NCBI RefSeq assembly: GCF_900143055.1
Contig: NZ_FRCW01000006.1
Location: 1-64,000, forward strand
From: Fibrobacter sp. UWR3
GTDB lineage: Bacteria; Fibrobacterota; Fibrobacteria; Fibrobacterales; Fibrobacteraceae
DNA length: 64,000 nucleotides
Direction: 5' to 3'
Position 1 is the first letter of the stretch, and each line of letters opens with the position of its first letter. The translations under genes were made by a program, and so were the position numbers. This document shows, piece after piece, positions 1-64,000 of the stretch. The notes under the pieces were generated by a model that searched no databases, was not told the DNA's origin, and saw only the letters and a list, made by a program, of their open reading frames with translations.

Positions 1-231
1 ACGGAGGTCGCGACAGGTATGATCGACAAGGATGAATTCAATGCGTGCATGAGTTATGCCCGCCGCGAAGGATACGAGGAAGGCGAGGCAAAAGGAGAAG
101 CAAAAGGCGAGGCAAAAGGCGAAGCTCGCGCGAAAAGAAAATTCGCTGCCCGAGACAAGAAGATTGCGGAATTCCTCAAGGCAAACGGAGTCTCGCTGAA
201 AGTCCTGAACGCAGCTATGGCTATTAAGTAG
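1..231 (+). CDS. C-terminal end of a Rpn/PD-(D/E)XK nuclease-like protein (partial)
   Basis: The frame is open from the first base of the window, so the gene starts outside it. Visible residues include a charged run with four GEAK/GEAR units (about bases 82-130, a 12-nt tandem repeat), then a basic stretch and a tail ending IAEFLKANGVSLKVLNAAMAIK. The EEGxxKGxxKG-type tail followed by a short helix-turn-helix-like end is characteristic of the Rpn recombination-promoting nuclease / PD-(D/E)XK transposase-like family, but the catalytic part is not in view. Function is inferred only from the tail. Confidence 0.5.
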   Translation, partial: TEVATGMIDKDEFNACMSYARREGYEEGEAKGEAKGEAKGEARAKRKFAARDKKIAEFLKANGVSLKVLNAAMAIK

Positions 232-232
232 C

Positions 233-754
233 CTACACTTCGCTCACGAATTCTTCCATGCTCTTGCGCACGGGGTGCCTGGGCGAAGGGCCGCCGTTCT
301 CGGGGTCGGCGTAGCCGATATCCAAGAGGCAGGCCAACTTTAAGTTGTCCGGAAAGTTAAACGCGCTCTCGATGTACGATGCGTTGAATCCGCGGGCCCA
401 GAGGGTCGCAAGGCCGAGATCGGTGGCCTGCATCATCATGGAGGTGGTGACGATGCTTGCATCCATCACGCCGCTATTGAAGTTGTCGTTGTACTTTTCG
501 GCGGTATAGCACTTGGGTTCGTCGTAGCAAACCATCAGAACCACGGGAGCATTGTAGGCCATACGGGTAATGCCACGGATCTTTTCCAAAGCCTCGGGGG
601 ACTTGATGACCTTCACGGTCACGGGCTGAGCGTTGATTGCCGTCGGAGAAAGGCGGCCCGCCTCCAGCACCTGGGCGAGTTTTTCGGGTTCTACGGCCTG
701 GGCAGTGAATGCTCGGCAACTATAACGGTTTTTAGCCAAATCCATGAAAGACAT
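233..754 (-). CDS. Nitroreductase family protein
   Basis: Protein of about 173 residues, typical of small FMN-dependent nitroreductases that reduce nitro compounds or quinones with NAD(P)H. The N-terminal NRYSCRAF matches the family's phosphate-binding RxSxRxF pattern, and the central DASIVTTSMMMQATDLGLAT followed by WARGF matches the FMN-binding core. ATG at 754 is chosen because translation upstream of it reads into an intergenic repeat; the frame stays open far upstream only as antisense of metG. It is divergent from metG and a TATATT-like box lies just upstream. Physiological substrate unknown. Confidence 0.85.
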   Translation of the reverse strand: MSFMDLAKNRYSCRAFTAQAVEPEKLAQVLEAGRLSPTAINAQPVTVKVIKSPEALEKIRGITRMAYNAPVVLMVCYDEPKCYTAEKYNDNFNSGVMDASIVTTSMMMQATDLGLATLWARGFNASYIESAFNFPDNLKLACLLDIGYADPENGGPSPRHPVRKSMEEFVSEV

Positions 755-788
755 AATATACCTCGTTTTTGAGGAAATATACATAACT

Positions 789-826
789 GGATCCTTCGAC
801 TCCGTTTCACTCCGCTCAGGATGACA
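789..826. repeat. Dispersed GATCCTTCGACT...CTCAGGATGACA repeat
   Basis: Imperfect palindrome between the nitroreductase and metG. The same end sequences (GATCCTTCGACT and CTCAGGATGACA) occur at 11605-11672 between thiH and thiG. The GGATGACA end is shared with the GATCCCCGCC...GGGGATGACA palindromes at 6949, 13536, 32244 and 57650, so this is one of several related REP-like families. Confidence 0.7.
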
Positions 827-850
827 CCCATTTTTACTACATTTGGAGCC

Positions 851-2920
851 ATGAAAAATTTTTACGTTACTACTCCGATTTATTACGTGAATGACGCCCC
901 GCATATCGGGCATTCCTATACGACCGTCCTCGCGGACATCCTCACCCGCTTCCACAAGATTCTCGGCTACCAGACGTTCTTTTTGACCGGCACCGACGAA
1001 CACGGCCAGAAGGTGCAGCGCGCTGCCGACAAGCGCGGCGTGACCCCGCAAGAACACGTGGACGAATACTACCACCGGTTCGAAGACCTGTGGAAGAAGA
1101 TGGGTATCGATAACGACTTCTTTATCCGCACCACGATGCCCGAACACAAGGCCTTTGTGCAGGAATGCCTGCAGAAGCTCTGGGACAAGGGCGAAATCTA
1201 CTCGAAGGAATACGAGGGCTGGTACTCCGTCGGCGAAGAACGCTTCTTTACCGAAGACGAGCTGGACGAGAACAAGTGCGACCCCATCAGCCACCGCCCG
1301 GTGGAATGGCTCAAGGAAAAGAACTACTTCTTCAAGATGGGGTCTTACCAGCAGAAGCTGATTGACTTCCTCGAAAGCCACAAGGACTGGATTGTGCCGG
1401 ACTACCGCTGGAACGAAATCCGCGGGTTCCTGCGCCAGCCGCTGAACGACCTGTGCATCAGCCGCCCGAAGGCACGCCTCAGCTGGGGCATTCCGCTGCC
1501 GTTCGACACCGACTACGTGACCTACGTGTGGTTCGACGCCCTCCTCAACTACGTGAGCGCCTCCACCGCCTTCCACAAGACTTATGCCGACGGCACGCCG
1601 ATTTGGCCCGCCACTTACCACCTCATCGGTAAGGACATCTTGACCACCCACAGCGTGTACTGGCCGACCATGCTCATGGCTCTCGACATTCCGCTTCCGA
1701 AGCACATCCTCGCCCACGGCTGGTGGCTCGTGAACGGCGGCGAAAAGATGAGCAAGTCCGCAGGCAACGTGGTGAACCCCATGGACTACATGGAAAAGTA
1801 CGGCATCGACGCGTTCCGCTACTTCCTCGCCCGCGAAATGGTGGTGGGCCAGGACGCGAACTTCACGCACGACGCCTTCGTGCGCCGCATCAACAGCGAC
1901 CTCGCGAACGACCTCGGTAACGTGCTGAACCGCGTGCACCGCCTGGTGCTCAACAACTTCGAAGGCAAGCTCCCCGCAGCGACCTCCATCGGCGACGCCG
2001 AAAAGGAAGTCATCGACCTTGCAAACAAGGTGATTGCCGAAATCAAGGAAGGCCTGCCCCAGGCCCGCCTCTCCCAGTCCATCGAGACCATCATGCAGCT
2101 GGTGCGTAGCATCAACCGCTACCTCGAAGTCAAGGCCCCGTGGAAACTCGCGAAGGACGAAACCAAGAAGAACGAACTCGCGACCGTGCTCTACGTGTCT
2201 GCCGAAGCCGTGCGCCTCTCGCTTTGCCTGCTGTGGCCGGTGATTCCCGCCAAGGCGGAAGAAGGACTCGCCATGATCGGCTGCAAGTTCCAGAGCGCAG
2301 ACGACCTCGCCTGGGGAATCCTCAAGGGCGGCGAAACGTTCGGCGAAGGCAAGCCGCTCTTCCCGCGCATCGAGGAAGAAGTCAAGAAGCAGGAAGCCCA
2401 GCCGAAGCCCAAGCAGAACAAGCCCCTGATGGCAGCCGACGTGCCTGCCGCCATGGACATGCGCGTGGCCCAAATCAAGGAAGTGGCCGACCATCCGGAC
2501 GCCACGAGCCTCTACGTACTCAAGGTTGATGCCGGCGAAGGCGAACTCCGCACCATCTGCAGCGGCCTCAAGAACAGCTACAAGGCCGAGGAACTGAAGG
2601 ACAGGAAGATTCTGTTGTTCGCAAACCTGAAGCCCAGCGCTCTTCGCGGTATCATGAGCCAGGGAATGCTCTTTGCGGGCAACCTCGACAACGAGGCCCA
2701 CACCTGCAGGCTCGTCTCCGTGCCCGAAGACGCGAAGCCCGGTGACCGCGCCCTGTTCAAGGGTGTGGCCCCCAGCGAACCGCGCGAACTCAAGGTCAAG
2801 GACTTCGAGAAGATTGCGCTCTCCGTGAAGGGTGGCGCCGTGTTCTGCGACGCTCTCGCGCTTGAAGTGAACGGCAAGCCCGTGACCTGCGACGTAGCCG
2901 ACGGCAACGGAGTTCACTAA
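851..2920 (+). CDS. metG: Methionyl-tRNA synthetase
   Basis: Class I aminoacyl-tRNA synthetase charging tRNA-Met. The 689-residue protein has the HIGH signature (PHIGH, residues 17-21) and KMSKS at about 300, then the helical anticodon-binding domain and a C-terminal OB-fold tRNA-binding domain (about 530-640, EMAPII/Trbp111-like, with MRVAQIKEVADHPDA and LRGIMSQGML). The connective-peptide region (GWYSVGEERFFTEDEL) lacks the paired cysteines of zinc-binding MetRS, so it looks metal-free there. A further 50 residues follow the tRNA-binding domain. ATG at 851 is used because MKNFYVTTPIYY is the conserved start; an in-frame ATG at 821 falls in the upstream repeat. Confidence 0.98.
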   Translation: MKNFYVTTPIYYVNDAPHIGHSYTTVLADILTRFHKILGYQTFFLTGTDEHGQKVQRAADKRGVTPQEHVDEYYHRFEDLWKKMGIDNDFFIRTTMPEHKAFVQECLQKLWDKGEIYSKEYEGWYSVGEERFFTEDELDENKCDPISHRPVEWLKEKNYFFKMGSYQQKLIDFLESHKDWIVPDYRWNEIRGFLRQPLNDLCISRPKARLSWGIPLPFDTDYVTYVWFDALLNYVSASTAFHKTYADGTPIWPATYHLIGKDILTTHSVYWPTMLMALDIPLPKHILAHGWWLVNGGEKMSKSAGNVVNPMDYMEKYGIDAFRYFLAREMVVGQDANFTHDAFVRRINSDLANDLGNVLNRVHRLVLNNFEGKLPAATSIGDAEKEVIDLANKVIAEIKEGLPQARLSQSIETIMQLVRSINRYLEVKAPWKLAKDETKKNELATVLYVSAEAVRLSLCLLWPVIPAKAEEGLAMIGCKFQSADDLAWGILKGGETFGEGKPLFPRIEEEVKKQEAQPKPKQNKPLMAADVPAAMDMRVAQIKEVADHPDATSLYVLKVDAGEGELRTICSGLKNSYKAEELKDRKILLFANLKPSALRGIMSQGMLFAGNLDNEAHTCRLVSVPEDAKPGDRALFKGVAPSEPRELKVKDFEKIALSVKGGAVFCDALALEVNGKPVTCDVADGNGVH

Positions 2921-3224
2921 GAGACCGCTCGTTCGACGTTTCGTGTATAGAACCTCCGGTTTCTCACTCACTCCCACCTAAAGGTGGCCATGTACACTAA
3001 GCGCTAAAGCGCAAGTGTCCAAAGGTCGCCTCCGCCCCAGCTTAACGCATGGGGCTTTGAGGCTCACAGAGCGACCGTTCGTTCGTCAATTACCTATTGC
3101 GACCCAAAGCATTCCATATTGGAACATAAATAGTAGTCTATCCATCGGCAAAGATTGTCTTTTTATCGCAATCTCGCATCCTTGTGCTTTTCTTTCGTAA
3201 AACTAACGATATATATTTAAACCC
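2921..3224. other. 304-bp intergenic region with two TAAA-loop hairpins
   Basis: No gene is supported here. Two hairpins with TAAA loops follow each other downstream of metG: CCACC/GGTGG at 2974-2987 and ACACTAAGCGC/GCGCAAGTGT at 2994-3018. Neither is followed by a T-run, so they are not clear intrinsic terminators. Two similar stretches, AGAGACCGCTCGTTCG near 2920 and AGAGCGACCGTTCGTTCG near 3070, flank the hairpins and suggest a small degenerate repeat element. A TATATT box at 3212-3217 precedes the next gene. Confidence 0.5.
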
Positions 3225-3995
3225 ATGAGATTCTTCTACCTGACAATCCTTGCGATCCTTATCGCTCTCAGCGGATGCACCATGCACCCGCCTTCAGCGT
3301 CTGGGTTCATGGAAACGGCAGAACAGGGGCAGAACGACGAGAAGGTACGCGTGCTTACCGCCCGTGCCGAGAAAATCAACTTCAGCCTCTCCGGTGACGA
3401 ATGGAACATTCCCATCGCCCTCGAGACCACGACCGCAACACGAAGCGGATTTGTATCGGGCTGGGGCATCCTTCCCTCACCCTACGTGACCTTCGGTTAC
3501 GCCGACAAGTACTTCGGATGGCGCAGCTGGGTTTCTGCCATCTGGCTCGGCGTGACGGTAGCCGCGATATGCGCCACCGGGATATGCATCGACACAGACA
3601 GCGAAGATGACTATTCGTACAGTTACTATGAAGACGATGATGACGATGTCGACCTTATTGAACTAGACTCCTTCCTAGCCGCATGGACGCAGCTGTTCAG
3701 CGGAGGATTATCGTTCATCGAGCAACTTCCTGTCGGCGATTTCTTGCGCATTGGGTTCGAACAATACATTTGCCGCAATTTCTGGCTGAACTGGGGTACC
3801 GTCGGCGATCAGGAAGATTTCGGAAACGTGGAGGTCGGCGTGGGCGCGTACATGAGCTTCAGGGTAAATAACCACAGGGTTTCGCTGGACGCGCATTACG
3901 GCATTCTCGACTTCAATACAAAGAAACCTCGCCTGTCCCTCGCGCTCACCTACAGTAACGTCCTTGTTTACGAGTCCGCCTCATCCATCAAGTAG
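3225..3995 (+). CDS. Hypothetical lipoprotein with acidic central segment
   Basis: 256 residues. The N-terminus has a hydrophobic stretch ending in a lipobox (ALSGC), so it is probably lipid-anchored in the envelope. A very acidic, tyrosine-rich segment around residues 125-150 (DTDSEDDYSYSY, then a run of Asp) separates two halves; the C-terminal half has alternating patterns (VGVGAYMSFRVNNHRVSLDAHYG) that could be beta strands. No family recognised. A TATATT box ends only 7 nt before the ATG, leaving almost no room for a leader or Shine-Dalgarno. Confidence 0.75.
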   Translation: MRFFYLTILAILIALSGCTMHPPSASGFMETAEQGQNDEKVRVLTARAEKINFSLSGDEWNIPIALETTTATRSGFVSGWGILPSPYVTFGYADKYFGWRSWVSAIWLGVTVAAICATGICIDTDSEDDYSYSYYEDDDDDVDLIELDSFLAAWTQLFSGGLSFIEQLPVGDFLRIGFEQYICRNFWLNWGTVGDQEDFGNVEVGVGAYMSFRVNNHRVSLDAHYGILDFNTKKPRLSLALTYSNVLVYESASSIK

Positions 3996-4025
3996 GCGCA
4001 AACGGATTTACTGCACAAGGCTCCA

Positions 4026-4784
4026 TCAAGGCACGGCAATCTTGTAAATCTGCGGCCAGTACTTGCCCGTAACCCACAGGTACTTGCCGTCGTAGGCAAT
4101 CCCGTTCAGCACGTCGATATTCGGGTTGTTCCTGTATATCTCGCGACCCTTCGCAGAAAAGTCAATGTACTTTTGCACCTTGCCGCTTGGCAGGTCGATA
4201 ACTGCAATAAGCGGGGTCTGCCACACGTTTGCATACAAAGTATTCCCGACAATTTCAAGTTCGTTCAGGTTCTTTACCGGCTTGCCGGCATCTGTCACGC
4301 GGATGGAACCCATCACGTAAAACCCGCCGAGAGCAATCTGCAGGAGTTCGTCACTGCCGTTACTCATCAGGAGGGCGTTCTGCCAGTAGGTAAGGCCCCA
4401 ACCCTCGGTAGGAATGCGGAACTCGCCCTTATACTTGAACGGTTTTCGGCTATAGATGAACGCCTTCTTGGCTTTCCACGTGAGGTAGAAGATGTCTTCG
4501 CCCACGGCAATCGAGCCTTCCCCGAAATAGCGGGGAGCAAGCCTTGCGGAATCGAGAATCCTGCCATCAAGCGTGCGGCGGTACAGGCCGGATTCCCCAT
4601 ACTGGCCGGTAGTTTCAAACAAATCCTTGCCGTCAAAGAAAAGCCCCTGCGTAAAGTGGGTCGGCTCGTGCGGGATTGAATCAAGAATCGCGGGCAAGAC
4701 ACGCGGGGCCTCAGCGAACGCAAGCGACGAGAGGAAAATGACGATAAACGATAGACGATAGACGAAAGGGATTTTTGAAGGCAT
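4026..4784 (-). CDS. Glutamine cyclotransferase family protein, exported
   Basis: 252 residues matching the glutaminyl-peptide cyclotransferase beta-propeller family, which converts N-terminal Gln to pyroglutamate. Recognisable pieces are the HEPTHFTQGLFF start, GLYRRTLDG, EGWGLTYW, NELEIVGNTLYANVW and the C-terminal LNGIAYDGKYLWVTGKYW. A hydrophobic signal peptide (FVYRLSFIVIFLSSLAFA) precedes the mature part, implying periplasmic location. Oddly, that signal peptide is encoded by a GACGATAGACGAAAG-type repeat also found inside topB. ATG at 4784 is preferred over a TTG two codons upstream. Confidence 0.85.
   Translation of the reverse strand: MPSKIPFVYRLSFIVIFLSSLAFAEAPRVLPAILDSIPHEPTHFTQGLFFDGKDLFETTGQYGESGLYRRTLDGRILDSARLAPRYFGEGSIAVGEDIFYLTWKAKKAFIYSRKPFKYKGEFRIPTEGWGLTYWQNALLMSNGSDELLQIALGGFYVMGSIRVTDAGKPVKNLNELEIVGNTLYANVWQTPLIAVIDLPSGKVQKYIDFSAKGREIYRNNPNIDVLNGIAYDGKYLWVTGKYWPQIYKIAVP
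4731..4775. repeat. GACGATAGACGAAAG repeat at the 5' end of the cyclotransferase gene
   Basis: Short tandem-like units (acgataaacgatagacgatagacgaaag) overlap codons for the signal peptide of the minus-strand cyclotransferase gene. Very similar units occur twice inside topB, at 30597-30635 and 31283-31320. The repeat is read on opposite strands in the two genes, giving hydrophobic residues here and charged residues there. Confidence 0.7.
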
Positions 4785-4811
4785 GTGCAAAAATTACTAA
4801 ATTACCAGAAC

Positions 4812-5381
4812 ATGGGCGAACTCAGGACTCCAGCCAAGGTCAAGATTATCGTGGGTATCCTCGCGAAGGACGCCCCATCGGTCGAAGCCGTGCGCGCCAC
4901 GCTCCGAGAAAAGTTCGGAGAAGAAGACCTGAACCTAGCCCCCTTCCCCTTCACGTTCACCAACTACTACGTCGAAGAAATCGGCTCAGCGCCCGTACGC
5001 GCGTTCTTCAGCTACGAGACCCTCGTGGAGCGCGAGACCATCGTCGACATAAAGCTCTGGACAAACGATATTGAACTCGAAATCGCCCGGAAGAACAACA
5101 CACCCGGCCTACGCCCCGTGAACCTCGACCCGGGCTACATGACCCTCGGGCAGTTCTTCCTCGCGACAACAAAAGACCAGCGCCAGCGCGTGTACATGCA
5201 GCGCGGAATTTTCGTGGAACCCACGCTATACTTCCAGGACGGGCACTTTCACGCCTTCAACTGGACCTACCGCGATTACCAGAGCGAAAAGTACATTCAA
5301 TATCTAGAACAGGTGCGCGCCCACCTCGCCTACCAAATGAGCACCGGGAAACCGTATAGATTGAGGCGAGAAACAACATGA
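4812..5381 (+). CDS. DUF4416 family protein
   Basis: 189 residues matching the DUF4416 family of unknown function: MGELRTPAKVKIIVGIL at the start, FTNYYVEEIG, RPVNLDPGY followed by MTLGQFFLATTKD, and FHAFNWTYRDYQSEKYI. No signal peptide or membrane segment, so probably cytoplasmic. ATG at 4812 is chosen because conserved sequence begins there; a GTG at 4785 would add nine residues. It is divergent from the cyclotransferase, with start codons 27 nt apart. Confidence 0.85.
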   Translation: MGELRTPAKVKIIVGILAKDAPSVEAVRATLREKFGEEDLNLAPFPFTFTNYYVEEIGSAPVRAFFSYETLVERETIVDIKLWTNDIELEIARKNNTPGLRPVNLDPGYMTLGQFFLATTKDQRQRVYMQRGIFVEPTLYFQDGHFHAFNWTYRDYQSEKYIQYLEQVRAHLAYQMSTGKPYRLRRETT

Positions 5382-5388
5382 ATAAAAA

Positions 5389-5478
5389 GTCAATAGTCAT
5401 TAGTCAATGGTCATTGGCTTTTTACAAATGCGGCTCCGCCGCCTAACGTTAAACCAATGACTAATAACCAATGACCAA
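5389..5478. repeat. Inverted AGTCATTAGTCAATGGTCATTGG repeat
   Basis: Imperfect inverted repeat between the DUF4416 and DUF486 genes. The left arm (5389-5417) and right arm (5453-5478) are both built from TAGTCATT/GGTCATTGG words, with a small GCGG/CCGC hairpin at 5430-5442 between them. It resembles a miniature mobile or REP-like element; no coding capacity. Confidence 0.6.
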
Positions 5479-5489
5479 CAAATAGACTT

Positions 5490-5861
5490 ATGAAAGCCGG
5501 AATATTCACAGTTATCCTTCTTTTCATCAGCAACGTGTTCATGACCACCGCATGGTACGGGAACCTCAAGCTCAAGGAAATGCACATCAGTACCGACTGG
5601 CCGCTCATCCTCGTGATTCTTGCCAGCTGGGGTGTCGCCCTCTTCGAGTACTTCTTCATGATTCCCGCGAACAACATCGGGAGCAAGATTAACGGCGGGC
5701 CATTCAACCTGATGCAGCTGAAGGTCATACAGGAGGCTATTTCGCTTACGGTCTTTACCGTCATCGCGACTACGGTCTTCAACAACGAGGCACTGCACTG
5801 GAACCACGTCGTCGCCTTCGTGCTCATCATCGGAGCGGTATTCTTCGCTTTCCTTAAATGA
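5490..5861 (+). CDS. DUF486 / DMT-type small membrane protein
   Basis: 123 residues with four predicted transmembrane helices. It matches the DUF486 family, related to half-size drug/metabolite (EamA-like) transporters: FMTTAWYGNLK near the N-terminus, ILASWGVALFEYFFMIPANN and the GPFNLMQLKVIQE segment are typical. Substrate unknown; such half-size proteins usually dimerise in the inner membrane. The stop codon overlaps the next start (ATGA at 5858-5861), so it is probably co-transcribed with the M23 peptidase. Confidence 0.85.
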   Translation: MKAGIFTVILLFISNVFMTTAWYGNLKLKEMHISTDWPLILVILASWGVALFEYFFMIPANNIGSKINGGPFNLMQLKVIQEAISLTVFTVIATTVFNNEALHWNHVVAFVLIIGAVFFAFLK

Positions 5862-6841
5862 TTCTTGCTTCACGACATAGCTGGGCAAGGCTTGTCGCCG
5901 CAATCGCCTTCACCATCGCGTGCATGAACGTGCATGTAGATGCAAAGCAGGCGCCCAAGAAAAAGCAGAAGACAACCGCAGTCAAGAGCAGTGCAAAAAA
6001 AAGCAAGCCGGCAGCAAAGACCACAGCAAAACCGGCGGATAAGGCTCCCCCGAAAGAAGCCCAGCCCGATTCCTCGGTCGTGAAGATTGATGCGAACGAC
6101 CCGAAGGCATTCACCAAGGCAATCCTCCTGGACAAGCAGGGCGTAGAATTCGAGGTAGTTGGCGAAGAAAAGCAGCCCGCCCCGAAACTTGTCGTCAAGG
6201 AAAAGAAAAAAGAGGACTTCTTCGATTTTTCCACGATGCTCGTCCCCATCACGCACCCGGCCCCCATCGCCTCAAAATACGGCATCCGCGACCACAGGCT
6301 ACACCGCGGCGTAGACGTGAGCGTCATCAAGGACGAGCCCGTGCTGGCAGCATTCCCGGGCGTCGTGACCATGGCGAAATACAACAAGGGCGGATACGGC
6401 CATTATGTTATCGTGGATCACGAAAACGGGTTACAGACGCTTTACGGGCACCTCTCCGAAAGGCTCGTGAAAATCGGGGAACGCGTGTACCCGGGCGATA
6501 TCGTGGGGCTAGCAGGCAACTCCGGGCGTTCTTCGGGAGCGCACCTGCATTTCGAAATCCATTACGGAGAAATTAACATCGACCCGGAAACCATCGTCGA
6601 CTTCCCGAACTGGGACCTGAAACCCGGTGTCGAGAAAGTTTCCAAGAAATCCATTGTACGCGCACACTACAACATGCAACGCAAACTCAAGAAAGAAGGC
6701 ACGTACGTGGTGAAAAAGGGCGACACGCAGGGGAAAGTCGCCAAGTGGTTCAACATCTCGATAGAAGCGCTCTGCCGTATAAACAACCTAAAGCCGGGTG
6801 CTCCGCTCAAGGCAGGCCAGAAACTACTCGGAAGCAAGTGA
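5858..6841 (+). CDS. M23 family metallopeptidase with LysM domain
   Basis: 327 residues: a signal peptide, a lysine/alanine/proline-rich low-complexity linker (about 25-70), an M23 endopeptidase domain (about 125-250) and a C-terminal LysM-like domain (about 280-327). The zinc and catalytic motifs are present: HRGVD (H and D ligands) and HLHFE. M23 enzymes cut peptidoglycan cross-links or, when paired with LysM, remodel the wall during division. YVVKKGDTQGKVAKWFNIS is the LysM start. Translationally coupled to the DUF486 gene by an ATGA overlap. Confidence 0.92.
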   Translation: MILASRHSWARLVAAIAFTIACMNVHVDAKQAPKKKQKTTAVKSSAKKSKPAAKTTAKPADKAPPKEAQPDSSVVKIDANDPKAFTKAILLDKQGVEFEVVGEEKQPAPKLVVKEKKKEDFFDFSTMLVPITHPAPIASKYGIRDHRLHRGVDVSVIKDEPVLAAFPGVVTMAKYNKGGYGHYVIVDHENGLQTLYGHLSERLVKIGERVYPGDIVGLAGNSGRSSGAHLHFEIHYGEINIDPETIVDFPNWDLKPGVEKVSKKSIVRAHYNMQRKLKKEGTYVVKKGDTQGKVAKWFNISIEALCRINNLKPGAPLKAGQKLLGSK

Positions 6842-6855
6842 CACAGCCGTAGGCT

Positions 6856-6927
6856 GTGTCATGCCGAAGCCCGTAGGGCAAGGGCATCCACAGTGTCATG
6901 CCGAAGCCCGTAGGGCAAGGGCATCCA
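6856..6927. repeat. Tandem 35-bp repeat, GTGTCATGCCGAAGCCCGTAGGGCA type
   Basis: Two identical 35-bp copies, 6856-6890 and 6893-6927, between the M23 peptidase and thiE. Each contains an internal palindrome (GCCGAAGCCCGTAGGGCAAGGGC). Directly followed by the GGATCCTCGCC palindrome at 6949-6975. Confidence 0.85.
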
Positions 6928-6948
6928 TACAGTTGTAACAAGATGTAA

Positions 6949-6975
6949 GGATCCTCGCCTACGCGAGGATGACAT
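6949..6975. repeat. REP-like palindrome GGATCCTCGCCTACGCGAGGATGACAT
   Basis: The 20-bp palindrome ATCCTCGCCTACGCGAGGAT plus GACAT tail. Related copies occur at 13536-13561, 32244-32270 (inside topB) and, inverted, 57650-57678. Lies downstream of both convergent flanking genes. Confidence 0.85.
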
Positions 6976-6987
6976 TCTGTAGATGCA

Positions 6988-7620
6988 TCAACTATTTAAT
7001 GCAGAAAAAGCCTGTTTCAGTTCGCGCGTCGCGAGTTCCGGGTCAGCGGCCTTCATAATCGCAGAAACAACGCAGATGCCTGCAATGCCCGAACCCTTAA
7101 GCACAAAGATATTGTCCTTGTTGAGCCCGCCAATCGCATTCACCGGAATGGGAACCGCCTTCACGACATCCTTCAAAGTTTCTACGGGAGTGATGACCGT
7201 TTTTACATGAGTAGTGGTAGGATAAATCGCCCCGCAACCCAAGTAATCTGCGCCCTGTTCATAAGCCTCGAGCGCCTGCGGGACAGTCTTTGCGGTAACC
7301 CCAACGATTTTCTCGGGTCCGAGAATGCGCCGGGCATCGCAAGCAGGCATATCGGATTGCCCCACGTGAACGCCCTCCGCACCGATGGCCATGGCCACGT
7401 CTACTCGGTCGTCGATAATTAGAGGAATGCCGTACTTGGCTGTGATTTCGTGGGTGGACCGGGCCAAATCCAAGTATTCCCGTGTGGAACGGTCCTTCTC
7501 GCGCAGCTGGACGATGGTGGCGCCGCCCTTGCAGGCGGCCTCCACCACCGGCAAAAAACGGTCTTCGGGCACGCAAGTGCTGTCGGTAATGAAATAAAGC
7601 GTCATATCAAGCGGTTTCAT
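6988..7620 (-). CDS. thiE: Thiamine-phosphate synthase
   Basis: 210 residues; couples HMP-PP and thiazole phosphate to thiamine phosphate. The TIM-barrel motifs are clear: GGATIVQLREKD, PLIIDDRVDVA, GVHVGQSDMP, GADYLGCGAIYPT and PVNAIGGL with a phosphate-binding SAIM near the end. It is on the same strand as thiH and thiG (10335-12453) but separated from them by three prepilin-like genes on the opposite strand, suggesting that a thi cluster was split. Confidence 0.97.
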   Translation of the reverse strand: MKPLDMTLYFITDSTCVPEDRFLPVVEAACKGGATIVQLREKDRSTREYLDLARSTHEITAKYGIPLIIDDRVDVAMAIGAEGVHVGQSDMPACDARRILGPEKIVGVTAKTVPQALEAYEQGADYLGCGAIYPTTTHVKTVITPVETLKDVVKAVPIPVNAIGGLNKDNIFVLKGSGIAGICVVSAIMKAADPELATRELKQAFSALNS

Positions 7621-7761
7621 AAATCAAAAAATAGCAAAAACAGGCCTTATATTGTGATTTTGCTTAAATTTCGCACAAAAATCAAAAAATTTTGTTTACA
7701 AGAGGCTAAAAAAAGGTATTTTCTTATTGTAAGGGAGTCGTTTTGCAAGGGATGTATCACG

Positions 7762-8466
7762 ATGCGTACGCAAAAGCAAGATAAGCGCAGGTCAGGTTTT
7801 ACTCTAATCGAAGTCATGGTGGTGGTCGTGATTATGGGAATCCTTGCGGGGGTTGCTGTCCCGAAATTGTTTGGGCTTATTGAAAAGACAAAAGAAAAAA
7901 AGGACCTTCAGCACCTTTTTTACATAAAAAAGGCTTTTGAAAGGCTCCTTGTACAAATAGAAGCTCATGATGATGGTTCAACATCCTCAAATAATGATAC
8001 CTATGGTTTTACGGGTGATTTCGCTGACAATACCATACAGAATTATCTAGCAAATTCCAAAGGGAGAGGGTTGATTTTGTTAAACATTAATTTGGGAGAC
8101 AAAGTCAATGATAAAGGCTTTGCATGCTACATGATTGGCGATCTAAAACCTAGTTCATACAACAACGGATTTTATAGGGATATTCTTGACGAATCAGGCT
8201 TTGGACTTGTAGCGTCGAAGTTGGCGACCTCATCTGGAGGAAATAGCAAAATATGGATTCCTCCGCTATTTGAGAGTAAAACGCTAGTTTACCCGAGTTC
8301 CCAAGGTGGAAAATATAGTAGTGCCCAACATATTCGCGTTAAATGGAAAAATAATGACCCAAATAGCAAGGAAGTGGTTGTCTGGATTGGGGGACAGGGG
8401 AATGTCCTTACTGGCCTACAGGGAACCGTATTTGCAACAGAAATGAATGGATTGATGGCAAAGTAG
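7762..8466 (+). CDS. Prepilin-like protein 1
   Basis: 234 residues. A short basic leader (MRTQKQDKRRSG) ends in the type III signal peptide cleavage site G^FTLIE, followed by a 20-residue hydrophobic helix (VMVVVVIMGILAGVAVPKLF). This is the class of type IV pilins and type II secretion pseudopilins, processed by prepilin peptidase and assembled in the inner membrane. The remaining 200 residues are not recognised. The gene is visibly richer in A+T than its neighbours. It is more divergent from the next two prepilins than they are from each other. Confidence 0.85.
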   Translation: MRTQKQDKRRSGFTLIEVMVVVVIMGILAGVAVPKLFGLIEKTKEKKDLQHLFYIKKAFERLLVQIEAHDDGSTSSNNDTYGFTGDFADNTIQNYLANSKGRGLILLNINLGDKVNDKGFACYMIGDLKPSSYNNGFYRDILDESGFGLVASKLATSSGGNSKIWIPPLFESKTLVYPSSQGGKYSSAQHIRVKWKNNDPNSKEVVVWIGGQGNVLTGLQGTVFATEMNGLMAK

Positions 8467-8500
8467 AAACTTTAGCATATTATGATGGGATTTCTAAAAA

Positions 8501-9337
8501 ATGTTTCAGCGTTCAAAATCCAGCAAAATAAAATCCGGTTTTACCTTGATAGAAGTCATGGTGGTGACCGTTGTCATGGGAATTCTGGCCGCGGTGGCCG
8601 TGCCGAGCGCATTCGGAATCATCGAACGTTCAAAAGAAAAGATTGACCTGCTGAAGTTGTTCTATTTGAGAGACGCCTTAAACAGGGCTTTAATAGAGGA
8701 CCCGAACGCCCTGTATAGCACTGCCAGCACTGATGCCGATACCAAAAATTTAACGAGACTTCTTAAAAGCGAAACAGGCGTTACCCTGTTTGTTCACGAA
8801 GTAAAGCCAGGAGCGTCAGCCAATATTCAAGCAAAACATGGTTCAGCCAACGATGGCATCAACATGAGTCACCTAATCGGAAATGGCGGCATTTGGTACA
8901 ACGCTCTGGTAGAAGCCCGTTTTGAAGGTGTTGCCGACATCGTAAAATATAGACTGGATACCAAAGACAATAATGGCATAAAAAATGACGTCACAGAAAA
9001 CGGAAAAGCACACGATACTTTCACGATAAAAGAGGACGGTGGTGGCTGGAGAACTTCCCCCAAAGCTCCTATTTTCATTAGCGAAGAACTGAATAACGGA
9101 AAGTCATCGGGCTTAAACGGAATAACGTCACAAGGCAACAATAAAACTAATTACCGTCTGACAATGAATTTCCAATGGAGCGGTCAAGATGAAAACAGCC
9201 ACTCCGTAGAAGTAGCCTTGCTGCCCAATGGCAAAACAATGGGTAACGGCAAAAAGAAAGGTAGCGCATTCCGTACGGACCATGGGATTTGTTTCTCGAC
9301 CTATGGCGATATAGGATGTGCCGACTACAAGTACTAG
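8501..9337 (+). CDS. Prepilin-like protein 2
   Basis: 278 residues with a leader MFQRSKSSKIKSG^FTLIEVMVV and the hydrophobic pilin helix. Closely paralogous to the gene at 9513: both have SKEKxDLLKLFYLRxALNRALxE after the helix, NGGIWYNAL/NTGTWYDAL, a FQWSG/IQWSG block, and the same ending, CFSTYGDxGCADYxY. Paired cysteines near the C-terminus could form a disulfide as in other pilins. Encoded 34 nt after prepilin 1, so probably one transcript. Confidence 0.85.
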   Translation: MFQRSKSSKIKSGFTLIEVMVVTVVMGILAAVAVPSAFGIIERSKEKIDLLKLFYLRDALNRALIEDPNALYSTASTDADTKNLTRLLKSETGVTLFVHEVKPGASANIQAKHGSANDGINMSHLIGNGGIWYNALVEARFEGVADIVKYRLDTKDNNGIKNDVTENGKAHDTFTIKEDGGGWRTSPKAPIFISEELNNGKSSGLNGITSQGNNKTNYRLTMNFQWSGQDENSHSVEVALLPNGKTMGNGKKKGSAFRTDHGICFSTYGDIGCADYKY

Positions 9338-9385
9338 CCGTTACACGTAAAATAATCGTTGAGCACGAACTTTAAGTCTTTGTCA
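9338..9385 (-). pseudogene. Echo of the thiH 3' end downstream of prepilin 2
   Basis: Right after the prepilin 2 stop the sequence TAGCCGTTACACGTAAAATAATCGTT closely matches TAGCCGCTACACGTACAGATAATCGTT at 10329, which is the junction of prepilin 3 and the real thiH end. Read on the minus strand it encodes VLNDY, as at the ThiH C-terminus, with one base deleted just before the stop. This suggests a tandem duplication of a prepilin plus the adjoining thiH tail, followed by decay. Confidence 0.6.
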
Positions 9386-9512
9386 TAGAAATCTTGTCTA
9401 CATAAAGAAACATGCCGGTAGCCTTGATTCCGGCATCTACCGGTGCCAGTAGCCATTTCGCATTTAATATTTTATTTTTTCAAAAAAAGGCATTTTCGCA
9501 AAATAAATCCAT
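9386..9512. other. Short intergenic stretch before prepilin 3
   Basis: Contains an inverted repeat CCGGTAG (9415-9421) / CTACCGG (9437-9443) that could fold in RNA from either strand, then an AT-rich stretch with T/A runs leading to prepilin 3. No open reading frame of note. Confidence 0.4.
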
Positions 9513-10331
9513 ATGTATATGTATACACAAAAAAAACTCAAACAAGGTTTTACACTCATCGAACTGATGGTCGTCGTATCCATCATGGGAATCCTTGCTG
9601 CGGTGGCCGTACCGGGCGTTTTCGGTATTGTCGAAAAATCGAAGGAAAAGGTAGACCTCCTCAAACTATACTACCTGAGAGAGGCGTTGAACAGAGCCCT
9701 GCTGGAAAATGAAAACGCCTTGTACAACAATCCGTCTTCTATATCTTCCAAAAGCCTAAATGATGCACTAAAGAGTAATCTTGGCGTCGACTTGTTCATC
9801 ATAGAGATGCGTCCGGATTTGCCCATGAATGTACAGCATAATCACGAATCTATTAATAAGAATTCACAGATGAGCAAACTGGTCGGAAACACTGGAACAT
9901 GGTACGATGCCTTGAATGAAGCAGGATTTGAAGGAGTTGCAGATATTATCGCACTTAGAAACGGCACCGTCAAAGGCAGTTTGAGTAAAGATGGTGAAAC
10001 ATACCGTGCATACTCCTATACGGATATAAATGGAAAGTCACAAAATCGGACCACACCCAAAAATCAAATATTCATCAGCTATTTGTTGAATCACGGAAAA
10101 GACTTGAGTAAAATGAATTCAAAGCTTCAGGGTGGAAACGTAACAAACTATCGATTGAAAGTAAGTATCCAGTGGAGCGGGAGAGACGAGCACAGCCAAT
10201 CTGTAGAGGTGGCCTTGGTTCCCGCTTCAGCAATAATGTGGGAAAACGGGAAAGGTGGTGCGCTTCGCTCGGATTACGGAGTCTGCTTCTCGACCTATGG
10301 CGATGCCGGTTGCGCTGATTACAATTACTAG
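9513..10331 (+). CDS. Prepilin-like protein 3
   Basis: 272 residues; leader MYMYTQKKLKQG^FTLIELMVV and hydrophobic helix as in the two preceding genes, and strong similarity to prepilin 2 along its length, including the CFSTYGDAGCADYNY end. Likely the younger product of a duplication. Its stop is 3 nt from the stop of convergent thiH. No pilus assembly ATPase, peptidase or secretin genes are nearby, so the export machinery must be encoded elsewhere. Confidence 0.85.
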   Translation: MYMYTQKKLKQGFTLIELMVVVSIMGILAAVAVPGVFGIVEKSKEKVDLLKLYYLREALNRALLENENALYNNPSSISSKSLNDALKSNLGVDLFIIEMRPDLPMNVQHNHESINKNSQMSKLVGNTGTWYDALNEAGFEGVADIIALRNGTVKGSLSKDGETYRAYSYTDINGKSQNRTTPKNQIFISYLLNHGKDLSKMNSKLQGGNVTNYRLKVSIQWSGRDEHSQSVEVALVPASAIMWENGKGGALRSDYGVCFSTYGDAGCADYNY

Positions 10332-10334
10332 CCG

Positions 10335-11597
10335 CTACACGTACAGATAATCGTTCAAGACGGGCTGTAAACCTTCGCCCGAGATGTCTCCGTACATATC
10401 GTTGAAACTGCGGGAGTCGTTGATTTCGAACTGTTCGTCGCCGCCTTCCCCGTCGTCGTGACCGCTGTACTTGCTTTCGTGGTCGCCGATGCCCGTAGAA
10501 ACGCCGGCGGAAACTTTCGTCGCACAGATTTTCACGATGCCGTTCCTAAATTCCTTGCTTTCGCGGCTCGAAACCGTAATGCCCACGTACGGCAAGAAGA
10601 TACGGTAGGCGCAAAGCACCTGGCAGAGTTCCTTTTCGTGAACGTCCAGCGGGTCGATTTTGTCGTTGTTGATGATGGGGCGCAGTCTCGGACAGCTTAA
10701 GCTCATCTCGGCATGCGGATATTTCTTTTGTAAGAAATACACATGAAGCGCCGAAGCCAGCGCATCGCGGCGGAAGTCCGAAAGGCCGAGGAGTGCAGAG
10801 AATGCCACCCCGCGCATGCCCGCCATCAGGGCGCGTTCCTGGGAATCGAAACGGTAGGGGAATACGCGCTTGTGACCGAGCAGGTGAAGTTGTTCGAAAC
10901 GCACCTTGTCGTATGTTTCCTGGAAAACAGTCACGTAGTCCACGCCGCATTCGTGCAGGTAGCGGTATTCGTCCACGTTGACCGGGTAGACTTCGATGCC
11001 TACCATGCGGAAATACTTGCGTGCGAGCTTGCAGGCTTCACCGATGTATTCCACGCTGCTTTTGGCGCGGCTTTCGCCGGTGAGAATCAGGATTTCTTCC
11101 ATGCCGCTGTCAGCGATGACCTTCATCTCGTGCTCGATCTGCTCCATGGTGAGCTGCATGCGCTTGATGTGGTTGTAGCAGTTGAACCCGCAATAGACGC
11201 AGTAGTTCTCGCAGTAGTTCGCGATGTAGAGCGGCGTGAAGAAATAGACGTTGTTGCCGAAGTGCTTACTCGTCTCGATTTTCGCCTTCGCGGCCATCTG
11301 CTCGAGGTACGGAGCGGCCGCCGGAGAAAGGAGCGCCTTGAAATCTTCAAGCGTGCAGCGTTCGTGTTCCAATGCGCGCTTCACGTCCTTGCCTGTGTAT
11401 TTAGAATAATCGAAATTTTCGGATTCTGCGAGCACCTTGTCGGCGATGTCCGACTGGATGACTTCCATGCCGGGCAGGTAGTCCATTATATTAGTACGGG
11501 AACTCGGGTCGTTTTCAAGGCGGTGCTTCTTGGCAAGCGCCCCTTCCGAAAGGTTTCCGGAATCGAACAGGTAGTTGTTGTCTTTTCTTTCGCTCAT
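10335..11597 (-). CDS. thiH: 2-iminoacetate synthase (tyrosine lyase)
   Basis: 420 residues; radical SAM enzyme cleaving tyrosine to 2-iminoacetate (dehydroglycine) for thiazole synthesis. The cluster-binding CxxxCxxC is seen as CENYCVYCGF. Other ThiH features are SLSCPRLRPI, EILILTGESRAKSS, and HKRVFPYRFDSQERA. It lies downstream of thiG on the same strand, the usual order, with an 88-nt spacer filled by a dispersed repeat. Its last codons are mirrored by a degenerate copy at 9338-9385. Confidence 0.96.
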   Translation of the reverse strand: MSERKDNNYLFDSGNLSEGALAKKHRLENDPSSRTNIMDYLPGMEVIQSDIADKVLAESENFDYSKYTGKDVKRALEHERCTLEDFKALLSPAAAPYLEQMAAKAKIETSKHFGNNVYFFTPLYIANYCENYCVYCGFNCYNHIKRMQLTMEQIEHEMKVIADSGMEEILILTGESRAKSSVEYIGEACKLARKYFRMVGIEVYPVNVDEYRYLHECGVDYVTVFQETYDKVRFEQLHLLGHKRVFPYRFDSQERALMAGMRGVAFSALLGLSDFRRDALASALHVYFLQKKYPHAEMSLSCPRLRPIINNDKIDPLDVHEKELCQVLCAYRIFLPYVGITVSSRESKEFRNGIVKICATKVSAGVSTGIGDHESKYSGHDDGEGGDEQFEINDSRSFNDMYGDISGEGLQPVLNDYLYV

Positions 11598-11604
11598 TTT
11601 TTTA

Positions 11605-11672
11605 GATCCTTCGACTGCGCAACTTCGTTGTGGAGTTTACCCTGAGTGAAATCGAAGGGCTCAGGATGACAC
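11605..11672. repeat. GATCCTTCGACT...GGGCTCAGGATGACA repeat between thiG and thiH
   Basis: 68-bp imperfect palindromic repeat with the same ends as the element at 789-826. It fills the thiG-thiH gap and could form a hairpin in the transcript, which might lower downstream thiH expression or stabilise the upstream mRNA. That effect is inference. Confidence 0.75.
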
Positions 11673-11685
11673 ATTCTAAATTCGT

Positions 11686-12453
11686 TTAGTCTCTCAAGAA
11701 ACCTGTCAACGGGTCGGACGCGGAAGCGCCGCGCGTGAGGACGCGCCCAAGGCCTGCGAGGTAGGCCTTGCGACCCGCCTCGATAGCAAGCTTGAAACTC
11801 TGCGCCATAAGCGGCAAGTCGCCCGCGGTAGCAAGCGCCGTATTCGCCATGATGGCGGCAGCACCCATTTCCATCGCGGCACATGCCTCGGAGGGCTTGC
11901 CGATACCCGCATCAACGATGATGGGCAAGTCAATTTCATCAATCAGAATCTGGATGAACTCGCGCGTGGAAAGGCCCTTGTTGCTGCCAATCGGAGCGGC
12001 AAGCGGCATCACGGCTGCGGCACCCGCGTTAGCGAGGTCGCGCGCCACGTTCAAGTCCGGGTACATATACGGCATCACCACGAAACCCTCACCAGCGAGG
12101 GTTTCGGTCGCCTTCACCGTCTCGTAGTTATCCGGGAGCAGGTACTTCGTGTCGCGCATGATTTCGATCTTGACGAAATCACCGCAGCCGAGCTCGCGGG
12201 AAAGGCGCGCGATGCGGACCGCCTCGTCGGCGGTGCGGGCGCCGGACGTATTCGGCAACAGGGTCACTCCCTTCGGAATGTAGTCAAGGATATTTTCGTG
12301 GTCCTTCGTGTTCGCCCGGCGCACCGCGAGTGTCACAATCTGTGCCCCCGCATCGCGCACCGCGGCTTCAATCAATTTCAGCGAATACTTGCCGGAACCC
12401 AAGATAAAGCGGGAAGTGAATTCATGCCCGCCAATAACGAGTTTATCTTCCAT
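11686..12453 (-). CDS. thiG: Thiazole synthase
   Basis: 255 residues; condenses deoxyxylulose phosphate, dehydroglycine and ThiS thiocarboxylate into thiazole phosphate. Typical segments are [57 protein letters not shown] and [11 protein letters not shown]. No thiS or thiF lies in the window. The gap to the upstream mscS gene is only 35 nt, too short for a TPP riboswitch; a TATATT box is present in that gap on the minus strand. Confidence 0.96.
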
Positions 12454-12488
12454 ATAGCCTTCTTTTTAGCAAGGCATAATATAGAAAA

Positions 12489-13463
12489 TTAGCGGTTAAG
12501 ATTAATCTTGACCCCGTTGAACGTAACTTCATCCTGCACGAGGTCGTCAAAATCCGGTTCGCGTTCCTTCGCCACAGCCGCTTCCTCGCCCTCCTTCACC
12601 AGGTGGACAACGCGTTGCGGGAACGGAATCTCAATCTTGTGCTCGTCGAGCACGTCCTTGATAATTCTTGAATACTTGCGCTTGAGTTCGTAGTACTCGA
12701 ACGTACGCACCCACACCCAAACCGTGACGTTTATGGAACTGTCGGCATATTCGCTCACGAAAAACTTCGGAGGCGGGACCTTCATGAAGCTCGCTTCCTG
12801 CTCGACCATCCTACGCAGGGCGCAGAACACAACGTCCAGAGAGGCGTCATAAGAAACGCCCACGTTGATATCGAGCCTGCGGATAGGATTGCGGGCATAG
12901 TTCACAATAGGAGAACCCCACAAGGACCTGTTCGGCGCAGAGACGTAGATGCCCTCGAACGTCTCGAGAGTCGTGTTGAAAAGGCCAATCGCACAAATCT
13001 TGCCCTTGATGGAGCCACATTCAATGTAGTCGCCGGCCACAAAAGGCCGCAGGAACAAGAGCAAAAGTCCGGAGGCAACGTTCGAGAGCGTATCCTTGAG
13101 CGCAAGACCCACCGCAAGGCTCGCCGCACCAAGCATTGCCAATAGCCCGTTAGTGTTTACGCCCAGAATATTCAGGCCAAGCAAAAGCCCGATGGCATAA
13201 GTAGTATACTTGACGAGGTCCGAAACAAGCGGAGTTGCGGCACGGTCAAAGCCATGCTTTTCGGCACGTTTGAGGCACAACCGGAATGACTTGTTAAAAA
13301 ACCAGATAATAACGATAAGAAGCACGACCAGCAGGAGCTGCTCCGCTATCGAATCTTTCGGTATGAGTTCTCTGATTTTGTCCACGGGAACAAATCTAAC
13401 AATATTTTCAGGCAAAAAGTGGGTCGAGGCCACATCGCCCCTTTCAAGTATGACCCCGCTCAC
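12489..13463 (-). CDS. MscS family mechanosensitive channel
   Basis: 324 residues. After an N-terminal region with two predicted helices, the MscS pore helix and beta domain are recognisable: LLAMLGAASLAVGLALKDTLSNVASGLLLL, then FVAGDYIECGSIKGKI and the VSAPNRSLWGSPIVNYARNPIRR loop. Such channels open under membrane tension to release solutes on hypo-osmotic shock. The last 60 residues are hydrophilic and acidic. It is immediately upstream of thiG but a functional link is unlikely. Confidence 0.93.
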   Translation of the reverse strand: MSGVILERGDVASTHFLPENIVRFVPVDKIRELIPKDSIAEQLLLVVLLIVIIWFFNKSFRLCLKRAEKHGFDRAATPLVSDLVKYTTYAIGLLLGLNILGVNTNGLLAMLGAASLAVGLALKDTLSNVASGLLLLFLRPFVAGDYIECGSIKGKICAIGLFNTTLETFEGIYVSAPNRSLWGSPIVNYARNPIRRLDINVGVSYDASLDVVFCALRRMVEQEASFMKVPPPKFFVSEYADSSINVTVWVWVRTFEYYELKRKYSRIIKDVLDEHKIEIPFPQRVVHLVKEGEEAAVAKEREPDFDDLVQDEVTFNGVKINLNR

Positions 13464-13493
13464 AGACCTAAAAACAAAGTGTGCTCCAGATTA

Positions 13494-13526
13494 CAAAAAA
13501 TCCCCCGGCAAAGCCGAAGGGATTTT
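13494..13526 (-). terminator. Intrinsic terminator, second hairpin downstream of mdh
   Basis: Hairpin AATCCCYCCGGC-AAA-GCCGAAGGGATT with T-runs on both strands. Lies between the end of mdh and the start of mscS, so it would block read-through from mdh into mscS. Confidence 0.7.
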
Positions 13527-13535
13527 TCGTAGGAA

Positions 13536-13561
13536 GATCCCCGCCTACGCGGGGATGACAT
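13536..13561. repeat. REP-like palindrome GATCCCCGCCTACGCGGGGATGACAT
   Basis: Same family as 6949-6975; located between the two hairpins downstream of mdh. Confidence 0.85.
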
Positions 13562-13580
13562 CTCTATAATTACGTGTGAG

Positions 13581-13609
13581 CAAAAAGCGACCCGGTGTTA
13601 ACGGGTCGC
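13581..13609 (-). terminator. Intrinsic terminator of mdh
   Basis: Stem GCGACCCG / CGGGTCGC (13587-13594 and 13602-13609) followed on the minus strand by CTTTTTG. Placed about 55 nt beyond the mdh stop codon. Confidence 0.85.
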
Positions 13610-13664
13610 GTTTGCGAGAGCGAGCGATAACCGCAGGTTCTTCGCCCTAGATGAGAGCGAGCGG

Positions 13665-14636
<972 letters not shown>

Positions 14637-14685
14637 TTACGAGGTAAAATATAGTAAATATTTCTGCGGGCGGAACCTATTCCGT

Positions 14686-15177
14686 TTACACCATGGCGGC
14701 GACAAAGTCGGCTTCGCACATGAGTTTATCGCCGGAGAAGGCCTTGCCGGCATACTTGAAGATGCCATGACGCACGGAGATGAGTTTTACCTCGAGGCGC
14801 AGGTCCATGCCGGGGAGCACGGGGTTCCTGAAACGGCAGTTCTCGATGCCCATGAAGGCAGGGCGCTTGCCCACCACTTCAGCTTCGCGGGCAATCATCG
14901 TGAGGAGTGTCGCCGCCTGGGCCATGGATTCAACCTGGAGCACGCCGGGCATCACCGGATTGCCGGGGAAATGCCCCTGGAAGAACTTCTCTTCGCCCGT
15001 CACATGGTAAAGGCCAACCAGGGAGGGCTGCACCTCCTTGCCGTCACCGAGTTCGAGGCTCAGGACCTCGTCAACGAAGGCGAACGGGAACTTCTGCGGG
15101 AGCAGTTCGTGAACCACATCGGCATCGTAAACAACACCGGCTTTTTCAGATTTCTTGAGGGATTCCAGTAGAGACAT
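14686..15177 (-). CDS. fabZ: 3-hydroxyacyl-ACP dehydratase
   Basis: 163 residues; dehydrates 3-hydroxyacyl-ACP in fatty acid elongation. The hot-dog active site is present as GHFPGNPVMPGVLQVESMAQ (His and Glu). LLPQKFPFAFVDEV replaces the more usual LLPHRYPF. Its start lies inside the 3' end of lpxC by 32 nt, giving tight coupling of fatty acid and lipid A synthesis, which compete for hydroxyacyl-ACP; in Bacteroidota lpxC and fabZ are commonly fused. Confidence 0.95.
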   Translation of the reverse strand: MSLLESLKKSEKAGVVYDADVVHELLPQKFPFAFVDEVLSLELGDGKEVQPSLVGLYHVTGEEKFFQGHFPGNPVMPGVLQVESMAQAATLLTMIAREAEVVGKRPAFMGIENCRFRNPVLPGMDLRLEVKLISVRHGIFKYAGKAFSGDKLMCEADFVAAMV

Positions 15178-16033
15178 AAGGCAGGAGTTTCTCCATGATT
15201 TTATGGTGAATGGTATGGCCGCCGTTCAGAATCTGAACGCGCACCTTTGGTAAAGCAGGGACCGCGAAGGCAAGATCGCCCAGCAGGTCCAAAATCTTGT
15301 GGCAGGCGGGCTCTTCCGCCATGCGGTAACGGGGCTGCCTGGCACCGCCCAGGAGCATTCCGCAGGATTCGTCGACTCCGGCGAGGAGACCTTCGGCACG
15401 CGCCTTCGCGTAGTCCTCCTCGAAAATGAACGTGCGGGCCGAAAACGCGCGGTAGAGGTCCTCTGCGGAATACACCGAGAGGGTGGCCGACGAGCGGAAC
15501 GCAGCGCCACCCGCAGTCGCATCGCGGGTAATCTCGTATTCCACCTCGAAACAGTCTGCAGGCGAAACGCTCACCCGCCCGCGCGGGAACTCGAGGGTAA
15601 AGGACTCGGGAACATCGTAAAAGCAAAGGGGCTCGGGCACACCGGCGACCTTCCTCAGGGCGTGGAAGAACGGCAGCGCACTCCCGTCCATCATAGGGAG
15701 TTCGGCCAGAGCGCCTTCCGCATCTCCGGGAGCAACGTGCACATCGAACCGCTGGTTCGGCCACATGAGGAACACGGGCGCAAGATGCTCCGTCGAGGCG
15801 AGGGCGAGCGGGCCATGCAGGCCCGGTTTCGAATAAATTGCTGTCCGCGCCACGCGATACACGAGTTCGCCGTAACAATGCTGGGAATCCGTCGAGTAGA
15901 AAAGTTCATCGCCCGCATACCAGCATACGCGTGGCGCGCGGTTCGGGTCCTTCTCGAGGACATCCACACGCACGCCTGCCCGCGGGTGCGAGAGCGAAGG
16001 CGACGCAAATTCTATACTCTTGAAGGCAGGCAT
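15146..16033 (-). CDS. lpxC: UDP-3-O-acyl-N-acetylglucosamine deacetylase (divergent)
   Basis: 295 residues; first committed step of lipid A synthesis, a zinc deacetylase. Diverged from model enzymes but the key signatures survive: STEHL (zinc His), MMDGSALPFF, HKILDLLGDLAF (zinc His and Asp) and GGHTIHHKI (catalytic His region). The N-terminal half is hard to match by eye. It sits 3 nt after lpxD and overlaps fabZ by 32 nt, which supports the assignment. Confidence 0.9.
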   Translation of the reverse strand: MPAFKSIEFASPSLSHPRAGVRVDVLEKDPNRAPRVCWYAGDELFYSTDSQHCYGELVYRVARTAIYSKPGLHGPLALASTEHLAPVFLMWPNQRFDVHVAPGDAEGALAELPMMDGSALPFFHALRKVAGVPEPLCFYDVPESFTLEFPRGRVSVSPADCFEVEYEITRDATAGGAAFRSSATLSVYSAEDLYRAFSARTFIFEEDYAKARAEGLLAGVDESCGMLLGGARQPRYRMAEEPACHKILDLLGDLAFAVPALPKVRVQILNGGHTIHHKIMEKLLPYVSTGIPQEI

Positions 16034-16036
16034 ACG

Positions 16037-17125
16037 CTACTTTTTCCCCATCTGGCGGAGGCGCACCATCGAGCGGCGCCATACCGTAATTTCTTCGGCG
16101 GGGAACCCGGATACGGTAAGCCCCGCGGGAATGCTCTTGGTGACGCCCGCCTTCGCAGCAATGCGTGCGCCCTTCCCGAGCGTAAGGTGGTTTGCGACCT
16201 GCGCGCCACCCGCAAGTTCAACATCGTCCTCGACCGTCACGGAGCCCGCGAGCCCCGACTGCGATGCCATAAAGATGTTGTTCCCGAGGCGGCAGTTGTG
16301 GGCGATTTGCACGAAGGAATCAAAGTGGCAGTTTTCGCCTATCGTGGTGGGGCTCAAGAAACCCGCGGCAACCACCGTGTTCGCCCCGAAGCTGCAACCG
16401 CGCCCGATGCGCACGCCCGCAAGGTGCGGGACCGGCCGGCGCCTGCCCTCATATTCATAAAAACCGAACCCGCGGGAACCGATAACGGCGCCCGCCTGAA
16501 ACACGCAATCCTCCCCCACGACTACATTCGGGTAAATTGTCACATTCGCCTCGAGCACGCAGCCCGCGCCGAGCGTCGCCCCGCGCATCACCACACAGCC
16601 CAGGCCCACGAAGGCATTTTCGCCCACGCGACCTTCGACTACGGCGCTCGCATGCACGCGGGCGGATTTCGCGACATCGCCGGCGCATCCACTGCCCACG
16701 AAGGAGCCGCTAGTAACATCGCCGGCGCATTCACTGCCCGCAAAAGAATCCGCAAACTTTTCCAAGAAGCAGACCATCGCATGGTACGGGTTTTCAACCG
16801 GGACAATGCAGCCCACACCGGGCGCAAATTCCTTACCCGATGCAACGGCAACCTTCTCCGCCGGCATAAGTCCTTGCGGCACGAACAGCAGTCCGGCGCA
16901 TACGCTATCAAGCAGCGAAGACGCAAACCCGTTCGCGTTCGTTTCGTTCTTCACGGTATCGCCCACCCAGAAACTCGCGTCACCGGGCCCCGCCAAGTCA
17001 ACGGACGCAAAACCGGTAATTACAGTACTCGGCGCGACCCGCAACACGGCCTGCGGCGCAACATCTTGCAACAGGCCTTCGGCACGCAGCCAGTCCAAAA
17101 CCATTGAGATTGCAACGGGTTTCAC
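16037..17125 (-). CDS. lpxD: UDP-3-O-acylglucosamine N-acyltransferase
   Basis: 362 residues; adds the N-linked hydroxyacyl chain in lipid A synthesis. An N-terminal uridine-binding-like domain is followed by left-handed beta-helix hexapeptide repeats (about 130-320), including SFGANTVVAAGFLSPT and VQIAHNCRLGNN with the catalytic His. The start is GTG at 17125, abutting the stop of the upstream kinase gene, so translation is probably coupled. A spacer around residues 130-155 contains two similar GSxCAGDV units. Confidence 0.93.
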   Translation of the reverse strand: MKPVAISMVLDWLRAEGLLQDVAPQAVLRVAPSTVITGFASVDLAGPGDASFWVGDTVKNETNANGFASSLLDSVCAGLLFVPQGLMPAEKVAVASGKEFAPGVGCIVPVENPYHAMVCFLEKFADSFAGSECAGDVTSGSFVGSGCAGDVAKSARVHASAVVEGRVGENAFVGLGCVVMRGATLGAGCVLEANVTIYPNVVVGEDCVFQAGAVIGSRGFGFYEYEGRRRPVPHLAGVRIGRGCSFGANTVVAAGFLSPTTIGENCHFDSFVQIAHNCRLGNNIFMASQSGLAGSVTVEDDVELAGGAQVANHLTLGKGARIAAKAGVTKSIPAGLTVSGFPAEEITVWRRSMVRLRQMGKK

Positions 17126-18085
17126 CTAGTCCCCCAGCCTCAGCATCTGCACCTGAGCCGCAAACTCGATCGAGACGGTCTCGCCCAGTTTGCCGCTCAT
17201 GTCCTCGCCATCGAGTTGCAGGAACTCGTTCTGCGGTACGGTAAGCGAAAGCGAATGCACCTTCACCGACTTGAGGAAATGCTTCTTGAACAGGAACCCC
17301 ACAAGCGGAATGTTCCCTATGGCGATAGCGAGCAGGAACAGCGGCATGGAAGGCACGTCCACCACTTCCAAAAAACCGTCGGCCATGTCGGACTTGTAAA
17401 AAGGGTTTGCGCCGCTCGCAAAGCTCGGGATATTCCCCACGATTACGGTGCGGTGTCCGGTCAATACGCCCGAATGCGTCTTGCCGTACTTGTCCACGTA
17501 ACTAAGCATGCTGGCTCCCAGCCGGTAGTTCCTGTCGGCAAAGAAGCGGCGCACATAATGCAACTTGTTCGCTATCACGGACGAAGATGAAATCGCCCCG
17601 CTTGCACGGTCCTGGTTAAAGTCGTGCGCAATGCGGGCATCGATCCCTCCCGAAAAATAGTTCGCGAGCGCGTACTTGCCGTTCACCTTCCAGATATCGA
17701 AGGGAGCGGGTTTCGCACGCAGCAGGCGACGCACCAGGAACAGGAGTCCCCGGTCCACAAAAGGCTTGTACAGGTTGAGCACGCGCGCAAGGTCGTTGCC
17801 CGTCCCCAGCGGAATAAGGCCTATCTTCACCCTGGTCGCAAAGCCCGATTCAAGCATCGTAGAAAGCACGGACGAAACGGTACCGTCGCCACCGACTGCA
17901 ATAAGCGTCTCGGTCGAAGCGAGGGCCTCCAGAATCTGATCCCTCATGCGTTCGTACTGCGTGAATTCCGCCTTCCAGTCATCGGCAGCAAAGCCCATGG
18001 ATTCCATGATTTCGGGCAGGAACTGATGGATTATCTTGCCCTGGCCACCGCCACTAATCGGGTTGATGAGAAAATAGAACTTCAT
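17126..18085 (-). CDS. Diacylglycerol kinase family (DagK/YegS-like) lipid kinase
   Basis: 319 residues with the catalytic domain at the N-terminus: NPISGGGQG, GGDGTVSSV and IPLGTGNDLAR are the nucleotide-binding motifs of the diacylglycerol kinase/ceramide kinase superfamily. Substrate is not determined; phosphorylation of diacylglycerol or a sphingoid lipid at the inner membrane is plausible. It leads directly into lpxD with no gap, placing it in the envelope-lipid operon. MKFYFLINP at 18085 is the natural start. Confidence 0.9.
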   Translation of the reverse strand: MKFYFLINPISGGGQGKIIHQFLPEIMESMGFAADDWKAEFTQYERMRDQILEALASTETLIAVGGDGTVSSVLSTMLESGFATRVKIGLIPLGTGNDLARVLNLYKPFVDRGLLFLVRRLLRAKPAPFDIWKVNGKYALANYFSGGIDARIAHDFNQDRASGAISSSSVIANKLHYVRRFFADRNYRLGASMLSYVDKYGKTHSGVLTGHRTVIVGNIPSFASGANPFYKSDMADGFLEVVDVPSMPLFLLAIAIGNIPLVGFLFKKHFLKSVKVHSLSLTVPQNEFLQLDGEDMSGKLGETVSIEFAAQVQMLRLGD

Positions 18086-18089
18086 AGCA

Positions 18090-18608
18090 TCAACCGTTCC
18101 CGCGCAGGAGCATGTCCTTGATTTCCACATAGCGCTGCATGCCGCCACTCACTCGTTCCATCTCATCGACGGTGAGTTCGCGCACCACATGTGCGGGCGC
18201 ACCCACGACAAGCGAGTTCTCGGGGAATTCCTTCCCCTGCGTCACAACGGCACCCGCACCCACGATGCAGTTCTTTTTTATGTGAGCGCCGTCCATCACG
18301 ATGGCGCCCATCCCTATAAGCACGTTGTCGTCGATAGTGCAGGCATGTAAGACTGCGTTATGGCCCACGGTAACCTCGTTCCCGATAACCGTCGGCACTC
18401 CGGTAGACACATGAACCGTAACGTTATCCTGGATATTCGTGCGGCAACCCACGCGAATCGGTGCCAGGTCGCCTCGCAGCACGGCATTGTAGAACACGGA
18501 GGAATCATCGCCCACGGAAACCTCGCCCACGAGGCACGCCCCGTCGGCAACAAAAACACGGTTCCCGAGTTCCGGGCGCTTACCATCCAATTCTACAATT
18601 CTAGCCAT
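18090..18608 (-). CDS. Gamma carbonic anhydrase family protein
   Basis: 172-residue hexapeptide-repeat protein of the YrdA/PaaY/CaiE type. The left-handed beta-helix is visible from VFVADGACLVGEVSVGDDSSVFYNAVLRGD to GAVVTQGKEFPENSLVVGAPA. Three histidines at HVSTG and VGHNAVLHAC match the zinc ligands of gamma carbonic anhydrases, so metal binding is likely although activity is unproven. Encoded 4 nt upstream of the lipid kinase, probably in the same transcript. Confidence 0.92.
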   Translation of the reverse strand: MARIVELDGKRPELGNRVFVADGACLVGEVSVGDDSSVFYNAVLRGDLAPIRVGCRTNIQDNVTVHVSTGVPTVIGNEVTVGHNAVLHACTIDDNVLIGMGAIVMDGAHIKKNCIVGAGAVVTQGKEFPENSLVVGAPAHVVRELTVDEMERVSGGMQRYVEIKDMLLRGNG

Positions 18609-18650
18609 GCCCCCAATGTATAATTATTCAAGGCGCGAGAACAGTTCACA

Positions 18651-18688
18651 AAATAAAAAAGCCGCGTTTTCCCGTAGAAAAACGCGAC
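18651..18688 (-). terminator. Intrinsic terminator
   Basis: Stem CGCGTTTT/AAAACGCG followed on the minus strand by GCTTTTTT. Ends the transcript of the 18710-19231 gene before the carbonic anhydrase gene. Confidence 0.85.
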
Positions 18689-18709
18689 ACACTCATCAAA
18701 AAACGAAGG

Positions 18710-19231
18710 TTACTTCGCAAGCGCCGCGATGGATTCCCACTTCTTCTTGTCGTCGCGGATCAGGAACATCGCACCCTTGTATTCGGTAACGATGGAGACG
18801 GCCTTCGCCGTATCGCCATCCTCGAGGGCGTCGCCGGCATCCTGAAGCAAATCCTTCTGGGCGCTGCGCATGTCGGTAATTGCACCAACGCGGTTCTGAC
18901 GGAGAATTTCCATGGAATCGCTCACGAATCCGAGATCCCAGGTGCTCTCGTAGCAGGATTCAGCCTCCAGGTACTTCGCGGCCTCGCCCGCAGCAGCAAG
19001 CTCGTACATCGAATTGCAGGCAGCGAACGTCTCGGCGCTCTTCTTCTTCGCATACTGGTAGTACTGGTAGCCGCCAATGATAAGGCCAATCACCACCAGG
19101 AGGAACACGCCGTCCTGCCAGCCCATGATGGGCCCGGTCGGCATTTTCGGGCGGCCGTTTACGGTCTCGCCAGCTTCGAGTTTTTCTTCGGCTTCGTCAA
19201 AAGGGCTCTTTCCGTTCAAGAAACTAACCAT
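18710..19231 (-). CDS. Hypothetical single-pass membrane protein
   Basis: 173 residues. A 40-residue hydrophilic N-terminus is followed by one transmembrane helix (VFLLVVIGLIIGGYQYYQYA, about 43-62) and a mostly helical, acidic soluble domain with two Cys (AACNSM, ESCYES). The soluble part might hold TPR-like helices, but no family is recognised. It lies 8 nt downstream of the sufE stop on the same strand and is closed by a terminator, so it is the last gene of the GGR-sufE transcript. Confidence 0.7.
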   Translation of the reverse strand: MVSFLNGKSPFDEAEEKLEAGETVNGRPKMPTGPIMGWQDGVFLLVVIGLIIGGYQYYQYAKKKSAETFAACNSMYELAAAGEAAKYLEAESCYESTWDLGFVSDSMEILRQNRVGAITDMRSAQKDLLQDAGDALEDGDTAKAVSIVTEYKGAMFLIRDDKKKWESIAALAK

Positions 19232-19239
19232 AATTCTCC

Positions 19240-19686
19240 CTATTTTTTGGCTATCGCGCTATAGACGCGAGCATACAGATAAATTTGTTTCACGAGGCTC
19301 GCAAACCCGTTGGAGCGGGTCGGCGAAAGCCCCACATTGAGACCGATATCCTGGAAGAATACCGGGTCGAGCGAAAGAATCTCGCTCGGGGCAAGATCGT
19401 TGTAAACCTTGAGTGCGAGTGCACCCAGGCCACGGCTTATAAGCGGGTTCGTCGTACCGCCTTCCACGTCCATCTCGAAATGGATTACCTCGCCCGTAAA
19501 CTTCGGCACAAGGTACATCGTGGAGGCGCACCCCTGGATAATGAACTTTTCGTCCTTGAGGCTTGCGTCCATGCCCTGGTGGGCGCGCGCAAGGTCAAGC
19601 AGGTATTTCCACTTGTCATCGGGGTCGGTGAACGAAGCGAACTTCGCACGGACTTCTTCAATTCTTTCTGCGATAGTACCCGACAT
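19240..19686 (-). CDS. sufE: Cysteine desulfuration protein SufE
   Basis: 148 residues; accepts sulfur from a SufS-type cysteine desulfurase and passes it to Fe-S scaffolds. The persulfide-carrying cysteine lies in IIQGCASTMYL, matching the family VxGCxSxxWL; PLISRGLGALAL and GLSPTRSNGFASLVKQI complete the SufE pattern. ATG at 19686 has AGGTG 6 nt upstream and is preferred over ATG at 19692 or GTG at 19695. sufB is 21 kb away, so the suf genes are scattered. Confidence 0.93.
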   Translation of the reverse strand: MSGTIAERIEEVRAKFASFTDPDDKWKYLLDLARAHQGMDASLKDEKFIIQGCASTMYLVPKFTGEVIHFEMDVEGGTTNPLISRGLGALALKVYNDLAPSEILSLDPVFFQDIGLNVGLSPTRSNGFASLVKQIYLYARVYSAIAKK

Positions 19687-19695
19687 AAACATCAC

Positions 19696-20898
19696 CTAGC
19701 AAATAAACGAACGCATCTTCCAGATTAGCGAAGGGCACGTACGGAGGACCGTAAAGAATATGCGGAACAGCGTCTGCTTTTCACGCGGGAGCTTCGAGAG
19801 TTTTTCGGCGGCGCGGTCGAACTGCTCGTCCGTTATGCTGTTGAAACCGGCCTTCGCGCGCTGCAACTGCAGGTGCGACTTGCCAAGCGCCTTCATCCAG
19901 CGGTCGAGCACGGAGCGCTCCACGCACTCCCGTTCGCTCTCCGACTTCGCGTCGAGCCATTCGTTCACGGATCTTGCGACAATAGTCCCGCACAGGAGCG
20001 CTTCCACGATGCCCGAGCGGCTGATGGGGTTCATGCAGCTTGCCGCATCGCCCGCCTTGAAAAGCCCGCACATCGCCATGGGCCTTGTGGACTGGCCACA
20101 GGCAATCATACCGCCATACACGGCCTTCACCTTCGCCTGCGGGTAATCCTTCGCGATAAAGTCGAGCAACCTCTGGCGGAGCGTGCCCTCGCGGTTCACG
20201 TTCTTGCCCAGCACAAAACCGATGTTCACCTCCACGCCGTCGCGCGGGAATATCCAGCCGTAACCGTCCGGGAATTCGCTCCCGAAAAAGAGCTCAATGT
20301 GCTCGCGGCTGTGCTCGATGCCTTCCGCCACTGCGAAAATTGCGGGTTCCAGGTCGGTATCGCCAGATTCAATGCCCTCAAGGCACTCAATCCCGCGGGT
20401 CAGGCGCGAACCGGGGCCCGTTGCATCCACAACGGCCTTCGCACATATAGTTTCACCCTCGCCGCCCTTCGGCTGCACCTCCAGATTCCAGGAACCATCC
20501 GCATTGCGCGAAAGCTTCTTCACCACGGTATCAAAATGGCATTCCGCACCCACATTCAAGCAACCATCCGCAATAGAATGGTGGAACTTGGGGCGGTCCA
20601 GAATCATGCCGCAGTTCTTGCTGTAGAATTCCGCACGGTAGCGCTTGCGCGACGTAAAGTAGATTCCCGAGATGTCTCCACGTACCCAGGACCGGTCTAT
20701 GGGCCAGAGCTTGGAGAGCCTGTCGGTCGAAACCGCCTCGGCACAGAAAATCGGTTCCTTCCAGGGTTCCTTCTTGTCGAGAAGCAGCACCTTCTTGGAG
20801 TTTCCGACCATTTTTGCAAACGTATAGGCGGTCATGAGGCCTGCAGGACCAGCCCCGCAGACGACCAAATCGTACGCTTGAAACTTAAAAACGGACAT
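19696..20898 (-). CDS. Geranylgeranyl reductase-like FAD-dependent oxidoreductase
   Basis: 400 residues. The N-terminal dinucleotide-binding motif is VVCGAGPAGLMTAY, followed by the second FAD signature GDAASCMNPISRSGI near residue 290 and the YGWIFPRDGVEVNIGF segment typical of geranylgeranyl reductase-family flavoproteins, which hydrogenate isoprenoid double bonds. Substrate here is not shown; quinone or lipid precursors are possible. It sits directly upstream of sufE, coding regions nearly touching. Confidence 0.85.
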   Translation of the reverse strand: MSVFKFQAYDLVVCGAGPAGLMTAYTFAKMVGNSKKVLLLDKKEPWKEPIFCAEAVSTDRLSKLWPIDRSWVRGDISGIYFTSRKRYRAEFYSKNCGMILDRPKFHHSIADGCLNVGAECHFDTVVKKLSRNADGSWNLEVQPKGGEGETICAKAVVDATGPGSRLTRGIECLEGIESGDTDLEPAIFAVAEGIEHSREHIELFFGSEFPDGYGWIFPRDGVEVNIGFVLGKNVNREGTLRQRLLDFIAKDYPQAKVKAVYGGMIACGQSTRPMAMCGLFKAGDAASCMNPISRSGIVEALLCGTIVARSVNEWLDAKSESERECVERSVLDRWMKALGKSHLQLQRAKAGFNSITDEQFDRAAEKLSKLPREKQTLFRIFFTVLRTCPSLIWKMRSFIC

Positions 20899-21028
20899 TC
20901 TAGGGCCAAAAATAGTTTTTTAAGCAAAAAAATATGGTCTTTTTTTTAAATAAGTGAGTATTTTTTCTTTTTTTTAGTTATTTTAGGGCTATAGGTTGTT
21001 TAGTTTTCCATAAAAGGAATAGTGATAT
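20899..21028. promoter_or_regulatory. AT-rich divergent promoter region
   Basis: A 130-nt spacer between divergent genes with long A and T runs (TTTTTTTT, AAAAAAATA) and no hairpin. It must contain both promoters; a TTAGTTATTTTAGGGCTATAGG stretch could hold the plus-strand elements, and AAAAGGAATAG before 21029 is a Shine-Dalgarno-like sequence. Confidence 0.4.
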
Positions 21029-22450
21029 ATGAATATGAAGAAGATTTCGAAACTTGGTGTATGCCTTGTCGGCGCACTGGCAATAAGCGGTTTTGCCCAG
21101 GATTATTCCGGACAGGACCTCAATATGTCTTTCCGCGACAAGCGCATCGACGGGTTTGATTTCTCGGATGCCAAGGCCAAGAAGAACGTCACCGACTTCC
21201 AGCGCAGTGCAGGCGAAAAGCCGAACTTCCAGGGCGCACAGCTCCCGGAAGTGTCCTTCCGTAACGCGGTGATTAGCGAAGCGAACTTCAAGAACGCAAA
21301 CCTGAAGAAGGTGACCATCAGTGGCGCCGACATCCGCAATTCGAACTTCAAGGGCGCAGACATGGAAGAGGCCGACCTCTACCGTGCAACGCTCCTCGGT
21401 AGCCAGTTCCCGAACGTGAACTTCAAGAACGCCCGCCTTGACGCCATGAAGGTGGCCGACGAAACCGACTTCAGCAAGGTGGACTTTACCCAGGCGTCCG
21501 TGATGGACGTGGACCTTACCCGCGCCGACCTCAGCAAGGCAAACCTCACGAACGCGAACTTCTCCCGCTCCCTGATGGGCGAAGTGAACCTCAAGAAGGC
21601 TACCCTCGTGAAGACCGACTTTACGGCATGTAACCTCATCGCCGCAAACTTCAAGGGCGTTGACCTCATCAACGTGAACTTCAGCAAGGCCGGTCTTTCC
21701 CAGGCGAACTTCAGCGGCGTGGAATTCCAGAACGTGAACCTGCAGGAAGCCGACCTTTCCCTGACCGAGTTCGATGACGTGGACCTTTCCAAGACCCAGC
21801 TCCAGAAGGCCAAGTTCGCCCAGTCCACCCTGAGCAGCATGACCTTCAAGGGCCAGGACCTTACCGGCGTCGTATTCGACAAGGGCGCCGTGAAGAAGAG
21901 CAATTTCGACAAGGCCAAGATGAACAAGACCTCGTTCTTCGATACCGAAGTGAGCAAGTGCGAATTCCGCGGTACCGAACTCACGAAGGCAGTCTTTGAC
22001 GGTGCATACATCAAGAAGAACATCTTCGACGGTGCCGACATGGACAAGGCCAACCTCGCGAACTCCACCATCCAGCAGACCGACTTTATCGGTACCCAGC
22101 TCAATGGTGCAAGCTTTGCCGGTGCCAAACTCGAGAACGTGCGCTTCACCAACGCCAAGATGAAGAACGTGAAGATCGACGCCGACACCAAGATGCAGAA
22201 CGTTGACTTCTCCGGTGCCGACCTGAGCGACGCCAAGATCGAGAAGTTTACCGCCAAGAAGGTGATCTACGACAGCCGCACCAAGTTCCCCGCCGGTTTC
22301 GAACCGCGCCAGTACGGCTTCACCAAGCCGGGTGAAAAGGCCGCCGAAGTCGTGGTGCAGGGCAACAAGAAGTCCTCCGTGGCTGACGACGCCATGCCGA
22401 AGAAGAAAAAGAAGAAAAAGAGGAAACACATCGACGATGACGACGAGTAG
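21029..22450 (+). CDS. Secreted pentapeptide-repeat protein
   Basis: 473 residues. A signal peptide (KLGVCLVGALAISGFAQ) is followed by about 370 residues of A(D/N)LXX-type pentapeptide repeats from NFQGAQLPEVSF to VDFSGADLSDAKIEKF, predicting a long right-handed quadrilateral beta helix. The tail is strongly charged: a run of nine basic residues (KKKKKKKRK) then DDDDE. Most bacterial pentapeptide proteins are cytoplasmic, so the exported form is unusual. Role unknown; it could be structural or a binding surface in the periplasm or outside the cell. Confidence 0.9.
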   Translation: MNMKKISKLGVCLVGALAISGFAQDYSGQDLNMSFRDKRIDGFDFSDAKAKKNVTDFQRSAGEKPNFQGAQLPEVSFRNAVISEANFKNANLKKVTISGADIRNSNFKGADMEEADLYRATLLGSQFPNVNFKNARLDAMKVADETDFSKVDFTQASVMDVDLTRADLSKANLTNANFSRSLMGEVNLKKATLVKTDFTACNLIAANFKGVDLINVNFSKAGLSQANFSGVEFQNVNLQEADLSLTEFDDVDLSKTQLQKAKFAQSTLSSMTFKGQDLTGVVFDKGAVKKSNFDKAKMNKTSFFDTEVSKCEFRGTELTKAVFDGAYIKKNIFDGADMDKANLANSTIQQTDFIGTQLNGASFAGAKLENVRFTNAKMKNVKIDADTKMQNVDFSGADLSDAKIEKFTAKKVIYDSRTKFPAGFEPRQYGFTKPGEKAAEVVVQGNKKSSVADDAMPKKKKKKKRKHIDDDDE

Positions 22451-22476
22451 TCGCTAGTCCCTTTATGGAATTAAAC

Positions 22477-22500
22477 GCCCCGCGGAAGCGGGGCTTTTTT
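22477..22500 (+). terminator. Intrinsic terminator of the pentapeptide-repeat gene
   Basis: GCCCCGC-GGAA-GCGGGGC followed by TTTTTT. The T-run reaches the stop codon of convergent radA. Confidence 0.93.
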
Positions 22501-23893
22501 ACTTCTTGTCCATGAGCCAAGCAATGACTTCGGAGAGGTTGTGCACGCGCACGACCTTCATCCCGTCGAGGACCTCGGGCAAACGACCGCTCGCCGGCAC
22601 TATCGCCTCGACCATGCCGAGGCGACGCGCCTCCTTGAGCCGCTGGTCCAGGAGCGACACGCTCCGGACCTCGCCCGACAGACCGAGCTCGCCCACCGCG
22701 ATGGTCTGGCGGGAAAGCGGGATACCCAGGTGGTTGCTCGCGATGGCGAGGGCAAGCGCGAGGTCCGACGACGCATCGGAAACCTTGATGCCGCCGGCAA
22801 TGCTAGCAAACACGTCGGAGGCCCCGATGCTCACCCCGCCGAACTTCTCGAGCAGGGCAAGGATAATCGTGAGTCGTTTGGGGTCGATGCCGGCGGCAAC
22901 GCGCTGGGGCACCGCAAACCCCGTCTGATTCACGAGAGCCTGCGTTTCAAAAAGCATCGCCCGGGAGCCCTCGAGCGCACAGCACACCACGCTCCCCGGC
23001 GTGGGCGGTGTGTTCTCCTGCAAAAAGACCTTGCTCGGGTTTTCTACCGGCATAAGCCCGTGGCTCGTCATCTCGAATACGCCTATCTCGTCTGTCGCGC
23101 CGAAGCGGTTCTTGATGGTACGCAGCAGGCGGTACTGGTGATTGCGGTCGCCCTCGAAATACACGACGGTATCGACCATGTGCTCGAGAATGCGCGGGCC
23201 CGCAATCTGGCCATCCTTCGTGACATGCCCGATAAGGATGGTGATGCACCCCGTATTCTTCGCAAATACCATGAGGTCGAGAGCGCATTCCCGCAATTGC
23301 GTGGCGCTCCCGGGCGTTCCCGAGAGGTCGGCCTTGTAGACCGTCTGGATGGAATCGATGACCAGCACCTGCGGTTTGATTTCCTGTGCCTGCTGGACAA
23401 TTTTTTCCAAGCTCGTTTCGCAAAGCAGGAGCATATCACTGCCCGAGACGTCCAGGCGTTCGCTCCGGAGTTTTACCTGGCAAGCACTCTCCTCGCCCGA
23501 CACATACAGGCACTTGACGCCGGCGGCTGTCATCGTGGCGAGAGTCGTAAGAACCAGCGTGGACTTGCCGATACCGGGGTCGCCACCGATGAGCACCAGG
23601 GAACCTGGCGCAAGCCCGCCACCCAGCACGCGGTCAAATTCGGTATTGGCGGTGCTCAGCCGCCGCGTGTCTTCGGTCGCGACATCCTTGAGCGTCACTA
23701 CCTGGTGGATCGGCCCTCCGAGCCCGCGGGATGCACGTGGCCCCTCTATTGCAGGTTCTACCGCATGTTCCTTGAGCGTGTTCCACGCCCCGCAGAACGG
23801 GCACTTGCCCACCCACTTGGGCGTGGTGTTACCGCATTCCGTGCAGAGGAAATCAACTTCTTTTTTTGCCTTGATTTTATTCAGTGCTACCAT
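22499..23893 (-). CDS. radA: DNA repair protein RadA (Sms)
   Basis: 464 residues. N-terminal C4 zinc finger (CTECG...CPFCGAW), RecA-like ATPase with Walker A GGDPGIGKSTLV and Walker B VLVIDSIQT, the RadA-specific KNRFG motif (TIKNRFGATDEIGVFEM), and a C-terminal Lon-like domain. RadA acts as a branch-migration helicase in homologous recombination. MVALNKIKAKKE at 23893 is taken as the start, since further upstream codons precede a TATATT box. Confidence 0.97.
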   Translation of the reverse strand: MVALNKIKAKKEVDFLCTECGNTTPKWVGKCPFCGAWNTLKEHAVEPAIEGPRASRGLGGPIHQVVTLKDVATEDTRRLSTANTEFDRVLGGGLAPGSLVLIGGDPGIGKSTLVLTTLATMTAAGVKCLYVSGEESACQVKLRSERLDVSGSDMLLLCETSLEKIVQQAQEIKPQVLVIDSIQTVYKADLSGTPGSATQLRECALDLMVFAKNTGCITILIGHVTKDGQIAGPRILEHMVDTVVYFEGDRNHQYRLLRTIKNRFGATDEIGVFEMTSHGLMPVENPSKVFLQENTPPTPGSVVCCALEGSRAMLFETQALVNQTGFAVPQRVAAGIDPKRLTIILALLEKFGGVSIGASDVFASIAGGIKVSDASSDLALALAIASNHLGIPLSRQTIAVGELGLSGEVRSVSLLDQRLKEARRLGMVEAIVPASGRLPEVLDGMKVVRVHNLSEVIAWLMDKK

Positions 23894-23988
23894 GTGCACT
23901 AATATAACAAATACAAGCGACAAAATGTGTCATTTAAAGAAGTAATGCACAAAAAAGCAGTTTTTTTTTTAGAATCCCGACAGGCCCG

Positions 23989-25566
23989 CTATTTCTTCCC
24001 GGGTTCAGACCAGCGGGCGCACTCATGAAGGCTTCCAATCGCGTGGACCGCAAACCCGTATTTCTTTTCGGGTTCGCCCTCTACATAGAAAAGAATCGAC
24101 GCCGCAGAAGAAAGCACGGTTTCGAGGCTTTCCGGGTAGCCATAGCCGGAGTCCTGCACAAAACTCTCGAACGGGATATTTATCATGCCCGCCTGTTTCC
24201 GCGCTTCCAGCCGCACCTTGTGGAAATTGCCCCCCTCTAGCACAAAGCCTCCCTCGGGCGCAATCGCAAGCGTCAGCGGCGCCTCGGACTCGTAGGCAAT
24301 GCACAAGCCTTCCCATCGGCGGATGTCCACCCCCTCCGAAGAATCGCTCCACACCCTGGAATTCCAGAGGTTGAATCCGAGCCCGGCATAAGGCCTGGAG
24401 TAGCAATCACCCATCTTGACCTCCAAGGGAATCGCGCCATATTCCGCTACCAGCGGGGCAAGCCGCAACGCGGATCCCATCGTATTCACGCTCGACGGGT
24501 ACTCGACGGAAGAATTCCCGCTAAAGGCAAGGTCCGTGTATTCGTAAAAATATCCCGCGGTTGCAGTCGCGGAATCAAGCCGCACTCGCCCCAGGTCGTC
24601 GACGGAGGCATCCCAGTAGAACGCGGAATCCACCTCATGCGAATGGAGATTGACCGGAATCCAGCTTCCCGATTCGCACGCAAACTCGAAGGCACGCACG
24701 CGCCTCACGTTCCCTTCGCTCTCCGCATTGCAAGGGCCCAGGATATCTTCACGGAGGGCGGGCATCCAGATATCGGACCTGCAGACAACGTAACCGCTTG
24801 CGAACTTGGCGACCAGCCCCTCGCGCCTGTCGTAGCAATACCCGACAACATCCTCGATGACCGCCATGTGCCATTTGCCCAGCCTGTACAGGAAATACCT
24901 GCCCGAGCGCGAGCCGTAAGAAAGGTCATCTTCTTCGGCGCTATCCGGCAACAGGAGGTAGTCCGCCTGCACAGCGGGAATTTCGGCCCACTCCGCGCGC
25001 CCGTCGCCATCAGGCGCCATACAGTAGTAGTACGACCCGCGAACGCTATCTATCTTGTCGTAAATAGAGCTATCGCAATAGCCGAGTTTTTTTTCCACGA
25101 ATGTCAGCGGGCGCCACCTGCCATCCTCGAAAACGTAGACACGGTCAAGGCTCAGCAGGTTTCCTTTGCGTATGGAACCTTCGGGGGCATCCTCGGGGAA
25201 CCCGTCTACATCGCGTTCGTCCATCGTGGCATAACGCCACTGTGAAGAATCGCAAATCACATAGCATGTCGAACCGCAAAATGTAGTGCGCCCGATTTCG
25301 TTTTTGCGGTCGGCCGAACAAAGCCCCAGTTCTAGGGCGACAATGCCCGCGGTATCGACAGGCTCGCCCGAAGCGGAATCCGCGCCGTAATAGGGGTCAA
25401 ATCGCCCCAGGGCCGATGAAGAAGATTTCGCCGAAGATGATTGCGGAACCGTGGGGGCATCGGGATTGTCCAATACGCTCGCAGAGTCGCTACATGCAAG
25501 CAGATTGCACGCAGCCAGGACGCACGCAAACAAAAGCCAGGCGCAACGACTCTTGAACAGGCGCAT
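23989..25566 (-). CDS. Fibrobacter-type lipoprotein with degenerate GxC...W repeats
   Basis: 525 residues. Signal peptide with lipobox (NLLAC), Ser-rich linker (SSSAKSSSSALG, about residues 43-55), then six degenerate units of 35-50 residues with a core YxxC/Y...W and a following LG(Y/P)C: for example TCYVICDSSQW, VYVFEDGRW, YFLYRLGKW, YVVCRSDIW, FEFACESGSW. The C-terminal half (about 350-525) holds a jelly-roll-like domain with GLGFNLW...WEGLCIAY also found in the FISUMP lipoprotein at 32854. Probably surface exposed; ligand unknown. Confidence 0.85.
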   Translation of the reverse strand: MRLFKSRCAWLLFACVLAACNLLACSDSASVLDNPDAPTVPQSSSAKSSSSALGRFDPYYGADSASGEPVDTAGIVALELGLCSADRKNEIGRTTFCGSTCYVICDSSQWRYATMDERDVDGFPEDAPEGSIRKGNLLSLDRVYVFEDGRWRPLTFVEKKLGYCDSSIYDKIDSVRGSYYYCMAPDGDGRAEWAEIPAVQADYLLLPDSAEEDDLSYGSRSGRYFLYRLGKWHMAVIEDVVGYCYDRREGLVAKFASGYVVCRSDIWMPALREDILGPCNAESEGNVRRVRAFEFACESGSWIPVNLHSHEVDSAFYWDASVDDLGRVRLDSATATAGYFYEYTDLAFSGNSSVEYPSSVNTMGSALRLAPLVAEYGAIPLEVKMGDCYSRPYAGLGFNLWNSRVWSDSSEGVDIRRWEGLCIAYESEAPLTLAIAPEGGFVLEGGNFHKVRLEARKQAGMINIPFESFVQDSGYGYPESLETVLSSAASILFYVEGEPEKKYGFAVHAIGSLHECARWSEPGKK

Positions 25567-25587
25567 AGACAAAACCTTCGCCAGGTG

Positions 25588-26148
25588 CTACTTCGCGGGT
25601 TTCGAGACCACCGGGCGGATGCGCTTGCCGCAAAGCGTCACCACGATATGCGCCTGCGCGAACATGTAGTAGGCGGTATCGCGGCTGTTGTTGAGGGTCG
25701 ATTTCGGGTCGTAATCGTCCTTGGTCACGAACACCTCAGAAACACCCGAAAGGCTTACGTCCAGGGCGCAGCGTTCGCACGGGAACCCGATCACATAAAG
25801 CTTGGAACCCGCAGGCACCTTGCCACGTGCATAGTGGAGCGCGTTGATTTCGGCATGCACCATAAAGGGGTACTTGTTCGCCTCGAACTCGTGGTGGCTC
25901 AGGAGTTCACCCGTATCGGCGTCGAGCAAATCGTAAGCGAGTTTCTGCTTTTCGCGGGTGTACGGGACGGTTTCGTCGTCAAAACCTGCCGGGGCACCGT
26001 TGTAGCCGGTACTAATCACGCGACCGTCGGCACTCACGAGTACCGCACCCATCTGCGTATTCTGGTCTTTACTTAGACGGGCCTGCGCCACCATCATTTG
26101 GGTATAAACTTCATCGCGAAGTTTTGTACGAGAAGAGTTGTTGTTCAT
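25588..26148 (-). CDS. dCMP / cytidine deaminase family protein
   Basis: 186 residues. Zinc-site motifs HAEINALH and PCERC are those of the deoxycytidylate deaminase (ComEB-like) family, which makes dUMP for thymidylate synthesis. QMGAVLVSADGRVISTGYNGAPAGFDD is the typical N-terminal core. MNNNSSRTKLRDEVY at 26148 is used as start; a TATATT box lies about 10 nt upstream. It is 21 nt downstream of the lipoprotein gene on the divergent side of the acyltransferase. Confidence 0.9.
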   Translation of the reverse strand: MNNNSSRTKLRDEVYTQMMVAQARLSKDQNTQMGAVLVSADGRVISTGYNGAPAGFDDETVPYTREKQKLAYDLLDADTGELLSHHEFEANKYPFMVHAEINALHYARGKVPAGSKLYVIGFPCERCALDVSLSGVSEVFVTKDDYDPKSTLNNSRDTAYYMFAQAHIVVTLCGKRIRPVVSKPAK

Positions 26149-26256
26149 GTACCGAAATATAGTCAATATGTGCCATTTGGGATCAAGCATATGTCAAAGT
26201 GCGCCATAATTCCTATTATTGCATAAAAATATCGGACAATCGCGCGTTTTTACCCT

Positions 26257-27417
26257 ATGACAAACGAACCCATCCAGACCGACAAGTTCCTGACCGTTGA
26301 CGACACCCGCATAATGAAGGCCGTCGCCATCACGCTCATGCTGATGCACCACCTGTGGTGTTTCGGTACCCGCACAGCGGGCGAGCCCCTCGAATACCTG
26401 TTCACGATTTTCGGGATCCCCTCCACCATCTACTTCGGGTTCTTCGGCAAGATTTGCGTACCGATGTTCTTCTTTTTCGGCGGGTACGGCACCTACCTGA
26501 GCCAATTCGGCAAAAAGTTCGACCTGGTTGGGAAACTCAAGAAGCTCTACTTCGCGTACTGGAAGGTTTTCCTGATTTTCATCCCCATCGGGTTCATCTT
26601 CTTCTCCACACAGGCGGCCTACTGCCAAGATGCCTTTATCTACACGAGGTTCTCCAATTTTACGCTGAAGGAACTCGTCTCGAACTTCCTCGGGTTCACC
26701 TCGACCTACAACAGGGAATGGTGGTTCCTCATCAGCTACGCCTTCGCGCTCATGACCTTCCCCCTCATCCGCGCCATCATCGACATGTTCTCCATGCGGG
26801 TGAACATATTCCTCGCCATCGTCGTCACCATCCTCATGACGAACATATTCCCGGGCGTCATCAAGAACGAGACGCTGGGCGTGCTCGGCAGGAACATGCT
26901 CTACATCAAGTTCTTCTGCCAGACGGCTCCCTACGCCGCCTGCTTCTGGATGGGAGCGATTGTCGCAAGGAACGGGATTCTCGACCGCTTGAACGATTCC
27001 ATGAAAAAGAACGGCCTGTTGAACCCCTTTGCAGACATCGGCATATGGATGGCGGTGATATTCCTGCGTCAGAGCGAAATTGGCGACAAGTTCGATATTT
27101 TCTTCATCCCCGCGTTGACGGTAGCGACCATCGACATCGTAAACCGGGTCCGGGTGCTCCGTAGCGGGCTTGTGCAGCTCGGCAAGCAGAGCACCAATAT
27201 GTGGCTCATCCACACGTTCTTCTGTTACTATTTCGGGATTATGTCCAAAGTGGTCACGACCCCGAGGTATGCGATTCTCTCGCTTATTTTGCTGATTGCG
27301 CTTTCGTTTGTTGCAGGCACGCTTGTTGACCTGTTCTGGAAAGGGCTCGGGATACTATGCGAAAAAGGGAATGCAATTCTGCACCCCCTTCTTTCAAGAC
27401 TGCTTCGTAAGACCTGA
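26257..27417 (+). CDS. Acyltransferase 3 family membrane protein
   Basis: 386 residues with about ten predicted transmembrane helices. The N-terminal RIMKAVAITLMLMHHLW contains the conserved His of acyltransferase-3 proteins, and the hydrophobic profile with FFGKICVPMFFFFGGYG fits that family, which O-acetylates surface polysaccharides or lipids. Substrate unknown. The gene faces the SDR gene tail-to-tail, 4 nt apart. Confidence 0.8.
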   Translation: MTNEPIQTDKFLTVDDTRIMKAVAITLMLMHHLWCFGTRTAGEPLEYLFTIFGIPSTIYFGFFGKICVPMFFFFGGYGTYLSQFGKKFDLVGKLKKLYFAYWKVFLIFIPIGFIFFSTQAAYCQDAFIYTRFSNFTLKELVSNFLGFTSTYNREWWFLISYAFALMTFPLIRAIIDMFSMRVNIFLAIVVTILMTNIFPGVIKNETLGVLGRNMLYIKFFCQTAPYAACFWMGAIVARNGILDRLNDSMKKNGLLNPFADIGIWMAVIFLRQSEIGDKFDIFFIPALTVATIDIVNRVRVLRSGLVQLGKQSTNMWLIHTFFCYYFGIMSKVVTTPRYAILSLILLIALSFVAGTLVDLFWKGLGILCEKGNAILHPLLSRLLRKT

Positions 27418-27421
27418 GCAA

Positions 27422-28159
27422 CTAGGCTTCTACCGACTTGCCCTTCTCGACGGCGTCGGCAAGGGTCATGCCCGTGAATTCCTGGGCGCTGAACCAGCGG
27501 CCGCTCTTCTTGTCGTCGAGCATCACGGAGACCATCGAGCCCGGGATAACGCTTTCGGGAGCGTTGGGGGCGTTCGGGCCGCCAAGGTCCGTGCGGAGCC
27601 AACCCGGGTCCATCACGTTCATCATCACGTCGGTGCCGTTGAGCTTGCAGGCGAAATCCTTCACGAACTTGGTGAGGGCGGCCTTCGCGCAGGCATAGCC
27701 CATCAGCTCGGGTTCATTCGCGATACCGCTGGTAGTGAGCTGCATGCGGCCAAAACCGCGCTGGATCATGCCCGGCAAAAAGTGGTAGGCAATCTTCACG
27801 GGAGCGAAGAAGTTCACGGCCATCGCGTGGTGGAAATCGTCCATCGTGTTGGTGAGGTAGTCGGTGAAGTAGTGGCTCATGAGACCCGCGTTGTTGAACA
27901 CGATGTCCACCTGCACGCCCCAGCTGTCGATTTCTGCGAGGGCGGCATCGATTTCGGCTTCGCTTTCGAGGTTGCAGCCCACGGCACGCACCTCGACGCC
28001 GTACTTCTTGAGTTCTTCCATCACGGGTTCGGCATGCGCCTTGTCGCGGCCCTGCAAGATGATGTTTGCACCGAGTTTCGCCATTTCGATGGCGGTGAGA
28101 CGGCCTACCCCACGGCAGCCGCCGGTAATCAAGGTCCACTTGCCCTTCACGTCGATCAT
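27422..28159 (-). CDS. SDR family NAD(P)-dependent oxidoreductase
   Basis: 245 residues with the classical short-chain dehydrogenase pattern: TGGCRGVGR cofactor loop, NNAG at about 90, a catalytic Ser in QLTTSG and YACAK (Tyr and Lys). Substrate cannot be read from the sequence. ATG at 28159 is the start; a promoter-like TTGCCA-N16-TATATT and a terminator-like hairpin lie in the 335-nt region upstream on the same strand, so its mRNA may carry an attenuated leader. Confidence 0.9.
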   Translation of the reverse strand: MIDVKGKWTLITGGCRGVGRLTAIEMAKLGANIILQGRDKAHAEPVMEELKKYGVEVRAVGCNLESEAEIDAALAEIDSWGVQVDIVFNNAGLMSHYFTDYLTNTMDDFHHAMAVNFFAPVKIAYHFLPGMIQRGFGRMQLTTSGIANEPELMGYACAKAALTKFVKDFACKLNGTDVMMNVMDPGWLRTDLGGPNAPNAPESVIPGSMVSVMLDDKKSGRWFSAQEFTGMTLADAVEKGKSVEA

Positions 28160-28285
28160 TTTCAATCCCTTTGCGCATTTGCGCGGTTTTCTAAAAAATA
28201 GACTTTTAAGGCCTGACTCGGGGAGTTTTTGTGCGGAAAAACGTTTACAGGTGTAAAAAGACGCAGGAACAACGCCAGAATGTAT

Positions 28286-28348
28286 AGAAAAAGCCCCTGC
28301 CGGGGTGACAGGGGCTAATTTCGTAGGCGCTTGACCCGAGGTCCTCAC
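28286..28348 (-). ncRNA. Candidate small RNA or attenuated leader upstream of the SDR gene
   Basis: On the minus strand a promoter (28356-28383) would start transcription near 28348, giving about 60 nt that begin GCGTGAGGACCTCGGGTCAAGCGCC and end in the stem AGCCCCTG/CAGGGGCT (28316-28309, 28299-28292) followed by TTTTT. This is a complete promoter-RNA-terminator unit with no open reading frame. It may be a free small RNA or a terminator-controlled leader of the SDR gene. No known riboswitch class was recognised. Confidence 0.5.
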
Positions 28349-28355
28349 GCTTACA

Positions 28356-28383
28356 AATATAATTTTAGCATTTTTTTTGGCAA
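28356..28383 (-). promoter_or_regulatory. Promoter TTGCCA-N16-TATATT
   Basis: On the minus strand TTGCCA (28383-28378) and TATATT (28361-28356) are spaced by 16 nt, immediately before the candidate small RNA. The best-formed -35/-10 pair noticed in the window. Confidence 0.6.
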
Positions 28384-28494
28384 AGCGGTTGTAAAATCTT
28401 ACTTTACACGAAAATTTGTTCTCACGGTGTTCCCCGCCGCATAAAAAAAGACCGAAGCAACGACTATCCGTTTTATTATCTTTGAAAATGCTGT

Positions 28495-29316
28495 ATGAAA
28501 AAATTTTTTCTTTTTGCAATCATTGGCATTCTTGCGGGAGCGTGCTCAGCACCTAAGGAAGAGTCGAGCGCAGGGACCGACGGCATGTATGAAGATGTCT
28601 CTGTTCCTTTTGAAGCAGACGATCCTTCCCTACTGAATTTGGCCGTCGCCGTCACCGACAGCTATTTCGTGATTGGAGCACGGCGCGGGTTCCAGCCGAA
28701 CACCTATTACACCGTTTTGACGGAACTCATCAATCCCTCATCAGAAGATTATCAAAAGAGAAAACCGGAAGTCCTATACGTCGCCATCCAGAAGGAAGCG
28801 GAAGACGACCCCGGCAAAAAGATATGGGCGCTACATTCCGATTCCAGCAAGGCGTATATCACTGATTCCACCGGAGCGTTCATCGCAATGACCGGCGACG
28901 GATTTTCGGGAGAGCGACCTCCGAATTCACTGGAAACTATCCGCAACCGGGACTTTCCACACGCAGAAATCAAGCCGTTGTCCCCGTTCAATTTAATCGC
29001 CAAGGACCTGGCTATGGTGCGTCAAGCTAGACGGTTCAACGATTTTCCCGATAGCGACTGGATTGTCCTGATACTGGAAAGCGGCAACAACAAGCGAATT
29101 CTACGCGAACTTCTCCCCCTTATGCGGGCAATCAATATTGTCGGTTTCAAGCATATCCAGGTCGGGAGGAATCTCGGCAACCTCGATACCGCAAGAAGCG
29201 TCATTGGAACTTTCCGCCTTTACGATTTCGAACCGAAACAGCTCCAACAGATATACGACGAGCTTTACCGCCCCCTGAACCTGAAGATGCCGAGACAAGT
29301 CCCATCAAAAGACTAG
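28495..29316 (+). CDS. Hypothetical lipoprotein
   Basis: 273 residues. N-terminal hydrophobic segment with lipobox (LAGAC), then a soluble domain with no family recognised. The protein has mixed alpha/beta character; a C-terminal helix-rich part is suggested by PKQLQQIYDELYRPLNL. Probably monocistronic. GC content and codon use look slightly lower in GC than the surrounding metabolic genes. Confidence 0.75.
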   Translation: MKKFFLFAIIGILAGACSAPKEESSAGTDGMYEDVSVPFEADDPSLLNLAVAVTDSYFVIGARRGFQPNTYYTVLTELINPSSEDYQKRKPEVLYVAIQKEAEDDPGKKIWALHSDSSKAYITDSTGAFIAMTGDGFSGERPPNSLETIRNRDFPHAEIKPLSPFNLIAKDLAMVRQARRFNDFPDSDWIVLILESGNNKRILRELLPLMRAINIVGFKHIQVGRNLGNLDTARSVIGTFRLYDFEPKQLQQIYDELYRPLNLKMPRQVPSKD

Positions 29317-29348
29317 TTTATCTTTTACACAACGCAACAGCCTGTTTC

Positions 29349-29377
29349 TTGCATTTGCGCCAGGCCGTAGGTATATT
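29349..29377 (+). promoter_or_regulatory. Promoter TTGCAT-N17-TATATT
   Basis: TTGCAT at 29349-29354 and TATATT at 29372-29377, 17-nt spacing, about 30 nt upstream of the regulator ATG, which also has a clear AAAGGAG Shine-Dalgarno. Confidence 0.55.
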
Positions 29378-29406
29378 TGACTCTGTAATCGAACAAAGGA
29401 GATTTC

Positions 29407-29859
29407 ATGACGACCCAAGAAATTTTGAAGAACATCCGCGAAAAGCACAACCTCACGCAAGACCAGATGGCTGAACGCATTCACGTGACCAGGCAGGCCG
29501 TTAGCCGCTGGGAAACCGGCGAGACTCAGCCGAACACCGAAATGCTCAAGGTGCTTTCTCGCGAATTCAACGTTTCCATCAATACGCTGCTCGGCGCGCC
29601 GCGTCAGCTCTTTTGCCAGTGTTGCGGCATGCCCCTCGGCGACGACGCGATGATCAGCCGCGAAGTCGACGGCAACTTCAACGAGGATTACTGCAAGTGG
29701 TGCTATGCCGACGGCAAGTTCGCCTACGCCGACAAAAATACACTGCTGGACTTTTTGCTTTCGCACATGCCTAACCCAGAAAACATGCCGGAAGCAGAAA
29801 GACGCAAGTTCTTCGACTCGCACCTTTCGCAACTAAAACACTGGAAACAGCAGGCCTAG
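29407..29859 (+). CDS. XRE-family regulator with C-terminal zinc ribbon
   Basis: 150 residues. Residues 1-63 form an HTH_3 domain (NLTQDQMAERIHVTRQAVSRWE, with NTEMLKVLSREFNVSINTLL). Residues 68-100 hold CQCCGMPL and CKWCY, a putative zinc ribbon, followed by a helical tail. This combination occurs in predicted one-component regulators of unknown signal. It precedes topB by 32 nt on the same strand and could be co-transcribed with it. Confidence 0.88.
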   Translation: MTTQEILKNIREKHNLTQDQMAERIHVTRQAVSRWETGETQPNTEMLKVLSREFNVSINTLLGAPRQLFCQCCGMPLGDDAMISREVDGNFNEDYCKWCYADGKFAYADKNTLLDFLLSHMPNPENMPEAERRKFFDSHLSQLKHWKQQA

Positions 29860-29891
29860 ACGCACATCATTTTTATATCTTTTCGGCAACA

Positions 29892-32804
29892 ATGATTCTT
29901 CTCGTCGCCGAAAAGCCCTCTGTTGCAAACCAGCACTACCGCCCGATGCTCGAGCGGATCGAGGGAGAGAAGTTCACGCAGGGCGACGGATGCCTTATCG
30001 GCAAGAACCACTGCATCACCTGGTGCGTGGGCCACCTGATTACGCTCGCGCCGCTCGACGCCTACCCCGGTTACGAGGGAGGCTGGCGGCTTTCGAACCT
30101 GCCGCTGTTGCCCGAAAAGTTCCGCCTCATGGAAATCGAGAGCACCAAGAAGCAGCTCGCGGTGGTACGCCAGATGATGGAACAGGCCGACGTGCTCGTG
30201 AACGGCGCGGATGCCGGCCGCGAAGGAAACCTGATTTTCGATTTGGTGCTCGACTTTACGCCCGCATTCAAGCAGAAGACTATCAAGCGCCTGTGGGTGA
30301 ACAGCTATGTGGCGAAAGACCTCGACAAGGCGTGGAAGAACCTGGAAGACGCCACGCAGCGCGTAAACCTGAGCTATGCCGCGCGCCTCCGCCAGCGGGC
30401 CGACTGGATGGTAGGGCTCAACGCGACTCGCGCCTACACGCTCACCGCCGGGCGCGGGAAAATGATTTCGGTGGGCCGCGTGCAGACGCCGACCTTGAAC
30501 CTGGTCGTGGAACGCGATACCCTAGTGGAGCAGTTCAAGGAACTGTACTACTACAGCGTCGTCGGCACATGGAAAGGGTACCAGGCGCAATACGTATTAG
30601 ACGATAGACGAAAGGCGAAAGACGAAAGAGATGCTTCTGAAAAGGAATCTGACAAGAAGTCCGAAGGTTTAAAAGTCGCGGTTTTTGAGAAAGAGGCGGA
30701 AGCGAATGCAGTCGTGGAGCGCTGCAAGCCGCCCGCACCGGCGACCATCGCGAAAATCGACACGCAGCAGAAGAAGCAGTTCCCGCAAAAGCCCTTCGAC
30801 TTGACGGAACTGCAAAAAGAAGGCAACAAGCGTTTCAAGTTCAGCGCCCAGCAAGTCTTGGACTGCGCACAGAACCTCTACGAAAAGAAGTTGCTCACCT
30901 ACCCGCGTACCGACTCGCAGTACCTGCCCGACACCATGAAGCAGGAGGCATACTCACTCGCCCAGAGGCTTGCAAGCCCCGAGCAGAAGGGCGTAATGCG
31001 CAACGAAAGCGAGAATTTCGTCTTCATCAACTCGAGCAAGGTCACCGACCACTTCGCCATCATCCCCACGGGAGAAACCCCGAACGGGCTGCCCGAAATG
31101 GAGCAGAAGATTTACGACTTGGCGAAGGAACGCTTTGTGCAGGCATGGCTGAAGCCGTACTTATGGAGCGAGATGGACGTCATCCTGAATGCGCAGGGAG
31201 GCGGTTCGGCAGGCTCACCGACCTTGGACATTTTCCGATTGAAACTCAAGCGGAACGAGGATTTGGGATTCCGCGCGCTGGTGAAAGAGACGAAAGACGA
31301 GAGACGAAAGACGAAAGGAAAGAAGGGCGACGCCGGCGCGGAGACCGGAAAAGCAGACGGAGGCGCCGAGGGCAAGGGCGACAGCGACGAAATCACGAAC
31401 CTGGTCGAAGCGTTCCCGGAATGGAACGTGGGCGACACCTCCCCCTTCGACAGCGTGGAACTGCAGAAAAAGAAGAAGAGCAAGCCCAAGTACTACACCG
31501 AGGCCACACTCCTTGCCGCGATGAAGACGGCGGGCAAGCAAATCGAGAACGAGGAACTCGCCGAGGCCATGAAGGATCGCGGGCTCGGAACGCCGGCCAC
31601 GCAGGCGGGCATCATCGAGACGCTCAAGAAGCGCGGGTTCATCGAGGCGCAGAAGAATTACCTGGTGAGTACCGCCCGAGGCCGCGAAGTCATCGCGCTC
31701 ATGGACGAGAAGGTGAAATCGCCCGAGATGACGGGCGAATGGGAGTACAAGCTCTCCCAGGTCGAGAAGGGTTCCCTTTCGCCGGTCGAATTCCGCGACG
31801 GCATCGTGGAATACGTGAAGCAGCTTTTTGCAGACTTGCATGCCCGCTATGCCTGCCAGTTCGAGCGCGAGGCCGCGACCGAAAAGCTGAACTGCCCCAA
31901 GTGCGGCGGCGCGCTCGACGTAGCCCCGTGGGGCTACGTGTGCCCCAATGCGGAATGCGGCTTCAGGTTCGGGCACACCGTGGCAGGCAAGATGCTCGCC
32001 CATTCCGAGGTCAAGGCGCTCCTCGCCGGCGAAACCATCGGCCCGCTTTCCGGTTTCAAGAGCAAGAAAGGCTCCGAATTCTCGGCCAAACTCACGCTCG
32101 ACAAGGACTTCAATATCAATTTCGCCTTCGAAAGCGACGGCAAGTTCCACGGGCAAAAGACGGATTACAAGTGCCCGCTGTGCGGAAGCCCGCTCGAAGA
32201 GAACAAGAACGCGATATTCTGCACGGGGGCTGCGCACTCTAAAGATCCCCAGCCGGAGCCGGGGATGACAAATGGAAAAGAGCCGGGGATGACAAACGAC
32301 TGCAACTTCACGCTTTTCAAGACCATCGCCGGTCACGCGCTTACAGCAAAGGAAATCGCGGCACTGTTCGGGAGCGGGCACACGCCGCTCATTCAAGGAT
32401 TCAAGAGCAAGAAGGGCTCCAAATTCGCGGCCGCCCTCAAGTGGGGCGAAGGCGCCGACAAGGGCCGCGCCGTATTCGAATTCCAACATCATGACCTCCC
32501 CTGCCCCGTCTGCGGTGACAGTCTGCGCTTCCGCGGCAGCACTTCCCAGCAAAGCGGCTCGTCACAAAGTGGCCCGCAAGATGCGCCCGGCGCCTACGTG
32601 TGCCCGCAATGTGGCTACGGCATACCTCAGGTGTTCTACCAGCGCAAATTCAGCGACGAGGAAGTCGAAAAACTGCTAAAAGACAAGGCGACCCCCGTGC
32701 TGGAGCCGTTCAAGAAGAACGAAACCACGTTCCGCGCCGCGCTCGAACTCCGCGAAGGCGGAAAAATCGCCTTCAACAAACTGACGGTTGAAGTTATCAA
32801 GTAA
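29892..32804 (+). CDS. topB: DNA topoisomerase III-like type IA topoisomerase
   Basis: 970 residues. Toprim start ILLVAEKPSVA, DAGREGNLIFDLV metal-binding part and active-site tyrosine in YPRTDSQYLP (about 336). The C-terminus has a Cys4 zinc ribbon (CPKCGG...CPNAEC, about 667) and three copies of the topoisomerase C-terminal repeat (LLAGETIGPLSGFKSKKG; LFGSGHTPLIQGFKSKKG; LLKDKATPVLEPFKK). Three low-complexity inserts, at about residues 235-258, 465-498 and 783-804, correspond to dispersed DNA repeats in frame. Larger than typical TopB (about 650-730). Confidence 0.95.
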   Translation: MILLVAEKPSVANQHYRPMLERIEGEKFTQGDGCLIGKNHCITWCVGHLITLAPLDAYPGYEGGWRLSNLPLLPEKFRLMEIESTKKQLAVVRQMMEQADVLVNGADAGREGNLIFDLVLDFTPAFKQKTIKRLWVNSYVAKDLDKAWKNLEDATQRVNLSYAARLRQRADWMVGLNATRAYTLTAGRGKMISVGRVQTPTLNLVVERDTLVEQFKELYYYSVVGTWKGYQAQYVLDDRRKAKDERDASEKESDKKSEGLKVAVFEKEAEANAVVERCKPPAPATIAKIDTQQKKQFPQKPFDLTELQKEGNKRFKFSAQQVLDCAQNLYEKKLLTYPRTDSQYLPDTMKQEAYSLAQRLASPEQKGVMRNESENFVFINSSKVTDHFAIIPTGETPNGLPEMEQKIYDLAKERFVQAWLKPYLWSEMDVILNAQGGGSAGSPTLDIFRLKLKRNEDLGFRALVKETKDERRKTKGKKGDAGAETGKADGGAEGKGDSDEITNLVEAFPEWNVGDTSPFDSVELQKKKKSKPKYYTEATLLAAMKTAGKQIENEELAEAMKDRGLGTPATQAGIIETLKKRGFIEAQKNYLVSTARGREVIALMDEKVKSPEMTGEWEYKLSQVEKGSLSPVEFRDGIVEYVKQLFADLHARYACQFEREAATEKLNCPKCGGALDVAPWGYVCPNAECGFRFGHTVAGKMLAHSEVKALLAGETIGPLSGFKSKKGSEFSAKLTLDKDFNINFAFESDGKFHGQKTDYKCPLCGSPLEENKNAIFCTGAAHSKDPQPEPGMTNGKEPGMTNDCNFTLFKTIAGHALTAKEIAALFGSGHTPLIQGFKSKKGSKFAAALKWGEGADKGRAVFEFQHHDLPCPVCGDSLRFRGSTSQQSGSSQSGPQDAPGAYVCPQCGYGIPQVFYQRKFSDEEVEKLLKDKATPVLEPFKKNETTFRAALELREGGKIAFNKLTVEVIK
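30597..30635. repeat. GACGATAGACGAAAG repeat inside topB (insert 1)
   Basis: tagacgatagacgaaagg and following units encode DDRRKAKDERD in topB. Same sequence type as at 4731-4775. Confidence 0.75.
31283..31320. repeat. GACGAAAGACGAGAGACGAAAG repeat inside topB (insert 2)
   Basis: Units of GACGAAA/GACGAGA encode VKETKDERRKTKGKK in a nonconserved loop of the topoisomerase. Confidence 0.75.
32244..32294. repeat. REP-like GATCCCC...GGGGATGACA element inside topB (insert 3)
   Basis: A GATCCCCAGCCGGAGCCGGGGATGACA palindrome (32244-32270) plus a partial second GAGCCGGGGATGACA (32280-32294) lies in frame and encodes KDPQPEPGMTNGKEPGMTND, splitting a C-terminal zinc-ribbon region. Confidence 0.85.
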
Positions 32805-32824
32805 CGGCAACAATGCCCATACGC

Positions 32825-32848
32825 AAAAACCGGCCCAAGAGGCCGGTT
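32825..32848 (-). terminator. Intrinsic terminator of the FISUMP gene
   Basis: AACCGGCC/GGCCGGTT hairpin with TTTTT on the minus strand, placed just past the stop of the 32854 gene and shared with convergent topB. Confidence 0.85.
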
Positions 32849-32853
32849 ATTCA

Positions 32854-35800
32854 TTATTCGTTTTTGACACAGCGGACGCTGTAATAATTATCCTTATACT
32901 CAGACATTCGTTCTATAGAATGCGATCTATCACGTAATAACATATAATGAGCATTGTAGGCATTTGATTGCGTCGCTGACCAGTATACCGCAACATAAGC
33001 AAAATCCCTAGACTGACCATATTCACCACGAGTCCAAACTCCCGTAGGAATACCATTAAAACCAACGGCATCAACGCCATTGCCATAAATCTCCCCATTA
33101 CTATCCCAGGGATGCCATCCGCTGGTTGACTTGAGTATCTTTCCACCGTAGCCTCCAACATCCTCTTCCAAAACAGCAAATTCATTCCGGCTAGGCATGT
33201 GCCAACCATCCGGACAAACACCTTGAATCAGCGTATCGAAAACACAACTGTAGTCATAACCACACTCTGTTTCTGCCTTACCTACTGCATCAGCCCATGT
33301 GTACAGCTGTCCATACAAGGTACAGTTATCAGGATCGGCATCATAGCAGCGGCTGTTGTCTGTTTGATAGTTGAGATTCTCAGCCATCCATGTTTGGTTA
33401 CCAATCTTGACAAATTTGTATTCATGGCTATCGCGAGTATCCGTAAAGGTTCCTGACAGAGGTTCTTCAACAAGATCCTTTACACAACGTACCGACATCG
33501 CAACACCCTTGGATCCGCCATTATCAGAAACAGTCACCCTGTTTTCACCACCGCGTAACCAAACAATATAATCATCTTGATTAGAACTCCAGAAATTGGC
33601 ATCGGCATCTATACCATAAGTACCACTCTTTGACCTGTATGCAGTCGGATTTGCTGAAAAGCCGTAATCATCAGTTCCATTATATTTATTGTAATTATCC
33701 TCCAACATAGTCCATCCCGTTTTTGATTTCATCGATAGACCAAAGTATTCATCTTCGCCCATATAGTTGAACAATCTTTCCCAGTCATTCTTACTCGGCA
33801 GACGCCAGCCATCTGGACAGATACCTTGGAACGGAACAACAATTGAACACGTGTCATAATAGCCGCAGCCAGTCTCGGTTGTTGTCGGAAAAACACCCGA
33901 CGAATCCATTGCAGCGCTCCATAGATACGCTCTTCCATACTTGGCACAGCTATCCGGATCATTCATGTAGCAGAAACTTGATGAATCTAATTCTGCCGTA
34001 CCCGCCTGATAACGATAATTAAGGTTTTCGGCCATCCAGACCTGTTTACCAATTGCAATTGTCTTATACACCTGACCATCACGGTCATCAATAATTGTAT
34101 CATACAGAGCTTCAAGATCGGGATTCAAGAATTCCCACGAAGGCTTATAGAACGAACTGCTTGATTCCGCCTCGCTGCTACTGCTAGAAATCAACGATTC
34201 ACCCTTGATGCAACGAACAGACCTTCCCTCTTTTACATTATTACTGGGATAAATATAGGACCGATCTTCAGGGCCGAGAAAAAGAGTGTATGCATTTTCA
34301 GAATCGTAAACAGAGGAACTCCAGAAATCGGTAAAAACGCCTACTTGAGAGAAACCAGTATATTCACCCGATACGTATCTATAGCCGGTAGGAAGTGCAG
34401 AGAAACCATAAGTATCATTTCCAACGGCATCGCCATCCCAAAGGGCCGTCGCCTTGAGATTCAAAGCTGACTCATTATTGCCATTGTCCGTTACATTCAC
34501 CAAGACCTCAAATTCCCCATCCGTCGGCAAATGCCATCCGTCAGGGCAAACATTCTTTGCTGCATTCCACGTATAGAGCCTACCATATACATTGCAGTTC
34601 TTGGAGTTATCTCCATAGCAATAACTGTCCGTTGTCACATAATTCAAGTTCTGCGCCATCCAGGTCTGATTGCCAATCTTGACGGTCTTGTACACCTGGC
34701 CATCGCGGCTGTCCGTAATTTCGCCATAGCTTATGTTGGGGTTCAGGTAATCCCATGCGGAAGTTTGCCTAAACTGCGACATATCTACATTCTTGGGCTG
34801 CACGTTTCCGCACTTTCCGTAGCTACCTATCTGGTAGATGTTAAAGAACTGCGAACCACCAGTTGAGCCCGCAAAAGTCACAACCACACCCTTGAGAATC
34901 CTGGCGGCCTCTTCGCCCGAAATTGTAGATGCATTGCCCCACCCGCCCTGCTTAAAGGACGCCCACTCTATATTTTCGACACGGTATTCGTCCATGCTAG
35001 ACAACGATGGTAGTTCTGCCGCAGGCAGGTCGCTACCGTAATCAGAAATATTTTCCAAGTCGAGCTTCAAGTACATTTTTTCAGGGCTATAATACGCAAT
35101 GCAGAGTCCCTTCCAAGCGGAAACATCGTACGTAGCCCCATTTTCATCAAGGTTAAAACCAACAGTGGCATACGGATACTCAGTATTGCCAAACCACACC
35201 ATGCCACACTTGCCCTCACACTCATCGTAGGGGTTGATTTCTGGGAATTGGATTGTTGTCGAACCGCCGCCCTCCTGATCCGTACCGAAATACCACTTCG
35301 AGCCGCTTCCAAAGTCAGTCTGAACAAGATCCAACTTATCGCTCCCCTTCCAGAGGAATCCCGACGCACCAGACTCTATCAAGGCAGAACACTTTGTCGT
35401 TTTTGTTTGACCATTGACTGTTACAGACAACTGAGCAAAATATTCTCCATCAGCAAGATAGGTTACGGTAGGTTTTATTGCTGTATTCGTTTCGCTATCA
35501 AGAGCTCCATTTAAAGTCCAGCTATATTTAGCAGTAGCCTGTTCGAGGGCACTCACATAATAGAACTGAGGTTCCCATGTGATAGTACCTGCATTAGGAG
35601 TTCCCTTACAAGTTACAGTCCAAAAAGTATTAGCCGAACTGCTACTGGACTTAACCGAACTGCTGCTAGACTTTGCCAAACTGCTGCTAGACTTTACTGT
35701 GGAGCCTCCATTGTTCCCTGGGCCACCTTCACCGCTGGAACTGCTTGACTTAACCGTGCCAGAGTTGGACCGTGTTGTAGATTGAAGGCCTATGCCCACA

Positions 35801-36603
35801 AGGTTTAAGCCCTTGCCATCCTTGAATTCGGGGCAGGACTCCGTAAATTCGATGGTTATTTCAGAGGTGTATCTATCCCTATTTTCAGTCGCACTGATTG
35901 AAAATTCTGCAGTTCTCCACTTGGAATCACCAATCTCGTTGGTCAGCTGGTCCGGGTCGACTGTCATGACCTGAAAACCGCCTATCGGGAGTTCCCCGCT
36001 ATACCTGTAAAGGACAGTTCCCTCCTTAACCAGGCTACCCCTTTCCATGTAATCCTTTGCAGTCACCACATCCAGGTTAATCTTCACACCGGGGCAAGAG
36101 TTTTCGTAGGCCACGACAACGTTTTTCTCGTGAAGCAAGTCGAAGTAATTCCCCGTATTGATTCTCAGGCCGGCATCCCATTCGCCAGAACCCTCGACAC
36201 TGACCGAGATGCCCCCGTTGCGGCGCAAGTAGGGCAAGAGGTCATTGTCCAGTTCGTTTGTCGAAAACTTATATGCGTTGTCGTCGGTGCCCGTGAAAGT
36301 AAACTTGACATCGCCCGAGGAATACGTTTCGATTTTCCCGTCATTACTAGTTGTGTACGCACCGTCCTGGGATGCGCACCAGAACCAGTCGCCGGAACTG
36401 CATACCGATGCCAGGTCCAAGTTCGCGCTATTCAGATTCTGGATAAACGTTTCCCTGTCGCCATAGTCGTCCTTGTAGTCGCCTTCGTACTTGTCAACGT
36501 AGTCCGTACAGGCAGAGAGGATGAGTGCTATAGATCCTATCGCCACTGCGTGGCTCCAGGATGACACTCGGATTGCAGTATGGAAAACTTTTTTCAGTGA
36601 CAT
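32854..36603 (-). CDS. Lipoprotein with three FISUMP domains
   Basis: 1249 residues. A signal peptide ends in lipobox LILSAC. The N-terminal 270 residues are unrecognised beta-rich sequence; Ser-rich linkers lie at about 281-323 and 803-814. A PKD-like segment (about 325-400) and a jelly-roll-like domain (about 410-600, GFNLDENG...WKGLCIAY) precede three FISUMP domains at about 627-803, 836-1041 and 1053-1249, each with DxRDxxxYKxxxIGxQxWMAxNLNY, YGRLYTW-type, CPDGWHLP and a VRCxK end. FISUMP domains are abundant in Fibrobacter surface proteins; their role is unknown. Confidence 0.95.
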   Translation of the reverse strand: MSLKKVFHTAIRVSSWSHAVAIGSIALILSACTDYVDKYEGDYKDDYGDRETFIQNLNSANLDLASVCSSGDWFWCASQDGAYTTSNDGKIETYSSGDVKFTFTGTDDNAYKFSTNELDNDLLPYLRRNGGISVSVEGSGEWDAGLRINTGNYFDLLHEKNVVVAYENSCPGVKINLDVVTAKDYMERGSLVKEGTVLYRYSGELPIGGFQVMTVDPDQLTNEIGDSKWRTAEFSISATENRDRYTSEITIEFTESCPEFKDGKGLNLVGIGLQSTTRSNSGTVKSSSSSGEGGPGNNGGSTVKSSSSLAKSSSSSVKSSSSSANTFWTVTCKGTPNAGTITWEPQFYYVSALEQATAKYSWTLNGALDSETNTAIKPTVTYLADGEYFAQLSVTVNGQTKTTKCSALIESGASGFLWKGSDKLDLVQTDFGSGSKWYFGTDQEGGGSTTIQFPEINPYDECEGKCGMVWFGNTEYPYATVGFNLDENGATYDVSAWKGLCIAYYSPEKMYLKLDLENISDYGSDLPAAELPSLSSMDEYRVENIEWASFKQGGWGNASTISGEEAARILKGVVVTFAGSTGGSQFFNIYQIGSYGKCGNVQPKNVDMSQFRQTSAWDYLNPNISYGEITDSRDGQVYKTVKIGNQTWMAQNLNYVTTDSYCYGDNSKNCNVYGRLYTWNAAKNVCPDGWHLPTDGEFEVLVNVTDNGNNESALNLKATALWDGDAVGNDTYGFSALPTGYRYVSGEYTGFSQVGVFTDFWSSSVYDSENAYTLFLGPEDRSYIYPSNNVKEGRSVRCIKGESLISSSSSEAESSSSFYKPSWEFLNPDLEALYDTIIDDRDGQVYKTIAIGKQVWMAENLNYRYQAGTAELDSSSFCYMNDPDSCAKYGRAYLWSAAMDSSGVFPTTTETGCGYYDTCSIVVPFQGICPDGWRLPSKNDWERLFNYMGEDEYFGLSMKSKTGWTMLEDNYNKYNGTDDYGFSANPTAYRSKSGTYGIDADANFWSSNQDDYIVWLRGGENRVTVSDNGGSKGVAMSVRCVKDLVEEPLSGTFTDTRDSHEYKFVKIGNQTWMAENLNYQTDNSRCYDADPDNCTLYGQLYTWADAVGKAETECGYDYSCVFDTLIQGVCPDGWHMPSRNEFAVLEEDVGGYGGKILKSTSGWHPWDSNGEIYGNGVDAVGFNGIPTGVWTRGEYGQSRDFAYVAVYWSATQSNAYNAHYMLLRDRSHSIERMSEYKDNYYSVRCVKNE

Positions 36604-36616
36604 ACTTATTTCCTCC

Positions 36617-38152
36617 CTAGAAAAGGAATGTTACGCCTATGCCTACAACACCCAGCACGGCTATGCCCAGTCCAACATTACGCAGCATCTGGTTCTTCTG
36701 AATCCTGTCGTGCTGGTCGTTATACTCATCGGGGTTCACCGGAGTCTCTTCGCTAGCAGACTTCGCCTTGCTGTTGAACACCGCGGCCATCACGCCACCA
36801 CCGACAGCCACAGCACCCGCAATCGCGAGTGGAATCCAGTGGATGCGGGAACCGGAAACTTCAGCATCGTCCTGGGCCGACTTGATCGCATCTGACGCGG
36901 CCTTCTCTTCGGCAGCCTTAGCCTCGGCAGCAGCCTTAGCCTCGGCTTCCCTTGCAGCCTCGTCTTCGGCCATTGCACGTTCCAATTCAGCCAGGCCTTC
37001 CTTGTATGCAGCAGAGTCGGCGGCAGTCATCTGCTCGGATTCATCCTGCGAATTTGCCTGAACCGCCTCGTCCGGTAAGACCTCACTATCCCAAGCCCAG
37101 CGGCCCACCATCTCCATCTTCTTCAGTTTCTTGAACACCTGCTTGCCCTCGAATTTTTCGAGCACGGCATCCTTCGGCTGTATGAGTTCCGCCTTCTTGT
37201 TCTTGATATCAAAGAACAAGTTCGAATACTTCTTGTCGGCATCGATGGTCTTCTCGAACAGGCGAATACCGTTCAGGTAGTAGGCACCGTTTACCGGGCG
37301 GCGCATATCTACACGCAGAGACATCGTCTTCTTGTTCATCATGAACTTCACGTTCGAGCCCGCATTCCTCAGGGAATCGTTCTTCACCTTCAACGTGGCG
37401 ATAAACATCGGTGCGAATTCCTTGCCCGACTGGCGCAACACGATAGGGCCACACTTCTCAATCCACAGGTTTGCAAGCCTCTGCTGCTGGCTCACGCGGG
37501 CAGAATCGTACATAAGCGAGAAATCGTACTCGGCATCAAAGTCGCCCTCAAAATTAATCGGCTCCAGGTACACGTTGCCACGCAGGCGCAGTAGCTGGTC
37601 GCGACTCTTGACAATGCTCGTAAGCGCCTCGGAACAGCTCGCCAACTGACGGATACGTTCCTCGAAGGTAGAAGCCATTCGCATGGAACCAAGCCTTACC
37701 TCACCGGTCAACTCCATGTAGTCATTTTCGAACGTGGGAAGTTCTATCTCGTAGAACCTGGCACAAGTCGTATCGAGCAAGTCGTTCAGCGAAACAGAAG
37801 AGCACCGGTCATTCATCTCTGCGATGCGGTTTGCTCGCTTCAGGAGGGCCGCCACTTCCGGGTTGGAGTCGCCCGCCATGGTCTGCAAGTTCTTGATGTC
37901 GTCCTTCAACTTCTGGATTTCTTCGGGACTTTTCACGAAGACGGAAACCGTTGTTCCCTTGCCATCGGAAGCGGTCGCTTCGGTGGAAGGCGCCGGAGCA
38001 GGAGCCTCTGTAAACTGCGTCGGAGCAGGTGCAGGCGCTGCAGCGGGTTGTGCAGCCGGGGCCGCAGTGGCAGGTTGTTGCGAGACGGGATCCTGGGCAA
38101 ACGCGAATGATACCGCAAACAAGCCCAGAAGCATTTTCCATTTATAAAACAT
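36617..38152 (-). CDS. Exported protein with coiled coil and C-terminal membrane helices
   Basis: 511 residues. A signal peptide (LLGLFAVSFAFAQ) precedes an Ala/Pro-rich stretch and a central domain of about 280 residues not recognised. Around 385-425 an Ala/Glu/Lys-rich coiled coil (EAEAKAAAEAKAAEEKAA) leads to two transmembrane helices (IPLAIAGAVAVGGGVMAAVF and NVGLGIAVLGVVGIGVTFLF). Encoded 13 nt upstream of the FISUMP lipoprotein, so the two are almost certainly co-transcribed and may form one envelope complex. Confidence 0.8.
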   Translation of the reverse strand: MFYKWKMLLGLFAVSFAFAQDPVSQQPATAAPAAQPAAAPAPAPTQFTEAPAPAPSTEATASDGKGTTVSVFVKSPEEIQKLKDDIKNLQTMAGDSNPEVAALLKRANRIAEMNDRCSSVSLNDLLDTTCARFYEIELPTFENDYMELTGEVRLGSMRMASTFEERIRQLASCSEALTSIVKSRDQLLRLRGNVYLEPINFEGDFDAEYDFSLMYDSARVSQQQRLANLWIEKCGPIVLRQSGKEFAPMFIATLKVKNDSLRNAGSNVKFMMNKKTMSLRVDMRRPVNGAYYLNGIRLFEKTIDADKKYSNLFFDIKNKKAELIQPKDAVLEKFEGKQVFKKLKKMEMVGRWAWDSEVLPDEAVQANSQDESEQMTAADSAAYKEGLAELERAMAEDEAAREAEAKAAAEAKAAEEKAASDAIKSAQDDAEVSGSRIHWIPLAIAGAVAVGGGVMAAVFNSKAKSASEETPVNPDEYNDQHDRIQKNQMLRNVGLGIAVLGVVGIGVTFLF

Positions 38153-38283
38153 GGTTTGGCGCTCCGTTATAAACTTTTTGTAACATGAATATATATTTAT
38201 ACGGAATACAAATGTTAACCATCCACCTAATTTGGTTGTAAAAAAGGCGGGGAAAAAGGAATTATTTACCTGTCAGGCGATTT

Positions 38284-39693
38284 TTAGCCAAAAATTCTGG
38301 TATAAAGTCCCGGCGCAAACTTCTCGATATAGCCCATCGCCAAGATAAACACGATTACCGCGGGCAGAATCCACTTGAAATAGAAGCAGAGCACGGGATT
38401 CGTGGGAATGTTGAAGCCTTTGCCGAAATTCGCCTCGGTGAGGAAGTTCTTCTGCTTCCAGCCGAACCTGTGGTTACAGAAAAGCACAAACACGAGTGCA
38501 CCCAGCGGCAAGAGCGTGTTGGACACGAGGAAGTCTTCCAGGTCGAGCACGCAGCTGCCCGCACCGAAAGGCTCGAAGCCAGAAAGCACGTTGAACCCGA
38601 GCGCGCAGGGCAGCGATAGCAGTATAATCGCAACAAAATTGAACTTCACCGCCTTCGAGCGTTCCACCCCGTGGGCATCTATCCAGTAGGCAATGATGTT
38701 CTCGAACACGGCAACGAGCGTAGAGAGCGCCGCAAACGAGAGGAACAGGAAGAACGCCGCACCGCAAATACGACCCGCAGGCATCTGCGCGAACACGTTC
38801 GGGAGCGTCGCGAAAATGAGGCCGGGGCCCGCACCGGGTTTCACCCCGAAGGCAAAGCAGCTCGGGATGATGATGAGGCCCGCAAGGAGCGCTACCGCAG
38901 TATCGAGCAGGCAGATGTTCGCCGCCTCTTTCGGGAGGCTGTGGGTCTTGCCGATGTAGCTTCCGAAAATGGTCATGGAACCGATGCCGATACTGAGCGT
39001 AAAGAACGACTGGCCGAGAGCGGCGAAGAGCACCTTCCCTATTCCAGCCTCCTTCAGTTTCGCGAAATCGGGCTTGAGGTAGAATTCCAGGCCCTCGCCC
39101 GCACCCGGGAGCGTAAGCACGCGCACCACGAGCAAGAGCATTATAAACAGGAGGGCGACCATCATTATCTTGGTGACGCCTTCCACGCCACGCTTCACGC
39201 CGAGCGCCACGATAGAAAGCCCGAGGAACGTAGCGACAATCATCCAGAAGCAGAGAAGCGGCCCGTTGCCGAGCATCTCTCCAAACGCGGCGCCCACCTG
39301 TTCGGGATTCATTCCCATGAGGTCGCCCATGGTGACCATGCGATAGAAGTAGTAAAGCATCCACCCGGTGACCGTGGTATAGAACATCATAAGGAGGTAG
39401 TTCCCCACAATCATCGGGATACCCGCATAGTGCCACTTGTGGCCAGGCTTTTCAAGCACATTGAATGCCCTGCCTACCCCCCGCTGGGCTGCGCGACCCA
39501 CGGTAAATTCCATCACCAGAATCGGGAAACCGAAAATCAGCAGGAACAGCAGATAAATTAATATAAACGCGGCACCGCCGTACTGGCCCGTGATAAACGG
39601 GAACCTCCAGACGTTACCGAGACCAATGGCACAGCCCGCTGCAACCAGGATAAATCCTATCCGGGAACCAAATCCTTCGCGATTGTCACTCAT
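38284..39693 (-). CDS. Sodium-dependent transporter (NSS family)
   Basis: 469 residues with about 11-12 transmembrane helices. AAGCAIGLGNVWRFPFITGQYGG is the signature of TM1 in neurotransmitter:sodium symporters, importing amino acids or similar substrates with Na+. Substrate not determinable. Its start codon overlaps the stop of the upstream histidine-phosphatase gene (ATGA), so both are translationally coupled. Confidence 0.95.
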   Translation of the reverse strand: MSDNREGFGSRIGFILVAAGCAIGLGNVWRFPFITGQYGGAAFILIYLLFLLIFGFPILVMEFTVGRAAQRGVGRAFNVLEKPGHKWHYAGIPMIVGNYLLMMFYTTVTGWMLYYFYRMVTMGDLMGMNPEQVGAAFGEMLGNGPLLCFWMIVATFLGLSIVALGVKRGVEGVTKIMMVALLFIMLLLVVRVLTLPGAGEGLEFYLKPDFAKLKEAGIGKVLFAALGQSFFTLSIGIGSMTIFGSYIGKTHSLPKEAANICLLDTAVALLAGLIIIPSCFAFGVKPGAGPGLIFATLPNVFAQMPAGRICGAAFFLFLSFAALSTLVAVFENIIAYWIDAHGVERSKAVKFNFVAIILLSLPCALGFNVLSGFEPFGAGSCVLDLEDFLVSNTLLPLGALVFVLFCNHRFGWKQKNFLTEANFGKGFNIPTNPVLCFYFKWILPAVIVFILAMGYIEKFAPGLYTRIFG

Positions 39694-40730
39694 TTCTTGT
39701 TCACACCGTCAAGGTCTGCATACTGGCCGTAAAGGCCGTTCACCGGAATATACCTGCGGCTACCGTCCGCGGCAATGATAATGGCGACACCCTGCACGTA
39801 GCCAAGCCACTTCTTGAGGTCTTCGTACGCCTTGAAGTCAACCGCCTGCTTCGTGAGGTAGGCCGTAAGCGGAGCCACAACCATATCGTGCGATATCATG
39901 ATACCGATGCGGTATTCCGGCGGGAAAGCGGGCAGAATGTACTGGGTCAGGAGCGCAACGCTCGTTTCCGTAAGGTCGTTGAACGTATCCGTGTATTCGC
40001 CCTTGTACATCCAGCTGGCAAACACCTTGAGCTGGTTGGTCTCGAAATCTTCGGCAGCATGCAGGTCCAGGAGAGAATCGTTCTTCACGTAGCCGCCACC
40101 CGCAAGTTTCTGCACGACGGTGCTCACGAACTGCGTTGTATCGCCGCCACGGCCCGCAAAGATATTCTTGGCGGTCGATTCGGTGCGCACAAAGTCAGAA
40201 TGGGCGTAGAATATGGGGTCTGTCGCATTGACAGCCGCAATCATCGCGCCGAGAGTCTGGCACTGGTTCACGCCGGTCATGTGGAGCGGAGTTTCACGCC
40301 CCGTGGAACTGCCACGGCGGGCATGGCGCAGCACAAAGACGACGCGTTCCGTAGGCTGGACTGCGGCAAGAACTTCGGCAAGGGGCAAGAGAGTGCCATT
40401 GGCCGCACTAGCCTCGACAAACGGGGCATCCTTCGCGATTTCTTCTTCGAGGGTACCGGGAGTATAGCCACCGCCCTGGGGAGGCACATCCACTTCGGCG
40501 CTACTTTCAGGAGCAACGACTGCGGATGAGGACTGCGGGTCGGTCGCCTGCGATACGGGAGCATCGCCCGAGCTGGACGGCACGGAACTGTCCGAAGACG
40601 TGGTGACCGGACCCTCCGCAGAGGACTGCGGTGCACTGGGAAGCCCATCAGAGCCATCATCGCCACAGGCGGTAAGGAACATCGTGGCCACTGCACAACC
40701 GAAGAGAACTTTCAGGAACGGAGTTTTCAT
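39690..40730 (-). CDS. Histidine phosphatase family lipoprotein
   Basis: 346 residues. A signal peptide with lipobox (MFLTAC) and a Ser-rich linker (about 25-75) precede a branch-2-like phosphoglycerate mutase/acid phosphatase domain: FVLRHARRGSSTGRETPL contains the RHA(R)RG catalytic motif and MISHDMVVAPL the second His. Probably a surface phosphatase. Pairing with the Na+ symporter suggests release and uptake of a small nutrient, which is inference. An AT-rich region with ATATAATAG lies upstream. Confidence 0.88.
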   Translation of the reverse strand: MKTPFLKVLFGCAVATMFLTACGDDGSDGLPSAPQSSAEGPVTTSSDSSVPSSSGDAPVSQATDPQSSSAVVAPESSAEVDVPPQGGGYTPGTLEEEIAKDAPFVEASAANGTLLPLAEVLAAVQPTERVVFVLRHARRGSSTGRETPLHMTGVNQCQTLGAMIAAVNATDPIFYAHSDFVRTESTAKNIFAGRGGDTTQFVSTVVQKLAGGGYVKNDSLLDLHAAEDFETNQLKVFASWMYKGEYTDTFNDLTETSVALLTQYILPAFPPEYRIGIMISHDMVVAPLTAYLTKQAVDFKAYEDLKKWLGYVQGVAIIIAADGSRRYIPVNGLYGQYADLDGVNKK

Positions 40731-40865
40731 AATAATTTCCCGTGAAATCGTTTTTTCAAAATATAATAGAAATTTGGGCAATGGCGCCAGGCGAAAGCCG
40801 TTTTTTCTATATTTAGCGCCGCAAATATCGCGCGATAAGCGTGCGAAAACAGTGCGGAAACGAAA

Positions 40866-42281
40866 ATGAGCGAAAACTACAAGTACGGTTTTGTCACAGA
40901 TATCGAGAACGAGGCCTTCGAGAAGGGCCTGAACGAAGATATCATCCGGAGAGCCTCCAAGCTCCGCGGCGAACCGCAGTTCATGCTCGATTTTCGCCTG
41001 AAGGCCTACGAGAAGCTCAAGACCATGGAGCAGCCGAACTGGGGCGAGTTGCATTTTGCACCGGTGGACCTGCAGGACATCGTCTATTACTCCGCCCCGA
41101 AGACCAAGAAGAGCCACGAAAAGATTGAGGACGTTGACCCGGAGTTGCTAGCCACCTTCGAAAAGCTCGGCATTCCGCTGGACGAACAGAAGCGACTTGC
41201 CAACGTGGCCGTGGACGCGGTCTTTGACTCAGTGAGCATTTACACCAGCCACAAACGCAAGCTCATGGAAATGGGCATTTTGTTCTGCAGTATCAGCGAC
41301 GCCATCAAGGAATACCCCGAACTCATCGAGGAATACCTGGGAAGCGTGGTACCCGCGGGCGACAACTATTTTGCGGCTTTGAACAGCGCAGTCTTTGGCG
41401 ACGGGAGCTTCGTGTACATCCCGCCTGGAGTCAAGTGCCCGATGGACCTTTCCACCTACTTCCGCATCAACAACAAGGAAGCGGGCCAGTTCGAACGCAC
41501 CCTGATTATCGCCGACGAAGGCGCGAGCGTGAGCTACCTCGAAGGTTGCACCGCGCCAGAATATTCGAGCAAGCAGTTGCACAGCGCCATCGTGGAACTC
41601 GTGGCGAAGGACAACGCAAGCATTAAATATTCGACCGTACAGAACTGGTACGCGGGCGACCGCGAGACGGGAGCCGGTGGCGTGTACAACTTCGTCACGA
41701 AGCGCGGAAAGTGCGCGGGCAAGAACAGCCGCATCAGCTGGACGCAGGTCGAAACAGGTTCCGCCATCACATGGAAGTACCCGAGCTGCGTGCTGCTGGG
41801 CGACAACTCCGTCGGTGAATTCTACAGCGTTGCCCTCACCAACGGGCACATGCAGGCCGATACCGGCACCAAGATGATCCACATCGGCAAGAACACCAAG
41901 AGCACTATCATTTCGAAGGGCATCAGCGCCGACTACTCCAGCAATGCCTACCGCGGCGAAGTGAGCATCCGCAAATCCGCCACTGGCGCCCGGAACTACA
42001 CCCAGTGCGACAGCATGCTCGTGGGCACAAAGAGTGCGGCTCACACGTTCCCCTACATCACGGTTGCTAACGCCAGCTCCACCACGGAACACGAGGCCAC
42101 CACCAGCCGCATCAGCGAAGACCAGCTGTTCTATTTCGAGAGCCGCGGCATCAAGCGCGAAGACGCCATACAGGCGATGGTGGGCGGATTCTGCAAGGAC
42201 GTGTTCAAGGAACTCCCCGGCGAATTCGCGACCGAGGCAAGGCAGTTGCTGACGCTGAAGTTGGAACATAGCGTCGGATGA
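40866..42281 (+). CDS. sufB: Fe-S cluster assembly protein SufB
   Basis: 471 residues; scaffold subunit of the SUF system. [49 protein letters not shown] and the C-terminal [14 protein letters not shown] are typical. sufC and sufD are not adjacent, unlike the usual sufBCD operon. A TATATTT box (40808-40813) lies about 50 nt upstream. Downstream is a stretch with two GCTGCGGTATGACG(A/T)AGGTA repeats (about 42306-42380). Confidence 0.97.
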
Positions 42282-42289
42282 CGTCACAC

Positions 42290-42380
42290 GCTTGCACCTT
42301 CGGTGCTGCGGTATGACGAAGGTAGGGAAAAGAGAGTAGATACACTTGCCTTGCTTCGCAAGGCTGCGGTATGACGTAGG
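42290..42380. repeat. Two copies of a CTTGC...GCTGCGGTATGACGWAGGTA repeat
   Basis: Copies of GCTGCGGTATGACGAAGGTA and GCTGCGGTATGACGTAGGTA, each preceded by a small hairpin (CACCTTCGGTG; CCTTGCTTCGCAAGG), fill the gap between sufB and the aldehyde dehydrogenase gene. A further ATGAC-containing repeat family of this genome. Confidence 0.75.
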
Positions 42381-42386
42381 TAAAGT

Positions 42387-43823
42387 ATGATCGTCGAAGA
42401 ATTGAACAGCCTTTTCGAGGCACAGGGCAAAAAGCGCTGGCAAGTCGCCAACACGACCGCGAAGGAACGCATCGCGAAATTGAAGGCGCTCCGCAAGGCG
42501 ATTGTAGACCGCCAGCAGGAATTCTACGACGCCGTCTGGGAAGACTTCCACAAGCCGCAGCTCGAAGCCTGGCTCTGCGAAATTTTCCCCGCGCTTGCAG
42601 AAATCGACGACGCGATTGCACACCTCCCCGACTGGATGGAAGACAAGCCCGGGCGCTGGAGCTGGCTGTTCCCGCTCAACCGGAGCGCAAGCCATTTCGA
42701 GCCGAAGGGCCGCGTGCTCATCATGGCTCCCTGGAACTACCCCTTTTTGCTGTTCCTCTCGCCCATCACCGCAGCCATTGCCGCGGGGAACGTCGTCATC
42801 GCGAAACCGAGTCACAAGACGCCCCGCGTAAGCGCCGTTCTCGAATCGATTATCGCAGACGTATTCGAGGAGGACGAAGTCGCCGTCGTGCAGGGAGCCG
42901 GAACGGAAATCGGAGACCAGTTGCTCGCCCTCCCCTTTGACCACGTGTTCTTTACCGGGAGCCCGGAAGTCGGCGCGCACGTCGCGGAATGTGCCGCGAA
43001 GGTCCATGCAAGCATTACGCTGGAACTCGGGGGAAAATCTCCTGCCTTTATCCTCGAAGACGTGAATGTCGCGGATGCCGCCCGGAAAATCGCCTGGGGC
43101 AAGTGCCTGAACGCAGGCCAGACCTGCATTGCGCCGGACTACGTGCTTTGCCCGCACAGACTCGTGCAACCGTTCGCCGATGCCGTTGCAGACAACATAA
43201 AGAAGATGTATGGCGATACGGAAGAAATCCGCCGCAATTGCGAGAACTTCGTGCACATCGTCGAGAGCCACGCTACTGAACGCCACAAGGCATTAATGAA
43301 GGACGCTGTTGAACGTGGCGCTAAGGCCGTCATCGGCGGTGCGGATTATTGCGATATCGCGGGCAGGTACACGCCTGCAACCGTACTTACCGGCGTCACG
43401 CCCGAAATGGACATCATGCAGAGCGAAATTTTCGGGCCCATCCTCCCGATTGTCGCCTACGATTCACTCGAAGAAGCTATTGCGTTTGTCCAGAGCCGCC
43501 CGAAACCGCTTGCACTTTACATCTTCGGGCGCAACGAGAAGGCGATCGACCGCGTGCTGCGCGAAACCACCTCGGGTTCCACCTGCGTGAACCACTGCAT
43601 TTTGCAAATCGAGAACCTCTCGCTACCCTTCGGGGGCGTAGGCATGAGCGGCACCGGCAATTACCACGGGTTTTACGGGTTCAAGACGTTCAGCCACGAA
43701 AGGAACGTGATGCACCAGGGCGTTTTCGACCCCATGCAGTTCTTCTACCCGCCCTACCACAAAGAAGGCGACAAGGGCTTCCGCGCAAAAATCCAACGGA
43801 TTGCAAAGAAAATACTGGGGTAA
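42387..43823 (+). CDS. NAD(P)-dependent aldehyde dehydrogenase
   Basis: 478 residues of the aldehyde dehydrogenase superfamily. The catalytic Glu region LELGGKSPAFI and Cys in CLNAGQTCIAPDYV are present, as is the LSLPFGGVGMSGTGNYHG end. Length and the lack of an N-terminal extension resemble class 3 (YwdH-like) enzymes acting on medium/long-chain aldehydes. Physiological substrate unknown. Downstream metX-metW follows after 50 nt. Confidence 0.93.
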   Translation: MIVEELNSLFEAQGKKRWQVANTTAKERIAKLKALRKAIVDRQQEFYDAVWEDFHKPQLEAWLCEIFPALAEIDDAIAHLPDWMEDKPGRWSWLFPLNRSASHFEPKGRVLIMAPWNYPFLLFLSPITAAIAAGNVVIAKPSHKTPRVSAVLESIIADVFEEDEVAVVQGAGTEIGDQLLALPFDHVFFTGSPEVGAHVAECAAKVHASITLELGGKSPAFILEDVNVADAARKIAWGKCLNAGQTCIAPDYVLCPHRLVQPFADAVADNIKKMYGDTEEIRRNCENFVHIVESHATERHKALMKDAVERGAKAVIGGADYCDIAGRYTPATVLTGVTPEMDIMQSEIFGPILPIVAYDSLEEAIAFVQSRPKPLALYIFGRNEKAIDRVLRETTSGSTCVNHCILQIENLSLPFGGVGMSGTGNYHGFYGFKTFSHERNVMHQGVFDPMQFFYPPYHKEGDKGFRAKIQRIAKKILG

Positions 43824-43873
43824 GCCTCAAGAACTACCCAAAAATAAAAGCCGCTTTTACTATATTTATGCAT

Positions 43874-45670
43874 ATGAGTGAATATTTGCATAAATCCAGC
43901 ATCGGCCCCGTAGAGCCGAAGGACTTCGTCAAGGACTATGGCGAGGCCGGTTTTGTGCTGGAAAACGGAAAGACGCTCCCCGCGCTCAACATCCGTTACG
44001 AGACATACGGCAAGCTGAACGCCGCCGCCGACAACGCGGTTTGGGTCTGCTCGCCCTTGACCGCCGACGCACACGCCGCCGGCTGGTACACCGAAAGCGA
44101 CAAGAAGCCCGGCTGGTGGGACGAACTCATCGGCCCCGGCAAGGCAATCGACACGGACCGCTTCTTTGTGGTCTGCAGCAACATTTTGGGCGGGTGCAAG
44201 GGCACTACGGGCCCCGCAAGCGTGAACCCGCGCACGGGCAAGCCCTACGGCAGCACATTCCCCACCATTACCATCGGCGACATGGTGCACGCCCAGAAGG
44301 AACTCGCCGACGGGCTTGGCATCAAGGAATTCTACTGCGTCATGGGCGGCTCGATGGGCGGCTTCCAGGCGATGAAGTGGGCCATCTACTACCCCGAGCA
44401 GGTCAAACGAATCGTGATTATCGCAAGTTCGCCGCGCTTCTCGAGCCAGGCACTCGGTTTCGAAGTCGTGGCCCGCGACGTGATTACGCAGGACCCGAAC
44501 TACAACAACGGCGATTTCTACGGTGAAGGTGTCGCAAAACCCGACGTGGGCCTCGCGAACGCACGCAAGCTCGCGCATATCACCTACCTCAGCGCCATCG
44601 GCATGGAACAGAAGTTCAAGCGTGCGCAGGCGCAGGAGAACAAGAGCCACGCCGTCACGTACTCCACGCCGTTCGACCTAAACCTGCCTATCGAAAGCTA
44701 CCTGCGCTACCAGGGCAAAAAGTTCGTGGACCGCTTTGACGCGAACAGCTACCTGCACATCGCGCACGCGACCGACGCTTTTGACCTCGAAACCGAATAC
44801 GGCAGCATCGAGAACGCCTTCAAGGACATCAAGGCCGAAGTGCTGAACGTGAACCTTTCCACCGACTGGCTGTTCCCGCCGCACGAGAGCCGCCGCATCA
44901 CGAGCGCACTCCTGAACGTGGGCAAGAAGGTGACAAGCCTCGAACTCGACACGCAGTTCGGGCACGACGGATTCCTTATCGAAGTGGGCGAACTCGGCAA
45001 GGCCGTAGGCCGCTTCCTCGATTCAAAGATTATCCCGCAGCAAGGCACGCAGGCCGTTCCCGTTTTCCACGAAGAGAGCGACTTCAAGCTGCTCGGCAAG
45101 CTCGTGAAGGAAGACAGCCACGTGCTCGACCTCGGTTGCGGCAGTGGCGACCTGCTCGACTTCCTCATCCAGAAGAAGAACGTCACGGGATTCGGCATCG
45201 AGAAGAACATCACGGGAATCCTCGACTGCCTCGAGAAGGACGTGCAGGTCATCCAGCGCGACCTCGACGACAAGGGAATCTCGGACCTGAAGGACGGAAG
45301 CTTCGACTACGCGATTATCAACCGCACCATCCAGGAAATCCGCGACCCGGTGGCACTCCTAAACGAACTGTTGCGCGTCGCAAAAAAGGCCATCGTCACG
45401 TTCCCGAATTTCGGGCACTGGACCACCCGCGGAAGCCTCATGCTCCACGGTCGCATGCCCAAGTCCAAGGAACTGCCGTACGAATGGTACGACACGCCGA
45501 ACATCCGCCTTTTGACGGTAAAGGACTTCTACACGCTCTGCAAGAAGGAAGGGTTCAAGATAGAGAACATCAACTTCCAGAGCGACCATACGCTGAGTAA
45601 GGTCCTTTCCGCATTCGGACTCAAGAACTTTGGCGCAGAACACGTGATTGCCACTATTTCGAAGGTTTAG
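43874..45670 (+). CDS. metXW: MetX-MetW fusion: homoserine O-acetyltransferase plus MetW methyltransferase-like domain
   Basis: 598 residues. Residues 1-385 are homoserine O-acetyltransferase: nucleophile in GGSMGGFQAMKWA, Asp in STDWLFPP and His in FGHDGFL form the alpha/beta-hydrolase triad; LGGCKGTTGPASVNP is the conserved family block. After a short linker (PQQGTQAVPVFH), residues 400-598 are MetW-like with the SAM motif VLDLGCGSGDLL and LLRVAKKAIVTFPNFGHW. metX and metW are normally separate neighbours. ATG at 43874 (or 43868) is only 7 nt from TATATT, suggesting a leaderless transcript. Confidence 0.93.
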   Translation: MSEYLHKSSIGPVEPKDFVKDYGEAGFVLENGKTLPALNIRYETYGKLNAAADNAVWVCSPLTADAHAAGWYTESDKKPGWWDELIGPGKAIDTDRFFVVCSNILGGCKGTTGPASVNPRTGKPYGSTFPTITIGDMVHAQKELADGLGIKEFYCVMGGSMGGFQAMKWAIYYPEQVKRIVIIASSPRFSSQALGFEVVARDVITQDPNYNNGDFYGEGVAKPDVGLANARKLAHITYLSAIGMEQKFKRAQAQENKSHAVTYSTPFDLNLPIESYLRYQGKKFVDRFDANSYLHIAHATDAFDLETEYGSIENAFKDIKAEVLNVNLSTDWLFPPHESRRITSALLNVGKKVTSLELDTQFGHDGFLIEVGELGKAVGRFLDSKIIPQQGTQAVPVFHEESDFKLLGKLVKEDSHVLDLGCGSGDLLDFLIQKKNVTGFGIEKNITGILDCLEKDVQVIQRDLDDKGISDLKDGSFDYAIINRTIQEIRDPVALLNELLRVAKKAIVTFPNFGHWTTRGSLMLHGRMPKSKELPYEWYDTPNIRLLTVKDFYTLCKKEGFKIENINFQSDHTLSKVLSAFGLKNFGAEHVIATISKV

Positions 45671-45672
45671 AC

Positions 45673-46554
45673 ATGTCGATTATTTCCATGACAGGGTTCG
45701 GCAAGAGCGAATCCACACTGAACGGAACCACCTGCGTTATCGAAGTGCGCAGCGTGAACAGCCGTTTCCTCGAAATTTCAAGCAAGATTCCTAAAAACTT
45801 CGCCTACCTCGAAAACGACCTCAAGGCCCAAATCAAGGACAAGCTGGCCCGCGGCTCGGTGAACCTCTCCATCACACTCGGCGAAGGCGCTGTCGGGAAT
45901 ATTCCCGTATGCTACAACGAAACGGCGGTAAGCAAGTTCGTGGAAATCACCAAGGCCATGCAGGCAAAGCACGGCATCGCAGGCGAAATCACGCTCGACC
46001 ACATTCTCGCCATCCCCGAAGTACTGCAATTTACCGATGCCGGCGCCGATAACGAGGCCTGGGAAAACCACCTGAAGAAAGAACTTTCGAAGGCGCTGGA
46101 CGGCGTTATCGCCATGCGCGAAAAGGAAGGCGCGAATCTCGCGGCCGACCTCACAAAGCGCGTTGCCCACCTAGAAGACGTGCTCGCGAAAATCGAGGTG
46201 CTGGACCCGCAGCGCATCGACACATGGAAGGTCAAGTTCAAGGAACGCATCGACAGCCTGATGAAGGATAGCGAAATCGACGACGTGCGCCTGTTGCAGG
46301 AAGCCTGCATCATGGCAGACAAGCTCGACATCCACGAAGAAATCACGCGGTTCCACAGCCACAACAAGCTGTTCCTGGATGCCCTCAAGAAAGGCGGCGC
46401 GCAGGGCAAGAACCTCGGGTTTATCCTTCAGGAAATGGGCCGCGAGGCGAATACCCTCGGGACAAAATGCCAGAGCGCAGAGATTGCGGCGCTTGCCATC
46501 GAACTCAAGAACGAAATCGAGTGCATTAGGGAGCAGAGCCTCAATATTGCATAG
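45673..46554 (+). CDS. YicC family protein
   Basis: 293 residues. MTGFGKSESTLNG, VEVRSVNSRFLEISSKIP and the C-terminal LIPSKIGREANTLGTKCQ-like segment (here FILQEMGREANTLGTKCQSA) define the YicC/YloC family, endoribonuclease-like proteins implicated in RNA turnover. Starts 3 nt after the metXW stop, so probably one transcript ending at the terminator 46659-46687. Confidence 0.95.
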   Translation: MSIISMTGFGKSESTLNGTTCVIEVRSVNSRFLEISSKIPKNFAYLENDLKAQIKDKLARGSVNLSITLGEGAVGNIPVCYNETAVSKFVEITKAMQAKHGIAGEITLDHILAIPEVLQFTDAGADNEAWENHLKKELSKALDGVIAMREKEGANLAADLTKRVAHLEDVLAKIEVLDPQRIDTWKVKFKERIDSLMKDSEIDDVRLLQEACIMADKLDIHEEITRFHSHNKLFLDALKKGGAQGKNLGFILQEMGREANTLGTKCQSAEIAALAIELKNEIECIREQSLNIA

Positions 46555-46658
46555 AAGATGCCCGCCTTTTCGTCCACAGAGTGGATAACTCAACTAAGGC
46601 AATAAATTGCCAAGTTTCGTATAGCGGGCATGACATTATGCGGGCATGACATTACGCA

Positions 46659-46687
46659 GGCGCGCTTCGTTAGCGCGCTTTATTTTT
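46659..46687 (+). terminator. Intrinsic terminator of the yicC transcript
   Basis: GCGCGC-TTCGTTA-GCGCGC followed by TTTATTTTTT. Preceded by a GGCAA-TAAA-TTGCC hairpin (46597-46611) and two GCGGGCATGACATTA direct repeats (46624-46654). Confidence 0.8.
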
Positions 46688-47537
46688 TGGAAGTCTTCTT
46701 CTTGTCCTTCATCTCGACGCGGCGGCTACCCGCACGCAGGCGTTCCCACGGTGCAAAGGATGACACCGGAACGAGGAACACGAAGAACCACACGACAAAC
46801 AGCAGGTACCTGAGAATGCCGTAAATGACGTTCGCCTTCCCGAGCATATCGATGGTTATCGCCGCCTCGAGAAGCAATGCCCCCACAATCACGGGCACAA
46901 ACAACTGCTTTGCAGCCTCCACAATGGCACCGTTCTGCGGAGCGCCCGCCCCGAGATGCTTACCCGCTACAACGGCAAACGCCATCGCACTTGCAAAACC
47001 GAATGCCGACTGCACGCCCCATACCAGGTTCATGGGCTCTTCCGCTGGCCACGGGATGGCGGTCAGTATCGCGCACAGGAAAAGCCACGCCAGCGCAAAC
47101 GGGAATAGCACGCAAGCTACGGACAACTTTGCAAACAGGAGCAACAGGAGCGAAACAAGTGCGAGAATTCCATACATCGGGAGGGCAAGATCCTCGCTAC
47201 CGCCCATCACCATGAGCGCACCGCCCAGGAGTGCGGCAGAAACAACCGAAGCGATACCGGCACGGGCCCCGCCAAAAACGATAAACATAACTAAGCCCGC
47301 AAGTGCTGCAACTGCTAGGTACTGCGAAGACGCCCAAAAACCTTGGACATTATCAATACCGGCAAGCCACATGCCAAGCCCCTCGGAAGCGGCTATCGGG
47401 AGTCCGACAAGGAAATCCCACGACTTTGCAAGTACAGTTACCGTCACAATGACCATGACCACTACCGCAATAAGGCGGACGCGGAGCATCAGTTCCAAAA
47501 AGTTCTGTACCTTGCCCGGTTTTTCACGCAAATCCAT
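46680..47537 (-). CDS. Hypothetical multi-pass membrane protein
   Basis: 285 residues with about eight predicted transmembrane helices, a short cytoplasmic N-terminus and a Lys-rich C-terminus (KDKKKTSKK). No family recognised. Located 3 nt beyond the porU-like gene's stop on the same strand, it is likely the last gene of that operon. Confidence 0.75.
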   Translation of the reverse strand: MDLREKPGKVQNFLELMLRVRLIAVVVMVIVTVTVLAKSWDFLVGLPIAASEGLGMWLAGIDNVQGFWASSQYLAVAALAGLVMFIVFGGARAGIASVVSAALLGGALMVMGGSEDLALPMYGILALVSLLLLLFAKLSVACVLFPFALAWLFLCAILTAIPWPAEEPMNLVWGVQSAFGFASAMAFAVVAGKHLGAGAPQNGAIVEAAKQLFVPVIVGALLLEAAITIDMLGKANVIYGILRYLLFVVWFFVFLVPVSSFAPWERLRAGSRRVEMKDKKKTSKK

Positions 47538-47540
47538 CAA

Positions 47541-50500
47541 TTACCTCGATATTAATAGTTTCTGTTTCTTGGTCCACGTCTTGGACTTCAAATCTGCAGT
47601 CGCCGAGACCTCGTTACGCACAACATAATGATAAAGCCCGTTGGCGAGAAGTCTTCCGTGATTATCGCGGCCGTCCCAGTGCGTCACGCCCGAAACGGCA
47701 TCCTTGATGACCTTCACCAAACGGCCATGCTGATTGTAGATAAAGATATTTACCGTAGATTCACGCCCCACCGCAAGATTCTTGAAGTAGAACGTGGTTC
47801 CCTTCTTGCCCACCGGATTCGGAACGTTGAACACGTCGGCAAGGCCGGACTTGAGATCTTCTGTAATTTCCAGGTTCAGCGTCTTCACGGCAGTATTGCC
47901 CAGCACGTCGAGGGCACGGACCCTGAAGGTGTATTTCCCCTCCGGGTACGATTCCGCAGTGAACGACTTGTGAACTACCGCCCGCTTCGAGGACTGCTCC
48001 AGATACGGGTACGGATGGTAGGGATATTCGATTCCCTCGACCTCGAGCGATATACCCTCATCTGCATATTCGCGGAAATCAAGCGCCGTAGAATCTTCGA
48101 TAATCACTTGCAAACATGCGGGAGACTGCAGGCGCACCGTCTGCCCGTCGGCATACGAGTTTTCCGAACCCTTCGCAAAGCAGTTCTGGATAGAAATTGT
48201 CGGAGGGACGGTATCCTGTATGGAATCCGCATACGCAGAGAAACCGGAGATGGTAATGCCGCCCGCCCTGTAACGCCCGATAGCACGTTCGTCGCTGGAA
48301 TACGCCCATGCAGTGAGCTCCACCGCCGTATCACCAAACGAAATCTTGCGCGGGGTTATGAATTCCGTCTCGTAGCGGCCTCCCGTTACCGGCACCTTCT
48401 CGGAATACACCAGCGTGCCATCGTACACCACCTCGAGAGAATCCTCCGGATGCTCGGGGTCACCCAGGAACAGGTTCTTGTTCCGGCGGCTTTCTCGCAT
48501 GGAAAGTTCTATCACGCCATTATCCATTCCCGAAACGGAACCGGAAAGTTTTACCTTGTCAAGCGCCTTGAGCGTATCGATTTTCTGGTCGAGCGTTACC
48601 TTGAACCCGTTACTCAGTATTTTTATCACGGGCTCGCCGATAAGCACATAGTGCTCGTTATTATAACGTTGTCTGTACAGGCTTGCATTGTTCAATGAGG
48701 TCAACTGTTCCGCATTCGTATTTTTAGCCCGCATAAAGGCCTCGCCTATCGTAATGCCGTCGTTACGGAGCAGGTTGAACACGAAGTTCTTACCGAACTT
48801 TTCATTGTTTGTCGCAAACGTCTCACGAGCAGCGCCCACCGAGGCAATGGAGCCCGCCGATTTCGCAACAACGAATTCCTCGGAAAGCGAGCGCTTGATA
48901 CCCTCGTCGAAACGACCCACGATGCAGGAGAACGAATTGAGAATCGTGTAGCGGCCCGTATTCGAAATTCTGGAGAGGTAGCTGGGCTTGAGCAGGCCTT
49001 CTGCCGCCCAGTCCGTCTTGGAACCGTGCCCGAAATACGTCGTCATCAGGGCGCCCTGGTTCAGCACGTTCAGCAAATCTTCGGTGGCGGCCTTCTTCTG
49101 GCCCGCGGCATCTTCCTTGTAGTCAAGCAGGTAAACCTTCTTTTGGCTCCAGTGGTAGTTGAGTTTTTTCGCGAGCGAATCGATGGAACGGGAAAGCCCT
49201 TCCTGCAACGTGGTGTGCCCGGTCCTGTCGACCCCCGTACCGTTCTTCGCGTCGTCCGCCGTCAGCAGCAATGTATTGCGCCATTCGGAATGGTCGAACC
49301 GGCCCACCATATCGTAGTCCTTCGCCTTCTCGAGATACGCGGAAAATTCAACGGGAGTACTTATCGGGAGTCGCCCGACAGCCAAGTCCAGGTCGTAGAA
49401 ACCGGTACGCACCATCTCGCCCGAATCGAGCACGGCAAAGAAATCCTCCGTGACGTTATCTTCCATCTCGAAAGGCGGCATGTAGTTCTTGCCCAGCTTT
49501 TCCTTGATTCCGCGATAGTCGAAATGTCCCGTACCGACAAGCAGCACAAACCGGAGATCGGGGCACACGGAATGCGCGTAGGAGATGTAGTTCCTTAGGG
49601 CAACCGGCGATGCAGAACCGCCCGTATAGTGGCGATAAATATCCTCGACATTCACTACAGTCGTCGCATACGAGGCTATAGCCTTCCCTTCCGAACGGAA
49701 TCGGCCCAAGGCAACAGCGCCTTCGATAAACTCAGGTGCAGAAATTATGAGGTATTCCGTCTTCGAGTTGATTTTCGCGACATCGAAAAGAAGGTCATTC
49801 GATTCTTCGGTCAGGCCCTCCACGCGAACAGCGGTCCTGTACGTGCCGTTTCTGTAGGCAAGGTACCTCACGTCTTCGGACGCACTCACGCTATCGAGCG
49901 CATAGCCACCCTCGCTCGCAAGCACGCCCACAGGTTGCATGTTGCGGAACTTGAGCAGGCTCACTCCACTTGGAACCGGGAGGCGAACCAGGCCAGATAC
50001 GCGGCCCGGCAGGAACCATTCCGCACTGTCGACCACCGGGTTCCACTGGTAAGCAATCGTATAGCCGTCAAAGCGGTCGTACTGCCTCGAGTTCGGGAGC
50101 ATCGTCAGCTGGAACCTGTTGCCAGAATCCTCTAGCGGGACACCCGCCACCTGCATGGTCCCGTAGGCGACAAGCTTCATATCCGCATCGGAATAGGTTT
50201 TCCCGTTGACGGAGAAATTGTAGCGGATTTCCTTCATGCGTTCCAGCATGCTCGATGTCGAAAGCATCACGCTCGGAATCTGGTCCTTTTCGCGCTCCAC
50301 GAACGAATCCCAGATGGAGCGGTGCGGGAAATACGATACCTGCAAAAGAGTTTTCCCGCCTTCAATGCGGCCCGGAAGGCTAGAAAGATGCGCCATCCCG
50401 ATATCGGACTTGACTGCAGTATCGAGGCGGCAGTTCCAGTGCCAGAACCATTCCTTGCCCGAAGATTCTTCCCACTCGATTCCCTTGCCGTAATACGTGT

Positions 50501-51623
50501 CGCGAAGCCGCACATCCTTTTCAGCACGCACGTAGCGCATCAACGGAACATCCTTCGCAGAGCCCCTGTACGCGGGGAGAGTCTTCGAGAGGCGCAGCGC
50601 ATCGCCCGAGCCATTCCACCCCAGCTGGAAATACTGGTAGAACGAATACGGCGAAACGGAATGGTAGTAGACGCTATCTTCAAGTTTCCATATCGACGTG
50701 CCATAACCGACAAACACGATTGTATCGCCATCATCGAACGTTCCGTTGGCGGGCCCCGAACCGCGCTTGGAGTGGTCACGGATTTCTATGGGAATTTCAA
50801 AGAGATGCGCGGGAGCGACATCGCGAGAACCGGGAACCACTGCAGGCAGGGTATCGGCAGATGCACCATACAGCCTGAGCTTTTCGACAGGAATGCCGTT
50901 CAGGCTATCCTGCATCGTGTACGGGAGGGCGTTGTGGATTGTCCTGTAATCCACCGCATAGAGGCCGTCTTCGCTGTGGGTTGCCACATCCTTGTCGCCC
51001 ACAAGGAAGCGCGCAAGGAAATGCACGTCGGAAGGACCGACCGAAGCAGTACGCCGGAGCGACTTGCGGAACACATTCTGCGACACGCCAAAGCGAGCGG
51101 CACCATTCGTGTTTACGACCCGCGAGAGGGCGCGCTTTCCGGGATTTACGCCCGAACCAACCATGGAGAAATCCACCTCCAGGCGGAAATCCTTGCGCAG
51201 CCTTACCGAATTGCCGAAGCGCTCGTACAGGGGCACGCGCACGTCCACCATCCAGAGGCCGTCCTTCAAGAACGGGGCAGATGCCCTTACCGGCGAAAAC
51301 TTGAGGGTTGCTCCCTCGCAGTAAGATGCCCCCAACGGGATGGTCTTCTTGACGGAAACGGACACCCGGGGCCTTGCACCCGCGGGGATAGCCACGCGGT
51401 ACGTGCGGTAAGGCACATCACTTGAATCGCCAAGCGTCGCATTTTCCGGGACAAAACGGCTTCCCGGAACCGCCTCGCCCAGTTCGTCGATACACCCGTA
51501 AACCGAGGCATCGAGCACCTCGTCGTCTGCAACAAAGCGCGAGCGGGAATCCTCCACCACGTTCATGGCGAAAGAGGCTACAGCCAGGAGCAAAACCGCT
51601 ATTATGGACGACTTAAACTTCAC
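47541..51623 (-). CDS. PorU-like C25 peptidase family protein with C-terminal sorting-like domain
   Basis: 1360 residues. A signal peptide is followed by a beta-rich N-terminal half, then a gingipain-like C25 domain (about 600-1000): YLIISAPEFI, a catalytic His in TYFGHGSKTDW (about 864) and a catalytic Cys in NSFSCIVGRFD (about 899). The end (about 1266-1360) reads FNVPNPVGKKGTTFYFKN...YNQHGRLVK...WDGRDNHGRLLANGLYHY, the FlgD-like fold of type IX sorting domains. PorU is the cell-surface sortase of the type IX secretion system, so a related system is inferred here. No porV is adjacent. Confidence 0.85.
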   Translation of the reverse strand: MKFKSSIIAVLLLAVASFAMNVVEDSRSRFVADDEVLDASVYGCIDELGEAVPGSRFVPENATLGDSSDVPYRTYRVAIPAGARPRVSVSVKKTIPLGASYCEGATLKFSPVRASAPFLKDGLWMVDVRVPLYERFGNSVRLRKDFRLEVDFSMVGSGVNPGKRALSRVVNTNGAARFGVSQNVFRKSLRRTASVGPSDVHFLARFLVGDKDVATHSEDGLYAVDYRTIHNALPYTMQDSLNGIPVEKLRLYGASADTLPAVVPGSRDVAPAHLFEIPIEIRDHSKRGSGPANGTFDDGDTIVFVGYGTSIWKLEDSVYYHSVSPYSFYQYFQLGWNGSGDALRLSKTLPAYRGSAKDVPLMRYVRAEKDVRLRDTYYGKGIEWEESSGKEWFWHWNCRLDTAVKSDIGMAHLSSLPGRIEGGKTLLQVSYFPHRSIWDSFVEREKDQIPSVMLSTSSMLERMKEIRYNFSVNGKTYSDADMKLVAYGTMQVAGVPLEDSGNRFQLTMLPNSRQYDRFDGYTIAYQWNPVVDSAEWFLPGRVSGLVRLPVPSGVSLLKFRNMQPVGVLASEGGYALDSVSASEDVRYLAYRNGTYRTAVRVEGLTEESNDLLFDVAKINSKTEYLIISAPEFIEGAVALGRFRSEGKAIASYATTVVNVEDIYRHYTGGSASPVALRNYISYAHSVCPDLRFVLLVGTGHFDYRGIKEKLGKNYMPPFEMEDNVTEDFFAVLDSGEMVRTGFYDLDLAVGRLPISTPVEFSAYLEKAKDYDMVGRFDHSEWRNTLLLTADDAKNGTGVDRTGHTTLQEGLSRSIDSLAKKLNYHWSQKKVYLLDYKEDAAGQKKAATEDLLNVLNQGALMTTYFGHGSKTDWAAEGLLKPSYLSRISNTGRYTILNSFSCIVGRFDEGIKRSLSEEFVVAKSAGSIASVGAARETFATNNEKFGKNFVFNLLRNDGITIGEAFMRAKNTNAEQLTSLNNASLYRQRYNNEHYVLIGEPVIKILSNGFKVTLDQKIDTLKALDKVKLSGSVSGMDNGVIELSMRESRRNKNLFLGDPEHPEDSLEVVYDGTLVYSEKVPVTGGRYETEFITPRKISFGDTAVELTAWAYSSDERAIGRYRAGGITISGFSAYADSIQDTVPPTISIQNCFAKGSENSYADGQTVRLQSPACLQVIIEDSTALDFREYADEGISLEVEGIEYPYHPYPYLEQSSKRAVVHKSFTAESYPEGKYTFRVRALDVLGNTAVKTLNLEITEDLKSGLADVFNVPNPVGKKGTTFYFKNLAVGRESTVNIFIYNQHGRLVKVIKDAVSGVTHWDGRDNHGRLLANGLYHYVVRNEVSATADLKSKTWTKKQKLLISR

Positions 51624-51655
51624 TTTCTAAAAATACAAAATAGGCACATGAAAGA

Positions 51656-52495
51656 TTACGGGTTCGTGATGACCATTTCGTAAAATCCGTTGCCGTTGGT
51701 CTTGAATTCTACCCACTGGCCGCCCACCGCCTTCGTCCGAAATATGGTATAGGACTGCGGGGGCACGCCCTTCTTGAAAATCGCCGTAAGTTCGGCATCC
51801 GAAATCATGGCCTTCGCGTTGAACGCGGGCATGTACCAGTGCCACGCCTGCCAGTTGAACAGCGCGCGGGTGGACTGCACGAAGGCACGGAGCATCAGGG
51901 CGTACTCGTACTCGAAAAACGCACGGTAGTTGTTTATCTCGTTTTTCTTCTCGACGGTCGTCTTCTTCTCAAAATCGCTGTCAAAGCGAAGCGGGGTCGC
52001 ATCGGGCTTGGAATAGCTGAAGCGGATGTACTTGTCGTTCGCCGAGACCTTCAGACTCGGCCTGTCCAGATGCACGAACTCGGATGCGCTCACCTGCCGG
52101 TAGTCGCGGAACACCACTTCGGGATTCAGCACGCGGTTCATCTCGAGCGGCACGGGCTTGGCATCGAGGGCTTTAAGCTCGTAGAACACCAGCACCTCGC
52201 CCGCCCCCTTCGGGAGCAGCGCGCACAGGAGCGGCAACTTACGTTCCGAAAGCACCCACACCATCTTGGGCTTGTTGCTTGACTTGAGCAAAGGGTCCAG
52301 CACGCCCATCACGGAGGGGTCGCGGATACCGTTCACGTCCCATTCCATCCAGGTTCCGGGGCCACCCACGGAATCGAGAACCGCAAAGAGGCGGTTCCCG
52401 CTGAATTCCGCCTTCGAATCGACCGCGCCCACCAGTTTTGCCGGAGCGGCGTGTACGCAAATGGCGGCTAGCAATAAGAGAAAAACGACACGCAT
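51656..52495 (-). CDS. Hypothetical exported protein
   Basis: 279 residues with a signal peptide (MRVVFLLLLAAICVHAA). No recognised domain; mixed beta/alpha with YRAFFEYEYALMLRAFVQS suggesting a long helix near residue 200. It lies between the lipoprotein gene (0 nt gap) and the porU-like gene (32 nt), so is probably part of the same operon and perhaps the same surface pathway, which is inference. Confidence 0.75.
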   Translation of the reverse strand: MRVVFLLLLAAICVHAAPAKLVGAVDSKAEFSGNRLFAVLDSVGGPGTWMEWDVNGIRDPSVMGVLDPLLKSSNKPKMVWVLSERKLPLLCALLPKGAGEVLVFYELKALDAKPVPLEMNRVLNPEVVFRDYRQVSASEFVHLDRPSLKVSANDKYIRFSYSKPDATPLRFDSDFEKKTTVEKKNEINNYRAFFEYEYALMLRAFVQSTRALFNWQAWHWYMPAFNAKAMISDAELTAIFKKGVPPQSYTIFRTKAVGGQWVEFKTNGNGFYEMVITNP

Positions 52496-53233
52496 CTAGA
52501 ATCCGATAGGCTCAAGTAGGCTCTCGTCGAGGCGGGAATACGTCATGCGGTATTCCTTCTCTATCCAATAGAGCGCGAGTTTCCTTGCCGTCCAGTTCTT
52601 CTTGACTGCGATGGATTCAATGCCCTTCGTGATAAGCGGAATCGTTTCGGGCAAGTTGAGTTTCCATTCCTTGTCGTCCCATTCGAAAATCATGATGGGC
52701 ACTTCGGGGCTCTTGGCAAGACCGATGCTCCCGCGATCGTTCTTCACCTTCATGGGGCCAAGCGGCAAGTTGGTGAGCCTGTCGAACATCCCGCTCTTGC
52801 TGAGCATCATGAACAGCATGCGGTCCTCGTCGGTGGCCCACAGGTGCTCACGCTCGTAAAGGCGGTAGAGGATAATGGAATAGGCCTCGTAGAACTGGCA
52901 CGTGTCAATCGCCTCTGCATTGTAGGTACGAGCATGGTTCTCGAGCGTATCGAGCCAGTATTCCGAAGTATCGGTCAGGAAGGCGTAAAGGGTATCTGCG
53001 GGGGCACCCTCGCGCACGGCTGCGATAAAGTTGTTGAACATGATTTCGAGCAGGGCCTGCTTATCCTGCTGCTGGCCCTCGTACAGGGCATCCTTCACCT
53101 GGGCAGAAACCTCGTTCGAGCCCGAGGCCGCATCCTTGGCTCCGGAATTTTCGGACGTGCCCGCACAGGCGACAAAACCAAGCGCAAGCAGAGCCACAAG
53201 CGCCACAACTATTTTATTTTTCAGGTCATGCAT
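52496..53233 (-). CDS. Hypothetical lipoprotein, first gene of the porU-like operon
   Basis: 245 residues. Lipobox in ALGFVAC, short Ser/Gly/Asn linker, then a helix-rich soluble domain (LYAFLTDTSEYWLDTLENHART). No family recognised. Ends directly at the start of the exported protein at 52495. ATG at 53233 follows GAGGT by about 10 nt on the minus strand; the 5' end lies next to, or slightly overlaps, the divergent RF-like gene. Confidence 0.78.
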   Translation of the reverse strand: MHDLKNKIVVALVALLALGFVACAGTSENSGAKDAASGSNEVSAQVKDALYEGQQQDKQALLEIMFNNFIAAVREGAPADTLYAFLTDTSEYWLDTLENHARTYNAEAIDTCQFYEAYSIILYRLYEREHLWATDEDRMLFMMLSKSGMFDRLTNLPLGPMKVKNDRGSIGLAKSPEVPIMIFEWDDKEWKLNLPETIPLITKGIESIAVKKNWTARKLALYWIEKEYRMTYSRLDESLLEPIGF

Positions 53234-53251
53234 CGCGATACCTACCTCAGA

Positions 53252-53719
53252 ATGACATTGGACCAGCTGCTCGCCGCCTGCACCCAGAAGGGTTTCCAGG
53301 GGTCTGGCCCGGGCGGGCAACACCGCAACAAGACCAATACCGGAGTCCAGCTGAACCTTCCGCAGTACAATTTAGAAATCAAATCCTGCGAAGCGAGGAG
53401 CGCGAAGGAAAATAAGACCCATGCACTGCACCGCATGCAGATGGCGCTTGCCCTGAACGTGCGCGAAACGCCACCAGCTACAGAAATCCCCTTCCCCGGG
53501 AGCAACGGGCACATACAGACCAGCAATGCGCTGTTCCCATTGTTCGTGGCACACGTGTTCGACATCATGGCGACCAAGAACGGAGACACGAAGGCTGCGG
53601 CACAGGCGTTCGGCATAAGCCCGAGCGCCCTCGTGAAGATACTCAGGCAAGACAAGGCCTGCGCAGAAAAGCTGCAGAACCAGCGCGTTGCCGGCGGGAA
53701 GGCGAAACTGAAACTGTAG
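53252..53719 (+). CDS. Peptide chain release factor-like (GGQ) protein
   Basis: 155 residues. GSGPGGQHRNKTNTGVQL is the class I release-factor domain with the peptidyl-tRNA hydrolysing GGQ; AKENKTHALHRM follows as in that fold. There is no codon-recognition domain, so it resembles ribosome-rescue proteins (ArfB/RF-H-like). The C-terminus has KNGDTKAAAQAFGISPSALVKIL, a helix-turn-helix-like segment. ATG at 53252 is preferred because ATG at 53228 would overlap the divergent lipoprotein start. Confidence 0.85.
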   Translation: MTLDQLLAACTQKGFQGSGPGGQHRNKTNTGVQLNLPQYNLEIKSCEARSAKENKTHALHRMQMALALNVRETPPATEIPFPGSNGHIQTSNALFPLFVAHVFDIMATKNGDTKAAAQAFGISPSALVKILRQDKACAEKLQNQRVAGGKAKLKL

Positions 53720-53729
53720 GCCAGTATTA

Positions 53730-53789
53730 ATTCGCCGGTTTTAAACTGAATTTATCGGTTTTAAACTGAGTTCGTTGGTTTTAAACTGC
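53730..53789. repeat. Three 20-bp tandem repeats ending GGTTTTAAACTGA
   Basis: 53730-53749, 53750-53769 and 53770-53789 share CGGTTTTAAACTG with a palindromic GTTTAAAC-like core; the period is exactly 20 bp, about two helical turns. Could be tandem protein-binding sites. Confidence 0.8.
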
Positions 53790-53825
53790 GCCGGCGATTA
53801 ATCATATCGATCAACTGCTGATTAG

Positions 53826-53848
53826 ACGCCCGTAAAGGGGCGTTTTTT
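53826..53848 (+). terminator. Intrinsic terminator of the RF-like gene
   Basis: ACGCCC-GTAAAG-GGGCGT followed by TTTTT. Confidence 0.8.
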
Positions 53849-53935
53849 ATTGCTCCAAAAAATTTTTTCGACGATTTGGCTCATTTTCCGTTTTAAACCG
53901 TTTTAAGGGTAGGACCACCCAACACAGGAGGTTTT

Positions 53936-55177
53936 ATGAGTCCTACCAAAATGATCAAGAAGGCCGTGTGCACGCTCGCCATGGCCCTGTGCGCAGTCCC
54001 GTTCTGGAACTGCGGTTCCGAATCGCCCGAAGGTGCACCGACAGGTTCGCTCGAAGGGAAAACCGCAAGCGTAGCGCTCCGCGTCACCCACGTCGAAGTG
54101 CCGCTTATGGACAGCATCGTCGTGGAATGCGTTGGCGCGGATTCGCTCCACCTCACGGCAGGCGCGAAGGACGCACGCTTTGACCTGGACCTTTTCCCGC
54201 ATGACCACTGGAAGTTCAGGGCGATGCTCTACGCGAACGGGGCGCTGATGCAGAAGGGAGAAATCGAGATGAAGCTCGAGGCCGGCAGCACCGTGGATGT
54301 ATCTATCCCGATGCACGCCCTCGTCGGCTTCGTGTACGTGGAAATCCCCCTCGGGTTCGGCAACCCGGCGGGTATCGCCTCGGGCACACTCACGCTCGCC
54401 TCATCGCAGGCCACGTTCACCTACCCGATGGAAACCTCGGGCCTGAACGCCACCTTCAAGAGCGAGATGCTGGCGCTCGGGCTCGACTATGCGGTTACGC
54501 TCTCCCTGCGGGATTCTTCCGGCGTGGAAATCTACAGCATGCTGGACACGCTCCGTATAGACGAGAACACTCCGGTACCGGAACTCTCGATAAACTCCCT
54601 CCGGGCCAAGACGAAAATCGCCCTGCAGGTAGCGGACGACGTGGAACTGCAGATTCCGCTCACGCTCCCCGCCACCCGCAGGAAGGCGAAGGAGGGCGAC
54701 CTCGTGATCAGTGAATTCCTCGTAAATTCAAAAAACGATTCTATCGCCTTCGACTTCGTGGAGGTCTACAACGGGAGCAACGATACACTGCTCATCGGGG
54801 ACTGTTTTATCGGGAAGACATCCGCCCTCAAGGAATCCGCCGCGATTCGCCCGGTGGAACTGCCTCCCCGGAGGGCGCTTGCTATCGGGAGCGATTCCAG
54901 CGAGGTGGTACCCGAGGAGTTCCGGCTGGTGGAGAAGATGCCCGCGTTCAACAAGTCGAATTCCTCGACGGCATCGTCCATCGTGTTCCACTGCGACGGC
55001 GATGTGCTCGATTCCGTGTATTACGGGAAGGTGGACAGCCTGCACCTCACCGCAGTGCCCCTGAACAGTTCGTCGGCAACGGTTGCCCGCAGTTCGCAGC
55101 TGAACATCGGCGCGTGGGATGACCGCGAGAATCCCGAGAACTGGAGCCTGGGTAACCCGACACCAGGTAAAATATAA
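53936..55177 (+). CDS. Lipoprotein with lamin-tail domain
   Basis: 413 residues. A signal peptide ends near FWNCG (lipobox-like), followed by two beta-rich domains and, from about residue 250, a lamin tail domain: EGDLVISEFLVNSKND...DFVEVYNGSNDTLLIG, ending in ENPENWSLGNPTPGKI. Lamin-tail domains in bacteria occur on surface proteins and often bind DNA or the wall; here the role is unknown. A consensus AGGAGG lies 7 nt before the ATG. Confidence 0.85.
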   Translation: MSPTKMIKKAVCTLAMALCAVPFWNCGSESPEGAPTGSLEGKTASVALRVTHVEVPLMDSIVVECVGADSLHLTAGAKDARFDLDLFPHDHWKFRAMLYANGALMQKGEIEMKLEAGSTVDVSIPMHALVGFVYVEIPLGFGNPAGIASGTLTLASSQATFTYPMETSGLNATFKSEMLALGLDYAVTLSLRDSSGVEIYSMLDTLRIDENTPVPELSINSLRAKTKIALQVADDVELQIPLTLPATRRKAKEGDLVISEFLVNSKNDSIAFDFVEVYNGSNDTLLIGDCFIGKTSALKESAAIRPVELPPRRALAIGSDSSEVVPEEFRLVEKMPAFNKSNSSTASSIVFHCDGDVLDSVYYGKVDSLHLTAVPLNSSSATVARSSQLNIGAWDDRENPENWSLGNPTPGKI

Positions 55178-55208
55178 AACACGCGCAGTTTATTGCCTGC
55201 TATAAACG

Positions 55209-55240
55209 AAAAGCAGGCCGGCGCGTGCCGACCTGCTTTT
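55209..55240. terminator. Bidirectional intrinsic terminator
   Basis: AAAAGCAGGCCGGC...GCCGACCTGCTTTT, serving both the lamin-tail gene and the convergent receiver-like gene. Confidence 0.85.
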
Positions 55241-55262
55241 AAATCCTATAAAAAATTCAGGG

Positions 55263-55715
55263 TTAGCCGTGCAGTTGGACTGTCGGCTTTTCCATATCGA
55301 ACAGGCGGCGCAGGAGTTCGGTCTTGGCCGGGTCGCGCTCGTCGGGGAGCGTGAGCGGCGCCATGTTGATGGCCACGAGAATCGAACCCGGGTAGTTGTT
55401 CGCGCACTTGATGAAGTCGCTCGAAGAAACCCCTTCGGTATAGAAGTCCACAACAAACGTATCCCAGTCGTCGTTCTCGATCTGCTCCATGGCCTCGGCC
55501 TCGGTCTTCACCGCCTTGAAGAAAGCCCCGACAAGCACGTCGGAAAGCACTTCCAGGCACGCGTTGCGGCGGGCATCGTCTTCTTCCCAAATCAAGATGC
55601 GGCGTTCACTGTAGTCGCGGACAACGGGGGCAAGGCCTTCTTCCTCGGGGAAGAACTCCTTCGCTTCCTCGCTCATCTCGTCATCATTTTCAAATTCGTC
55701 TTGTTCTTTTGCCAT
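55263..55715 (-). CDS. Response-regulator receiver-like protein
   Basis: 150 residues: an acidic 40-residue N-terminal tail then a domain with receiver-like layout (RRILIWEEDDARRNACLEVL, DWDTFVVDFYTEG with a candidate phosphoacceptor Asp). The usual conserved Lys near the end is not clearly visible, so phosphorylation is uncertain. No output domain. MAKEQDEFEND at 55715 is the start; TATATTTGG lies just upstream on the minus strand. Confidence 0.6.
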   Translation of the reverse strand: MAKEQDEFENDDEMSEEAKEFFPEEEGLAPVVRDYSERRILIWEEDDARRNACLEVLSDVLVGAFFKAVKTEAEAMEQIENDDWDTFVVDFYTEGVSSSDFIKCANNYPGSILVAINMAPLTLPDERDPAKTELLRRLFDMEKPTVQLHG

Positions 55716-55811
55716 AGTAGCCCAAATATAGTAAACCTGCATGCCAAACGTTGCCATTTCGGGCCATAATTTCTAAATTTGCGCGCAAAAATTACAAACA
55801 CAGGCAGATTT

Positions 55812-57647
55812 ATGGATCAATCAAAAATCAGAAACGTCGCCATCATCGCCCACGTTGACCACGGCAAGACCACCCTGGTGGACCAGCTCCTCAAGCAGTG
55901 CGGAACCTTCCACGAAGGCGAAGAAGTCAACGAACGCGTGATGGACTCCGACAACCTGGAACGCGAACGCGGCATCACCATCCTCAGCAAGAACACGAGC
56001 GTCATGTACAAGGGCTACCGCGTGAACATCGTCGATACCCCGGGGCACGCCGACTTCGGAGGCCAGGTGGAGCGCGTTCTCGGTACGGTGGACGGCGTTC
56101 TTCTGGTGGTGGACGCATTTGAAGGCCCGATGGCCCAGACCCGCTTCGTGACGCAGAAGGCTCTCGAACTCGGGCTCATCCCCATCGTGGTGGTGAACAA
56201 GATTGACCGCGACGGCTGCAACCCGCACGGCGCCCTCGACAAGGTGTTCGACCTCTTCTGCGAGCTCGACGCCAACGAAGAACAGCTCGACTTCGACAAG
56301 GTGTTCGGCAGCGGTCGCAAGGGCATCTGCAAGGCCGAGATGGAAGACCCGGACGGCGACTTCAGCATCCTCATGGACAAGATTATCGAGCGCATTCCGG
56401 CCCCGAAGGGCGACCCGGCTGCAGAACCGCTCCTGCAGATTGCATCGCTCGAATACTCGACCTTCCTTGGCCGCCTGGCCGTGGGCCGCGTGCAGCAGGG
56501 CGTGTTCAAGCCGAACCAGACCTACGCGCAGTCCTTTACCGACGGCACCGTGAAGACGATCCGCCCGCAGAAGATTCTGCGCTACGAAGGCCTTACCCCG
56601 AAGCCGGTTGACGAAGCGGGCCCGGGCGAAATCGTGCTTATCGCAGGCCTCGACACGTTCGATATCGGCGATACCATCAGTGCCGCGAACAACCCGAAGC
56701 ACCTGCCGCGCATCCACATCGACCCGCCGACAATCTCCATGGTTTTCACCGTGAACACCTCGCCCCTCGCCGGCAAGTACGGTGGCAAGTTCATGACGGG
56801 TAACCAGCTCCAGGAACGCCTGGAACGCGCCCACATGGCAGACCCCGCCCTCCTCGTCGAGAAGGTCGACGGCGCCTCCACGTTCAAGGTATCCGGCCGT
56901 GGCATTTTGCACCTCACGATTCTCGTCGAGAACATGCGTCGTGAACTCTATGAATTCACCATCGGTTCTCCGCAGGTGATTTTCCACAACGACGAGAACG
57001 GCAAACTCCTGGAACCGGTCGAAGACTTCAAGGTCGAAGTCCCGAACGAGTTCAGCGGCGCCTGCATCCAGGAAATCCAGCAGCGCAAGGGCGAAATGGT
57101 GAACATGGTCACCGACGACAACGACCGCGTGACGCTCGAGTTCATCGTGCCGAGCCGTGGCCTCATCGGTATCCGTCCGCGCCTCCTCTCGCTCTCCAAG
57201 GGTTACGCCGTCACGCAGTCCTTCTTCAAGGAATACCAGCCGTACAAGGGCGAAATCCCGACACGCATCAACGGCGTGCTTATCGCGAAGGAACCGGGCG
57301 AAGCCGCCAGCTACGCGCTCTCCAACCTGGAAGACCGCGGCTACCTCATCATCGGACCGGGTGCGGAAGTTTATCCGGGCATGATCGTGGGCGAACACAA
57401 CCGCGACGTCGATATCATCGTGAACGTCACGAAGGGCAAGCACCTCACCAACATGCGATCCAAGTCCGCTGACGACATGATCCAGCTGACCCCGTACCGC
57501 CGCATGACTTTGGAAGAATGCGTCACCTTCATCAACGAAGACGAATGCATCGAAGTCACACCGGAAATCCTCCGCCTTCGCAAGACCGAGCTCGACCCGA
57601 TCAAGAGAAAGCAGATGTCCAAGAAGCCGGCCGAAGATGATGACTAA
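55812..57647 (+). CDS. typA: GTP-binding protein TypA/BipA
   Basis: 611 residues; ribosome-associated translational GTPase. G-domain motifs [19 protein letters not shown] and NKIDRDG; then EF-G-like domains and the BipA C-terminal region ([34 protein letters not shown]). [18 protein letters not shown] at 55812 is the start; upstream ATG at 55779 reads into intergenic sequence. Followed by a REP-like repeat and a terminator. Confidence 0.97.
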
Positions 57648-57649
57648 TT

Positions 57650-57678
57650 GATGTCATCCCCGCGCAGGCGGGGATCTT
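57650..57678. repeat. REP-like palindrome, inverted copy
   Basis: GATGTCATCCCCGCGCAGGCGGGGATCTT, reverse of the GATCCCCGCC...GGGGATGACA family, right after typA. Confidence 0.85.
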
Positions 57679-57684
57679 CCATTC

Positions 57685-57709
57685 AAAAGCCCCGCAATGC
57701 GGGGCTTTT
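57685..57709. terminator. Bidirectional intrinsic terminator
   Basis: AAAAGCCCCGC-AAT-GCGGGGCTTTT between convergent typA and thiD. Confidence 0.9.
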
Positions 57710-57725
57710 CTTGTAACTGCTAGTC

Positions 57726-58463
57726 CTATACCAAGAACCCGAGACGCCCTTCCCCGCTCTGGAGGAACTCGTCCATGTAGTTCTTTGCTATCTGGCATGC
57801 TTCCGGCAGGTCGTGCCCGAGCGCCACGTTCGCTAAAATTGCAGAACTCAGCACGCAGCCCGTTCCGTGCTTTCCCTTGCCGGGGAGCCGCGGACTCCTG
57901 AACTTGCACAGTTCGTCCTTGTACCACAGCGTATCGATGGATTCCTTGCCACGCGCGTGCCCGCCCTTCAGGAGTACTGCGAAATCCTTGCCCAACTCGA
58001 CATACCCGCGCGAAGCCGCAAGCCCCAGGCCCAGGTACGCAAATTCGTCCTGGTTCGGGGTCACGAGGTCAATCGACTTCATTACAGGCAGGAACTCGTC
58101 CAATTCCGCATCGCGCATAAAGTGGAACCCCGCACTCGCCGAAGCAATCGGGTCCCACACGATAAACGCGTTCGGAGATTCATTACGGACAAATTCAACA
58201 ATCCGCTTCAGGATTTTTGCCTTTTCCACGAGCCCGATTTTCACGTAATTGAACTTGTGCTTTTTATAGAGCGTCGCAAGTTGTGCCTCGATGCGGTCCC
58301 AGATGACCCAGCCCGGGGCAACAAACTCATCTTCGTTCTGCTCGGTTAGGGCCGTGCACACCGCCTGGCCGTACACGCCAAAGTGCGCCATCGTCTTGAT
58401 GTCGGCAAGCAGGCCTGCACCCGCACTTCCGTCGAAGCCGGCCACAGTAAGCGCATATTTCAT
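57726..58463 (-). CDS. thiD: Hydroxymethylpyrimidine / phosphomethylpyrimidine kinase
   Basis: 245 residues (ATG at 58463; ATG at 58478 would add five). ALTVAGFDGSAGAGLLADIKTM, GQAVCTALTEQN, YVKIGLV, WDPIASASAG and GKGKHGTGCVLSSAILANVALG fit the ribokinase-like HMP(-P) kinase family, making HMP-PP for ThiE. Far from the thiGH/thiE locus. AT-rich DNA lies upstream, then the repeat-rich region. Confidence 0.93.
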   Translation of the reverse strand: MKYALTVAGFDGSAGAGLLADIKTMAHFGVYGQAVCTALTEQNEDEFVAPGWVIWDRIEAQLATLYKKHKFNYVKIGLVEKAKILKRIVEFVRNESPNAFIVWDPIASASAGFHFMRDAELDEFLPVMKSIDLVTPNQDEFAYLGLGLAASRGYVELGKDFAVLLKGGHARGKESIDTLWYKDELCKFRSPRLPGKGKHGTGCVLSSAILANVALGHDLPEACQIAKNYMDEFLQSGEGRLGFLV

Positions 58464-58570
58464 TTTTTTACACGACATACTAACAAAATAAAAAAATTAA
58501 GTATCTTATGCTAATTCTTTTTTAGAAAAACAACCTCGCTTATACGCCCCTCTCCCCAAACTTCCCATAT

Positions 58571-58770
58571 GGCTCTGTCGGGCCAGACCGTACTTTTGGG
58601 TCGAAACTGCGAAAACGCTGCGAAAATGACCCTCTGGCTCTGTTAGGCCAGGCCGTATAGCTGCGAACATGCTGCGGACCGCCGAATGACCATTTCAGCG
58701 TAAAAACATCGGTCATGCAGCCGAAAAACAGTTTTGGAAGGGCTTACGGAATGAGGATTTTTTGCTAGCC
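58571..58770. repeat. 200-bp repeat, copy 1
   Basis: Starts GGCTCTGTCGGGCCAGACCGTA and ends TTTTTTGCTAGCC. It is identical to copy 2 (62021-62220) and that identity runs 7 bp further, to GAGGTCG. Inside is a second GGCTCTGTTAGGCCAGGCCGTA 65 bp after the first, followed by similar CTGCGAA...GCTGCG words, so the element itself contains a degenerate tandem duplication. No open reading frame. No right-hand inverted repeat is seen in this copy. Confidence 0.95.
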
Positions 58771-58890
58771 GAGGTCGAAGTAGTTGGCGTCGCCGGTGCT
58801 GAACGCGCAAAGATAGCGGCTCCCCATGCCCCAGTTGTCAAAGACCGTCATGTAGAAGAACCCCTGGTCGTCGAGCATGCGCAAAAGGAA
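58765..58890 (-). pseudogene. Gene fragment, possibly from a GH9 cellulase
   Basis: A minus-strand frame reads ADFLLRMLDDQGFFYMTVFDNW and ends DANYFDLG with a TAG supplied by repeat copy 1. The segment is reminiscent of glycoside hydrolase family 9 (GADFLxRMxDxxGxFYMTVFDxW), consistent with a cellulose degrader, but only about 40 residues remain. It is broken on one side by the repeat and on the other by the plus-strand regulator fragment. Confidence 0.35.
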
Positions 58891-59115
58891 GTCTGCACCG
58901 AAGAGGCCAAGCAATCCGTGCGACTGCTTGAGGAATGCCAGCTGATCAAAAAGGACGCCAGCGGCAAGTACGTGCTCACCGAGAGCGCCATCACCACCGG
59001 CGACCGCACCTCAAAACTCGCCCTGCGCGGCTTCCACCAGCATTGCCTAAAGCTCGCCGCCGACAAGGTGTTCCAAATGCAATTCGCCCTGTTCCAAGTG
59101 GGCGGTAAAAAGTAA
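58891..59115 (+). pseudogene. 3' fragment of a TIGR02147/DUF4423-type regulator
   Basis: About 74 residues, VCTEEAKQSVRLLEECQLIKKD then YVLTESAITTGDRTSKLALRGFHQHC, matching the C-terminal end of a Fibrobacter-expanded regulator family. The N-terminal HTH part is missing; upstream DNA reads better on the other strand. A TAA and a good terminator follow, so the 3' end is authentic. Confidence 0.6.
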
Positions 59116-59135
59116 TTCCCTAAAAACCAAAAGGC

Positions 59136-59161
59136 AAAAGGCCTCCACACGGAGGCCTTTT
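59136..59161. terminator. Bidirectional intrinsic terminator
   Basis: AAAAGGCCTCC-ACAC-GGAGGCCTTTT between the regulator fragment and the convergent M6 protease gene. Confidence 0.9.
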
Positions 59162-59177
59162 AGCACTTCTAAAAAAA

Positions 59178-61259
59178 CTACTTCAGAACAATGCGCTGGA
59201 CTTTAAGTAGCACCCTGCCGACGGTCACGCGCACCACGCGGGCGCCACTGCCCAGGCCCGAAAGGTCGAACCGTCCTTCCGCCCCGTCAAAGCCGTAGCG
59301 GGTCAATTCGTTGCCTTGCAAGTCGAACACGCGAAGCGTCTTTGCCCCAGCGCTCGGGGCTCGCACATTGAGCACACGCCCATCGAGGTCCAGCGAACAC
59401 GCCGCATTCAGCGAGACTTCCAAAATCGCGGTCGTCGAGGAGTCCCCCTCCATCGAGGAACTGCTGGAGGAAATCGGCCACCAGACCATGCTGGAACTGC
59501 TCGAAAGTTCGGCCACGCTGCTCACCGGCTGCACACTACTGGAACTTCTCCACACACTAGTACTGCTGGAACTTGCCACCGCCCAGCTGCTGGAGCTCAC
59601 GACACTTGCACTACTACTGCTCACTGGGGCAACGCTACTGCTGCTCGCCAGTTCCGGGCAGCTGTTCACGCCCACCGACTGCTTTGTGGAGAAGCAAACC
59701 CGGTCTTTGCCGGACTTTAGCATGTTGTACACGTTGTAGCGGCTCGAGAAGGTGGCCATGGTCCTGCGCGGCGGATTCGAGGCGCTGAACTGCTTTGTAC
59801 CCGAATTGCTTCCGCTGCCAACGAGCGTCGCCGCAAGCGTGTAACGCCGAGCATCGCCCTTGTTGGGGAAGTAGTCCCAGGCATCACTGGTGTAATTGAC
59901 ATACCAAATGTACACGCCGGTCTCGGCGCTTTTGTTGTCAAAGTCGGTGCCCGAGATTTTGGAGTCCCAGCCAATGCCGGGGCGATACTCGATCACATAG
60001 AATTCATCCTGATTCGAGGGGTTGGTAATGGAGTACGCCTTGTTCGCATCGATGTTCGGCAAAACATAAACGTCGTCCGATTCCTTAAGCTCCTCGATTT
60101 TCATCCAACCCATGGATTCCCTCTCAAAGGCACTGTACTTGGGAGGCTGACGCCCCAGTCCCCCCGTATTGTAACTATAACCGTTGTACATACCCTGGGT
60201 CATTACATCGTACGGCGATGGCCCAGGGACCCATTCATCCTCGTAGTTCGAATAAAAATCGGGCAGCCCAAGCACGTGGCTAAATTCATGGGTCATGACG
60301 CCAATGCCATTGTTCGCGCCGTCGTCCGCCAGCTGCGCAATCAAAAAATACCGTTCGAACTTGTAGCCGTTGTACTTGGTATAGCGGTCATAGACCGAGT
60401 ACCAGTACATGTGCCCCCACATACCCGTATTTTTTTCGGGCCCGGCCATCACAATGCCAAAACCGTCTATCACCTTGTCGCCATCAGCGTCGTATTTGTT
60501 GAGATTGGCGTCGCCTATGGCGGCAGCGCCCGCCTTGACAACCGCCTTCACAAAAGAACCCTCATCGGAGCCCGCCGATGCCATATTGACATTAACCTTC
60601 ACGGGGACCATGTCGAACGTCGGCCTAAAAATATTATTCGACGATACCTTGAAGTAGTCACGAATGCTGCCGTAATGGGAGTCCTCGGAATAGCCTTCCT
60701 TGTTGCACTGGTCGTTGTAAGCAGCGACCTCGGCATCCGAGAAGGTGCGCTCATCGGTTCCGTCGTTCGAGGACACCAAAAAAACGGGGAATCGGACTTC
60801 CCCCTTGGTAAAGGTGAGCGGTTCGGGGCGGTACATCACGGGCACCGAAGACTCCTGCGCAGGCACCTTGTGGTTCAACCTGAACCCTTCCATAAGGCGC
60901 TTTTGCTGGTCGGGGTAAGCATCTGGATGCTTTTCGCGATGCCTAGCGAGCATCTTGTAAAGATTCTTGGATTTCAAGAACGCCGTCGCCTTTACGGAAC
61001 GGGCATCCACATTCTCCGCCTTAAATTCCGAAGGTTCCGCATTCTCGTCGGCAAACTTCCTAAAACCGTCCTCGTCCTTCAAAACCAGGTAACCATCGGA
61101 AGTCGTCTCATAATGGTAGTTTTCGTCCCCGTGTTCAAAGACCGAGACTACGCTGCCATCCGGCTGCTGTTTTAGAATCAAGAAGGGATTTGCGGGGCGG
61201 GCAAACGCCCCCGCACAAAAAACCAAACAAATAAAACCAACTATAATGTGTCGATTCAT
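59178..61259 (-). CDS. M6 family metalloprotease with C-terminal sorting-like domain
   Basis: 693 residues. Signal peptide (IVGFICLVFCAGAFA), propeptide-like region to about 150, and an immune-inhibitor-A-type peptidase domain with THEFSHVLGLPDFY (HExxHxxGxxD, about 323). A Ser-rich linker (about 540-606) leads to a terminal domain with LDLDGRVLNVRAPSAG...RVFDLQGNEL...VVRVTVGRVLLKVQRIVLK, like a type IX secretion sorting domain. ATG at 61259 chosen; ATG at 61265 is also possible. Likely a secreted protease. Confidence 0.92.
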   Translation of the reverse strand: MNRHIIVGFICLVFCAGAFARPANPFLILKQQPDGSVVSVFEHGDENYHYETTSDGYLVLKDEDGFRKFADENAEPSEFKAENVDARSVKATAFLKSKNLYKMLARHREKHPDAYPDQQKRLMEGFRLNHKVPAQESSVPVMYRPEPLTFTKGEVRFPVFLVSSNDGTDERTFSDAEVAAYNDQCNKEGYSEDSHYGSIRDYFKVSSNNIFRPTFDMVPVKVNVNMASAGSDEGSFVKAVVKAGAAAIGDANLNKYDADGDKVIDGFGIVMAGPEKNTGMWGHMYWYSVYDRYTKYNGYKFERYFLIAQLADDGANNGIGVMTHEFSHVLGLPDFYSNYEDEWVPGPSPYDVMTQGMYNGYSYNTGGLGRQPPKYSAFERESMGWMKIEELKESDDVYVLPNIDANKAYSITNPSNQDEFYVIEYRPGIGWDSKISGTDFDNKSAETGVYIWYVNYTSDAWDYFPNKGDARRYTLAATLVGSGSNSGTKQFSASNPPRRTMATFSSRYNVYNMLKSGKDRVCFSTKQSVGVNSCPELASSSSVAPVSSSSASVVSSSSWAVASSSSTSVWRSSSSVQPVSSVAELSSSSSMVWWPISSSSSSMEGDSSTTAILEVSLNAACSLDLDGRVLNVRAPSAGAKTLRVFDLQGNELTRYGFDGAEGRFDLSGLGSGARVVRVTVGRVLLKVQRIVLK

Positions 61260-61362
61260 TTCCATTACCTCAAGATGAAAATATATCAACGCACTTTATT
61301 GAGAGCAGCCCCCAACGAATTAACGTGTAAAAAACGTGTTTTTTACACGCAATTTACATACC

Positions 61363-62020
61363 CTAGTGATTCTTGGGCGCAGAAACACGGCGGCCCTTCA
61401 AGTCGTAGAAGCGCTCGCGCGAAAGCACGTTGAGTTCCGGCTCCCCGTAAATGTTCTTGCGTACAAGATCAAACGATTCGCTACTAGAAGTCGAAGGTTC
61501 CTCGGCACTGGAACTGGACTCGAGTCCAACCGAGCTGGAACTCTCCACGACCGAATTGGAGCTGTAAAGCACTTCGCTGGACGAGCTCATGGCTTCGCTC
61601 GAGGAACTCAGGAACACAAGACTGCCACTGCTGTAGGCGATCTTGAACTTTACCGACGAGTCGGTCTCGGTGATTTCAGACAAACTCACGCCAAGGCTCT
61701 CTCCGCTCCACAAGGCAAAGTTATTGATAGAAGTCTTTCTTTCGTTACCGGAGAACGGATCCCCCTCGTACGTTCCTTGCTTATAGCCCCAGCGCGATGG
61801 CTGGTTTCCCTTGCCATCGGCCTCGATCAAGTCCACACGCTGGAGGTCCAACACGTTCAACTCGTTCTTGCTCCACGCCGTCTTGTCGTAAGTAATGTGC
61901 CAAACGAGCATCCCGTGCATCGGAAGTCCGGCATCAAAGCCCTTTTGCATGCGGTAATCCAAAAAGTATCGCTCAAAGGCATTCAAGTACGGAGGCGAAC
62001 AACTGTACACGTAATAACGG
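61363..62020 (-). pseudogene. C-terminal fragment of a second M6 metalloprotease
   Basis: About 219 residues, from YYVYSCSPPYLNAFERYF to RFYDLKGRRVSAPKNH. GMLVWHITYDK, NVLDLQRVDLIEADG, GDPFSGN and NFALWSGESLGVSLSEIT are typical of the C-terminal part of M6 peptidases; a Ser-rich linker and a short YDLKGRRV tail (sorting-like) follow. The catalytic N-terminal part is absent because repeat copy 2 begins at 62021. It lies just upstream of the intact M6 gene on the same strand, suggesting tandem paralogues. Confidence 0.8.
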
Positions 62021-62253
62021 GGCTCTGTCGGGCCAGACCGTACTTTTGGGTCGAAACTGCGAAAACGCTGCGAAAATGACCCTCTGGCTCTGTTAGGCCA
62101 GGCCGTATAGCTGCGAACATGCTGCGGACCGCCGAATGACCATTTCAGCGTAAAAACATCGGTCATGCAGCCGAAAAACAGTTTTGGAAGGGCTTACGGA
62201 ATGAGGATTTTTTGCTAGCCGAGGTCGGGCGTACAGATTGGCCCAGCAGAGCC
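62021..62253. repeat. 200-bp repeat, copy 2, with right-end inverted repeat
   Basis: Identical to copy 1 over 207 bp (62021-62227). Its right flank ends in TGGCCCAGCAGAGCC (62239-62253), a degenerate inverse of the left end GGCTCTGTCGGGCCA, so the copy looks like a TIR-bounded element of about 233 bp. Confidence 0.9.
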
Positions 62254-62262
62254 TCCCCTTAT

Positions 62263-62510
62263 GGCTCTGTCGGGCCAGGCCGTACTTTGGGGTCGAAACT
62301 GCGAAAAAGCTGCGAAAATGGCCCTTTGGCTCTGTTAGGCCAGGCCGTATAGCTGCGAACATGCTGCGGACCGCCGAACGGTCATTTCAGCGTAAAAACA
62401 TCGGTCATGCAGCCGAAAAACAGTTTTGGAAGGGCTTACGGATTGAGGATTTTTTGCTAGCCGGGCACAAGTGTACAGTTTAGCCCGACAGAGCCTAGCC
62501 CGACAGAGCC
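62263..62510. repeat. 200-bp repeat, copy 3, with two right-end inverted repeats
   Basis: About ten differences from copies 1 and 2 over 62263-62462. The right end carries TAGCCCGACAGAGCC twice (62481-62495, 62496-62510), exact or near-exact inverses of GGCTCTGTCGGGCTA/GGCCA. Separated from copy 2 by 9 bp, giving a 14-bp hairpin between the two elements. Confidence 0.92.
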
Positions 62511-64000
62511 GGTAAATTCGTCATCTTCTAGAGTCGCGCTATCGATATCATAAATAATATCTGCATCCGCAGTCGCGTTGCCAGCATCAATACTTTTCTT
62601 GTACTTCTCAATCTTGTCAACTGTTTTTTGAACCAGTTCGTGATAACGGTCCAATGTCAGCTTGAACGAATAGACAGAACTTTCCAGGCGCTTGAGCATG
62701 TTGATGCTCATGAGTTTCCGAATGCCCATTTCGCGGCCAAGCAACAAATCCTTTTCTTCGGAACTGTCGATATAGCCCTCGATACGGCTCGGGTGCACAA
62801 ATCGCGCCGGACTATAGACACTCATTTGCAACTGACTCAACAGCAGATAAATGCTATCGAACGAAATTCCCGCCACGTCGGTCAAGTCGGAAGATTCCGA
62901 AATGGGCGGCAACCGTTCCGGGAACTTGCCCACCTCATTGATGTCGTAAAATTTTTCGATATGCTTGCGGGAACGCGCAATCGTTACCGAATCAAGCAAT
63001 TCAAAAAAGTCAAAATCCAACGTTTCAAGCAACGCCTGCGTAGTTCGCTGAGAGGCCGGGAGTTTTACCCACGCATTGTAGGCACTCTGCGCCTGCTTGA
63101 AAATGGAATCAATGCCGTTGTTCAAGTTCAGCAGAGAATCCATCTTTTCTGAATCATCCTCGTAGGCCAAGCGCAACTGGTTCTTCAAATCGTTGAAGCG
63201 ATTGTTCACCGGCGTTGCCGAAAGCATCAGCACCTTCGTCTTCACGCCCTTGCGAATGACCTGATTCAATAAGCGCTGGTAACGGTTTTCCTTGCGGTCG
63301 ATATCATCGTCAAATTCATCGGCAGAAAAATCATCGCCCGTGGCCGTACCACCATTGCGGAAATTATGGGATTCATCAATCACCACAAGGTCGTAGTTGC
63401 TCCAAATAATGCGGCTTAAGTCAAGGCCGTTTGTGCTCCCCGAATCACGCGACAAGTCCGAATGGTACAGCACGTCATAACGAAAACGGTCCGTAACAAG
63501 CGGATTGTTCGTCTGGTTATTCTTGAAGGTCATCCAGTTGTTGTTCAACTTCTTGGGACAAAGCACCAACACGTTCTTGTTGCGGTTCTCGTAATACTTG
63601 ACCACCGCAAGCGCCGTGAAAGTCTTGCCAAGACCCACGCTATCGGCGAGAATGCAACCGTTGTATTTTTCCAATTTGTTGATGATAGCAAGGGCCGCAT
63701 CTTTCTGGAAGTTGTAAAGCTTTTGCCAAATAGCACTTTCCTTGAAACCCGTCGCCGAATTCGGCAAAACATCTTCGCTGATGTCATTCAAGAATTCATG
63801 GAAAATATTGTAGAGCGTCACGAAATAAATGAAGTCGGGAGAATTTTCTTTATAGACCGTAGCAATGCTGTCCATGACCGCCTGGGTCACTTCTTCAAAT
63901 TGCGATTCGTCAAACCAACATTCGTTGAACTTGTTGATGTAATCGTTAGAAAGCGGGGCCGAAACCCTCATGCTAAAATTGGAAATGTTGTTGCCTTTTT
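62457..64000 (-). pseudogene. SNF2-type helicase fragment, truncated at the 3' end by repeat copy 3
   Basis: The frame is open to the window edge, so the 5' end lies outside. Visible: GNNISNFSMRVSAPLSNDY, resembling the end of a PLD-type nuclease domain; then the SNF2/DEAH core with ADSVGLGKTFTA (Walker A), VVIDESHNF (Walker B) and SATPVNNRF. The second helicase lobe is missing: homology stops near 62511 and the last residues, GSVGLGSVGLNCTLVPG, and the stop come from the repeat. PLD-SNF2 helicases often belong to DNA-defence systems. Confidence 0.75.

Follow-up and report, generated by a model that had tools for sequence, protein, structure and literature searches.

The window, by which we mean the whole 64,000-nucleotide stretch of DNA analysed here, is part of contig C6 of a Fibrobacter genome (G000; 3.55 Mb, completeness 100), and its nearest relatives are Fibrobacter from the rumen and the horse gut. 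Its minus strand carries a tight run of four genes (positions 46680-53323), kept in nearly all of the Fibrobacter loci examined, the largest of which encodes a homologue of PorU. The features of this run, together with a further gene of the window that bears on its interpretation, are as follows.

46680-47540, minus strand: conserved multi-transmembrane protein, 286 amino acids, abutting the stop codon of PorU (synteny)
47541-51623, minus strand: PorU homologue, 1360 amino acids, GTG start, predicted Sec signal peptide at about residues 1-20
47544-47834, minus strand: C-terminal CTD-like β domain, about residues 1264-1360, of the PorU type and not the cargo type (sub-threshold PF13860 and PF13585; reach of the NF033707 match; alignment to the C-terminus of P. 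gingivalis PorU)
48621-49754, minus strand: C25 catalytic domain, residues 624-1001 (Pfam PF01364, E = 6e-66; a genome search gave the same span)
48924-48926, minus strand: codon of the putative catalytic cysteine, Cys900 of SFSC (motif position, invariance, alignment to PorU)
49026-49028, minus strand: codon of the putative catalytic histidine, His866 of GHGS (motif position, invariance, alignment to the GHG of PorU)
49872-51560, minus strand: N-terminal region of PorU, residues 22-584 (AF2 model and Foldseek)
51656-52495, minus strand: conserved gene directly upstream of PorU, 279 amino acids, secreted (synteny with PorU in Fibrobacter loci)
52496-53323, minus strand: conserved putative lipoprotein, 275 amino acids as called, second gene upstream of PorU (synteny)
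59178-61289, minus strand: M6-family metalloprotease with a type A CTD-like tail at 59178-59426 (TIGR03296, 123 bits, over cut-off; cargo-tail profile, 32.2 bits)

None of the three partner genes of PorU matches a Pfam or NCBIfam family above cut-off. A kinship of the 286-residue downstream protein to the product of a PorU-adjoining gene in another genome (G014) was considered and set aside as unsupported, the match having an E-value of 0.006 over 21 residues.

An earlier reading of the DNA, made from the sequence only, had noticed the His and Cys motifs of C25 peptidases and an FlgD-like end in this protein, and both observations hold. The motifs GHGS (residues 865-868) and SFSC (residues 897-900) lie within the Pfam Peptidase_C25 match listed above, and neither His866 nor Cys900 varies among 29 homologues; in an alignment to P. 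gingivalis PorU, the two residues fall on its GHG and TC. The C-terminal end matches FlgD_ig (PF13860, E = 4.8e-5) and CHU_C (PF13585, E = 1.1e-4), in both cases below the gathering cut-off.

The assignment of the protein to PorU, which that reading had also proposed, draws on its whole length. The NCBIfam model of the T9SS sortase PorU (NF033707) matches it with an E-value of 1.5e-109 and extends to position 1094 of the 1095 in the profile, with a score, 367 bits, that is below the curated equivalog cut-off of 420 bits. A phmmer search of solved structures gave P. gingivalis PorU (6za2) at 93 bits (E = 7.7e-26, query residues 720-1345) and gingipain R at only 11 bits (E = 0.49), so that a closest kinship to the catalytic domain of RgpB or Kgp was not found by this search. 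The protein was modelled with AlphaFold as residues 585-1360 (pLDDT 80.9) and residues 22-584 (pLDDT 68.9), and for both halves the best match in the PDB found by Foldseek is 6za2, with E-values of 1e-29 and 4.4e-7, respectively. Gingipain pro-domains come next for the N-terminal half (E of about 4e-3), and this region, as modelled, thus appears similar to those pro-domains as well as to the corresponding part of latent P. gingivalis PorU. As a single rigid body, the model does not superimpose on 6za2 (TM of about 0.3). The order of domains is nevertheless that of P. gingivalis PorU, namely an N-terminal region, C25, an Ig-like domain and a CTD, and the GHG and Cys motifs are retained. The two proteins differ in sequence (about 19% of residues identical when the structures are aligned), in length (1360 residues against a solved chain of 1156) and in gene context, as the Fibrobacter gene belongs to a conserved run with the three partner genes listed above and does not adjoin a porV.

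The C25 fold is common to the catalytic domain and the gingipains, the structures of which (4ief and 6i9a) take Foldseek ranks 3-5 for the C-terminal half, and the score below the PorU cut-off could likewise be taken to mean that the protein is an ordinary secreted gingipain-like protease with a type IX sorting tail, i.e. a cargo and not a sortase. Against this stand the 93 bits for PorU compared to 11 bits for gingipain, the likeness to PorU in both halves of the protein, and a C-terminal tail that is unlike the cargo tails of the same genome (see below). The protein is, moreover, the sole C25 in its genome, and NF033707 matches 150 of 151 Fibrobacterota genomes, as would be expected of a piece of machinery. 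We therefore rejected a gingipain-like cargo protease on sequence and fold, and phylum-wide conservation with collinearity to PorU largely refutes it as well; we regard it as the least credible reading of this gene.

Hardly more credible is a PorU2-type sortase, with PorV2 as its partner and another class of substrates. The PorU2 model NF052324 (PorU_rel_Nterm) does match the catalytic domain (103 bits, E = 9.5e-30), and the PorV2 model weakly matches the N-terminus of the PorV homologue described below (32 bits). The canonical PorU model, however, scores 367 bits and reaches the final profile positions, no second C25 is present in the genome, and the cargo tails are of type A.

Considering (i) the single C25 of the genome, (ii) the synteny of the gene in Fibrobacter, and (iii) the matches of NF033707 to 150 of 151 genomes of the phylum, which rise to 538 bits and exceed the curated cut-off in 33 of the 151, the 367 bits of the window protein are best explained by divergence within PorU rather than by membership of a separate family. 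Sequence, predicted fold, the pair His866/Cys900 and the absence of another C25 in the genome all concur, and the C25 domain does not group with the gingipains. We thus put at roughly 90% the probability that the gene encodes PorU, which would act as surface sortase in a type IX secretion system of the Fibrobacterota's own. The enzyme as such is ordinary. Two PorU-like genes are present in some other Fibrobacterota, namely G016 (C366), where they adjoin each other, and G018 (C69 and C100).

The claim that this sortase itself bears a sorting-like C-terminal domain is correct, and the domain is unsurprising. P. gingivalis PorU retains its own CTD, as PorZ normally does (PMC5562754), and the PorU CTD is among the CTD structures that have been solved (PMC11285876). 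Because P. gingivalis PorU keeps its CTD, such a domain is to be expected here, and we dropped the tail as a remarkable feature of the protein. A profile built from 15 cargo tails of the same genome and run against 132 ORFs gives the PorU tail 3.8 bits; this mismatch counts against the PorU reading, yet it fits a special CTD that is not cleaved. Tails matching TIGR04183 are numerous in the genome: 63 at E ≤ 0.01, about 40 of them above cut-off.

Both M6 proteases of the window had been credited with sorting-like ends, which holds for one of them. The protease at 59178 scores 32.2 bits with the cargo-tail profile, the next best of the 132 ORFs reaching 6.0 bits, and it scores 15.3 bits with TIGR04183, below the 23-bit cut-off; its tail makes it a probable T9SS cargo. 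The M6 ORF at 61363 (3.3 bits) was rejected as a CTD cargo, since its tail goes no further than the first strand motif and the ORF, which lies beside a 242-bp tandem repeat, is a truncated remnant. This repeat (1.8 copies, 95%; window positions 62021-62463) separates the M6 remnant (61363-62166) from a helicase-like ORF that also seems truncated (62457-63998).

Outside the window, the same genome encodes SprA (C3:77240-83827, a frame of 2298 amino acids, 1378 bits), and the SprA model matches all 151 Fibrobacterota genomes. The PorV/PorQ family is present in 21 of the 21 Fibrobacterota genomes searched for it, over cut-off in 20. Besides the PorV homologue, G000 has a second barrel (L101:6073-7017), which is PorQ-like (80.9 bits). 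The other type IX components are thus not missing altogether: SprA, barrels of the PorV/PorQ family and about 40 above-cut-off sorting tails in one genome support the type IX-like pathway that had been suggested for this lineage.

A 2016 survey found complete T9SS in Bacteroidetes only (PMC4793230), and SprA has been recorded in most FCB phyla, Chlorobiota excepted (PMC12611786). Within the genus, a T9SS has already been proposed for F. succinogenes S85, where the basic terminal domain of cellulases was read as a T9SS CTD (PMC6851124). That proposal differs from ours in being argued from cargo tails; PorU and SprA have 0 occurrences each in its main text. The peptides of mature F. succinogenes cellulases detected by mass spectrometry in that study do not overlap with the terminal domain (PMC6851124), and since they stop short of it, they fit cleavage of the CTD. 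Compared to the T9SS of Bacteroidota (SprA/Sov, PorV, PorU, PorQ, PorZ, PorKLMN), the Fibrobacterota share SprA, PorU, the PorV/PorQ family and many type A CTD tails. They differ in their PorV, which carries an inserted propeller, and in the motor components, as GldM was not detected in 151 genomes and GldL and GldN in 21.

The best PorV homologue of G000 (at about C3 351133-353519; L102:5132-7516, matched frame L102:5324-7516) matches the PorV profile in two pieces, positions of about 4-43 and 43-325, with some 370-390 residues between them. It is over the cut-off of PorV_fam (148 bits) and below the 250-bit cut-off of the PorV equivalog. PF19572 is over cut-off in six of six PorV homologues, in two of them by at most 0.2 bits. 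The insert, which lies near the N-terminus, is a β-propeller of the Reg_prop type: a profile of the six homologues matches the sensor BT4663 (4a2l) with an E-value of 7e-25, the best match of the insert, and PorV (6h3i) with 3e-16. The pairing of barrel and propeller recurs in homologues from three families of the class. A PorV with an inserted PorZ-type β-propeller in Fibrobacterota is, as an observation, new. In P. gingivalis, the attachment complex consists of PorU, PorV, PorQ and PorZ (PMC5562754), the propellers of PorZ have been likened to those of BT4663 (PMC5121618), and PorZ presents a glycolipid to PorU (PMC8545088). P. gingivalis secretes PorZ as a protein of its own, which has two propellers and a CTD, whereas the Fibrobacterota propeller sits inside the barrel protein. 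The propeller-bearing PorV fits the attachment complex, as if PorV and PorZ-like parts had been fused. By analogy, the propeller may place glycolipid binding, a task of PorZ in P. gingivalis, on the anchor of PorU. As a natural fusion, this protein predicts where PorZ is placed relative to PorV and PorU.

Taking the PorU family membership, the collinearity, the catalytic residues, the single C25 and the co-occurrence with SprA, the PorV family and CTD tails together with what is described for P. gingivalis, we propose the following model. A cargo protein that has a type A CTD in addition to its Sec signal would pass through the SprA channel and would then be picked up by the PorV-type barrel. 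PorU, itself exported, would be held on the surface by its own retained CTD, where His866 and Cys900 would remove the CTD of the cargo, and PorU would probably join the new C-terminus of the cargo to a surface glycolipid. The CTD cleavage, the transpeptidation, the anchoring by PorV and the nature of the lipid are modelled on P. gingivalis and may apply here by analogy. The model bears on how Fibrobacter, a rumen cellulose degrader, anchors its cellulases.

Of the porV, sov/sprA and gld homologues that the earlier reading had proposed to look for, SprA and the PorV family came up, and GldL, GldM and GldN did not. In profile searches, GldM/PorM gave nothing at E ≤ 0.001 in any of 151 genomes from 41 genera, and neither GldL/PorL nor the ring subunit GldN/PorN was found in any of 21 genomes. 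Inspection by eye of the surroundings of SprA in four genomes (G000, G014, G015 and G020) revealed no obvious shared cluster that might hide a motor. The GldM model scored 331-575 bits on three control records (a P. distasonis plasmid, a Cardinium plasmid and an IMG/VR contig) in the same run that gave no match in G000, and the GldL and GldN models scored 238 and 227 bits, respectively, on P. distasonis proteins. That SprA is found in 151, PorU in 150 and GldM in 0 of the 151 Fibrobacterota genomes, with working positive controls, appears to be a new observation.

The motor is considered indispensable to type IX transport: deletion of gldL or disruption of the GldLM motor in Flavobacterium leaves the substrate trapped in the SprA translocon (PMC10994853). 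Because SprA and PorU are kept with no recognisable GldM in 151 genomes or GldL and GldN in 21, either export in Fibrobacterota draws its power from unrecognised or unrelated proteins, or it is driven differently. At a little short of even odds, this may be a type IX system that works without the GldLM proton motor and the PorN ring and is made up of SprA, the fusion of PorV with a PorZ-like propeller, and PorU; its energy might come from unrelated proteins or from the capture and folding of the cargo outside the cell. A failure of detection, in which the Fibrobacterota motor and ring have diverged too far for models trained on Bacteroidota, is a serious possibility, albeit one that we consider somewhat doubtful. 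The models were indeed made from Bacteroidota, the window PorU itself falls under the cut-off of its model, GldL is short, and Cardinium GldN is already down to 74 bits with the GldN model. Conversely, the GldM controls include the reduced endosymbiont Cardinium, and the model stays silent across all 41 genera in genomes where those of SprA and PorU match strongly. If the motorless arrangement is real, a phylum with SprA and PorU but no recognisable motor offers a direct test of which parts a type IX system needs and what drives it.

Among the records that encode GldM, a complete porP-porK-gldL-gldM-gldN run is located on Parabacteroides distasonis plasmid 4 (L112, NZ_OY725749.1), labelled as a 169-kb plasmid, and GldM is also encoded by IMG/VR contigs from a virus collection (L110 and L111), which are probably bacterial DNA and not viral.
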